From: an uncultured Bacilli bacterium
GTDB taxonomy: Bacteria > Bacillota_I > Bacilli_A > RF39 > UBA660
Direction of reading: 5' to 3'
Length of the DNA stretch: 40,193 nt
Assembly (NCBI GenBank): GCA_944372455.1
Contig: CALVZF010000010.1
Location: 1 to 40,193, forward strand
The position numbers and the translations under genes were made by a program. The notes under the pieces are model-generated. The model worked only from the letters and a program-made list of their open reading frames with translations, was not told where the DNA came from and ran no database searches. Positions 1 through 40,193 of this stretch are shown piece after piece. How positions within the stretch are numbered: position 1 is the first letter of the stretch; every line of letters begins with the position of its first letter.

Positions 1-97
1 GTATCAGATTACATGTCCTTTTTATACAAAAAACTGTGTCTGTGATTTTTCCACCAACACTATTTATTATACAACCCTTTTTTTTATTTGGTAATTT

Positions 98-106
98 TGT
101 TATAAT
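98..106 (+). promoter_or_regulatory. Extended -10 promoter for the polysaccharide operon
   Basis: TGT followed by a perfect TATAAT (101-106) lies 32 bases before the first start codon of the polysaccharide operon. I see no good -35 element at the right distance, which is common for extended -10 promoters. It would serve the run of genes from 139 to 5953, since no terminator is visible until 5971. Confidence 0.65.
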
Positions 107-138
107 TAAAATGACATAAGGGATGGTAGAGTTTTAAT

Positions 139-849
139 ATGAAAGAATATTTTGGTAGATTGTATAGTAATACTTCAAAAAATTTTTATAATGCATTATA
201 CAATAACTTAAAAAATGCGCATAAACAATTTATAATAACTGCAAATCCAGAAACATTTATGAAAGCAGAGCAAGATCAAACTATAAACAAAATGTTACTT
301 GATGATAGTGTTACAATAGTTCCAGATGGTATAGGAATAGTTAAAGCAGCTAAAATGTTAAGTTTTGATATTAAGGAGAGAATTCCTGGAATAGATATTG
401 CAAATAAACTTTTAGAATATGGTAACAAATTAAATAAAACAGTATATTTATTTGGTGCTAAAGAAGAAGTTATAAATTCTTTAAAAAAAGTGATAAAAAA
501 AGAATATCCAAATTTGAAAATAATTGGTGCTAAAAATGGATATGAAAAAGATCGTGATAAAATTTTTAAAGATATAGTAAAAAAAGAACCAGATATAGTT
601 CTTGTTGCCTTAGGTATACCAGAACAAGAAAAACTAATCTATAAATATTTAGATAAATTTAATAAAGGAATATTTGTGGGAGTAGGTGGTTCATTTGATG
701 TAATAAGTGGACATAAGAAAAGAGCCCCAAAGTTTTTTATAAAAACAAATACAGAATGGTTATATAGAATATTAAGAGAACCAAAAAGAATAAGAAGGTT
801 TTATGATAGTAATATAAAATTTATGTTTAAAATTAGTAAAATAAAATAA
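139..849 (+). CDS. tagA: WecG/TagA family glycosyltransferase (GT26)
   Basis: This protein of 236 residues most likely transfers N-acetylmannosamine from UDP-ManNAc onto undecaprenyl-PP-GlcNAc, the second step of a wall-teichoic-acid-type linkage unit, at the inner face of the membrane. Family motifs are visible: TANPETFM near residue 34, PDGIGIV with the expected catalytic Asp at about residue 63, RIPGID, LVALGIPEQE, and GVGGSFDVISG followed by a basic C-terminal tail (EWLYRILREPKRIRR) that contacts the membrane in this family. Length is normal. A UDP-GlcNAc 2-epimerase (4091) and a TagO-like transferase (6068) in the same region supply the donor and the acceptor. Family assignment is firm. 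The exact sugar (ManNAc or the ManNAcA used by WecG) is inferred from the absence of a UDP-ManNAc dehydrogenase here. Confidence 0.88.
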   Translation: MKEYFGRLYSNTSKNFYNALYNNLKNAHKQFIITANPETFMKAEQDQTINKMLLDDSVTIVPDGIGIVKAAKMLSFDIKERIPGIDIANKLLEYGNKLNKTVYLFGAKEEVINSLKKVIKKEYPNLKIIGAKNGYEKDRDKIFKDIVKKEPDIVLVALGIPEQEKLIYKYLDKFNKGIFVGVGGSFDVISGHKKRAPKFFIKTNTEWLYRILREPKRIRRFYDSNIKFMFKISKIK

Positions 850-883
850 ATTTTTATTTTTTTAAAAGAATGGATGAAAAATA

Positions 884-1597
884 ATGAAAGTATTAATAAT
901 AATTCCAGCATATAATGAAGCTTTAAATATAGAAAAAACGGTTAGAAAAATTAAAAATATTCAAAAAAGCTCTGAAGATATAATTGATTATGTAGTTATA
1001 AACGATGGAAGTACTGATGATACACTTGAAATTTGTAGAAAAAACAACTTTAAAGTAATACCATTAATTGAAAATTTAGGTATTGGCGGTGCAGTACAAA
1101 CTGGTTATAAATATGCACTTATACATAATTATGATATTGCTATACAATTTGATGGAGATGGACAACATGATGAAAAATATATAAAAAATATAATAGAAGA
1201 AATAAAAACTGGAAATGATTTTGTAATAGGATCTAGATTTGTTAAAAAACTAAGTAAATTTACATCAACTGGAACTAGGAGATTAGGAATCAAATTTCTT
1301 TCTTTTCTAATTAAATTATGTACAAAAAAGAAAATATATGATCCAACTAGTGGATTTCGTGGAGGAAATCGCGAAGTTATAAAAATCTTTTCTAAACATT
1401 ATCCAGTTGAATATCCAGAACCCGAATCTACAGTTTGTATAATAAAGAAAAAGCTCAAAGTAAAGGAAATTCCCGTAGAAATGCACGAAAGAGAATTTGG
1501 AACCTCTTCAATTAAGCCACTTAAAAGTATTTATTATATGTTTAGTGTTTCAATAGCTATTATTGTCACTAGTATTTGGAAAAGAGGAAAAAAATAA
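884..1597 (+). CDS. Family 2 glycosyltransferase, polyprenyl-phosphate sugar synthase-like
   Basis: This 237-residue GT-A enzyme resembles the DPM1/GtrB group, which moves a sugar from a nucleotide donor onto undecaprenyl phosphate. The N-terminus reads IIPAYNEALNIEKTV, followed by VINDGSTDDT, NLGIGGAVQTGYKYA, the metal-binding FDGDGQHD, VIGSRF and SGFRGGNREVI, all typical of the group. The C-terminal 25 residues contain one hydrophobic stretch that may anchor it. It ends one base before the next start codon and heads a coupled cassette with DUF2304, EamA-like and DUF6020-like genes. That arrangement suggests it charges the lipid carrier for a later extracytoplasmic transfer. The sugar transferred cannot be read from sequence. 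Galactose or glucose are possible because galE is nearby. Confidence 0.85.
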   Translation: MKVLIIIPAYNEALNIEKTVRKIKNIQKSSEDIIDYVVINDGSTDDTLEICRKNNFKVIPLIENLGIGGAVQTGYKYALIHNYDIAIQFDGDGQHDEKYIKNIIEEIKTGNDFVIGSRFVKKLSKFTSTGTRRLGIKFLSFLIKLCTKKKIYDPTSGFRGGNREVIKIFSKHYPVEYPEPESTVCIIKKKLKVKEIPVEMHEREFGTSSIKPLKSIYYMFSVSIAIIVTSIWKRGKK

Positions 1598-1598
1598 T

Positions 1599-1952
1599 AT
1601 GGATTTTACACTTAAAATATTTTTGCTATTAATACTATTATTTCAGTTTATATTAATTGTTAAAACAATAAGAAGAAAAAAATTATCTATGAAATATGGA
1701 AGTTTTTGGATTTTCCTTCTTATTATAATGGCTATTGTAGTTATTTTTCCGAATATTCTGTTTAAATTGTCAAATTTATTTGGATTTGAGGTTGCCTCAA
1801 ATATGATATTTTTAATTGGTTTCTTTTTCTTGTTTTATATTATATTTATATTAACAACTAGTATTTCTATTCAAAATGAAAAAATAAAGTTATTAATTCA
1901 AGAAATTTCTATATTAAAAGAAAGCGTTGATAAAGATGGAAAGAAGGATTAA
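1599..1952 (+). CDS. DUF2304 family membrane protein
   Basis: This is a 117-residue protein with three predicted membrane helices (about residues 5-22, 33-53 and 66-85) followed by a charged, probably coiled helix (about 86-112). I chose ATG 1599 over the upstream TTG at 1563 because a GAGG ribosome site lies at 1584-1587 and because this start sits one base after the preceding stop. Size and topology fit DUF2304, a family of unknown function usually found beside GT2 polyprenyl-phosphate glycosyltransferases, as here. A role as helper or membrane anchor of the GT2 enzyme, or in handling the lipid-linked sugar, is inference from this neighbourhood. Confidence 0.75.
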   Translation: MDFTLKIFLLLILLFQFILIVKTIRRKKLSMKYGSFWIFLLIIMAIVVIFPNILFKLSNLFGFEVASNMIFLIGFFFLFYIIFILTTSISIQNEKIKLLIQEISILKESVDKDGKKD

Positions 1953-2307
1953 AACTGTGAATATAATTCTATTTATTATATATGTAATTTTATCCTCATC
2001 CGGATTAGTTTTATTTAAATTGGGTACAACTAATACTAATATAAATTTTAACTTATTTGGAGTTCATTTAGCTTTTTCATTAAAGATGATAATTGGAATA
2101 CTTTGTTATGGATTTAGTTTTTTATTATGGTTATACTTAGTTAGTAAACTAAATCTTACAATAGCTATGCCCTTATCAGTAGCGTTAGTTAATACACTTG
2201 TTATAGTTGAGTCATGTATATTTTTAAATGAAAAAATTACACTGATACAAGGAATTGGGATTTTTATAATTATACTTGGAGTTAGTTTGATTGGTTGGAG
2301 GAAATAA
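1936..2307 (+). CDS. Small EamA/SMR-like four-helix membrane protein
   Basis: This protein of about 123 residues has four hydrophobic helices and resembles half of a drug/metabolite transporter, like the ArnE/ArnF subunits that flip undecaprenyl-phosphate-aminoarabinose or small multidrug resistance proteins. FKLG after the first helix, MPLSVALVNTLVIVES in the third, and FLNEKITLIQGIGIFIIILG are typical of the superfamily. It overlaps the DUF2304 gene by 17 bases. The start could also be TTG 1927; neither has a clear ribosome site, so translation is probably coupled. Its position between a sugar-lipid synthase and a large membrane protein suggests a flippase for undecaprenyl-phosphate-sugar. 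This is an inference, not shown by a motif. Confidence 0.72.
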   Translation: MERRIKTVNIILFIIYVILSSSGLVLFKLGTTNTNINFNLFGVHLAFSLKMIIGILCYGFSFLLWLYLVSKLNLTIAMPLSVALVNTLVIVESCIFLNEKITLIQGIGIFIIILGVSLIGWRK

Positions 2308-2308
2308 T

Positions 2309-4054
2309 ATGACCTTTTTAAAAAATAAGAAAATACATATTAGAAATATAATATTTTCTATATTAACATATATAGCCTTTCTGATATATTTTAAAAGCTT
2401 ATTTAATTCTAAGTCTTACGATATATTAGTTACATTTATTTACTTTTTAATATTAATTTTTTATTATAAGTATGATATTTCAAGTAATAAACGAGCGAGA
2501 AAGTTTTCTATTATATTAGCTTTAATTATAAGTATTTTGTTATCTATTGGCAATACAGTTTATCCAGTAGTCTATAATAAAGCAGTAAATATTTTTAATT
2601 TAAAAAATACAATATATACAATTGTTTGTATTTTGGGATTATTTTTATTTTTTACAAGAATCTTTTACCTAATGTTTACTAATTTAAATAAAATAAAAAT
2701 GTTTGAAAATAAAGCAAATACTAAATTTGATTTAAAATTATTTTTTATTTTCTTAATAATAATTCTAATTTGTTGGACACCATATTTTTTAAGATATTTT
2801 CCAGCTATTATGACGTCAGATTCTTATTATGTAATTCACTATGCAAATGAAAAAATATTAAGTGATTTTCATACCTTTGGTCATACATGGTTTTTTGGAA
2901 TATTTTTTCATCTAGGTAAATTACTTTTTAATAATATGAATGCTGCTGTTGCATTATCAACAATTGTTCAAATGCTTTTAATGGCTTCAATCTTTTCATA
3001 TTCAATCATTTATTTACGTAATAAAGGTATAAATAAATTTTTTTGTATAATTTGTTTGTTAATTTATTCTCTTAGTCCACTTCATGCACATTATAGTATT
3101 ACTTTGTGGAGAGACATAGTATTTGGAGGAGCTTTTGTATTATTATTTACTACCCTTTATGAATTTGTAACAACAAACAAAAAAATTAAAAATTCTACTA
3201 TATTTTTATTTATTATTTCTATTTTATTAATATTATTTTTTAGAAATAATGGAATATATATATGTATTCTATTGTTACCATTTATTTTATTTTCAAAAAT
3301 ATCATATAAAAAAATGATTTCTATTGTTTATATTATAATTTTAACTTTTTATTTTATTATAAAAGGTCCCATTTTTGATTATTTTAATATTGAAAAATCT
3401 ACAACTATAGAGGCTTTTTCCATTCCACTACAACAAATTGCTAGAACTATTTCACTAGATAAAAAAATTGATGAAAAGGATAGAATTTATTTATCACAAA
3501 TCATGAATACAAATTTAATTAAAGAAAGGTATGCTTCTGCAATATCTGATCCAATTAAAAATTTAACGAATAACCAAAAATTATCTCAATCAAAAGGTAA
3601 GTTTATTACTTTATGGTTTAAATACCTTGTTAAATATCCAAAGGTTTATTTTGAAGCTTATTTTACTCAAACATTGGGATATTGGTATCCAAACGTAGAA
3701 TATTGGGCAACTGGAATGGAAAGCAAAAGTATATTTGAAGACATAAATGTATATAGTGATCCTATAACTTCAAATAACTTTAATAAAGTTATTGATCTTA
3801 GTACCTTAAGAAAAATTCCATTTTCTAATTTAATATGGAGTTGTGGTACAACAACCTTTATTTTAATAATTTCATCCTTTATTTTTATTTATAACAATAA
3901 AGTAAAATATATATTGCCATACATACCATTATACCTACTGTTATTTTCTATTTTAATATCAACTCCAGTATTTAGTGAATTAAGGTATGTATATGGTATA
4001 TTTGCTTGTGTTCCTTTATTGTTAACGATTCCGTTTTTAAAAATTAAAAATTAA
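2309..4054 (+). CDS. Large polytopic membrane protein, DUF6020-like, possible GT-C glycosyltransferase
   Basis: This 581-residue protein has roughly 11-13 hydrophobic helices. ATG 2309 is the start because GGAGG at 2297-2301 precedes it at ideal spacing, one base after the previous stop. After the first helices comes RYFPAIMTSDSYYVIHYA (Asp at about 171) and then a His/Trp-rich stretch (HTFGHTWFFGIFFHLG). An acidic residue in the first outer loop is typical of GT-C enzymes, and the layout resembles DUF6020 proteins of Gram-positive surface loci. A second soluble part lies near residues 430-490 (QTLGYWYPNVEYWATGM). It probably takes a sugar from a polyprenyl phosphate and puts it on a surface polymer. 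Function is inferred from topology and the GT2/DUF2304/EamA neighbours. Confidence 0.7.
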   Translation: MTFLKNKKIHIRNIIFSILTYIAFLIYFKSLFNSKSYDILVTFIYFLILIFYYKYDISSNKRARKFSIILALIISILLSIGNTVYPVVYNKAVNIFNLKNTIYTIVCILGLFLFFTRIFYLMFTNLNKIKMFENKANTKFDLKLFFIFLIIILICWTPYFLRYFPAIMTSDSYYVIHYANEKILSDFHTFGHTWFFGIFFHLGKLLFNNMNAAVALSTIVQMLLMASIFSYSIIYLRNKGINKFFCIICLLIYSLSPLHAHYSITLWRDIVFGGAFVLLFTTLYEFVTTNKKIKNSTIFLFIISILLILFFRNNGIYICILLLPFILFSKISYKKMISIVYIIILTFYFIIKGPIFDYFNIEKSTTIEAFSIPLQQIARTISLDKKIDEKDRIYLSQIMNTNLIKERYASAISDPIKNLTNNQKLSQSKGKFITLWFKYLVKYPKVYFEAYFTQTLGYWYPNVEYWATGMESKSIFEDINVYSDPITSNNFNKVIDLSTLRKIPFSNLIWSCGTTTFILIISSFIFIYNNKVKYILPYIPLYLLLFSILISTPVFSELRYVYGIFACVPLLLTIPFLKIKN

Positions 4055-4090
4055 AATATTTATTGAAATTTTATTAGGAGGGATAAAATA

Positions 4091-5194
4091 ATGATTAAAG
4101 TTATTACTATTTTTGGTACTAGACCAGAAGCAATTAAAATGGCACCACTAGTTAAAGAACTTAAAAGTAGAAAAGAAATTGAAACAATTGTGTGCGTAAC
4201 TGCGCAACATAGACAGATGTTAGATCAAGTATTAAATATATTTAATATTAAACCAGATTATGATTTAAACATAATGAAGCAAGGACAAACATTAGGAGAA
4301 GTAACTACTAGAGCATTACAAGGGCTTGAAGAAGTAATTAAAGAAACTAAGCCAGATATAGTACTTGTTCATGGTGATACCACTACAACGTTTGCAGGCT
4401 CCCTTGCTGCTTTTTATAACCAAGTATCAATAGGCCATGTTGAAGCAGGACTTAGAACTTGGAATAAATATTCACCTTATCCAGAAGAAATGAATAGGCA
4501 AATGGTGAGTTGTATGACCGACTTACATTTTGCTCCAACAAAACTTAGTGCAGAAAATTTAATTAATGAAGGAAGAGATCCTAAAAATATTATAATTACT
4601 GGAAATACTGCAATAGACGCTATGAAAACTACTATAAATAATAACTATACTCATGAAGTTTTAAATTGGGTAGGTAATGATAGAATGATACTTTTAACTG
4701 CACATAGAAGAGAAAATTTGGGAGAACCTATGTATCACATATTTAGAGCTATCAAAAGAATTGTAGATGAGTTTGACGATGTAAAAGTAGTTTATCCAAT
4801 TCACATGAACCCTAAAGTTAGAAATATTGCAAATGAAATTTTAGGTAATTGTGACAAAGTTAAAATAATAGAACCTTTAGAAGTAGAAGATTTTCATAAT
4901 TTTCAAAATAAAAGTTACATTATTTTAACGGATAGTGGGGGAATACAAGAAGAAGCGCCTTCACTTGGTAAACCAGTTTTAGTTCTTCGTGATACTACTG
5001 AAAGACCAGAAGGAATAGATTCAGGTACTTTAAAACTTGCAGGGACAGATGAAGAAAATATTTATCAGCTAACAAAAGAATTACTTATTAATACTGAAAT
5101 TTATAAGTCAATGAGTAATGCTTCCAATCCTTATGGTGATGGACTAGCAAGTAAAAGAATAGTTGACGAAATAATTAAAAGGTTTAAAAAATAA
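4091..5194 (+). CDS. wecB: UDP-N-acetylglucosamine 2-epimerase (non-hydrolysing)
   Basis: This 367-residue enzyme converts UDP-GlcNAc to UDP-ManNAc in the cytoplasm. Family hallmarks are clear: FGTRPEAIKMAPLVKEL at the N-terminus, VHGDTTTTFAGSLAAF, GHVEAGLRTWNKYSPYPEE, DLHFAPT, LTAHRRENLG, and DSGGIQEEAPSLGKPVL followed by RDTTERPEG. Length matches WecB/MnaA. A strong AGGAGGG site lies about 10 bases before the ATG. It provides the donor for the TagA-like transferase at 139. The same gene is often called mnaA in Gram-positive teichoic acid pathways. Confidence 0.96.
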   Translation: MIKVITIFGTRPEAIKMAPLVKELKSRKEIETIVCVTAQHRQMLDQVLNIFNIKPDYDLNIMKQGQTLGEVTTRALQGLEEVIKETKPDIVLVHGDTTTTFAGSLAAFYNQVSIGHVEAGLRTWNKYSPYPEEMNRQMVSCMTDLHFAPTKLSAENLINEGRDPKNIIITGNTAIDAMKTTINNNYTHEVLNWVGNDRMILLTAHRRENLGEPMYHIFRAIKRIVDEFDDVKVVYPIHMNPKVRNIANEILGNCDKVKIIEPLEVEDFHNFQNKSYIILTDSGGIQEEAPSLGKPVLVLRDTTERPEGIDSGTLKLAGTDEENIYQLTKELLINTEIYKSMSNASNPYGDGLASKRIVDEIIKRFKK

Positions 5195-5215
5195 TTATAG
5201 AAAGAGGAAAAGATT

Positions 5216-5953
5216 ATGAAATGTATTTTATTATGTGCAGGTTATGCGACAAGATTATTCCCATTAACAGAAAACTTTCCCAAAGCTTTATTAAATATTG
5301 GAGAAAAACCACTTTTAGATTATATTCTGGATGAAGTTAATAGTGTCAAAGAAGTGAATAAAATATATGTTATAACTAATGATAGGTATTATAAACACTT
5401 TAAAAAGTGGACAAATAAAAAAAATAATCCTAAAGAAATAAAAGTTATAAATGACAATACAACTTCTAATGATGACAGATTAGGAGCAATAGGGGATATA
5501 ATGTATTTAATTGAAAAAGAAAATATAAATGATGATTTACTCATTATTGCAGGAGATAATTTATTTACATACAAACTTAAAGATGTAATAAATTTTTATA
5601 ATTCAAAACAAAAAAGTGTATTATGTGCCAAAGAACTAGATGACATTGAGCTTTTAAAAAGATTTGCAGTCGCATCAGTTGATGATTTTAACAGAGTGGT
5701 AGAATTGGTTGAAAAACCAGAAAAACCTAAAAGTAATCTAGGAGTTTATGCTACTTATATATATCCAAAAGAAATTATTAAATATTTTAATAAATATAAA
5801 GAAGAAGGAAACAATATGGATTCACCAGGACATTTCCCACAATATCTTTACAAAAAAGAAGATGTGTACGTATATAAATTTAATGGTGAGTGTTACGATG
5901 TAGGAACTCATGAAACTTTAAAAGAAGTAAATGAATTGTATAAGAAAAAATAA
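5216..5953 (+). CDS. Sugar-phosphate/alcohol-phosphate nucleotidyltransferase
   Basis: This 245-residue protein belongs to the RmlA/GlmU-type nucleotidyltransferases, which couple an NTP to a phosphorylated sugar or alcohol. The signature is LCAGYATRLFPLTENFPKAL at residues 4-23. IIAGDNLF near residue 120 holds the metal-binding Asp, and VELVEKPEKPKSNLG and CYDVGTHETLKEVNELY close the fold. It is shorter than RmlA (about 290) and lacks the left-handed helix of GlmU, so it is closer to LicC/short NDP-sugar synthases. Substrate is unknown. It is the last gene before the terminator at 5971 and probably makes an activated precursor for the same polymer. Confidence 0.85.
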   Translation: MKCILLCAGYATRLFPLTENFPKALLNIGEKPLLDYILDEVNSVKEVNKIYVITNDRYYKHFKKWTNKKNNPKEIKVINDNTTSNDDRLGAIGDIMYLIEKENINDDLLIIAGDNLFTYKLKDVINFYNSKQKSVLCAKELDDIELLKRFAVASVDDFNRVVELVEKPEKPKSNLGVYATYIYPKEIIKYFNKYKEEGNNMDSPGHFPQYLYKKEDVYVYKFNGECYDVGTHETLKEVNELYKKK

Positions 5954-5970
5954 TTAATGTTTTTTTAGTG

Positions 5971-5998
5971 AATAATAACTTTTTGTTATTATTTTTTT
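5971..5998 (+). terminator. Terminator of the first polysaccharide operon
   Basis: A 9-bp inverted repeat (AATAATAAC / GTTATTATT) with a five-base loop runs into seven T residues directly after the nucleotidyltransferase gene. Confidence 0.8.
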
Positions 5999-6006
5999 AA
6001 ATTTTC

Positions 6007-6034
6007 TTTTCAAATAATATAGAAATGGTATAAT
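6007..6034 (+). promoter_or_regulatory. Promoter of the tagO-like gene
   Basis: TGG plus perfect TATAAT (6029-6034) forms an extended -10. A weak TTTTCA -35-like element lies 16 bases upstream. It follows the terminator at 5971 and precedes the tagO-like start by 33 bases. Confidence 0.7.
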
Positions 6035-6067
6035 TATATTATACTAAAAAAACGGATGGTGAATTTT

Positions 6068-7153
6068 ATGACTTTAACAATTAACGAAATAATAAAAATA
6101 GTACTTATCACATTTTTGTGTTCAGCTCTTTTAGTTCCATTTATAAAAAAAATTGCGGAATACGTTGGGGCACTAGACATGCCAAATAAAAGAAAAGTAC
6201 ATAAAGAACCTATACCAAGATTAGGTGGTCTTGCAATATTTTTCTCATTTTTACTTGGATATATGTTATTTGCTAAACAAAATATAGAAATGCTTTCTAT
6301 ATTGATTGGTAGTTTTGTAGTAGTACTTACTGGTATTATAGATGATATTAAGCCATTACAAGCTAAGTATAAATTTGCTGGTCAATTAATAGCTGCCTTA
6401 ATAGTAGTCTTATACGGTGGAATCTCTCTAAATGATATAACAGCATTTGGATTCTATATTAGCTTTACACCAATAGTCGCAAAAATTTTAAGTGTTATTT
6501 TTATACTAGGGTGTATTAACTGTATAAATTTAATTGATGGATTAGATGGACTTGCAAGCGGAATTAGTTCTATATATTTTTTAACAATAGGAATAATTGC
6601 CATGTTAATGGGACAATCTGTTAGTTTAGATGTATCACTTACATTTATCATGTTAGGAGCTACACTAGGATTTTTAATTCATAACTTTTATCCTGCCAAA
6701 ATATTTATGGGCGATTCAGGTTCAATGTTTTTAGGATTTATCATCTCAGTAATTGCACTTCTAGGATTTAAAAATGTTACCTTTACTTCATTTTTAGTCC
6801 CATTATTTGTACTAGCAATTCCAATATTAGATACATTGTTTGCAATAATTCGTAGAATATTAAAAAAACAACATATCTCAGAACCAGATAAAAATCATTT
6901 ACATCATCAATTTTTAAATATGAGATTTTCTCATAGAAATACAGTATTAATTATTTATTTAATTGATATATTATTTGCAGCTGCTTCAATTATATATTCA
7001 TTAAAAGATCCACTATGGGGACAAATTATATATACAGTATTACTAATAATTGTTGTGTGGTTAGTAACATTTACCGATATTATTACACCTAAAAAACCAT
7101 TAAAAAAAGGTTTTGAGAAAATTAAAAGTAAAATTTCAAAAAGTAAAAATTAA
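6068..7153 (+). CDS. tagO: WecA/TagO/MraY family UDP-GlcNAc:undecaprenyl-phosphate GlcNAc-1-P transferase
   Basis: This 361-residue, roughly 10-11-helix membrane enzyme starts lipid-linked polymer synthesis by putting a sugar-1-phosphate on undecaprenyl phosphate. Motifs are intact: NKRKVHKEPIPRLGG near the N-terminus, GIIDDIKPLQAKYKFAGQL, NCINLIDGLDGLASG, IHNFYPAKIFMGDSGSMFLG, and the cytoplasmic HLHHQFL. ATG 6068 is preferred over ATG 6056 because the latter lies inside the ribosome site (GGTGA at 6058-6062). It stands alone between a promoter and a terminator. The TagA-like and epimerase genes nearby favour TagO over MraY. MraY proper normally sits in the division/cell wall cluster, which is not in this window. 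Confidence 0.9.
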   Translation: MTLTINEIIKIVLITFLCSALLVPFIKKIAEYVGALDMPNKRKVHKEPIPRLGGLAIFFSFLLGYMLFAKQNIEMLSILIGSFVVVLTGIIDDIKPLQAKYKFAGQLIAALIVVLYGGISLNDITAFGFYISFTPIVAKILSVIFILGCINCINLIDGLDGLASGISSIYFLTIGIIAMLMGQSVSLDVSLTFIMLGATLGFLIHNFYPAKIFMGDSGSMFLGFIISVIALLGFKNVTFTSFLVPLFVLAIPILDTLFAIIRRILKKQHISEPDKNHLHHQFLNMRFSHRNTVLIIYLIDILFAAASIIYSLKDPLWGQIIYTVLLIIVVWLVTFTDIITPKKPLKKGFEKIKSKISKSKN

Positions 7154-7180
7154 ACATAAACATTGTTTTATGTTTTTTTA
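7152..7180 (+). terminator. Terminator after the tagO-like gene
   Basis: AAACATAAA / TTTATGTTT, 9 bp with a six-base loop, followed by a T run. The left arm overlaps the stop codon. Confidence 0.75.
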
Positions 7181-7191
7181 TATACTATAAT
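7163..7191 (+). promoter_or_regulatory. Promoter of galE-gtrA
   Basis: TTGTTT (7163-7168), 17-base spacer, TATAAT (7186-7191). The -35 lies in the loop of the preceding terminator. It precedes galE by 25 bases. Confidence 0.65.
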
Positions 7192-7215
7192 TATTATTGA
7201 AAGGTAAGTGATTTA

Positions 7216-8199
7216 ATGAAAGTATGTGTTGTGGGTGGAGCTGGTTATATTGGAAGTGAAACAGTATATGAACTTATAAGAAATGGACATGAAGTAGTAG
7301 TTATAGATAATCTATCTACTGGAAAAAAAGAAATGGTACATAAATCTGCTAAATTCTATTTAGGGGATATTACAAAAGAAGAAGATTTAAAACATATATT
7401 TGAACAAGAATGTATGATTAAACATTTTGATGTTGTAATGCATTTTGCAGCTAAATTAATAGTACCTGAAAGTGTAGAAAAACCTTTAGAATATTATCAT
7501 AATAATGTAGAAGGGCTTAGAATTTTACTTTCTGTAATGAATGATTTTAATATTAAAAATATAGTATTTTCTTCAACTGCAGCAGTTTATGGAGAACCTA
7601 ATAAAGATATATGCGAAGAAAGTGATCTTACTAAACCAATAAATCCTTATGGAGAAACCAAGTTAGTTTGTGAAAATATGATTAAATGGGTATGTCAGCG
7701 CTATGATATGCATTATTGTATTTTTAGATATTTTAATGTTGCTGGAGCAGATGAAACTTTAGAAATAGGGTTAGATAAATCTAATTTAACACATATAGTA
7801 CCAATAACAGTAGAAACCGCTTTAGGACTTAGAGAAAAAATGACCGTATTTGGTAATGATTATAATACTAAAGATGGAACTTGTATAAGAGATTACATCC
7901 ATGTTCAAGATTTAGCTTATGCCCATGTATTAGGGGCACAATATATATTTGAAAACGAAGAAAATTTATTACTTAATTTAGGTTCTAATAATGGATATAC
8001 TGTATTAGAAATAATAAAAGAAGTAGAAAAATATTACAAAGTAAATTATGAAATAGGAAAAAGAAGGGCAGGAGACCCTGCTAAAATAGTAGCCTCAAAT
8101 AAAAAAGCTTGCGAAAAATTAGGCTGGAAACCTAAAAGAACTTTAAGCGATATAATCAAAAGTGATTTAGATTATAGAATGAAGTTAAACAAGAAATAG
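7216..8199 (+). CDS. galE: UDP-glucose 4-epimerase
   Basis: This 327-residue short-chain dehydrogenase/reductase interconverts UDP-glucose and UDP-galactose (or the GlcNAc/GalNAc pair) with bound NAD. The Rossmann motif GGAGYIG is at residues 7-13. Further motifs are FAAKLIVPESVEKPLEYY, SSTAAVYGEP and the catalytic YGETK (Tyr145, Lys149), then DYIHVQDLAYAHV, LNLGSNNGYTVLEI and RRAGDPAKIVASNKKA, all standard for GalE. Length is normal. It shares a transcript with a GtrA-family gene seven bases downstream, which suggests that its product feeds surface glycosylation as well as sugar catabolism. Confidence 0.95.
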   Translation: MKVCVVGGAGYIGSETVYELIRNGHEVVVIDNLSTGKKEMVHKSAKFYLGDITKEEDLKHIFEQECMIKHFDVVMHFAAKLIVPESVEKPLEYYHNNVEGLRILLSVMNDFNIKNIVFSSTAAVYGEPNKDICEESDLTKPINPYGETKLVCENMIKWVCQRYDMHYCIFRYFNVAGADETLEIGLDKSNLTHIVPITVETALGLREKMTVFGNDYNTKDGTCIRDYIHVQDLAYAHVLGAQYIFENEENLLLNLGSNNGYTVLEIIKEVEKYYKVNYEIGKRRAGDPAKIVASNKKACEKLGWKPKRTLSDIIKSDLDYRMKLNKK

Positions 8200-8206
8200 G
8201 TGTTTT

Positions 8207-8605
8207 ATGAAAAAAATAGAATTACAAAAATATAGAGAAGTAATTATGTATTTAATATTTGGTGTATTAACTACACTCGTAAATATAGTATCATTTTTTC
8301 TACTATCTGATATATTAAAAATAAACTGGATGCCTTCTAATGTAGCTTCTTGGATTATTTCAGTATTATTTGCATATTTTACAAATAAAAAATATGTATT
8401 TGATAGTAAAAATAAAAAAATTATTAAAGAGTTTATTTCATTTGTTTTATTTAGAGTATTATCACTAGCAATAGATATGGCAACTATGTATTTATTAATA
8501 GATATTTTAACAGTTGATACAATGATATCAAAAATAATTTCAAATGTAATAGTTGTAATTTCAAATTACATATTTAGTAAATTTATTATTTTTAAAAAGC
8601 AATAA
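8207..8605 (+). CDS. GtrA family membrane protein
   Basis: This 132-residue protein has four membrane helices and GtrA hallmarks: YLIFGVLTTLVNIVSFFLL at the start, NVASWIISVLFAYFTNKKYVF in the middle, and a C-terminal helix ending SKFIIFK. GtrA proteins are thought to help move or position undecaprenyl-phosphate-linked sugars during surface glycan modification. GGTG overlapping the galE stop serves as ribosome site. With galE it could provide lipid-linked galactose or glucose to the glycosyltransferases upstream, which is an inference from position. Confidence 0.88.
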   Translation: MKKIELQKYREVIMYLIFGVLTTLVNIVSFFLLSDILKINWMPSNVASWIISVLFAYFTNKKYVFDSKNKKIIKEFISFVLFRVLSLAIDMATMYLLIDILTVDTMISKIISNVIVVISNYIFSKFIIFKKQ

Positions 8606-8615
8606 CTTATAGTTT

Positions 8616-8653
8616 AAAAATTGTAACTAGTTTTGAATAGTTACAATTTTTTT
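8616..8653 (+). terminator. Terminator after galE-gtrA
   Basis: A 14-bp perfect inverted repeat (arms 8616-8629 and 8638-8651, core TTGTAACTA) with an eight-base loop ends in a run of T. It is among the strongest terminators in the window. Confidence 0.85.
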
Positions 8654-8716
8654 AATTTACTTTTAACTGTATAAAACCTTATTTTTGTGCAAAAAATAAT
8701 TAAGAGCGTGATAAAT

Positions 8717-9820
8717 ATGAATGATAATAAAAAATTTAATCTATCAGTTTTTATTTCTATGTTTGCCAAAAATATGATAGAGGTATTTATCCCAATTATT
8801 TTATATAAAACTGGATTTACTATTGATCAAATATTCATATACATGATGTTTCAATATTTAATTTCAGTAATAGTAATTTATTTTATTCCCCAAATTAATT
8901 CATTATTTAAAATTAAAGGATTAATAATTATTAGTACAATATTTTTCATAGCTACTTATTGGTTTATATTTTCAATGAATAAAACCATTATTTCTTTATT
9001 TTTATTAGCGCTTTTTTATACACTACATACTTCAATTTACTGGATTTTAAGACATCTTTATATAGTAGAATTATACCCAGTAAATAAAATGTCAAATAGT
9101 GTAGGAAATATATTGATAATATCAGAATTAGCTTTTCTATTTGCTTCATATTTAGGAGCAATTATTTTAGATAAATCAAATAATTTAATTTTAATTATTA
9201 TCTCTTCGATACTATTACTGATTAGTAATTATATCTTACTTAAAATAAATATTAAAAATCCTAGTACTAAAATAGATTTAAAAATTTTAAAAGAAATTCC
9301 TAAGAAAAATATTATTTTCTTTATATTTGAACAATTTAAAGTTTTAGGAATATTTATCTTTCCGTTATATCTAACTATATTTTTGAAAACTAACTATAAA
9401 TTTATTGGAGTATTTAATATTTTAATAAGTTTATCAAGTATTATTTTTATATTTTTATTTTCAAGATTAATTTCAAAAAGAAAAAAATCATATTTGTTTA
9501 TAACTACATTATTTTATTCAACACTTTGGATACTTAAAATAAATGTTTCAATCAAAATTATAATATTAATAGTGGCTTTTTTAGAAGGCATTACTTCTAA
9601 AATATATCAAACTTCAGTAACTAGATTTTTATATGCACTAGGTAAAAAATATGATGCTTTTAACTATGTTAATGTAGCTGAAATGTTATTTAATCTAGTA
9701 AGATTGATAATAATTTTAATTATATTTATATTTATTAAAGATTTGAAAATATTTTTATACATTTGTACTGCTGGATTATTTTTGACAGGAATAGTCAAAT
9801 TTAACGATTTAAATGATTAA
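8717..9820 (+). CDS. MFS-like transporter of unknown substrate
   Basis: This protein of about 367 residues has 11-12 hydrophobic helices arranged as in a major facilitator transporter, with a central break near residues 185-210 (KINIKNPSTKIDLKILKEIPKKN) separating the two halves. ATG 8717 is preferred over GTG 8687, since the upstream ten codons look like leader sequence. The ribosome site (GAGCGTGAT) is imperfect. No substrate motif is recognisable. It sits between the galE-gtrA unit and a surface protein gene but has no coupling to either. Confidence 0.65.
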   Translation: MNDNKKFNLSVFISMFAKNMIEVFIPIILYKTGFTIDQIFIYMMFQYLISVIVIYFIPQINSLFKIKGLIIISTIFFIATYWFIFSMNKTIISLFLLALFYTLHTSIYWILRHLYIVELYPVNKMSNSVGNILIISELAFLFASYLGAIILDKSNNLILIIISSILLLISNYILLKINIKNPSTKIDLKILKEIPKKNIIFFIFEQFKVLGIFIFPLYLTIFLKTNYKFIGVFNILISLSSIIFIFLFSRLISKRKKSYLFITTLFYSTLWILKINVSIKIIILIVAFLEGITSKIYQTSVTRFLYALGKKYDAFNYVNVAEMLFNLVRLIIILIIFIFIKDLKIFLYICTAGLFLTGIVKFNDLND

Positions 9821-9826
9821 CTAATA

Positions 9827-9855
9827 TTGAAAAAAGAAAAATTGTACTGTATAAT
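9827..9855 (+). promoter_or_regulatory. Strong promoter of the dockerin surface protein gene
   Basis: TTGAAA (9827-9832), exactly 17 bases, then perfect TATAAT (9850-9855). The 13 bases ATATTGAAAAAAG around the -35 recur in the promoter of the second SipW-type protein at 30431. Confidence 0.82.
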
Positions 9856-9885
9856 GTAAATGTATTATAGTGTGGAGGTACTATC

Positions 9886-11895
9886 ATGGCCAAAAAACAA
9901 AAAAATAATTTTATTAACAAAATTAAAAAATTAAATCTTAGAGACAAAAGAATATTAATTATTACTATTGTAAGTATATTATCGCTTTTATTATTAGCAT
10001 CTACTTCATTTGCATTATTCATAAGTAGAAATTCTACTGAAGAAAAAAATCTTTATCAAACAGGTGATTTAACTGTTGTATTTGATGATACTACAGGAAA
10101 TGCTATAAATTTAAATCCTGCACAACCTATTAGTGATGAAGCGGCTAAAAAATTAGATCCTTATACTTTTACAATAGAAAATAAAGGGGATTATATTGTT
10201 ACCTATCAAATATTTATTAATGATGTAGCAGGAACAACTGAAGAACAGTCTAAAAAAATTCCTAAAAATTTTTTAAAATACCAATTAAATAATGAAACAA
10301 TTTCTACACTTGACACTTTAAATAATAATATGTTAAAAGAAGGAGTAATATATCCTGGACAAAAATTTACATTTGATTTAAGAATCTGGCTTGATTATAA
10401 TACTACTTCTTCTATTGAAGGTTATAATTATAAAGGGAAAATTTCTATTTCTGGAAAAGCTATTCAGGGGGATACAAGTGGCGCAAATGCACCAGAATTA
10501 ACAGATAATATGATTCCAGTAATTTATGATGATAATAGTCATAGATGGGTTAAAGCTGATACTACCAAAGAATGGTATAATTATGATCAAGGAATGTGGG
10601 CAAATGTAGCTATAATTTATAAAGATAGAAAATGTGTTGAATGGGATGGAATTACAGGTGATGTAAATAAAGATGGAGATTTGTCTGAAGAAGATGGTCA
10701 AATAATTCTGAATGTACACACTGGTCAAGATAAACCAGGAGACTTAACAGATGGTGAATGGTTAATAATAGCAGATTTTAATGGTGATGGGCAAGTAAAT
10801 AGTAATGATGCAATGGCAATATGGATCTATCTAAGTTCAAACCAAAGAATATTTTGTTCTAGCGATAATCAAACTCAAAATATGTCTTTAGAGGAATATC
10901 AATCGGCTGATCCTGGAACACCTATTAACTTAAACGATGTAGAAATGCTTTATGTATGGATACCAAGATATAAATATAGAATAAATAATACAGGGAGTAC
11001 AGCCTTACCAAGTATGATAGATGTAGAGTTTGAAAGTGGTGTTACATCAACTGGAGTAAGTATAAATACTAACGGAGTAGCTAAAACAGAATATTATACT
11101 CACCCAGCATTTAGAGATGGAAGTAAAGTATATAAAAGTACTCCTTATGATCAAGGAGGCTGGGATAAAGAATTAACTGGTTTTTGGGTTGAAAAATATG
11201 AAGGCTATTCTATGAATAATGTACCAAATAATACAGTTAATCAAAGTATAGTAAATAACATATTAATTGATCAAGAATGGCATTTGATGAAGAATACAGA
11301 GTGGGGAGCAATTGCATACCTAAGTCAAAGTAAATATGGAAAGATGGGTAATACTAATTATACAGGAGCTAATAAAGAAATTTATATAAATAATAATTCT
11401 AATCTTTATGTAGGAAGAAGTAGTGGTAATCCAAATGCTTCTGCAAATCTATCCGGTGGATATACTTATAATGGACTTGGGTGTAAAATCACAATGTGTA
11501 ACCAAAATAGAGATTTATTAAAAGGAACAGGGGCAAGTACCACAGGAACAGTATACGGAATATATGATATGAGTGGAAACGCTAGTGAATATGTTGCATC
11601 AAACTATAATAATTCGTTAGCTTCTTCAGGAATAGAACCAGAATTTTTTACAACAGAATCAAATAAAAAATATTATGATAGTTATACTCCAGATAAAACC
11701 TATATTTTAGGAGATGCCACAGAAGAAACAAAAGGATGGTATAATGATAGTGCAGTAGCAATGGATATAGATAACCCATTCTTAACAAGAGGGGGAGACT
11801 ATAACCAACAAGCAAGTGCCGGTATCTTTAATTTTGAAAATGCTACAGGAGCAGGAGGATCAACTATAACGTCACGATTCATTATAATTCCATAA
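9886..11895 (+). CDS. SipW-type secreted surface protein with internal dockerin and FGE/C-type-lectin-like C-terminal domain
   Basis: This 669-residue protein has a basic start, then a hydrophobic segment (about 24-45) ending in STSFALFISRNSTEEKN and LYQTGDLTVVFDD. That matches the TasA/camelysin type of signal cut by the ER-type peptidase SipW. Residues to about 195 form a beta-rich TasA-like domain. Residues about 260-320 hold two Ca-binding dockerin repeats (DVNKDGDLSEED and DFNGDGQVNSND). From about 350 to the end is a domain like the formylglycine-generating enzyme/C-type lectin fold: YVWIPRYKY, EWHLMKNTEWGAIAYLS, YGIYDMSGNASEYVASNY and TRGGDYNQQASAGIF. The catalytic C-terminal cysteines of FGE are absent, so a binding role is more likely. 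A GGAGGT site precedes the ATG. Confidence 0.8.
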   Translation: MAKKQKNNFINKIKKLNLRDKRILIITIVSILSLLLLASTSFALFISRNSTEEKNLYQTGDLTVVFDDTTGNAINLNPAQPISDEAAKKLDPYTFTIENKGDYIVTYQIFINDVAGTTEEQSKKIPKNFLKYQLNNETISTLDTLNNNMLKEGVIYPGQKFTFDLRIWLDYNTTSSIEGYNYKGKISISGKAIQGDTSGANAPELTDNMIPVIYDDNSHRWVKADTTKEWYNYDQGMWANVAIIYKDRKCVEWDGITGDVNKDGDLSEEDGQIILNVHTGQDKPGDLTDGEWLIIADFNGDGQVNSNDAMAIWIYLSSNQRIFCSSDNQTQNMSLEEYQSADPGTPINLNDVEMLYVWIPRYKYRINNTGSTALPSMIDVEFESGVTSTGVSINTNGVAKTEYYTHPAFRDGSKVYKSTPYDQGGWDKELTGFWVEKYEGYSMNNVPNNTVNQSIVNNILIDQEWHLMKNTEWGAIAYLSQSKYGKMGNTNYTGANKEIYINNNSNLYVGRSSGNPNASANLSGGYTYNGLGCKITMCNQNRDLLKGTGASTTGTVYGIYDMSGNASEYVASNYNNSLASSGIEPEFFTTESNKKYYDSYTPDKTYILGDATEETKGWYNDSAVAMDIDNPFLTRGGDYNQQASAGIFNFENATGAGGSTITSRFIIIP

Positions 11896-11926
11896 AAAAC
11901 TGAAGTAAAAAACTTCAGTTTTTTAA
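11894..11926 (+). terminator. Terminator after the dockerin surface protein gene
   Basis: AACTGAAGT / ACTTCAGTT (11898-11906 and 11912-11920) extended by an A/T flank, with a five-base loop and a T run. Confidence 0.85.
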
Positions 11927-11933
11927 ATTTTAA

Positions 11934-11962
11934 TTGCGATATATTGTTATACATGCTATACT
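11934..11962 (+). promoter_or_regulatory. Promoter of the AI-2E family transporter gene
   Basis: TTGCGA (11934-11939), 17-base spacer, then extended -10 TGC-TATACT (11954-11962). It begins immediately after the preceding terminator and lies 20 bases before the start codon. Confidence 0.75.
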
Positions 11963-11981
11963 CAATTTGAGAGGTGAAAAT

Positions 11982-13127
11982 ATGTTTAAAAAAGAAAATA
12001 CAAATAAACTAAATATACCTAAAGTTAATGAATCAGTAGATTTATTAAACAAAATACTAAAGATTGGATATATTTTAATAATAGTAATAGGAATATATGC
12101 TTTAACTCTAATTTTTAAAGAATGGGGAATTTTTAAACTTTTAAAAACCCTTATAAAAGTTCTGTCCCCATTATTCTTTGGATTTATAATTGCATGGTTA
12201 TTTAATCCAATCGTTACATGGTTAAATACAAAAAAAATAAATAGAGTATTAGGGACCATAATTGTATATATTATTTTTCTTGGATTGATCTATTTAATGG
12301 TTTCTGCAATTTTCCCATTAATAACTGAACAAGTTAATGATTTTGCATCATCTATTCCAAATATTGTTAATGGTATTAAAGATTTTATAAATAACTTTTT
12401 TAAAAATTTATCAAGTGAATCATTTAATTTAGATAGTATAAAAATAGAAATATTTAATTATATAAATGATTTTGGAAAAAATTTAGCAAGTTCTCTACCA
12501 ACTAAGGTAATGTCTTTCTTAACTGGTCTATTCAGTGGTCTTGGTACTTTTGGATTAAGTTTAATAATTGGTTTTTATATGTTATTTAATTTTGATAATG
12601 TAAGTAAAACTTTAATAAATTTTCTACCTAAAAAAATAAGAAATACTACTTCTTCATTACTTAACGAAATAAATGAAACTTTACTTGGGTATGTACAAGG
12701 TACTTTATTTGTAGCATTCATAATATTTGTAACTAGTTATATAGGATTTTTATTGTTAGGAGTTAAATCTCCACTGTTATTTGCTACTTTTTGTGGAATA
12801 ACAGACATTATTCCATATATTGGACCATTTATTGGAGGCACACCAGTTGCACTAGTTTCATTAACTCAAAACACTACACTAGGAATTTTAGTCATAATTT
12901 ATATGGTAGCGATTCAATGGTTAGAAAGTTTAGTTTTACAACCAATAATAATGAGCAAAGCAATGAAATTACATCCAGTAACAATTATAATTGGATTACT
13001 TGCATTTGGACATTTTTTTGGAATGCTAGGTATGATAGTAGCTACTCCAATTATCGCAACTTGTAAAACGATTTTCCTATTTTTAAACGAAAAATACAAA
13101 ATTACTAAATGGACTAGTGAAAATTAA
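11982..13127 (+). CDS. AI-2E family transporter (TqsA/YdbI-like permease)
   Basis: This 381-residue membrane protein belongs to the AI-2E/PerM family, whose members export autoinducer-2 or act as Na+/H+ exchangers. ATG 11982 follows GAGGTGA at ideal spacing; an upstream in-frame start would begin inside the promoter. Features are FFGFIIAWLFNPIVTWL in the N-terminal helices, a soluble central part (about 120-190), and the family core FCGITDIIPYIGPFIGGTPVA, LESLVLQPIIMSKAMKLHP and FGMLGMIVATPIIA. About eight helices are expected. Actual substrate is not readable from sequence. It is monocistronic, with its own promoter and terminator. Confidence 0.9.
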   Translation: MFKKENTNKLNIPKVNESVDLLNKILKIGYILIIVIGIYALTLIFKEWGIFKLLKTLIKVLSPLFFGFIIAWLFNPIVTWLNTKKINRVLGTIIVYIIFLGLIYLMVSAIFPLITEQVNDFASSIPNIVNGIKDFINNFFKNLSSESFNLDSIKIEIFNYINDFGKNLASSLPTKVMSFLTGLFSGLGTFGLSLIIGFYMLFNFDNVSKTLINFLPKKIRNTTSSLLNEINETLLGYVQGTLFVAFIIFVTSYIGFLLLGVKSPLLFATFCGITDIIPYIGPFIGGTPVALVSLTQNTTLGILVIIYMVAIQWLESLVLQPIIMSKAMKLHPVTIIIGLLAFGHFFGMLGMIVATPIIATCKTIFLFLNEKYKITKWTSEN

Positions 13128-13158
13128 GAAAAAGGTATATTTTTTATACCTTTTTCTA
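13127..13158 (+). terminator. Terminator after the AI-2E transporter gene
   Basis: A 13-bp perfect inverted repeat (AGAAAAAGGTATA / TATACCTTTTTCT) with a five-T loop. The left arm overlaps the stop codon by one base. The T stretch is part of the right arm. Confidence 0.78.
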
Positions 13159-13166
13159 ATTTTATC

Positions 13167-13175
13167 TGTTATAAT
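13167..13175 (+). promoter_or_regulatory. Extended -10 promoter of the dnaB-dnaI unit
   Basis: TGT plus perfect TATAAT, 16 bases before the ATG at 13192. No convincing -35. If correct, transcription starts near 13182, at the edge of the ribosome site, giving a leader of only about ten bases. Confidence 0.6.
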
Positions 13176-13191
13176 GAAAATGGTGATTATC

Positions 13192-13458
13192 ATGGAAAAG
13201 GACAACAAACAATTATTGGAAAAATTAAAAGGAGTAATTAACGACCGTTCAAAGATTAAAGATTTAACAGATGAAGAACTTAATTTACTATATTCATTAG
13301 CTAATAATAGTAAAAATAATGTAAAGCAAGAAACAAATGGAAGACAAATGGTTAAGAAAAATTCACAAAGTAGGATAGATGGATTTGCAGGTCCTGTTAT
13401 TTTAGCGACCATTACTTTATTTTTTGGTATTATTTTTATGTTAATAATTTTTAGATAA
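13192..13458 (+). CDS. Small tail-anchored protein of unknown function
   Basis: This 88-residue protein has a charged N-terminal half (KLKGVINDRSKIKDLTDEEL, probably helical), a polar linker (about 40-63) and one C-terminal membrane helix (about 66-86, PVILATITLFFGIIFMLIIF). I do not recognise a family. ATG 13192 is chosen because GGTGAT (13182-13187) is just upstream; longer in-frame versions would begin in the promoter or terminator. It ends 20 bases before dnaB and probably shares its transcript. A link between replication initiation and the membrane is conceivable, since DnaB of Bacilli is membrane-associated, but nothing in the sequence proves it. Confidence 0.7.
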   Translation: MEKDNKQLLEKLKGVINDRSKIKDLTDEELNLLYSLANNSKNNVKQETNGRQMVKKNSQSRIDGFAGPVILATITLFFGIIFMLIIFR

Positions 13459-13478
13459 AATCAAAAAAGGGTGGTTTT

Positions 13479-14771
13479 ATGGAACATGGGGTATTACCTG
13501 CTGATACTTATATTGTTATAAATAAAAGTATTATTGAAGATAGTGATAGAAAAATTCTTACAATGTTATATCAACCAATTATAGGACAACTACCAATTAG
13601 TTTATTTTTAACTTTATGGAGTGATTTAGATAAAACAGAAATAATGAGTACAGAATTTACTCATCATCATTTAATGAGTACAATGAAATTAAATCTTAGA
13701 GAAATTATTAGTGCAAGAGAAAAACTAGAAGCTACAGGATTATTAAAAACTTATATCAAAGAAGAAAAAAACATTAACACTTATATTTATGAATTATACT
13801 CACCCCTAAGTGCGGATAACTTTTTAAATCACCCTATATTAAACGTTGTACTATATAACAACATAGGAAAAAAAGAATATGACAAACTTGTAGATTATTT
13901 TAAAATACCAAAAATTAATCTAAAAACTTTTAAAGATATTACAAAATCATTTACAGAAGTTTTTGAGCCTGTACCATATACTTCATTTGAAACATTAAAT
14001 GAAGATTTAAAGAAAAAAAATAGAAATAAATTAACTATTCAAAAAGAATTAGACTTTTCACTTTTAATTTCAGCATTTCCAAAATCCATGATTAATTCGC
14101 ATACTTTTAATAAAGAAATAAAAGAATTAATTATTAATCTTTCGTTTATATATGATTTAGGAATTTTAGAACTTGAAAATATAATTAGAATGTCAATAAA
14201 TGAAAAAGGGCAAATAAGTAAAAATTTACTTAGAAAAAATTGTAGAAATTATTATCAGTTTGAAAACAATTCTAAACTACCAAGTTTAGTTTACAAAGAT
14301 CAACCGGATAATTTAAAGAAAGATTTAATTGATGCCTCTAGTAAATCAAAATTAATTTATACTTTTGAAAATTTAAGCCCATATCAATTTTTAAAAGGAA
14401 AACAAAATGGTTTGGAACCCAATACAAGAGATTTAAAATTATTAGAAATGTTATTAATAGATTATGAACTTTCTCCTGGGGTTGTAAATGTATTAGTAGA
14501 TTATGTACTTAAAATTAATGATGCAAATCTTACTAAAGGATTTGTAGAAACTATTGCTTCACAGTGGAAAAGATTAAATATTAAAACAGTAGAAGAAGCC
14601 TTAAAAATTGCCAAAAAAGAATACAAAAAATATAATAGCGCAAAAGAGGTAAATAAAATTAAAAAACAGGAAGTTAAAACTCCAGATTGGTTTGATATAA
14701 AACAAGAAAAAGAAGAAATAGACTCAAAAGAAAAGGAAGAAATGGAAGACTTGCTAAAAGAATTTAGGTGA
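13479..14771 (+). CDS. dnaB: Replication initiation / membrane attachment protein DnaB
   Basis: This 430-residue protein corresponds to the DnaB helicase co-loader of low-GC Gram-positives (not the replicative helicase). With DnaD and DnaI it loads the helicase at oriC and in restart. The N-terminal winged-helix part starts around ADTYIVINKSIIEDSDRKIL, with YQPIIGQLPISLFLTLWSDL. The C-terminal DnaD/DnaB homology domain shows SPYQFLKGKQNGLEPNTRDL, ELSPGVVNVLVDYVLKIND and ETIASQWKRLNIKTVEEA. GGGTGG precedes the ATG. Its stop overlaps the region of the dnaI start. The dnaB-dnaI order is the same as in Bacillus subtilis and supports the call. Confidence 0.9.
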   Translation: MEHGVLPADTYIVINKSIIEDSDRKILTMLYQPIIGQLPISLFLTLWSDLDKTEIMSTEFTHHHLMSTMKLNLREIISAREKLEATGLLKTYIKEEKNINTYIYELYSPLSADNFLNHPILNVVLYNNIGKKEYDKLVDYFKIPKINLKTFKDITKSFTEVFEPVPYTSFETLNEDLKKKNRNKLTIQKELDFSLLISAFPKSMINSHTFNKEIKELIINLSFIYDLGILELENIIRMSINEKGQISKNLLRKNCRNYYQFENNSKLPSLVYKDQPDNLKKDLIDASSKSKLIYTFENLSPYQFLKGKQNGLEPNTRDLKLLEMLLIDYELSPGVVNVLVDYVLKINDANLTKGFVETIASQWKRLNIKTVEEALKIAKKEYKKYNSAKEVNKIKKQEVKTPDWFDIKQEKEEIDSKEKEEMEDLLKEFR

Positions 14772-14776
14772 TAAAA

Positions 14777-15703
14777 TTGGAACAAGTAATAGACAAATTA
14801 GAAAAATTTAAAAAAGATGATATTGAATACAATTTAAAAAATGCTTATATTAAATCACTTAAAGATGAAGATTTTAAAGCCTTAACTAGTAAACTTAATT
14901 TACCTTCTAATGAGTTAATGAAATATACTTCTAAATTAAATAAAACAGTAGAACAATTAAAAAAGTGTAAAACTTGCAAAAATTTAGTTACTTGTAAAAA
15001 TGAAATTCCTGGTTTTATATATTATCCAGAAGAATTAAATGGAAAATTGATATTTTCATATATTGCGTGCAAACATAAACGTAAAATGTTAAAAAATACT
15101 GAATATTTAAAAAACGTTTCAGCTTTTGATATTCCAGAAGAAATAAAAGAAGCTAAAATGAAAAATATATTCTTAGATGATAAAAGAAGAATAGAAGTAA
15201 TAAAATTTTTAAAAGATTTTATTCTAAATTACGATAAGAACACTAAACAAAAAGGATTGTATCTACATGGGAGTTTTGGGGGAGGTAAAACTTATTTGGT
15301 AGCAGCAGCATTTAATGAATTAGCTAAAAAAGATGTAGATTCTGTGATTGTATATTTTCCAGAACTATTGAGAAAATTAAAGGCTTCATTCAATAAAGAA
15401 GAAGGAAGTTTTGATGAACTTTTTGATAAAATTAAAAAAACCTCATTGTTATTACTAGACGATATAGGAGCAGAAAATACTACTAGTTGGGGTAGGGATG
15501 AAATTTTAGGACCTATCTTACAATATAGAATGCAACAACACTTAGCTACCTTTTTTACTTCAAATCTTTCATTAGAAGATTTAGAAATTCATTATAGCAT
15601 CACAAAAGAAAGTATAGATAAAGTTAAATCAAGAAGAATTATTGAACGAATTAAAGAATTAACTACTGAAATAAAAATGGTGACAGAAAATAAAAGAAAG
15701 TAA
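14777..15703 (+). CDS. dnaI: Primosomal protein DnaI (helicase loader ATPase)
   Basis: This 308-residue AAA+ ATPase loads the replicative helicase. An N-terminal zinc-binding region shows CKTC-x4-C (Cys64, 67, 72) and later CKH (Cys98, His100). The AAA+ domain has Walker A GSFGGGKT (165-172), Walker B LLLLDDIG (Asp228, Asp229), a sensor TSNLS, and the C-terminal RRIIERIKEL. I place the start at TTG 14777, five bases after GGTGAT (14767-14772). GTG 14768 lies within that site and would add three residues. The gene follows dnaB with overlapping signals, as in Bacillus. Confidence 0.92.
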   Translation: MEQVIDKLEKFKKDDIEYNLKNAYIKSLKDEDFKALTSKLNLPSNELMKYTSKLNKTVEQLKKCKTCKNLVTCKNEIPGFIYYPEELNGKLIFSYIACKHKRKMLKNTEYLKNVSAFDIPEEIKEAKMKNIFLDDKRRIEVIKFLKDFILNYDKNTKQKGLYLHGSFGGGKTYLVAAAFNELAKKDVDSVIVYFPELLRKLKASFNKEEGSFDELFDKIKKTSLLLLDDIGAENTTSWGRDEILGPILQYRMQQHLATFFTSNLSLEDLEIHYSITKESIDKVKSRRIIERIKELTTEIKMVTENKRK

Positions 15704-15733
15704 AAAAAACATATTTTATCTACATATTAAATA

Positions 15734-15742
15734 TGTTATAAT
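15734..15742 (+). promoter_or_regulatory. Extended -10 promoter of the unknown membrane-anchored protein gene
   Basis: TGT plus perfect TATAAT, 24 bases before ATG 15766, with GAGGTG between. No clear -35. No terminator is visible between dnaI and this promoter, so read-through is possible. Confidence 0.6.
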
Positions 15743-15765
15743 TAGAATAGAAGAGGTGTAAAAAA

Positions 15766-17136
15766 ATGGAAGATCAAATGAAAGAATTACCAAAACAAAA
15801 CAATTCAAAAACTGTACTTGCTTTAATATGCATTATTATATTATTTTTAGTATTACTATTTGTAACTTTCTCATATTTTACTAATCCTAGAAGATTAGTA
15901 GTATCAGATATTGAAAAAATGTATAGTAAAATTACAGAATATAAAAGTAACCAAATTTCTAATACTGTTTTAAATAATGATATTGTACAACTTGAAGGAA
16001 CTGCTGATATTGAAGTAACAGGGGCTGACCAAGTTTTTGATGCTTTTAGAAATATACAACTAAAATATAATTATATAGAAGATAAAACTAAAAGCAGATC
16101 CAGTTTAGATTTTAGTTCTACAATAAACCAAGAAGAATTTTTAACCGTTGAAGGATTAAATGAAGATGATATATATTATATAAAACTTAAAAATTTAATT
16201 GATAAATTTTACTATACTAATATTAATTTTGAATCAATATTGAATCAAACAAATAGTACAGATTTAATATATATTGGTGATATTATTAAAGAAACTTTAA
16301 TTGAAAATATTACAAATGATAAATTTGAAAAAACAAACGAAGAAATAACAGTTAATGATAAAACGGTTAAAACAAACAAAATAACTTTTAATTTTGATGA
16401 TAAATTAATTTCAAAAATTATACAAGAAATTGTAAATAAAATAAAAGCTGATAACAAAGCACTTACTATTCTTTCAGAACAAATGAAAATAGAAAAAGAA
16501 GAAGTTAAAACTAGTTTAGATGATATAGTTGAAGCTATATCTACTGAAGAAAACAATAAATATTCTTACAATATTTATGTTCAAAACTATGTTAAAACAG
16601 TAAAACGTGAAATAGAAATCAATAATTATAAACTTGAATATTATGAAGATGGTAATAATTCTCAAATTAAATTAATTGTTGATTCACAAGAAATGATTGA
16701 TTTAAAACTAAATACCGAAACTAAAACCATAAGTGGTACTATTAATGACATGGAAATCAAAGGTAACTATACTGATAACTCATTAACATTAAATATAGGT
16801 TATATGACACAAACAATAGATTTAGAAATAAAATTAAATAATAAGCTTGAAGACGCAGATAATTACAAACAAGATATAGAAATGAATATTATAATGAGTG
16901 AAAATGCTTTAGAAATGGTTAATATTAAAATAGATTCTAAAAATACTTTCTCTAAAGTAGAGGAAATAGACGATAAAGATGTAAGTGAAGCTATTGATAT
17001 CAATGAAATTAGCCCAGAAGATCGTAATATTATGATGGAAAAAATTTATAATTTACCAATTATAAGAGATTTAATTTCATTTTACAATTCCCAAATGAAT
17101 ATTCCACAACAAACTAACTTAAACGGATTATTATAA
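15766..17136 (+). CDS. Membrane-anchored extracellular protein of unknown function
   Basis: This 456-residue protein has a short cytoplasmic start, one membrane helix (about 17-39, VLALICIIILFLVLLFVTF) and a large acidic outer part of about 415 residues without cysteines. The outer part has alternating strand-like segments (TIDLEIKLNN, QDIEMNIIMSENALEMVNIKI) and helices, and ends with a Pro/Gln/Asn-rich tail (MNIPQQTNLNGLL). I do not recognise the family. The layout is that of a signal-anchored surface protein, possibly a lipid-binding or scaffold beta-structure. It is monocistronic, between dnaI and sepF, so context gives little about its job. Confidence 0.75.
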   Translation: MEDQMKELPKQNNSKTVLALICIIILFLVLLFVTFSYFTNPRRLVVSDIEKMYSKITEYKSNQISNTVLNNDIVQLEGTADIEVTGADQVFDAFRNIQLKYNYIEDKTKSRSSLDFSSTINQEEFLTVEGLNEDDIYYIKLKNLIDKFYYTNINFESILNQTNSTDLIYIGDIIKETLIENITNDKFEKTNEEITVNDKTVKTNKITFNFDDKLISKIIQEIVNKIKADNKALTILSEQMKIEKEEVKTSLDDIVEAISTEENNKYSYNIYVQNYVKTVKREIEINNYKLEYYEDGNNSQIKLIVDSQEMIDLKLNTETKTISGTINDMEIKGNYTDNSLTLNIGYMTQTIDLEIKLNNKLEDADNYKQDIEMNIIMSENALEMVNIKIDSKNTFSKVEEIDDKDVSEAIDINEISPEDRNIMMEKIYNLPIIRDLISFYNSQMNIPQQTNLNGLL

Positions 17137-17145
17137 TGTGTAAAT

Positions 17146-17183
17146 AAAAAAAGAAATAAAAAAAATAATATTTCTTTTTTTTT
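17146..17183 (+). terminator. Terminator after the unknown membrane-anchored protein gene
   Basis: A 13-bp inverted repeat (AAAAAAAGAAATA / TATTTCTTTTTTT, arms 17146-17158 and 17169-17181) with a ten-base A-rich loop and a long T run. Confidence 0.78.
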
Positions 17184-17190
17184 AATTCTA

Positions 17191-17199
17191 TGTTAAAAT
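17191..17199 (+). promoter_or_regulatory. Extended -10 promoter of sepF
   Basis: TGT plus TAAAAT, 31 bases before the sepF ATG. The same nine bases recur 500 bases later as the divIVA promoter (17691-17699). Confidence 0.5.
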
Positions 17200-17230
17200 T
17201 ATTGGTAGAATAAGATATGGAGGAATATTT

Positions 17231-17665
17231 ATGGCACTAGATAAATTTAAAAAGTTTTTTAATGGCGAAGAAGAAGTAGCTAACCAAACAACAGAAGATG
17301 AATTTTATAATGTTAATACAGAAGATGCAATTAAAAATATCGCGCAAAATGGTAATAAAATGGTATTACTTGAACCACGTGCATACTCTGAGTCACAACA
17401 AATAGCCGATCATTTAAAAAATAGAAATTCTGTTGTAGTTAATCTAAAAAGAGTTACTCCAGATCAAGGAAAACGTATTGTAGATTTTTTAAGTGGAACA
17501 GTTTATGCAATTGGTGGAGACTTACAAAAATTAGGAGCAGGGATATTTTTATGTACTCCTAAAAACGTAAATGTTGAAGGGAAAATAACAGAAGAGCAAG
17601 AAGTAGAAGAAAAAAATGATAAAAAAAGTAAAAAACAAGAAAAAGATTTTGATTTTGAATGGTAA
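17231..17665 (+). CDS. sepF: Cell division protein SepF
   Basis: This 144-residue protein tethers FtsZ to the membrane and aligns its bundles during septation. It has an N-terminal amphipathic start ([10 protein letters not shown]), an acidic linker, and the SepF core at about residues 45-117: [40 protein letters not shown] and [21 protein letters not shown] charged Lys/Glu tail ends in FDFEW. GGAGG precedes the ATG. It sits upstream of divIVA and ileS as in many Bacillota, but without the ylmG and ylmH genes that usually lie between. Confidence 0.96.
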
Positions 17666-17670
17666 AAACG

Positions 17671-17699
17671 TTGATTTTATAATATTAAAATGTTAAAAT
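17671..17699 (+). promoter_or_regulatory. Promoter of divIVA
   Basis: TTGATT (17671-17676), 17-base spacer, extended -10 TGT-TAAAAT (17691-17699). It lies 24 bases before the ATG, with GGGGTGA as ribosome site. divIVA therefore probably has its own promoter in addition to read-through from sepF. Confidence 0.75.
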
Positions 17700-17723
17700 A
17701 AATGACGTAGTCGGGGTGAATAT

Positions 17724-18152
17724 ATGAAAAAGTTTAGAAAAGCACTTCGTGGCTATAATGTTAAAGAAGTTAATGCATTTATAAATGAAGTTATAAGCCA
17801 AGTGGAAAAGATGGTTGCAGAAGATAATAGAAAATTAAAAATTATTAATGATTTAAATAAACAAGTTCAAGATTATAAAAGAAGAGAAGACAATTTGAAT
17901 AAATCAATACTTATGGCACAAGAAACTGCAGAGCAAATGAGAAAAATGGCTAGAATGGAAAGAGATCAAATACTTAACGATGCAAAGAAAAACGCAAATA
18001 AAATAGTAAATGAAGCATTAACTAAAGCTGGAAAAATAGAAGCAGAATCTTTAATGTTAAAGAAAAACGTTCAAATATTCAAAGCTAGACTCAAAAATAT
18101 AGTAGAACAACAATTACAAATTGTAGAAGATATAGATAATATCAAATTATAA
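17724..18152 (+). CDS. divIVA: DivIVA domain protein
   Basis: This 142-residue coiled-coil protein recognises curved membrane at poles and septa and positions division or growth machinery. The N-terminal lipid-binding motif is clear (KKFRKALRGYNVKEVNAFIN), and the rest is a heptad-rich coiled coil with high Lys/Glu/Asn. It is close to the length of short DivIVA/GpsB-type proteins and lacks a long C-terminal tail. It lies directly upstream of the ileS T-box, the usual place for divIVA in Bacillota. No terminator is visible between it and the T-box leader. Confidence 0.92.
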   Translation: MKKFRKALRGYNVKEVNAFINEVISQVEKMVAEDNRKLKIINDLNKQVQDYKRREDNLNKSILMAQETAEQMRKMARMERDQILNDAKKNANKIVNEALTKAGKIEAESLMLKKNVQIFKARLKNIVEQQLQIVEDIDNIKL

Positions 18153-18159
18153 AAACAAT

Positions 18160-18363
18160 TGATAGAGACGGTAATTTAAATTTTATTTAAGCGAATGGAA
18201 GTTTGGTGAGAGTCCTAATAAAATTAAATTATAGATCACTCTAGATGTTTTCCTAGGATAAGTAGGAAACCCAATGATGGGTTAAAATTATAAGTGTATA
18301 GGTTGCTATAAACTAAGGTGGTACCGCGGAAAATTTCGTCCTTATTTTTAAGGATGTTTTTTT
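18160..18363 (+). ncRNA. T-box riboswitch leader specific for isoleucine
   Basis: This leader controls the downstream genes by sensing uncharged tRNA-Ile. The core T-box AAGGTGGTACCGCGG is at 18315-18329. Its TGGT would pair with the ACCA end of the tRNA. Stem I begins about 18165 with the AGAGA-like element, and the stem I apical sequence (GGTGAGAGTCC) is at 18204-18214. The likely specifier codon is ATC (Ile) at 18235-18237, followed by a purine. The terminator hairpin CGTCCTTA / TAAGGATG (18337-18356) with a T run follows. The downstream ileS agrees with the specifier. Element borders are approximate. Confidence 0.93.
18337..18363 (+). terminator. T-box-controlled attenuator hairpin
   Basis: An 8-bp stem (one G-T pair) with a four-base loop and seven T residues. 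It forms when charged tRNA-Ile prevents the antiterminator at the T-box sequence. Confidence 0.88.
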
Positions 18364-18387
18364 ATATATTTTTTAGGAGGGTTAGGA

Positions 18388-18732
18388 ATGAAAAAGAAAC
18401 AAAAAATAATCATAAGTGAACAATTTATGCGCGAGGAAGGATTTAAAGATGGTTTTTTAGGTGAAAAGAAACGTATTAACTCTTTTATTGAACTATTAGT
18501 CAAAAAAAGAAAATATAGTAAAGAAGAGATAATAAATTATTTAGAAGCATACAATAAAGGATATGTTAAAGGATACTTTTCTCAAAATCATTTAAATGAA
18601 TTAAAAACCAATAAAGACACATTTACATATAAAGGAAAACCAATTGAGGAATACAATAAACTAAATATTGAAGTAATAGAAGAAACTATTATAGAACAAC
18701 AAAAAAGTTTTCAAAAGAAAAAGGTGAGATAA
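18388..18732 (+). CDS. Unknown 114-residue protein under isoleucine T-box control
   Basis: This soluble, basic protein of 114 residues is probably helical in its first 70 residues: EQFMREEGFKDGFLGEKK, INSFIELLVKKRKYSKEEII, YLEAYNKGYVKGYF. Two similar GF/GY repeats (EGFKDGFLGE and NKGYVKGYFS) hint at a duplicated helix-turn pattern. I do not recognise a family. It has a very good ribosome site (AGGAGGG) and is the first gene after the T-box terminator. It ends one base before ileS, so it must be co-expressed with isoleucyl-tRNA synthetase when isoleucine is short. A role linked to IleRS or isoleucine starvation is inference only. Confidence 0.8.
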   Translation: MKKKQKIIISEQFMREEGFKDGFLGEKKRINSFIELLVKKRKYSKEEIINYLEAYNKGYVKGYFSQNHLNELKTNKDTFTYKGKPIEEYNKLNIEVIEETIIEQQKSFQKKKVR

Positions 18733-18733
18733 A

Positions 18734-21433
18734 ATGGACTATAAAGATACATTATTAATGCCTGAAACTAGTTTTCAGATGAGAGGTAATTTACCAGAAA
18801 ATGAAAGTATTCAAAGAGCTAAGTGGGAAGAAATGAATCTTTACACTAAAATAAAAGAAAAAAATAAAGGAAGAACTCCATTTATACTACATGATGGACC
18901 TCCTTATGCGAATGGAAGTATACATATTGGTCATGCAATGAATAAGATTTTAAAAGATTTTGTTAATAGATATAAAATGATGAATGGATATGATATGACT
19001 TATATTCCAGGATGGGATACTCATGGACTACCTATTGAACAAGCAGTTACTAATAGTGGTGTAGATAGAAAAAGTATGAGTAAAGCAGACTTTAGGAAAA
19101 AATGTGAAGATTATGCTTATGAACAAGTATCTAAACAAATGGAAGGATTTAAATCTTTAAATGTAATAGGGGATTTTGAACACCCATATATTACCTTACA
19201 AAAAGAAATGGAAGCAAGGCAAATAGAAGTATTTGCTAAAATGGCTCAAAAAGGCTTAATTTTTAAAGGTTTAAAACCAGTTTATTGGTCACCTTCAAGT
19301 GAATCTGCACTTGCTGAAGCAGAAATAGAATATAAAGATCGTAAGGATCCTTCAATCTTTGTAGCTTTTGAAGTTTATGAAGGAAATGACAAAATACAAA
19401 AGGGTGAAAATTTAGTTATTTGGACTACAACCCCATGGACTTTACCAGGTAATTTAGCTATCGCTGTCGGTGAAAACTTTAAATATGCAAAAGTTTTAGT
19501 AAATGATAAAATTTATATTATCGCAAACGATTTAGTAGACTCTTTAGCTAAAGAATTTGAATGGAAAAACTATGAAATTAAAGAAACCCTAAATGGCACA
19601 GACTTCAAAAATGTGAAATATAAACATGTATTTATGGATAGAATATCACCAGTAGTAGAAGGATACCATGTTACTTTGGATGCTGGAACTGGACTTGTAC
19701 ATATCGCACCAGGATATGGAGCTGATGACTTTATTATTGGTAAGCAATACAATTTAGGATTAATAAATGGAGTAGATGATCAAGGAATTCTTACTGAAGA
19801 ATCTGGTGAATTTGCTGGACTATTCTTTGAAGATGCTAATAAAGCAGTAGTAAAAAAATTAGATGAACTTAAAGTTTTATTAAAATTAAAATTTATTACT
19901 CACTCATATCCACATGATTGGCGCACTAAAAAACCAATTATTTTTAGAGCTACTCCTCAATGGTTCTGTAGTATTGATAAAATAAAAGATAAACTATTAT
20001 ATGAAATAGAAAACAATATTAAATTCCATACTACTTGGGGAAAGAAAAGATTATATAATATGATTCACGATCGTGGAGACTGGTGCATTTCTAGACAAAG
20101 AGTTTGGGGAGTACCAATTCCAATATTCTATAATGAAGATGGTAGTGAAATTTTAGATTATGATGTAATGATGCATGTAGCAGAACTTTTTAGAAAATAC
20201 GGTTCAAACATTTGGTTTTCCAAAGAAGCCAAAGATTTATTACCAGAAGGTTATACAAATGAAGCAAGTCCTAATGGTAAATTTACCAAAGAAGAAGATA
20301 TAATGGATGTTTGGTTTGATTCTGGATCTACTCATACAGGGGTATTAATTGAAAGAGGATTACCATATCCTGCAGATGTTTACCTAGAAGGTTCAGATCA
20401 ATATAGAGGGTGGTTTAATTCTTCACTTATAACAGGAGTAGCAGTTTATGGAGCCTCTCCTTATAAACAACTTGTTTCACATGGATTTACACTAGATGGT
20501 AAAGGAAACAAAATGTCTAAAAGTCTTGGTAATACTATTTTACCATCAGATATAATTAGATTACATGGTTCAGATATATTAAGACTATGGGTAGCTTCAG
20601 TAGATTATACAGAAGATGTTAAAATAAGTGATGAACTAATTAAACAAGTAAAAGAAAGTTATCGCAAAATAAGAAATACATATAAATTTATGTTAGGAAA
20701 CTTAAAAGATTTTGATCCTTCTAAAGATAGTATCAAATATCAAGATATGCCATTACAAGATAAATATTTAATGATTAAATTAAATGAATTTACAAGTAAA
20801 GTATTAAATAATTACGATAACTATGATTTTCAAGAAGTATACAAATTAGTAAATAATTTTATTTCCTTTACATTATCTAATTTCTATTTAGATTTTACTA
20901 AAGATATTTTATATATTGAAAAAGCTAATTCCTTAGAAAGAAGAAGTGTTCAAACAGTTATTTATAATGTTTTATCTAATTTAGTAAAACTTTTAGCTCC
21001 TATTCTTCCGTATACCAGTGAAGAAGTATATAAATTACTTCCAAATAGTAAAGAAAGTGTACATTTAACTGATATGCCAGAAGTTATCAAATATAATGAT
21101 GAACAAGAAATTATAGAATTATTTGATTTATTCTTTGAATTAAAAGAAGCTATAAATAGAGAATTAGAAAGTGCCCGTGATAATAAGCTAATCGGATCAA
21201 GTCTTGAAGCAGAACTAGATTTATGTTTACCTAGTAAATACAACATAGTTAAAGAAAAACTAGGCAATAAATTAAATCAACTATTTATTGTTTCTAAAAT
21301 AAACTTTGTTGATAAAAAAGATTTAGTTACTGTACGTAAAAGTAATCTAGAAAAATGTAATAGATGTTGGAATTATGTTGATAATATAAGCGATGGTATC
21401 TGTGAAAGATGTCATAGTGTTATAGGTAAATAA
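18734..21433 (+). CDS. ileS: Isoleucyl-tRNA synthetase
   Basis: This 899-residue class I synthetase charges tRNA-Ile. Signatures are HIGH at residues 64-67 (in YANGSIHIGHAMNK), KMSKS at 593-597, the editing (CP1) domain with WTTTPWTLPGNLAIAV, and a C-terminal zinc site (CNRC at 875-878, CERC at 890-893), which marks the bacterial type with zinc tail. Length is slightly below the usual 910-930. AAGGTGA precedes the ATG. Expression is governed by the upstream T-box, and the unknown gene at 18388 is translated just before it. Confidence 0.98.
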   Translation: MDYKDTLLMPETSFQMRGNLPENESIQRAKWEEMNLYTKIKEKNKGRTPFILHDGPPYANGSIHIGHAMNKILKDFVNRYKMMNGYDMTYIPGWDTHGLPIEQAVTNSGVDRKSMSKADFRKKCEDYAYEQVSKQMEGFKSLNVIGDFEHPYITLQKEMEARQIEVFAKMAQKGLIFKGLKPVYWSPSSESALAEAEIEYKDRKDPSIFVAFEVYEGNDKIQKGENLVIWTTTPWTLPGNLAIAVGENFKYAKVLVNDKIYIIANDLVDSLAKEFEWKNYEIKETLNGTDFKNVKYKHVFMDRISPVVEGYHVTLDAGTGLVHIAPGYGADDFIIGKQYNLGLINGVDDQGILTEESGEFAGLFFEDANKAVVKKLDELKVLLKLKFITHSYPHDWRTKKPIIFRATPQWFCSIDKIKDKLLYEIENNIKFHTTWGKKRLYNMIHDRGDWCISRQRVWGVPIPIFYNEDGSEILDYDVMMHVAELFRKYGSNIWFSKEAKDLLPEGYTNEASPNGKFTKEEDIMDVWFDSGSTHTGVLIERGLPYPADVYLEGSDQYRGWFNSSLITGVAVYGASPYKQLVSHGFTLDGKGNKMSKSLGNTILPSDIIRLHGSDILRLWVASVDYTEDVKISDELIKQVKESYRKIRNTYKFMLGNLKDFDPSKDSIKYQDMPLQDKYLMIKLNEFTSKVLNNYDNYDFQEVYKLVNNFISFTLSNFYLDFTKDILYIEKANSLERRSVQTVIYNVLSNLVKLLAPILPYTSEEVYKLLPNSKESVHLTDMPEVIKYNDEQEIIELFDLFFELKEAINRELESARDNKLIGSSLEAELDLCLPSKYNIVKEKLGNKLNQLFIVSKINFVDKKDLVTVRKSNLEKCNRCWNYVDNISDGICERCHSVIGK

Positions 21434-21460
21434 AGTAGAATAATTTAATAAATTGAATAA

Positions 21461-21490
21461 AATAGTAAGTAGCATTAACTTACTATTTTT
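21461..21490 (+). terminator. Terminator after ileS
   Basis: AATAGTAAGT / ACTTACTATT (10 bp, seven-base loop) followed by five T. Confidence 0.82.
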
Positions 21491-21507
21491 ATATAAGGAG
21501 ATTAATT

Positions 21508-22383
21508 ATGGATAATCAAAATTACAAAGACTCTATAAAAATATCATTTATAAGTATAATTATAAATATTATTTTGTCTGTATTTAAATTTATTGCGGGA
21601 GTAATTGGAAATTCTTCTGCGATGGTAAGTGATTCTATTCATTCGCTATCTGATGTAATAAGTACAGTATCAGTAATAATAGGAATTAACGTTTCAAATA
21701 AAGAAAGCGATGAATCACATCCGTTTGGACATGAAAGATTTGAGTCTATTTCAGCTTTATTTTTAGGATTTTTATTAGTTTTAACTGCTATATTCATAGG
21801 ATATGAAGGATTTTCTAAAATAATTATAGGACTAAATGGAAATATTGTAACTCCTTCATTAATCGCACTAGTTGCAGCGATTATTTCAATAGTATCAAAA
21901 GAAATTATGTATCATGTAACAAAGAAAGTGGCTTTAAAAAGCAATTCAGAAGCTTTAATGGCAGATGCTTGGCATCATAGAAGTGATGCCTTATCTTCAG
22001 TAGGAAGCTTAATTGGTATTTCTTTAGCCCGTATTGGTTTTCCAATATTTGACCCTATTTTTAGTCTAATCATTTGTTTAATTATATTAAAAGTAGGAAT
22101 TTATATAATAAAAGAAGCTATTTTAAAATTAGTAGATAAATCTTGTGATAAAATTTTAGAAAATAAATTTATAAATACTATTTTAGAAATAGAAGGAGTA
22201 ATGTCATTAGATCTAATAAGAACTAGAATATTTGGTTCTAAAATTTATGTTGAAGTAGAAATAGGAGCAGATAAAAATCAAACTTTAGAAAATTCACATA
22301 AAATCGCTACTGAAGTACACGATACTCTAGAAAATAATTTTAATAATATTAAACATTGTATGGTACATGTTAATCCAAAATAA
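21508..22383 (+). CDS. Cation diffusion facilitator (divalent metal exporter)
   Basis: This 291-residue protein has six predicted membrane helices and a cytoplasmic C-terminal domain of about 80 residues. It exports a divalent metal in exchange for protons. The metal site is built from His45/Asp49 (DSIHSLSD) and His156/Asp160 (WHHRSD), and SHPFGHERFESISALFLG follows helix II, all typical of the family. His rather than Asp at the first position fits the zinc/cadmium-preferring pattern, but other metals are possible. The C-terminal domain shows EGVMSLDLIRTRIFGSKIYVEVE. AAGGAG serves as ribosome site. It is monocistronic with no visible metal-responsive operator. Confidence 0.93.
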   Translation: MDNQNYKDSIKISFISIIINIILSVFKFIAGVIGNSSAMVSDSIHSLSDVISTVSVIIGINVSNKESDESHPFGHERFESISALFLGFLLVLTAIFIGYEGFSKIIIGLNGNIVTPSLIALVAAIISIVSKEIMYHVTKKVALKSNSEALMADAWHHRSDALSSVGSLIGISLARIGFPIFDPIFSLIICLIILKVGIYIIKEAILKLVDKSCDKILENKFINTILEIEGVMSLDLIRTRIFGSKIYVEVEIGADKNQTLENSHKIATEVHDTLENNFNNIKHCMVHVNPK

Positions 22384-22412
22384 AATACTTAAATGAAAGT
22401 TAAGTATTTTTT
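22383..22412 (+). terminator. Terminator after the CDF gene
   Basis: AAATACTTAA / TTAAGTATTT (10 bp, seven-base loop) with a T run. It overlaps the stop codon by one base. Confidence 0.82.
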
Positions 22413-22447
22413 CATATTTTCTACACATTTTTCACACATTAAATATT

Positions 22448-22453
22448 TATAAT
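22448..22453 (+). promoter_or_regulatory. -10 element of the ABC transporter unit
   Basis: A perfect TATAAT lies 22 bases before ATG 22475, with AAGGAGGA as ribosome site between. No -35 of good quality is visible. Confidence 0.45.
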
Positions 22454-22474
22454 TTTGATGTAAGGAGGAACGAT

Positions 22475-23932
22475 ATGTACATTTTTAAAAATGCATTAAT
22501 CTCTATTTGGAGAAATAAAGGAAGAAATATTTTAATAGGAGTAATAATCTTAGTAATCACAATAGCAAGCACTGTATCACTTTCTATTTTAAATGCTTCA
22601 AATAAGTTAATTAGTTCTTATGAAGAAAAAAATGAAATAATAGGTTCTATTACTATGAATAGAGAATCATTAATGCAAAACTTTGACCCAAATGATAGAG
22701 AACAAGGCAAAGAAAATCTAAAAGAACAGTTCTCTAATATTGAAGAAATAACAGTAGACAATATTAAAAACTATGCAGATAGTAACTACGTTAAAAGTTA
22801 TTACTACATAGAAAGTTTAGGACTTAATTCTAGTAATATAGAAAAAGCAACATCAGAATCTATAAATGATAGAAAAGGTCCTATGATGGAAAACCAAGAA
22901 TCCCAAGCTGCTTTTACTTTAACAGGTTACAGTTCAATTGAATCTATGAAAGAATTTATTGAAGGTAGCTATAAAATTACTGAAGGAGAAATAAGTACTG
23001 ATTTTACTAGTAATAATTGTATTATCAATAAAGAATTAGCAACTTTAAATGACTTAAGCGTTGGAGATAAGATAGTTTTAGTTAATCCTAATAATACTCT
23101 TCTAACTTATGAATTTACTATTACGGGTATTTTTGAAGATAACAGTGATGTTAATGCACCATCAATGGATATGTTTAGTAATTCAGTAAATAATATTATT
23201 ACTAATACTACCGCACTAGAGAAAATATATAATGATGATACTACCTTAAGAAATCAAATAACACCTACATTTATATTAAAAAATAAAGCTGCAATTTCTA
23301 AATTTGAAAAAGAATTACAAGATAAAGGATTAAGTGAATATCTTACCCTTACTACTAATTTAAATCAAGTAGAAAGTTCTATTGAGTCAATTTCTAATGT
23401 TAAAACATTTGCCATTACTTTTTTAGTGATTACTCTAATAATAGGTAGTATTGTATTATTTGTAATTAATATGATAAATATAAGAGAAAGAAAATATGAA
23501 ATAGGAGTATTAAGAACTATTGGAATGAAAAAAAGTTTAGTTGCTACAAAGTTTGTTATAGAGTTATTAATAGTTTCATTAGCCTCTCTAATTTTAGGTA
23601 CTATATCTGGTTCATTAATAAGTGTTCCTACTGCTAATAAACTTTTAGAAAATGAAATTAATAGTAGCAAACAAAATATAGATGAAATAAATAAAAACTT
23701 TGGTGGTAATATGATGGATAAACCGGATATACCGAAAGATTTCAATATAGAAGATAATAATTTTAAAAAAGGTACAATCCAAAAAATTGATAAAATAAAT
23801 GCAGTTGTTGATATAAAAGTAATATTAGAATTATTAATAATAGGAATAGTGCTTACTTTAATTAGTTCGTTAGCAGCAGTTATTACAATCCAAAGATTTT
23901 CACCACTTACTATTTTAAAGGAAAGGGGGTAA
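22475..23932 (+). CDS. FtsX/MacB-like ABC transporter permease
   Basis: This 485-residue permease has an N-terminal membrane helix (about 19-40) after the typical start NALISIWRNKGRNILIG, a long outer domain (about 41-305, MacB periplasmic-core-like), and three C-terminal helices (about 310-335, 362-385, 455-478). IRERKYEIGVLRTIGMKK before the third helix is the FtsX/MacB coupling region. The outer domain is acidic and rich in Asn and Ser. It lies four bases before its ATPase. Such pairs do not usually carry solutes through the membrane; they extract lipoproteins or peptides, or transmit signals. The target here is unknown. Confidence 0.9.
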   Translation: MYIFKNALISIWRNKGRNILIGVIILVITIASTVSLSILNASNKLISSYEEKNEIIGSITMNRESLMQNFDPNDREQGKENLKEQFSNIEEITVDNIKNYADSNYVKSYYYIESLGLNSSNIEKATSESINDRKGPMMENQESQAAFTLTGYSSIESMKEFIEGSYKITEGEISTDFTSNNCIINKELATLNDLSVGDKIVLVNPNNTLLTYEFTITGIFEDNSDVNAPSMDMFSNSVNNIITNTTALEKIYNDDTTLRNQITPTFILKNKAAISKFEKELQDKGLSEYLTLTTNLNQVESSIESISNVKTFAITFLVITLIIGSIVLFVINMINIRERKYEIGVLRTIGMKKSLVATKFVIELLIVSLASLILGTISGSLISVPTANKLLENEINSSKQNIDEINKNFGGNMMDKPDIPKDFNIEDNNFKKGTIQKIDKINAVVDIKVILELLIIGIVLTLISSLAAVITIQRFSPLTILKERG

Positions 23933-23936
23933 TAAT

Positions 23937-24620
23937 ATGGATATTTTAAAACTAGAAAATGTAGGATATAGATATAAAGACGCTAACTTAAATGATTATG
24001 TTTTATCAGATATAAATTATAGTTTTAGCCTTGGTAAATGTTATGCGATAAAAGGGAAAAGTGGAAGTGGTAAATCTACATTACTATCATTAATTTCTGG
24101 GTTAGAAAGACCAAGTAAAGGTAAAATCTATTATAATAATAAAGACTTAGGCAAAATAGATTTAGATAAATTTAGAAATACTAATATTGGTATTATTTTT
24201 CAATCATTTAATTTATTACCTCATTTAAATGCAATTGAAAACATAATACTTTCTATGGATATTAGTGGTATAAAAGTTAAAAACAAAAAAGAATATGCCA
24301 TTAAACTTTTAAAAGATGTAGGACTCACTAAAGATCATGGAGAACGAAGAATCTTAAGATTATCTGGAGGAGAACAGCAAAGAGTAGCGATCGCAAGAAG
24401 CCTATCTTATAATCCTGATATAATAATTGCCGATGAACCCACAGGTAATTTAGACGAGGAAACAGAGAATGAAATAATTGAAATTTTTAAAGATTTAGCC
24501 CATAATCAAAACAAATGTGTTATTATTGTTACCCATTCAAATAATGTCGCACACAAAGTAGACGTAGTTTTAGAACTAGAAAAGGAAAATAAAAGTATTA
24601 AAAAAAGCAAAAGAATTTAA
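23937..24620 (+). CDS. ABC transporter ATP-binding protein (MacB/LolD-like)
   Basis: This 227-residue ATPase partners the permease just upstream. It has Walker A GKSGSGKST (residues 40-48), Q-loop FQSFNLLPHLNAIEN, signature LSGGEQQRVAIARSL, Walker B IIADEPTGNLDEET and the H-loop VTHSNNVAHKVD. The PTGNLDEET form is characteristic of the MacB/LolD/FtsE group. The last codons form the left arm of the terminator at 24601. Confidence 0.95.
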   Translation: MDILKLENVGYRYKDANLNDYVLSDINYSFSLGKCYAIKGKSGSGKSTLLSLISGLERPSKGKIYYNNKDLGKIDLDKFRNTNIGIIFQSFNLLPHLNAIENIILSMDISGIKVKNKKEYAIKLLKDVGLTKDHGERRILRLSGGEQQRVAIARSLSYNPDIIIADEPTGNLDEETENEIIEIFKDLAHNQNKCVIIVTHSNNVAHKVDVVLELEKENKSIKKSKRI

Positions 24621-24645
24621 ACTAAAAGTTCTTTTGCTTTTTTAA
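24601..24645 (+). terminator. Terminator overlapping the end of the ABC ATPase gene
   Basis: A 15-bp perfect inverted repeat with core AGCAAAAGAA / TTCTTTTGCT (arms 24601-24615 and 24629-24643), a 13-base loop and a T run. Confidence 0.83.
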
Positions 24646-24659
24646 TAATAGTGTGCTAT

Positions 24660-24665
24660 TATAAT
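24660..24665 (+). promoter_or_regulatory. -10 element for the unknown helical protein gene
   Basis: A perfect TATAAT lies 21 bases before ATG 24687. GGTGAT (24678-24683) follows as ribosome site. No clear -35. Confidence 0.5.
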
Positions 24666-24686
24666 TAACAAATAAATGGTGATATT

Positions 24687-25235
24687 ATGGAAATGGATAA
24701 TTTTAAATTATTTAAAGAATTAATTTTAAGAGTAAGAGAATGCTTCCAAATAACTAAAAATTTAATAGAAACTAAACAGTTAGATAACAAAACTTATTAT
24801 TTAATAATTGAAACTTTAGAAAATGTAATAGAAGCTCAAAAATCAGTGCTTAAAAATGAAAGAAAAAGTTATATAATAATTGATATACAAAATATATTTA
24901 TACATTATCTTGATTTTAAACAAGAAAAAGAAGACTTTGATTATCAATTAAATATTATAAAACTAATTTTAAATTATTTAAAATTAGTTAAACAAACTAA
25001 AGAAGAAGATTTACTTATTATTTTAATTTCATTAATTTATACTAATCTTTGTATGAATGAAAATAGACTAAATGTTTTATATTCTAAGCTTGATGCTTAT
25101 AAAACTCAAAAAGCTCTTGATAAAAAAGGGCTAAGTAATGTATTTTATTTTCCTAAAGAAATTCAAAATAATAAAGATGAATATAAAAAAATTATAGAAG
25201 ATCAAATTAAAATATTAAAAAATATTAAGAAATAA
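24687..25235 (+). CDS. Unknown all-helical protein
   Basis: This 182-residue protein appears entirely helical and soluble, with Leu/Ile heptads and many Lys/Glu (LILRVRECFQITKNLIE, YYLIIETLENVIEAQKSVL, LNIIKLILNYLKLVKQ). It has no signal, no membrane helix and no catalytic motif I can recognise. GGTGAT at ideal spacing supports ATG 24687. It has its own promoter, with the ABC unit terminated just upstream, and no clear terminator before rlmN 87 bases later. Product function is unknown. Confidence 0.7.
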   Translation: MEMDNFKLFKELILRVRECFQITKNLIETKQLDNKTYYLIIETLENVIEAQKSVLKNERKSYIIIDIQNIFIHYLDFKQEKEDFDYQLNIIKLILNYLKLVKQTKEEDLLIILISLIYTNLCMNENRLNVLYSKLDAYKTQKALDKKGLSNVFYFPKEIQNNKDEYKKIIEDQIKILKNIKK

Positions 25236-25293
25236 TTAAACGTTAATTTTAATATCTAACAAACAAATAACAGTATAAAAAATATTATATTTT

Positions 25294-25302
25294 TGATATA
25301 AT
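25294..25302 (+). promoter_or_regulatory. Extended -10 promoter of the rlmN-prpC-prkC-rsgA-rpe operon
   Basis: TGA plus perfect TATAAT, 21 bases before the rlmN ATG. No convincing -35 element. Confidence 0.62.
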
Positions 25303-25322
25303 TAATTTTAGGAAGTGGATAC

Positions 25323-26348
25323 ATGAATAACATTTATAATTATACTATTGAAGAACTTGAGTCTTATTTTATAAATAATGGTGATAAAAAATTTAAAGCT
25401 CACCAAATTTATGAATGGCTATATAGAAAAAGAATAGATAATTTTGATAAAATGCGTAATATAAAAAAAGAAATCATAGATAAAATTAAGAATGAGTTTT
25501 GTATTGATAAAATAAAAATAGTAGCTGTTAGAAAAGGTAAAGATACCCAAAAGTTTTTATTTGAATTATTAGACGGAAACTATATAGAAGCAGTACTTAT
25601 GAAACATGATTACGGAAACAGTTTATGTGTTTCTAGTCAAGTAGGATGTAACATGGGATGTAAATTTTGTGAAAGTGGAAGATTAAAAAAAGTAAGAAAT
25701 TTAGAAACTTATGAAATGGTAGAACAAATTTTGATAATAGAAGAAAAACTAAACTTAAGAATTTCACATGTAGTCTTAATGGGTATAGGAGAACCTTTTG
25801 ATAACTATAAAAATGTATTAAATTTTATTAAAATAATTAATTATCCAAAAGGAATCGCAATAGGGGCTAGACATATAACGGTTTCTACTTGTGGGATTAT
25901 AAAAAAAATAAAAGAGTTTGCACAAGAAGATTTACAGGTGAATTTAGCTATAAGTCTTCATGCTCCTAATGATGAGATAAGAAATAGAATTATGCCAATT
26001 AATAAAGTAAACAATATTAGTGAACTTATGAGAACAATTAAAGAATATATAAAAACAACTAATAGAAGAGTAACATTTGAATATATTATGTTAGATAATA
26101 TAAATGATACCGAAAAATGTGCGACTGAACTAGCTAAAATGTTAACAGGAATAAATTGTTATGTTAACTTAATTCCATACAATGAAACAGAAAATATTGG
26201 ATTTAAACGTAGTAATAGTGACAAAATTACCAAATTTTATGATATACTTAAAAAGAATAAAATAAATGTTACAATTAGAAGAGAGTTTGGTTCTTTAATT
26301 GACGCAGCATGTGGACAACTAAGAGCTAAGAAGGAGAGAGTAATATGA
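25323..26348 (+). CDS. rlmN: 23S rRNA A2503/tRNA A37 C2-methyltransferase RlmN
   Basis: This 341-residue radical SAM enzyme methylates C2 of adenine 2503 in 23S rRNA and A37 in some tRNAs. It has the radical SAM cysteines C-x3-C-x2-C (109, 113, 116), LMGIGEPFDNYKNV, RHITVSTCGI, LAISLHAPNDEIRNRIMPI, and the catalytic C-terminal Cys330 in DAACGQLRAKKE. The C-terminal ending and its neighbours favour housekeeping RlmN over the resistance enzyme Cfr. Ribosome site GGAAGTGG. Its stop overlaps the prpC start (ATGA). The gene order rlmN-prpC-prkC-rsgA-rpe is that of Bacillus subtilis. Confidence 0.95.
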   Translation: MNNIYNYTIEELESYFINNGDKKFKAHQIYEWLYRKRIDNFDKMRNIKKEIIDKIKNEFCIDKIKIVAVRKGKDTQKFLFELLDGNYIEAVLMKHDYGNSLCVSSQVGCNMGCKFCESGRLKKVRNLETYEMVEQILIIEEKLNLRISHVVLMGIGEPFDNYKNVLNFIKIINYPKGIAIGARHITVSTCGIIKKIKEFAQEDLQVNLAISLHAPNDEIRNRIMPINKVNNISELMRTIKEYIKTTNRRVTFEYIMLDNINDTEKCATELAKMLTGINCYVNLIPYNETENIGFKRSNSDKITKFYDILKKNKINVTIRREFGSLIDAACGQLRAKKERVI

Positions 26349-27097
26349 AAAGTTTTTACTTAACAGATGCTGGAAAAGTAAGAGATCATAATGAAGATAG
26401 TGTAACTATCGTTAAAAATAAAAATGGAGAAATATTAATGGCAGTAGCTGATGGAATGGGTGGACACAAAGCTGGAGAAGTAGCAAGTTCTATCGCAATA
26501 AGTCATTTAGGAAAAAGGTTTTCAGATATTTCTAGTGTAGGAATTAAACAAGATGCCATTAACTGGTTAAAAGATACTGTTAATGAAGTCAACGCTTTAA
26601 TTTTTAAATATACTAACGAACATGAAGAAAGCACAGGAATGGGTACTACCTTAGTTTGTGCACTTATAACTAAAGATTTTATCTTAATGGGAAATATTGG
26701 TGATAGTTCTGGTTTTGTATTAAGAGATAAAAAAATTCATAAAATTACACAAGACCATACATTAGTTAACTTACTTGTCAAATCAGGAGAATTAACTGAA
26801 GAAGAAGCATTACATCATCCAAAGAAAAATGTTTTAATGAAAGCTTTAGGAGCTAACGAAATAGTAGAGTTAGATATCTTTGATGTAGAAACTAATATTG
26901 AAGGTATTTTACTATGTAGTGATGGACTTACCAATATGCTTACATTTGAGCAAATAGAAAAAGTTATTACTGATGAAGAGTTAGATATAGAAGATAGAAT
27001 AATTAAACTTATAAGAAAAAGTAATGCTAGAGGTGGATTAGATAATATATCTATAGCATATCTTGAAAAAGAAAGTGGTGACATTAGTGATAATTAA
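26345..27097 (+). CDS. prpC: PP2C-type Ser/Thr phosphatase PrpC
   Basis: This 250-residue metal-dependent phosphatase reverses phosphorylation by the PASTA kinase encoded next. Metal ligands and motifs are DHNEDS (Asp18), VADGMGGHKAGEVA (Asp36), STGMGTTLVCALI, GNIGDSSGFVLR, QDHTLVNLL, LLCSDGLTNML and GGLDNISIAYLE. All are intact and the length is usual. It overlaps rlmN by four bases and prkC by eleven, so translation is coupled and kinase and phosphatase are made together. Confidence 0.95.
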   Translation: MKSFYLTDAGKVRDHNEDSVTIVKNKNGEILMAVADGMGGHKAGEVASSIAISHLGKRFSDISSVGIKQDAINWLKDTVNEVNALIFKYTNEHEESTGMGTTLVCALITKDFILMGNIGDSSGFVLRDKKIHKITQDHTLVNLLVKSGELTEEEALHHPKKNVLMKALGANEIVELDIFDVETNIEGILLCSDGLTNMLTFEQIEKVITDEELDIEDRIIKLIRKSNARGGLDNISIAYLEKESGDISDN

Positions 27098-28925
27098 GGG
27101 GCAAAAAATTAATGATAGATATCAAATCATTAAATCAATTGGCGAAGGTGGTATGGCTAATGTTTATTTAGCTTACGATACAATTTTAGATAGAAATGTG
27201 GCACTAAAAGTCTTAAGAGGAGACTTATCTAATGATGAGAAATTTGTTAGAAGATTTCAAAGAGAAGCTCTTTCTGCTAGTAGTCTATCACATCCTAATA
27301 TTGTAGAAATGTACGACGTAGGAGAAGATGATGGACAATATTATATTGTAATGGAATATGTTGAAGGTAAAACATTAAAACAATTAATTAAAAGAAGAGG
27401 CGCACTTACTTTAAATGAAGTAATTGATATTATGCTTCAATTAACTGATGGGATCGCGCATGCTCATGATTCATATATAATTCATAGAGATATCAAACCA
27501 CAAAATATTATGATTATGGAAAATGGTTTAGTTAAAATTACCGATTTTGGAATTGCAATGGCACTTAATTCTACCCAATTAACTCAAACTAATTCTGTAA
27601 TGGGGTCAGTACATTATTTGCCTCCTGAACAAGCAAACGGTAAAGGCGCTAGTGTTAAATGTGATATTTATTCTCTTGGAATATTAATGTTTGAACTTTT
27701 AACTGGTTCAATTCCATTCAAAGGAGAAAATGCTGTAGAAATAGCTTTAAAACAAATGAAAGAACCACTACCAGATGTAACTTTAATTAATCCCGAAATT
27801 CCGCAATCAATTGAAAATATATTATTAAAAGCTACCGCTAAAAATCCTAAAAATAGATATAACGATGCTAGAGAAATGCATAAAGATTTAGAAACTGCTT
27901 TAAATGAAGATAGGAAAAATGAAAAAAGATATGTATATGAATATCCAGAAAATGATTTAGATGATACTAAAATAATGGAAAAAATTAGCGATGTAAATAA
28001 ACAAGAGAATGATATTGATAATATAGCTACCAAAATAGACAACGAAGATAAAAAAGAAAAGAAAAAAAGCAAATTAGCAATCATAATTTCAACAGTAATA
28101 GTAGCGATTCTTGTTGTGGCGCTAATCATATATTTTTCTGCTACTAAAGCTCAAAATAAACCAATTAAAATTCCAGATGTAACAGATATGACAGTAGTAG
28201 AAGCAGAAGAAAAACTAGAAAAAGCTGGTTTTGAAGTAGCACTAGAAACTAAAAAGATAGATAGCGATGATATAGAAGCTGGAAGAGTAGTAAAAACTTC
28301 ACCAGCAATAGGAAGAACCGTAAAAAAAGGTACTAAAATTACTTTATATGAATCAACTGGGGTAGCTGATATAGAAATGGAAAACTACATTGGTAAAAAT
28401 TATTTAGAAGTAAAAGTACTTTTAGAAGAAGTAAAAAAATTAAAAGTGGTTGTTGAAAAGAAAAATGTAGATGATATTACAGAAGTAGAAGAAAATATTA
28501 TAATTGATCAAAACCCAAAAGAAGGTACTAAAGTATCTGAAGGTTCAACAGTTACACTATATATACCAAATATGAATTATTATCCAGATATGGTATCTGA
28601 AAAATGGACTTTAGAAGATGTAAAAGAATTTGCTACTAAATACAATTTAAACTTAACAGTTACTGAAAAAGAATCAACTACTGTTGATCCTGGAATTGTA
28701 ATTTGGCAAAGTAGAAGAAGTGGTTCAGCGATTGCTGAAGGAGCAAGCTTTGAAGTCAATATTTCCAAAGCTCCAGAAATAATAGAAGAAGAACCTAATA
28801 ATGAAGAAGATTCTATAGATAATAGTGATAATCAAAACAATGATAACAATAATAATAACAATAACAATTCCAACAATAACACAAATGAATCCACCACTAC
28901 TACATCATCAAAAAAGAAACAATGA
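27087..28925 (+). CDS. prkC: PASTA-domain Ser/Thr protein kinase PrkC (Stk1)
   Basis: This 612-residue membrane kinase senses muropeptides or lipid II and phosphorylates division, translation and metabolic proteins. The kinase domain has GEGGMANVYLA, catalytic Lys41 (VALK), HRD at 133-135 and DFG at 153-155. A Lys-rich juxtamembrane stretch, one membrane helix (about 332-352) and three PASTA repeats (about 360-424, 425-494, 495-561) follow, then a 50-residue Glu- and Asn-rich tail. GTG 27087 is the start: GGTGA (27077-27081) precedes it, and the protein then begins like Bacillus PrkC. It overlaps prpC by eleven bases and rsgA by four. Confidence 0.95.
   Translation: MIIKGQKINDRYQIIKSIGEGGMANVYLAYDTILDRNVALKVLRGDLSNDEKFVRRFQREALSASSLSHPNIVEMYDVGEDDGQYYIVMEYVEGKTLKQLIKRRGALTLNEVIDIMLQLTDGIAHAHDSYIIHRDIKPQNIMIMENGLVKITDFGIAMALNSTQLTQTNSVMGSVHYLPPEQANGKGASVKCDIYSLGILMFELLTGSIPFKGENAVEIALKQMKEPLPDVTLINPEIPQSIENILLKATAKNPKNRYNDAREMHKDLETALNEDRKNEKRYVYEYPENDLDDTKIMEKISDVNKQENDIDNIATKIDNEDKKEKKKSKLAIIISTVIVAILVVALIIYFSATKAQNKPIKIPDVTDMTVVEAEEKLEKAGFEVALETKKIDSDDIEAGRVVKTSPAIGRTVKKGTKITLYESTGVADIEMENYIGKNYLEVKVLLEEVKKLKVVVEKKNVDDITEVEENIIIDQNPKEGTKVSEGSTVTLYIPNMNYYPDMVSEKWTLEDVKEFATKYNLNLTVTEKESTTVDPGIVIWQSRRSGSAIAEGASFEVNISKAPEIIEEEPNNEEDSIDNSDNQNNDNNNNNNNNSNNNTNESTTTTSSKKKQ
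28820..28885 (+). repeat. Asn-codon (AAT/AAC) simple repeat in the prkC tail
   Basis: A run of AAT/AAC codons with a few GAT, encoding an Asn-rich stretch of about 20 residues beyond the last PASTA repeat. Such triplet tracts can change length by slippage without shifting frame. Confidence 0.75.
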
Positions 28926-29758
28926 ATGGAATAATAATTAAATCTCTTAGCGATTTATATACTGTAAAAACCAAAGAACAAATAGTAGAGTGTAAAGCAA
29001 GAGGTGTATTTAGAAATAAAAAAATTACACCTTTAGTGGGGGATAAAGTAGAAATAGATTTAGATAAAAAAATTATTACTAATATATTAGAACGCAAAAA
29101 TTTACTTGTAAGACCGCCACTTGCAAATGTTGATCAAGTAGTAATAATAACAAGTGCAAAAAAACCAGATTTTCAAGATAATTTGTTAGATAAAATGATA
29201 ACACTTTTAGAATATAATAAAATTGAACCAATAATTTGTTTTACCAAGTTAGATTTATGTAATAAACAAGAAATAAAACAAATAAAACAAATTATGAAAT
29301 ATTATAAAAAAATAGGTTACAAAGTTTTAACTAATAAGAATTTAAGAAAAATTAAAAAAATATTTAAAAACAAACTAACAGTATTCGCAGGACAAAGCGG
29401 AGCAGGTAAATCTACTTTGATAAATAAATTAGATAAAAATTTAAAACTTAAAACTAACGAAATATCTAAAGCTTTAAATAGAGGTAAACATACAACAAGA
29501 CACGTGGAATTATTTTCCATATATAATGGAATGGTAGCAGATACTCCTGGTTTTTCTTCTTTTGATTTAAAAGAAATACCTAAAATGGAATTTCAAAATT
29601 TATTTAGAGAAATTAAAAAGTTTAAAAATTTATGTACTTATCAAGATTGTTCACACATTAATGAAAAAGAATGTAATATTAAAAAATTAGTTCAAAATGG
29701 TACAATTAAAAAATCTAGATATGAAAATTATAAAAGATTTTGGATGGATGGTGAATAA
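28922..29758 (+). CDS. rsgA: Ribosome small subunit GTPase RsgA (YloQ/CpgA)
   Basis: This 278-residue circularly permuted GTPase checks late 30S assembly. Motif order is G4 (TKLD, 108-111), G1 (GQSGAGKST, 157-165), G2 (RGKHTTRH) and G3 (DTPGF, 207-211). An OB-like N-terminal part precedes them and a zinc knuckle follows (Cys238, Cys243, His245, Cys251). It starts by an ATGA overlap with prkC. In Bacillus the homologue is a PrkC substrate, which fits its operon position. Confidence 0.96.
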   Translation: MNGIIIKSLSDLYTVKTKEQIVECKARGVFRNKKITPLVGDKVEIDLDKKIITNILERKNLLVRPPLANVDQVVIITSAKKPDFQDNLLDKMITLLEYNKIEPIICFTKLDLCNKQEIKQIKQIMKYYKKIGYKVLTNKNLRKIKKIFKNKLTVFAGQSGAGKSTLINKLDKNLKLKTNEISKALNRGKHTTRHVELFSIYNGMVADTPGFSSFDLKEIPKMEFQNLFREIKKFKNLCTYQDCSHINEKECNIKKLVQNGTIKKSRYENYKRFWMDGE

Positions 29759-30400
29759 ATGGTTAAAATATCAACTTCAATATTATCTATTAAAGATAAT
29801 ATTATTGAAAAAATTAAAATATTAAATACCACCAATACAGATTACATTCACTATGACATTATGGATGGAAGTTTTGTTTCTAATACCTCTTTTTCATTTG
29901 AAGAAATAAAAGAACTCAATAAATATGTTACTAAACCTTTAGATATTCATTTAATGGTGCAAGATCCTAAATCCTATATTCATTTTTATAAATCAATGAA
30001 TCCAGAGTATATAACTATTCATTATGAAATTGATAATTTAGAAGCTAATATTAAATTAATTAAAAATAATAATATTAAAGTAGGAGTAAGTATTAAACCA
30101 AATACTGATATAGAAAAAATATATAAATTACTTGATAAAATAGATTTAGTATTAATTATGAGTGTAGAACCAGGGTTTGGAGGTCAAACTTTTATTGAAA
30201 ACTCCTTAGATAAAATTAAAAAATTAAAAGAATATATAAATAATCATAATTTAAATACAGTAATAGAAGTAGACGGTGGAATTAATGATATTACTGCTAA
30301 AAGTTGTATTAGAATGGGTGTAGATATATTAGTTAGTGGAAGTTATATTACAAATAGCGATAATTATCAAGATAAAATAGAATTACTTAAAAAGGTTTAA
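29759..30400 (+). CDS. rpe: Ribulose-phosphate 3-epimerase
   Basis: This 213-residue TIM-barrel enzyme of the pentose phosphate pathway interconverts ribulose-5-P and xylulose-5-P. The motifs are YIHYDIMDGSFV (metal His and catalytic Asp), PLDIHLMVQDP, VLIMSVEPGFGGQTFI, VIEVDGGIND (second catalytic Asp) and ILVSGSYI. The usual APSILSAD start is altered to STSILSIKD and FVPN to FVSN, but the catalytic residues are intact. The ATG follows the rsgA stop directly, with GGTGA at 29750-29754 inside the rsgA end. It closes the operon. Confidence 0.92.
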   Translation: MVKISTSILSIKDNIIEKIKILNTTNTDYIHYDIMDGSFVSNTSFSFEEIKELNKYVTKPLDIHLMVQDPKSYIHFYKSMNPEYITIHYEIDNLEANIKLIKNNNIKVGVSIKPNTDIEKIYKLLDKIDLVLIMSVEPGFGGQTFIENSLDKIKKLKEYINNHNLNTVIEVDGGINDITAKSCIRMGVDILVSGSYITNSDNYQDKIELLKKV

Positions 30401-30413
30401 GATTCTATTTTTT
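30379..30413 (+). terminator. Terminator at the end of rpe
   Basis: AGAAT-(TA)-CTTAAA / TTTAAG-ATTCT with a four-base loop and a two-base bulge, then six T. The left arm is inside the rpe coding region. Confidence 0.65.
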
Positions 30414-30430
30414 ACATATTAAATTTTATA

Positions 30431-30459
30431 TTGAAAAAAGTTTACAATAAAGCTATAAT
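30431..30459 (+). promoter_or_regulatory. Strong promoter of the second SipW-type protein gene
   Basis: TTGAAA (30431-30436), exactly 17 bases, perfect TATAAT (30454-30459). It shares ATATTGAAAAAAG with the promoter at 9827. AGAAGGAGA follows as ribosome site, leaving a leader of about 15 bases. Confidence 0.85.
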
Positions 30460-30479
30460 AAAATAGAAGGAGAATTAAT

Positions 30480-31871
30480 ATGAATAAGGAAAAAAGAAAT
30501 ATTTTACTATCAATAGTTGGGATAATAGTTTTAATAGCAGGAATTGCTGGCTTAACTATCGCATATTTTAGATCACGTGCAGAAAGTGAGAAATTTATAA
30601 TAACTAGTAAATCAATGACTATAAAATTTGATGATCCTGATGGTTCATTAATTAGAGCTACTGAAATAGAACCAATAACAGAATCAGAAATTTTAACTAA
30701 AGCTACTAAAAAAACTTTTTCTATTTCAAAACTTGAAAATACTTCTAAAGATGTCTATGTAAAAATAGGCTTAGGAAATTTAAGCTTAACTGATAATTTT
30801 AAAGATTACGATTTAAAATGGGCATTGTATCAAGGAAATAATAAGGTTACAACAGGAACATTTGTGCAAACATTAGATGGAAGTACAAGTATAAATTTAG
30901 CAAACAATATTTTATTAAATAGTACAACTCCTATTGAATATAACTTATATATTTGGATTAATGAAACGAACCAAGATCAATCAGAATTAATGAATGGAAC
31001 TTTAACTGGTAAAATAATAGTAGATGGTGAAACTTATCAAAGAAATACTTTGGCAGGTAACATATTAAAAGAAAGTGTTAAAACAAATACACCAAACTTT
31101 AATTTTAATACAGGAACACAAATAATAAATAGTGAAGATCCATATAATACAATATATGATATAACAGATGAAAAAGGATTATATGTACAACAAAATGATA
31201 GTAGTAAAAGTGCCTTTGGTTTTCCAGTATATTACTATAGAGGAGAAGTAACAAATAACTATGTATCTTTTGGAAATTATATATGGAGAATAATGGGAAT
31301 AAATGAAGATGGAACGATAAAATTAATAAAGAGTAGTGATATAGGTGCATACAAATATTCAAGTAGTGAAGAATGTGGTGATGAAACAGGTAATTGTGAT
31401 AATCAAAATGGATATGAAGAAAGTAATATAAAAACAACAGTTGAAAATTGGTATACAACGAATTTAACTTCCGCACAAAGTAATAAAATAGTAACACATT
31501 CATATTGTTCTAATAATTTAGAGAGTACAAAACTTACTCAAGCAAGCTTTGTATGTGATAATAGTAGTGAAATAGTAAATACCAAAATAGCAATTCCAAC
31601 AACAGATGATTTATTATATGCAGGATTATTTGAAGAAGACTCTGGAAGGACAGTACAAAACTATATAGGAAATACAAGTGATGCATTTACAATGACAAGA
31701 ATTGCAAGCGTTCCTAATAATAGATATGTATATTCATTTAATCGTGGAATAGTAAATGATTATGGCTTAGTTGGAAGAAGTTTTAGAGTAATTCCTATTA
31801 TTAATTTAAAAGCTGATACTATTATTTCCGATGGTAATGGAACTGAATCAAATCCTTATGTTATTGGATAA
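30480..31871 (+). CDS. SipW-type secreted surface protein, paralogue of the protein at the right edge
   Basis: This 463-residue protein has a basic start, a hydrophobic segment (about 9-28) ending GLTIAYFRSRAESEKF, then SKSMTIKFDDPDGSLIRA: the TasA/camelysin-like signal recognised by SipW. Residues about 30-185 form the TasA-like beta domain. The rest holds a domain of unknown role common in gut Bacillota surface proteins (FGNYIWRIMGINEDGTIKLI, four cysteines at about 298-365, ending RSFRVIPIINL and ESNPYVIG). The N-terminal module is very similar to the partial protein at 39793 (shared FKD-DL-WALY block) and more distantly to the one at 9886. It is monocistronic, with a strong promoter and terminator, so it is probably abundant. 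Function is unknown. Confidence 0.8.
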   Translation: MNKEKRNILLSIVGIIVLIAGIAGLTIAYFRSRAESEKFIITSKSMTIKFDDPDGSLIRATEIEPITESEILTKATKKTFSISKLENTSKDVYVKIGLGNLSLTDNFKDYDLKWALYQGNNKVTTGTFVQTLDGSTSINLANNILLNSTTPIEYNLYIWINETNQDQSELMNGTLTGKIIVDGETYQRNTLAGNILKESVKTNTPNFNFNTGTQIINSEDPYNTIYDITDEKGLYVQQNDSSKSAFGFPVYYYRGEVTNNYVSFGNYIWRIMGINEDGTIKLIKSSDIGAYKYSSSEECGDETGNCDNQNGYEESNIKTTVENWYTTNLTSAQSNKIVTHSYCSNNLESTKLTQASFVCDNSSEIVNTKIAIPTTDDLLYAGLFEEDSGRTVQNYIGNTSDAFTMTRIASVPNNRYVYSFNRGIVNDYGLVGRSFRVIPIINLKADTIISDGNGTESNPYVIG

Positions 31872-31876
31872 AATTA

Positions 31877-31912
31877 AAAAAACTGATAAGTTTTAAACTT
31901 ATCAGTTTTTTC
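31877..31912 (+). terminator. Terminator after the second SipW-type gene
   Basis: A 14-bp inverted repeat with core AACTGATAAG / CTTATCAGTT (arms 31877-31890 and 31898-31911), seven-base loop and a T run. Confidence 0.87.
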
Positions 31913-31977
31913 ATATTTTATAATTTAATGCATATTATTTACCGTGGGGAAAGTTGATACACTCTTATTTTTTAATT

Positions 31978-32006
31978 TTGACAAATAATACTAATTATGA
32001 TAATAT
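31978..32006 (+). promoter_or_regulatory. Promoter of the small two-helix membrane protein gene
   Basis: A perfect TTGACA (31978-31983), 17 bases, then TAATAT (32001-32006). GATAAT two bases earlier is an alternative -10. GGAGG lies before the start codon. Confidence 0.65.
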
Positions 32007-32031
32007 TAATGCATAATATGGAGGCTGTAAC

Positions 32032-32349
32032 ATGTATGTAGATTTAATTGTATTATTTGTTTTTTTAGTAATAGTTATTATCTATTCTAAAAAATTTCCT
32101 ACATATATATTTGGATTTGCAATGACTGATATATTTTTTAGAATTTTGAATTTTTTAAAAAATAATATCCCAATTTCAGGTATTAAAGGAGAATTAAGCA
32201 AATATGTACCTAGTTCTATTCCAAGTATAATAGACAAATATACTGATGGAACAATAAGTCTATTACTTACTTGGGGTTATGTAATTATTATGATAATATT
32301 TTTATATTTCATAGTAAAAATATTTATTAAAAGAAAGAAAATCGTTTAA
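32032..32349 (+). CDS. Small two-helix membrane protein of unknown function
   Basis: This 105-residue protein has an N-terminal helix (about 3-20), a second, partly amphipathic segment (about 26-45), a polar loop with SISGIKGELSKYVPSS-like composition, and a C-terminal helix (about 76-97) ending in a Lys/Arg tail. I do not recognise a family. GGAGG at ideal spacing and its own promoter and terminator support it as a real gene. It is monocistronic, so context does not suggest a job. Confidence 0.72.
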   Translation: MYVDLIVLFVFLVIVIIYSKKFPTYIFGFAMTDIFFRILNFLKNNIPISGIKGELSKYVPSSIPSIIDKYTDGTISLLLTWGYVIIMIIFLYFIVKIFIKRKKIV

Positions 32350-32375
32350 AATCCACTTATTAAGTGGATTTTTAC
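32349..32375 (+). terminator. Terminator after the small membrane protein gene
   Basis: AAATCCACTTA / TAAGTGGATTT, an 11-bp near-continuous palindrome followed by T residues. It overlaps the stop codon by one base. Confidence 0.78.
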
Positions 32376-32381
32376 ATTTTT

Positions 32382-32422
32382 TTGACATAAAATTTGACAA
32401 AGTTAAATAATTTTGGTATAAT
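32382..32422 (+). promoter_or_regulatory. Consensus promoter with tandem -35 elements
   Basis: Two perfect TTGACA hexamers (32382-32387 and 32394-32399) lie 12 bases apart. The second is exactly 17 bases from a perfect extended -10 (TGG-TATAAT, 32414-32422). This is the best match to the sigma-A consensus in the window. Confidence 0.9.
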
Positions 32423-32478
32423 TTATGCACATTAAGAAAAGAGTAATTAGGGGTTACTTTAATGTGGGGGTTGAAATT

Positions 32479-32895
32479 ATGAAAAACAGTTATATTATTG
32501 AATATTTAGATGAGAACGAATTTAGAAAAAGAGAAAGAGCACTTAAAAAGTACAATATGCTTGCTTATAAAAAATTTGTTTTTGAATATTGTCCAAAATT
32601 TAGAGAGGGAGAATTTATTGGTACACTTATATCAAAAGATTCAAAACAAAACATTGAGACTTACGAATTAAAATTGCCAACTGATGATATGTTTGTCAAA
32701 GTTCATGGTGATATAATATTACATTATATGGTTTATAGAAATAATAATATTGTAATGTTAAACACAATAACACCAGACTCAATTTTGGATGAAGGACACA
32801 GAACAGAACTTACTACCTATAAAGGTGTAGTTGTATCTAAAGAACATCAAGATAAAGATATGTTTAAAATTAATTTACTTAATATGTTACAATAA
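32479..32895 (+). CDS. Unknown soluble protein driven by a consensus promoter
   Basis: This 138-residue protein begins MKNSYIIEYLDENEFRKRER and looks like a mixed alpha/beta soluble protein (ELKLPTDDMFVKVHGDIILHYMVY, TPDSILDEGHRTELTTYKGV). It has no signal or membrane helix. I do not recognise a family. ATG 32479 follows a G-rich site (GGGGGTTGA, 32466-32474). An earlier in-frame ATG at 32425 falls at the predicted transcription start and is rejected. The gene has a perfect promoter with tandem -35 hexamers and its own terminator, so it is likely strongly expressed. Confidence 0.72.
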   Translation: MKNSYIIEYLDENEFRKRERALKKYNMLAYKKFVFEYCPKFREGEFIGTLISKDSKQNIETYELKLPTDDMFVKVHGDIILHYMVYRNNNIVMLNTITPDSILDEGHRTELTTYKGVVVSKEHQDKDMFKINLLNMLQ

Positions 32896-32916
32896 AAGTG
32901 GATCACCACTTTTTTC
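32894..32916 (+). terminator. Terminator after the unknown soluble protein gene
   Basis: AAAAGTGG / CCACTTTT (8 bp, ATCA loop) with additional T residues. It overlaps the stop codon. Confidence 0.72.
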
Positions 32917-32918
32917 TT

Positions 32919-32947
32919 TTGTATAACACCTAAAATAAAGTTAATAT
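32919..32947 (+). promoter_or_regulatory. Promoter of the YjdF-like membrane protein gene
   Basis: TTGTAT (32919-32924), 17 bases, TAATAT (32942-32947). The predicted transcript would begin near 32954, just before the GGTGG ribosome site. Confidence 0.5.
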
Positions 32948-32965
32948 TATTTATAGGTGGTAATT

Positions 32966-33565
32966 ATGAATAAAACCTATAAAATTATAATTACAATACT
33001 TATTTTAATAGCTTTATTCTTAAGCGGTTTTAAATTTTTTCATAATAAATATTTAGAAGCTATTAAAGCATTAACTGTAATTCCTTTGTTATTAATTCCA
33101 AGCTTAATAAGAAAAATATTTAAAACTAACTTTAATAAATTAATAGAAATAATTATCATTTTATTTTTATTCTTTGCTTGGTATTTAGGTGGATTAATGA
33201 AATTTTATGTTACTGTTTTAAATTATGATAAAACTATACATACTTTTTTTGGAATATTTATACCTTTAATCGCTATTCCAATAATGATATATTTTAAAGT
33301 TTATAAAAAGCAAAATATTTTGTTTAATATTATCTTCTTTATTTCACTTACACTAATGATAGGAACTATCTGGGAAATAATTGAATTTTTAAATGATAAA
33401 ATATTTCTTGCTAACGATCAAAGAATTGGCAGTGGTGTAGATGATACAATGTATGATTTAATATGTGCTTTTATAGGTTCTATTATTTTTAGTTTAGCCT
33501 ATTTTATAGAAATACACTTTAATAAAAAGCTTTACATTCAAAGGTATATAAATTATTTAAATTGA
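32966..33565 (+). CDS. YjdF/DUF2238-like integral membrane protein
   Basis: This 199-residue protein has about six membrane helices. ATG 32966 follows GGTGG (32956-32960); GTG 32957 lies within that site. Conserved-looking polar residues sit inside or next to helices: YDKTIHTFFG, GTIWEIIEFLND and GSGVDDTMYDLICAFIGS. This D-H / WE-E / DT-D pattern recalls the YjdF (DUF2238) family of membrane proteins of unknown function, but the match is by eye. It is 22 bases upstream of the U32 family gene with no terminator between them, so the two may be co-transcribed. Confidence 0.65.
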   Translation: MNKTYKIIITILILIALFLSGFKFFHNKYLEAIKALTVIPLLLIPSLIRKIFKTNFNKLIEIIIILFLFFAWYLGGLMKFYVTVLNYDKTIHTFFGIFIPLIAIPIMIYFKVYKKQNILFNIIFFISLTLMIGTIWEIIEFLNDKIFLANDQRIGSGVDDTMYDLICAFIGSIIFSLAYFIEIHFNKKLYIQRYINYLN

Positions 33566-33587
33566 TTAAACTCAAGGATGTGGTTTT

Positions 33588-35855
33588 ATGAATAGAAAAG
33601 AATTATTAGTTCCTGTTGGTAATATGGAAAGTTTTTATGCAGCTATATATGCAGGAGCAGATGCAGTTTATTTAAGTGCTAAAAAGTTTGGGGCTAGAGC
33701 TTTTTCTCAAAATTTTACTAAAGAAGAATTAAAATATGTAATAAATTATGCACACATTTATAATGTTAAAGTATACGTAACAGTAAATACTCTTATTTTT
33801 GAAGAAGAGTTACCTGAATTAATTTCTTATTTGGAATTTTTATATTTAAATAATGTAGATGCAGTAATAATTCAAGACTTAGGGGTATTAAACATAATAA
33901 AAAATAAATTTCCAGGATTAGAAATACATGCTTCTACTCAGATGAACACTCATAATAATGAGACTATTCAATTTCTCATATCTAATGGAGTTAAAAGAGT
34001 AGTATTAGCTCGTGAAGTTTCACTTAATCAAATTGAGGCAATGGATAATAGAATAGAAAAAGAAATTTTTATACACGGGGCACTATGCATGTCATATTCT
34101 GGGCAATGTCTTTTAAGTAGTGTAATTGGTGGAAGAAGCGGAAATAGAGGATTATGTGCGGGTCCATGTAGATTACCTTATAAACTAATTGAAAAAAAAG
34201 ATAATAAAGAAACAACAATTAATACATTTGGAAACTACCTTTTAAGTACTAAAGATTTATCTACTTTAGAATATTTAGATGAAATCTTAAAAAGTAATGT
34301 TACTAGTTTAAAAATAGAAGGAAGAATGAAAAGTAAAGAATATGTTTATCTAGTTACTTCTATTTATAGAAAAGCAATAGATAATTTTTATGAATTTGGA
34401 AAAACTTTAATTACTAAGGAAGACATTAATACTTTAAAATTATTATTTAATAGAGAATTTACAAAAGGTTTTTTATTTAACGAAAATAAAACTTTAATTA
34501 ATAATTCCATAAAACCTAATCATCATGGTATAGAAATAGGAAAAGTAATAAGTCAAAATAATAATAAAGTTAAAATTAAACTTTCAACTAATTTAGAAAA
34601 AAATGATGGAATAAGAATTCTTGGAACCAAAGAATATGGGTGTTATGTAAATGAAATATATAAAAATGGTAAACTTATAAAAGAAGCTTTTAAAGATGAT
34701 ATTATTGAAATTAAAATAAATGAAAAAGTAAAACCAAATAGCGATGTAGTAAAAACAGTATCAAAAAAACAAATAAATTTAGTAGAAAAATTAATTCAAA
34801 ATAAAAAAAGAATAAATATAGATATGCAAATTAAAGGTAAATTAGACGATTATTTATATTTAACTATTACCGACGGTATAAATAAAGTAGAAGTTAAAAG
34901 TAGAATTAAAACATTTAAAGCAATAAATAAACCACTAACACAAGAAAGAATAAAACAACAACTATCAAAATTAAATGATACACCTTTTAAATTAAACAAT
35001 TTAGATTTTAGTATAGAAAATAATTTATTAATTCCAATTAAGGAAATTAACGATTTAAGAAGACAAGGTATAGATAAATTAATAAAAGAAAGAACTGCTA
35101 AAAATAATTCTAAAGTAATAAACAAACTTCCAACAATAAAAAAAGTTACTAGTGAAAATAAAGTTAATATAAATTGTTTTGTTAAAACAGAATCTCAATT
35201 ATTATGTTGTATCCAAAATAAAATAGATAATATATATGTAGAAGAAGAATTATTTAATAAATATAAAAATAAATATGACAATTTAATTTTATATATGCCA
35301 AGAATTATTACTAAGTACAAAAATTATAAAAATACTAAAATGTTAATTAGGGAATTAGGCTCATTAAATTATTCTAAGAATAATTTAATTTCTGCCGATT
35401 ATACATTAAATATTACTAATTCTTACAGTATTGATTTACTAAATAAAAACAATGTAAAAAATATTACTTTATCTACTGAATTAGATGATTCAAAACTTAT
35501 CAATATTTTAAATAAAAAGGGAACAAATAATAACTTAGAACTTATTATATATGGTAATATAGAAATATTTATTTCTAAATATTGTATATTAAATAAACAT
35601 ATAAATAAAAATTCCACTTGTAGTGTATGTAAAAACAATTATCAATACTATTTAGTAGATAGAAAAAATGAAAAGTATCAAATTATTACTGATAAACTAT
35701 GTAATAATATTATTTTAAGTTCTAAAAAGGTAGATAATTTACACAAGTTAGAAATGTATAAAAATTTAGGAATTAAAAACTTTAGATTACAGTTTTATAA
35801 TGAATCAGAAAAAGAAATCAATAAGTTATTAAATAAAATAAAAACAGTAGTATAA
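33588..35855 (+). CDS. Long U32 peptidase family protein, probable RNA hydroxylase (RlhA/TrhP-like)
   Basis: This 755-residue protein starts ELLVPVGNMESFYAAIYAGA, the standard U32 start, and holds the family signature EIFIHGALCMSYSGQCLLSS near residues 160-180, followed by GNRGLCAGPCRLPY. These cysteines bind an iron-sulphur cluster in RlhA. The U32 barrel ends near residue 290 (KSLKIEGRMKSKEYVY) and is followed by a DUF3656-like middle part and a C-terminal region with CSVC. Characterised relatives hydroxylate 23S rRNA C2501 (RlhA) or tRNA U34 (TrhP). The long form is closer to RlhA. The substrate here is not proven. An AAGGATGTGG site precedes the ATG. Confidence 0.85.
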   Translation: MNRKELLVPVGNMESFYAAIYAGADAVYLSAKKFGARAFSQNFTKEELKYVINYAHIYNVKVYVTVNTLIFEEELPELISYLEFLYLNNVDAVIIQDLGVLNIIKNKFPGLEIHASTQMNTHNNETIQFLISNGVKRVVLAREVSLNQIEAMDNRIEKEIFIHGALCMSYSGQCLLSSVIGGRSGNRGLCAGPCRLPYKLIEKKDNKETTINTFGNYLLSTKDLSTLEYLDEILKSNVTSLKIEGRMKSKEYVYLVTSIYRKAIDNFYEFGKTLITKEDINTLKLLFNREFTKGFLFNENKTLINNSIKPNHHGIEIGKVISQNNNKVKIKLSTNLEKNDGIRILGTKEYGCYVNEIYKNGKLIKEAFKDDIIEIKINEKVKPNSDVVKTVSKKQINLVEKLIQNKKRINIDMQIKGKLDDYLYLTITDGINKVEVKSRIKTFKAINKPLTQERIKQQLSKLNDTPFKLNNLDFSIENNLLIPIKEINDLRRQGIDKLIKERTAKNNSKVINKLPTIKKVTSENKVNINCFVKTESQLLCCIQNKIDNIYVEEELFNKYKNKYDNLILYMPRIITKYKNYKNTKMLIRELGSLNYSKNNLISADYTLNITNSYSIDLLNKNNVKNITLSTELDDSKLINILNKKGTNNNLELIIYGNIEIFISKYCILNKHINKNSTCSVCKNNYQYYLVDRKNEKYQIITDKLCNNIILSSKKVDNLHKLEMYKNLGIKNFRLQFYNESEKEINKLLNKIKTVV

Positions 35856-35862
35856 ATTTATA

Positions 35863-35891
35863 TTGTCTTTTAACATTTAATGAGGTAAAAT
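35863..35891 (+). promoter_or_regulatory. Promoter of the HerA-like ATPase gene
   Basis: TTGTCT (35863-35868), 17 bases, TAAAAT (35886-35891), 26 bases before the start codon. Confidence 0.62.
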
Positions 35892-35916
35892 TATATTGAT
35901 AAGGTAGGTTTTAAAT

Positions 35917-37680
35917 ATGCTTGGAAAAATTATATATATTAGTGATAATGTAGCACATATTAAATTACAAAATAGAGAAATGCTTGCAACTAATATGATG
36001 AATTTACATATTATTTTTGAAGATGAAAAAAAGAAAATACTAGGAGAAGTAGAAGATATCAATGAAGATATAATAAAGGTTCGTTTTTTAGGAGAAATAG
36101 TTAATGATAAATTTATTGGTGGAGTAATAAGAAAACCTAACCTAACTGCAAATATACGTGTAATTACTAGAGATGAAGTTAAATATTTAGTTGGTGAAAA
36201 CGATAATAGTAGCTTTTTATTAGGATATAGCCCTTTATATGATAATTATCCAATTTATGTCAATATAAACGACTTATTCAACAGTAATTTATCTATATTT
36301 GGAAATACTGGTAGTGGTAAAAGTTGTGGGGTTGCTCGTATTATTCAAAATGTTTTTGAAAATAAAAATGTGGTACCACTTCGTTCTAATATTTTTATTT
36401 TTGATGCTTATGGAGAATATCACAATGCTTTTAAAAATATTAACCAAATAAATCCATATTTTAACTTTAAATTTTATAAAACTACTAATACTAATTTAAA
36501 TGATGGAGGGGAAATTTTACAAATTCCATTATGGCTTTTAACAGTAGATGATATGGCATTATTACTTAATGCTACTAAAACTTCTCAATTACCAATAATA
36601 GAAAAAATGTTAAAGTTAGCAACTATATTTTCTCAAAATAATGAAGAAGCTATTAGATATAAAGATCATTTAATTGCTAAGGCAATAATGACTGTACTAT
36701 ACACAAATAAGCCTGCAGCTTCAAAAAGGAATGATATCTTCTCAATTATTTCAATGTGTCCTACACCAAGATTTAATCTAGAAGCACCAGTTCAAGGAAT
36801 AGGTTATGTAAGAAAATTTAGAGATTGTTTTATGATAGATAAATCTGGTGAATTTAATGAAAGGATTTTGATAACTGAGTATGTATCTAAATTAATAGAT
36901 GATAAATTAGATTCCTATGAAACTAAAGAACATGGTTTCTATCAATTAAAAGATTTAGAAAACGCATTAAATTTTACTTTAATTTCAGAAGGTTTACTAA
37001 ATAATGAACAAACTTATTCAGATGCAATTTATATTAAAGTTAGATTGCATTCATTAGTAATTAGTACGGAAGCTAGATTTTTCTATTATCCAACCTATAT
37101 TACAATGGATAATTATATCGCTTCATTACTTTCTAATAAACCAAGCGGTAAAGCTCAAATTGTTAATTTTAATTTAGAAGATATAGATGATGGATTAGCT
37201 AAAACAATAGTTAAAATTTATACTAGATTACTTTTTGAATTTACTAAAAAACTAGGTAATAGAGCAACAATGCCATTTCATATATTTTTAGAAGAATCTC
37301 ATAGATATGTACAAAATGATAAAGATAAAGATTTACTTGGTTATAATATTTTTGAAAGAGTAGCTAAAGAAGGAAGAAAGTATGGACTTATTTTAGATTT
37401 AATCTCTCAAAGACCAGTTGAAATAAATGAAACTGTTATTTCTCAATGTAATAATTTCTTAATATTTAAAATGAATCATCCAAGAGATTTAGATTATATT
37501 AAAAAGATGTTACCAAATATAAGTGCGGAAATAGTAGAAAAACAAAAAATATTACAACCTGGAACTTGTGTAGCATTCGGAAAAGCTTTTAAAGTTCCAA
37601 TGATAGTAAAACTTGATATGCCTAATCCAGAGCCATATAGTGGTAATTGTGATGTAATAAGCTGCTGGAAAGTAGATTAA
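35917..37680 (+). CDS. HerA-like hexameric ATPase (DUF87, FtsK superfamily)
   Basis: This 587-residue protein has an N-terminal HAS-barrel-like region (about 1-110) and a RecA-type motor. Walker A is FGNTGSGKSCG (about 128-138). IFIFDAYGEYHNAF follows, and Walker B is HIFLEESHRYV. The C-terminal arginine-finger region reads VAKEGRKYGLILDLISQRPVE, and the C-terminal latch NNFLIFKMNHPRDLDYIKKM. These fit HerA, a ring ATPase that pumps or unwinds DNA. Known HerA proteins work with NurA nuclease in archaea or with SIR2/DUF4297-type effectors in bacterial defence. No such partner is adjacent here: neighbours are a U32 protein and typA. AAGGTAGG precedes the ATG. Confidence 0.87.
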   Translation: MLGKIIYISDNVAHIKLQNREMLATNMMNLHIIFEDEKKKILGEVEDINEDIIKVRFLGEIVNDKFIGGVIRKPNLTANIRVITRDEVKYLVGENDNSSFLLGYSPLYDNYPIYVNINDLFNSNLSIFGNTGSGKSCGVARIIQNVFENKNVVPLRSNIFIFDAYGEYHNAFKNINQINPYFNFKFYKTTNTNLNDGGEILQIPLWLLTVDDMALLLNATKTSQLPIIEKMLKLATIFSQNNEEAIRYKDHLIAKAIMTVLYTNKPAASKRNDIFSIISMCPTPRFNLEAPVQGIGYVRKFRDCFMIDKSGEFNERILITEYVSKLIDDKLDSYETKEHGFYQLKDLENALNFTLISEGLLNNEQTYSDAIYIKVRLHSLVISTEARFFYYPTYITMDNYIASLLSNKPSGKAQIVNFNLEDIDDGLAKTIVKIYTRLLFEFTKKLGNRATMPFHIFLEESHRYVQNDKDKDLLGYNIFERVAKEGRKYGLILDLISQRPVEINETVISQCNNFLIFKMNHPRDLDYIKKMLPNISAEIVEKQKILQPGTCVAFGKAFKVPMIVKLDMPNPEPYSGNCDVISCWKVD

Positions 37681-37708
37681 CAATCCAAAATTTTTTGGAT
37701 TGTTTTTC
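37681..37708 (+). terminator. Terminator after the HerA-like gene
   Basis: CAATCCAAAA / TTTTGGATTG with a short T loop, then five T, directly after the stop codon. Confidence 0.83.
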
Positions 37709-37717
37709 TTTAAAAAC

Positions 37718-37746
37718 TTTACAAATTGCAAAATTTTGTGTATTAT
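37718..37746 (+). promoter_or_regulatory. Promoter of typA
   Basis: TTTACA (37718-37723), 17 bases, TATTAT (37741-37746). It lies 31 bases before the ATG; GTGAGGT is the ribosome site. Confidence 0.72.
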
Positions 37747-37776
37747 TATCAAGTATGTGAAATGTGAGGTTTTTAT

Positions 37777-39582
37777 ATGGAAAAGATTATTAATATAGCA
37801 GTAGTTGCTCACGTTGATGCCGGTAAATCTACATTAGTTGATGCACTACTTAATCAAAGTGGAGTTTTTAGAGAAAATGAAACTGTAGTAGATTGTGTAA
37901 TGGATAGTGATACTATTGAAAGAGAACGTGGAATTACTATTTATTCTAAAAATTGTGCGATTAAACATAATGGTATAAAAATAAACATTGTAGATACTCC
38001 AGGACATGCAGATTTTTCATCAGAAGTAGAACGTGTTATGAAAACGGTTGATACTGTAATTTTAATTGTAGATGCCGCAGAAGGACCGATGCCACAAACC
38101 AGATTTGTATTACAAAAAGCATTAGAACAAGGGCTTAGACCAATTTTATTTATCAATAAAATAGATAAAAAAGATGCTAGATGTGATGAAGCTGTTAATT
38201 TAACTTTTGATTTATTTGTAGAGTTAGGTGCTACAGATGAACAACTAGATTTTCCTATCCTTTATGGAATTGGAAAACAAGGAATTGCTAAACGTAATTT
38301 AGAAGATGAAAGTAAAGATTTAACACCACTATTTGAAGTTTTATTTGAACATGTTAAACCTTATGAAGGTAGTGATTCTGATCCTTTACAAATGCAAGTA
38401 TCAAGTTTAGGATATGATGATTACATTGGACGTTTAGGAATTGGTAGAGTTACTAAAGGAATTATAAAACAAGGAGAAACTGTAGCAGTTGTAAGAAAAG
38501 ATGGAACTACTACTAATAATAGAATTTCTAAGTTATTTGTTAATGAAGGATTAAATAGAGTAGAAGTAAATACTGCTTATTATGGAGATATTGTTACTGT
38601 AGCAGGAATTGATAATATATTAATTGGAGAAACAATTTGTGATAAAAATCAAATTGATCCACTTCCAATGATAGAAATAGAACCTCCAACTTTATCTATG
38701 AATTTTCTACCTAATACTTCTCCATTTGCAGGAAGAAGTGGTAAATACTTAACTACTAGACATATAAAAGAAAGATTAGATAGAGAATTAGAAACAAATG
38801 TTGGATTACAAGTAGAAGAAATAAAAACAAGTGAAGGTGGGTATAAAGTATCAGGTAGAGGAGAATTACATTTATCAATTTTACTTGAAAATATGAGAAG
38901 AGAAGGATTTGAATTAGGAGTATCAAAACCTGAAGTATTATTTAAAGAAATAGATGGAGTAAAATGTGAACCTTTTGAAAGAGTTTTAATAAGTTTACCA
39001 GATGAATATAGTGGTACTATTATAAACGATTTAAACGAGCGAAAAGGAATTATGCAATCTATTACCAGTGATGCAGGATACACCAAATTAGAATTTCTAG
39101 CGCCTACTAGAGGATTAATTGGATATAGAAGTGCATTTATTACTAATACTAAAGGTGAAGGAATAATGGTAAGAAGTTTTGATTCTTATATGCCTTATAC
39201 TGGAAATATACAATCTAGAAAAAATGGCGTATTAGTATCAATGGAAAATGGAAAAACAATGGCTTACTCACTATGGAACTTAAGTGATAGAGGAACTATG
39301 ATAGTAGGACCTTCTACCGAGGTTTATGAAGGAGAAATAATAGGAATTCATAATAAAGATAATGACTTAGATGTAAATCCATGTAAAAATAAAAACCTTA
39401 CTAATACTAGAGCAAGCGGCAGTGATGATGCTATTATTTTAAATGCTCCTAAAATTTTAAATTTAGAAGAAGCATTAGAATTTATTAATGAAGACGAATT
39501 AGTAGAGATTACACCAGATGAAATTAGGCTTAGAAAGAAAATATTAAATGCCAAAGAAAGATTTAGAAACAATAGAAATTAA
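37777..39582 (+). CDS. typA: Ribosome-associated translational GTPase TypA/BipA
   Basis: This 601-residue GTPase binds ribosomes and helps 50S assembly and growth under stress. GTPase motifs are G1 AHVDAGKST (11-19), switch I RERGITIYSKN, G3 DTPGH (73-77) and G4 NKID (127-130). EF-G-like domains II, III and V follow, with the TypA-specific C-terminus (ENGKTMAYSLWNLSDRGTM, DLDVNPCKNKNLTNTRASGS). Length is as expected. It is monocistronic, between strong terminators. Confidence 0.97.
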   Translation: MEKIINIAVVAHVDAGKSTLVDALLNQSGVFRENETVVDCVMDSDTIERERGITIYSKNCAIKHNGIKINIVDTPGHADFSSEVERVMKTVDTVILIVDAAEGPMPQTRFVLQKALEQGLRPILFINKIDKKDARCDEAVNLTFDLFVELGATDEQLDFPILYGIGKQGIAKRNLEDESKDLTPLFEVLFEHVKPYEGSDSDPLQMQVSSLGYDDYIGRLGIGRVTKGIIKQGETVAVVRKDGTTTNNRISKLFVNEGLNRVEVNTAYYGDIVTVAGIDNILIGETICDKNQIDPLPMIEIEPPTLSMNFLPNTSPFAGRSGKYLTTRHIKERLDRELETNVGLQVEEIKTSEGGYKVSGRGELHLSILLENMRREGFELGVSKPEVLFKEIDGVKCEPFERVLISLPDEYSGTIINDLNERKGIMQSITSDAGYTKLEFLAPTRGLIGYRSAFITNTKGEGIMVRSFDSYMPYTGNIQSRKNGVLVSMENGKTMAYSLWNLSDRGTMIVGPSTEVYEGEIIGIHNKDNDLDVNPCKNKNLTNTRASGSDDAIILNAPKILNLEEALEFINEDELVEITPDEIRLRKKILNAKERFRNNRN

Positions 39583-39589
39583 AATTAGA

Positions 39590-39616
39590 CAATTCAAAAT
39601 TTTTGAATTGTTTTTG
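39590..39616 (+). terminator. Terminator after typA
   Basis: CAATTCAAAA / TTTTGAATTG, a 10-bp palindrome with one central T, then five T. Confidence 0.82.
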
Positions 39617-39625
39617 TGTTTTTAA

Positions 39626-39655
39626 CGGACAAAATAAATAATAGGAATGTATACT
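39626..39655 (+). promoter_or_regulatory. Possible promoter of the edge SipW-type gene
   Basis: CGGACA (39626-39631), 18 bases, TATACT (39650-39655). Both elements are imperfect. If used, the transcript has a leader of about 130 bases, unusually long for this window. Confidence 0.4.
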
Positions 39656-39662
39656 GATATAT

Positions 39663-39792
39663 AAGTATAAAATATAAAATGTTGAAAATACTAAATGTAA
39701 AGTTAAATCCCGTTGATAGAAAGATATTGACCAGTGAAAGGTAATATGATATCTTAAATATGTAAAATGTTGATAATGAAGGGAAGTATATT
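39663..39792 (+). other. Long untranslated leader with a small hairpin
   Basis: About 130 bases between the possible promoter and the edge gene carry no ORF. An imperfect hairpin, ATATT-g-ACC / GGT-AATAT, lies at about 39727-39751, with an AGTGAAA loop. AAAATGTTGA occurs twice (about 39678 and 39767). I do not recognise a known riboswitch. Confidence 0.4.
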
Positions 39793-40193
39793 ATGGAAGA
39801 AGAAAAAAATAAAAAGAAGATGATTCTAGCTATAATAGGAGCAATAATCTTAGTAGCGGGAATTGTAGGTCTTACCTATGCATACTTTAGAGCTCAAGCA
39901 GAAAGTAAAGATATAGTAGTAAGTAGTAAGAAGTTATCAATAGTATTTAGTGATCCAGAAGGCTCACTAATAAGAGCAAGTGATATAGAACCAATTGCAG
40001 ATGAAGATATAGATACACTAGGAACAAAGAAAACATTCACAATCGCAAAAAAGGATGATAACGATAAAGATGTATACTTAAGATTAGAACTAACAGACTT
40101 AGAAGTAAGTGATAACTTTAAAGATAGTGATTTAAGATGGGCACTATATAAAAGTGGAAGTATAGTAACAGAAGGAAGTTTTGTAAATGTAAA
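39793..40193 (+). CDS. SipW-type secreted surface protein (partial, runs off the window)
   Basis: The first 133 codons are present and the frame is open at the window end. The protein starts MEEEKNKKKMILAIIG, has a membrane segment (about 9-30) ending GLTYAYFRAQAESKD, then SKKLSIVFSDPEGSLIRA and the SDNFKDSDLRWALY block. It is a close paralogue of the N-terminal module of the protein at 30480 and carries the same TasA/camelysin-like, SipW-type signal. AAGGGAAG is the ribosome site. What C-terminal domain it carries lies outside the window. Confidence 0.82.
   Translation, partial: MEEEKNKKKMILAIIGAIILVAGIVGLTYAYFRAQAESKDIVVSSKKLSIVFSDPEGSLIRASDIEPIADEDIDTLGTKKTFTIAKKDDNDKDVYLRLELTDLEVSDNFKDSDLRWALYKSGSIVTEGSFVNV

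Follow-up and report, generated by a model that had tools for sequence, protein, structure and literature searches.

We find that four tightly packed genes of an uncultured gut bacterium very likely encode a GacIJKL-type system for transmembrane glycosylation, made of four components, in which an SMR/EamA protein serves as flippase and a DUF6020 protein as GT-C glycosyltransferase. The cassette occupies positions 884 to 4,054 of the 40,193-nucleotide stretch analyzed here (the window), and all features described below lie on its forward strand. In the proposed mechanism, the DUF2304 protein, which has three transmembrane (TM) helices, would hold the GT2 at the inner face of the membrane and activate it, and the GT2 would move a sugar, probably GlcNAc or GalNAc, from a UDP-sugar onto undecaprenyl phosphate. 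The four-TM EamA/SMR protein, probably as a dimer, would then move this lipid-linked sugar across to the outer leaflet. Outside the cell, the DUF6020 enzyme would use it to decorate a teichoic-acid-type polymer, built by TagO, WecB and TagA together with TagD-like and glycerophosphotransferase genes on another contig. The original prediction of a charge-flip-transfer module is supported by a GT-C model of the DUF6020 protein, by the adjacency of DUF2304 and DUF6020, by GtrA-DUF6020 fusions and by swaps in the flippase slot.

Gene order and the proposed charging pair

All four open reading frames predicted at 884–4054 were found there, as were both flanking genes. The first (884..1597) encodes a 237-residue GT2 (PF00535, 94 bits), a putative polyprenyl-phosphate sugar synthase similar to GacI, WpsA and PpgS. 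It is followed by a DUF2304 gene (1599..1952; PF10066, 87 bits), whose GacJ/WpsB-like product would, by family function, be the partner and activator of the GT2. The third gene (1957..2307, with an alternative ATG at 1936) encodes a probable lipid-sugar flippase subunit of the EamA/SMR type, its Pfam score being barely above the cut-off (PF00892, 31 versus 28 bits), and the fourth (2309..4054) encodes a 581-residue DUF6020 protein (PF19484, 137 bits). The DUF2304 protein has three TM helices, the EamA protein four and the DUF6020 protein about 13, and the GT2 has no TM helix or hydrophobic segment. Upstream lies the gene for TagA/TarA (139..849; WecG/TagA/CpsF family, PF03808, 191 bits), the linkage-unit ManNAc transferase. 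Downstream are genes for the UDP-GlcNAc 2-epimerase WecB (4091..5194; TIGR00236, 541 bits against a cut-off of 210), a nucleotidyltransferase of the sugar-nucleotide type (5216..5953; PF00483), the initiating phosphoglycosyltransferase TagO/WecA (6056..7153; PF00953, 136 bits) and a separate GtrA flippase-like protein, possibly an alternative flippase (8207..8605; PF04138, 96 bits).

The outer gaps are indeed 34–36 bases, as had been claimed: 34 between the end of tagA (849) and the GT2 start (884), and 36 between the end of the DUF6020 gene (4054) and wecB (4091). Inside the cassette, the 1-base gaps given for the first and third joints also held (GT2 end at 1597 to DUF2304 ATG at 1599; EamA stop at 2307 to DUF6020 ATG at 2309). 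The 17-base overlap given for the second joint is true only if EamA starts at the ATG at 1936. The GTG at 1957 stands 9 bases after AGAAGG, which fits a ribosome-binding site, and a start-site comparison showed an ATG at the matching position after an identical motif in L016, L019, L059 and L096. Judged from these sequences, the overlap is probably a matter of start codon choice, and a start at GTG 1957 would leave a 4-base gap and spacings of 1, 4 and 1.

The sequence of the GT2 points to a polyprenyl-phosphate glycosyltransferase. Its matches in a PDB sequence search were of the DPMS/ArnC kind, the nearest solved relative being dolichol-phosphate mannose synthase (DPMS 5mlz, E = 5e-17); the same search with the DUF2304, EamA and DUF6020 proteins gave no relevant match. 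The best NCBIfam model was PpgS, at 84 bits under its cut-off of 370. The translation contains DGDGQ at residues 90–94 (bases 1151–1165), which conforms to DxDxQ, the proposed hallmark of polyisoprenyl-phosphate glycosyltransferases that is also present in WpsA (PMC10821137).

The small membrane partner expected in a GacIJKL-type system lies directly 3′ of it. GacJ-like proteins typically have a DUF2304 domain (PMC8327497), and GacJ and WpsB boost the activity of the GT2 enzymes GacI and WpsA, a complex being known for GacIJ (PMC10821137, PMC8327497). The earlier view of DUF2304 as a family lacking an established function is thus superseded: GacJ-like DUF2304 proteins raise GT2 activity. By analogy with these homologues, the GT2 of the window may likewise form a complex with its neighbor and be activated by it. 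GT2s encoded beside DUF2304 are mostly 232–286 residues long, with no TM helix in the single one checked, and those of DUF6020-GT2-GtrA loci without DUF2304 are 306–319 residues long, with two TM helices in all three checked. These lengths and TM counts fit a role of DUF2304 in standing in for the membrane anchor that the short GT2s lack. As a separate observation, the GT2 protein encoded upstream of DUF2304 in L036 and L040 is polytopic in its N-terminal part; its match to DUF6020 is weak, and it is left out of the argument.

Recurrence of the cassette and the probable flippase slot

We surveyed 241 genomes of the order for same-strand pairs in which a DUF6020 gene lies downstream of DUF2304 at a distance of at most 2 kb. 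DUF6020 was present in 86 genomes and DUF2304 in 85, and 46 held both. The pair occurred in 21 of these 46, against 0.05 pairs expected by random placement; kinship of the genomes inflates this count, but the association is seen again in several architectures spread over the DUF6020 tree. Adjacency in relatives, which the original prediction had put forward as a check, is thus far above chance for DUF2304 and DUF6020. A phylum-wide search found DUF6020 mostly within the window's family, with few matches outside; the search of named genomes used a five-sequence subset of the 46-sequence alignment.

The order GT2-DUF2304-EamA-DUF6020 is shared by the window and L016, L018, L019, L096, L097, L099 and L102, the cassette of L096 being cut by a contig end ahead of its GT2. 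GtrA takes the place of EamA in L015, L020, L021, L026, L029, L030, L032, L033, L106 and L112. In L022–L025, L027, L028, L031 and L034, GT2-DUF2304 is followed by a single GtrA-DUF6020 chain of 730–764 residues, and Pfam found both domains in all five fusion proteins tested. The DUF6020-GT2-GtrA order without DUF2304 is seen, for example, in L076, L079–L081, L083, L085, L086 and L088. Across 75 distinct loci, the gene after DUF2304 encoded EamA in 18, GtrA in 14 and a GtrA-DUF6020 fusion in 8, and tests of unlabelled genes placed Wzx there in at least 3 (L014, L069, L070). SMR and GtrA proteins generally accompany single lipid-linked sugars, and Wzx accompanies oligosaccharides.

The AlphaFold2 model of the EamA protein (pLDDT 81.8) has four helices and a predicted SMR fold, superposing on EmrE with Z 12.7 over 105 residues at 2.6 Å and on Gdx-Clo with Z 11.6. 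The EmrE-type Glu in TM1 is absent, which counts against the proposed flippase role, as does the marginal Pfam score. Because its ArnF and ArnE scores are far under the cut-offs (34 versus 99 and 22 versus 92 bits), we did not file it as ArnE/F, and as an EamA/SMR protein it is not a GacK-like Wzx flippase. It could be argued that EamA exports a metabolite or merely stabilizes the complex, leaving the flipping to the GtrA encoded at 8207: the closest relative of the window in the DUF6020 tree, L095 (100% SH-aLRT), has a cassette without EamA and a GtrA gene after wecB, and the window retains its own GtrA. We consider this unlikely, since EamA fills the slot held elsewhere by GtrA, a GtrA fusion or Wzx, and since an ArnE-like four-TM protein is the proposed flippase of the Citrobacter three-component system, although the authors of that study state that flipping by such proteins was not directly demonstrated (PMC11127046). 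We thus retain EamA as the probable flippase.

The same loci bear on what is flipped. GT2-DUF2304 might make a lipid-P-GlcNAc primer to be extended by cytoplasmic glycosyltransferases, after which EamA or Wzx would flip an oligosaccharide and DUF6020 attach or polymerize it. Lactococcal WpsA and WpsB prime an oligosaccharide in this way instead of donating a single sugar, which counts against a GacIJKL-type reading (PMC10821137). Further GT2 genes also follow GT2-DUF2304-EamA in L039, L041–L043 and L048. In the window and in the GtrA and fusion cassettes, however, no other glycosyltransferase gene stands between the charging gene and the GT-C gene, and the flippases there are of the families that go with single sugars. 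Priming therefore seems very unlikely here, and we favor the donation of a single lipid-linked sugar.

The DUF6020 protein and its likely acceptor

The 581-residue polytopic protein, which the original prediction had named as a possible GT-C enzyme, was modelled with AlphaFold2 from an alignment of 46 homologues (mean pLDDT 90.5, pTM 0.92). In the model, residues 1–130 form an added four-TM N-terminal extension and residues 133–581 a predicted GT-C core. VIA-align superposed it best on Pmt4 (Z 17.4, 322 residues, 4.2 Å), with Z of 16.0 for ALG12, 15.2 for both ArnT and AglB, and 14.5 for PglB. The top 40 rows were all GT-C proteins or complexes containing one, and unrelated rows began at Z 5.8, so that the planned comparison returned a GT-C-like structure rather than an unrelated one. 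Foldseek also placed PMT, OST and ArnT among the best matches, with weak E values (best 0.009, none below 0.001); Foldseek by itself was unconvincing, and the fold assignment draws on VIA-align. The protein is not a member of PMT_2: its match is to PF19484, and PF13231 gave none even when E values up to 1 were allowed. The operon thus appears to hold its own GT-C transferase (VIA-align Z 14–17); another GT-C family, DUF2142, was sought in the source genome and none was found.

In GT-C enzymes, the acidic residue follows immediately on the first core helix. In the model, D171 (codon at 2819..2821) has this position, right behind TM 142–162, and opens a short helix in the core's first outer loop. 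It is invariant in the 46 homologues, as are P165, D269 and R312, and is a candidate catalytic base. No paper naming DUF6020 was found in the literature searched, and a modelled GT-C fold is no proof of transfer to a polymer. Tentatively, we suggest that DUF6020 may be an unrecognized GT-C family of uncultured gut Bacilli that serves as an interchangeable last step, pairing with EamA, with GtrA (also fused) or with GT2-GtrA, and that flippase and transferase may form a physical unit handing the lipid-linked sugar over directly.

The position of the cassette between tagA and wecB of a teichoic-acid-type pathway, recognized in the original prediction, recurs in L095, L097 and L099. The order TagA-GT2-DUF2304-EamA-DUF6020-WecB is found again in L097, and likewise in L099 with an extra PMT_2 gene. 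In L059, the same locus contains a gene resembling PMT_2, with a score below the cut-off, and no recognizable DUF6020. The congener G001 carries another system in this place, namely a TagA-PMT_2 fusion with a GT-C domain directly before WecB and, further on, a GtrB-like GT2 of 314 residues and GtrA. Because a congener has a different system at the same locus, a variable surface polymer in uncultured gut Bacilli is indicated. On a contig other than the window, the source genome has neighboring genes for a TagD-sized cytidylyltransferase and for a protein in which Wzx is fused to a glycerophosphotransferase; its single LCP ligase is likewise encoded outside the window. Genome-wide, the wall teichoic acid set of TagO, WecB (MnaA), TagA, glycerophosphotransferase and LCP ligase is thus present. 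Contig C16, which has an O-antigen ligase/GT4 gene at its edge, shows no overlap with the window start by shared sequence, and only the order of genes seen in L097 and L099 suggests a join of the two.

These data suggest that the acceptor is likely a teichoic-acid-type polymer. The same machinery might instead glycosylate a surface protein or lipoteichoic acid, its position in the locus being merely convenient; protein O-mannosyltransferases are among the nearest fold matches of DUF6020, and DUF6020 cassettes are found outside TagA/WecB loci too. We hold this to be possible but less probable, given that the TagA-WecB position is kept in three relatives and that the congener fuses its PMT_2 GT-C to TagA itself.

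Comparison with known systems

Since the four-component scheme is already known as GacIJKL (PMC8035078, PMC10821137), the cassette is a variant of it and not a new system. GacI-GacJ-GacK-GacL, which make the group A carbohydrate side chain of Streptococcus pyogenes, fill the same four roles and follow one another in the order found here, with a GT2, its DUF2304 activator, a flippase and a GT-C, GacL, which acts on a wall polysaccharide (PMC8035078, PMC10821137). GacK is a 428-residue Wzx-type protein, whereas the window has an SMR/EamA protein of roughly 116–123 residues. GacL belongs to PMT_2, in contrast to DUF6020 with its four-TM N-terminal extension, and the Gac backbone is polyrhamnose, as opposed to the TagO/WecB/TagA-type locus found here.

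WpsA-WpsB of Lactococcus and EpaI-EpaJ of Enterococcus likewise combine a GT2, with DxDxQ in WpsA, and a DUF2304 partner. Unlike the proposed product of the window, that of WpsAB primes a longer repeat unit, and the described WpsAB and EpaIJ pathways are without EamA or DUF6020. The three-component systems GtrA-GtrB-Gtr(type) and CsbB-GtcA-YfhO also charge, flip and transfer by a GT-C. Some relatives pair DUF6020 itself with GT2(310)-GtrA, but there, unlike in the window, the GT2 has two TM helices of its own and lacks a DUF2304 neighbor. Citrobacter youngae ORF12-ORF14-ORF15 (GT136) and ArnC-ArnE/F-ArnT similarly join an ArnE-like four-TM flippase to a GT-C acceptor enzyme (PMC11127046), but differ in their pentofuranose or Ara4N chemistry, in having no DUF2304 and in their GT-C families.

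Taken together, these comparisons place DUF2304, EamA and GtrA proteins in a single scheme of exchangeable parts. With GtrA-DUF6020 fusions at hand and flippases swapped repeatedly, it becomes easier to test whether GtrA and SMR proteins flip lipid-linked sugars. Relative to GacIJKL, the flippase and the GT-C each come from a different family, and DUF6020 gains a testable role.

Fusions and replacements in related cassettes

In locus L052, one of the related DUF2304 loci, an EamA-like domain with four TM segments, scoring below the EamA Pfam cut-off, is fused to the GT2 catalytic domain (3355-4521), with DUF2304 directly 5'. Locus L104 encodes a DUF6020 protein with a GT28 C-terminal domain fused in front (5485-7758), and GT2-DUF2304-GtrA comes next. 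The polytopic DUF6077 protein of locus L012 (1-1479), with GT2-DUF2304 directly 5', is possibly a further, as yet unassigned transferase in the position after that pair.

Fusions among wall-polymer genes

In the matching locus of the congener genome (L127), TagA and a PMT_2 GT-C domain form a single ORF of 737 aa (8016-10229), with WecB directly 3'. Neighbouring ORFs of 204 and 223 aa (L127:11324-12699) matched no Pfam family above cut-off and resemble a single polytopic protein whose reading frame is interrupted into two halves. Fusion of an O-antigen-ligase-like domain to a GT4 glycosyltransferase was seen repeatedly, upstream of TagA in L097 (1067-3775), L099 (2-2443) and L127 (3114-5885), and on contig C16 of the window's own genome (L125:97-2655). 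The same contig carries a CDP-glycerol glycerophosphotransferase domain joined to a Wzx-like domain (891 aa, L125:7414-10089).

Putative surface proteins in the window

Three window proteins (9886-11895, 30480-31871 and 39793-40191) each begin with one TM segment, which is similar in all three, and those at 30480-31871 and 39793-40191 have a closely matching motif of the form S(K)(S/K)(M/L)(T/S)I.F.DP(D/E)GSLIRA in common. Together, the three probably constitute a surface-protein family.
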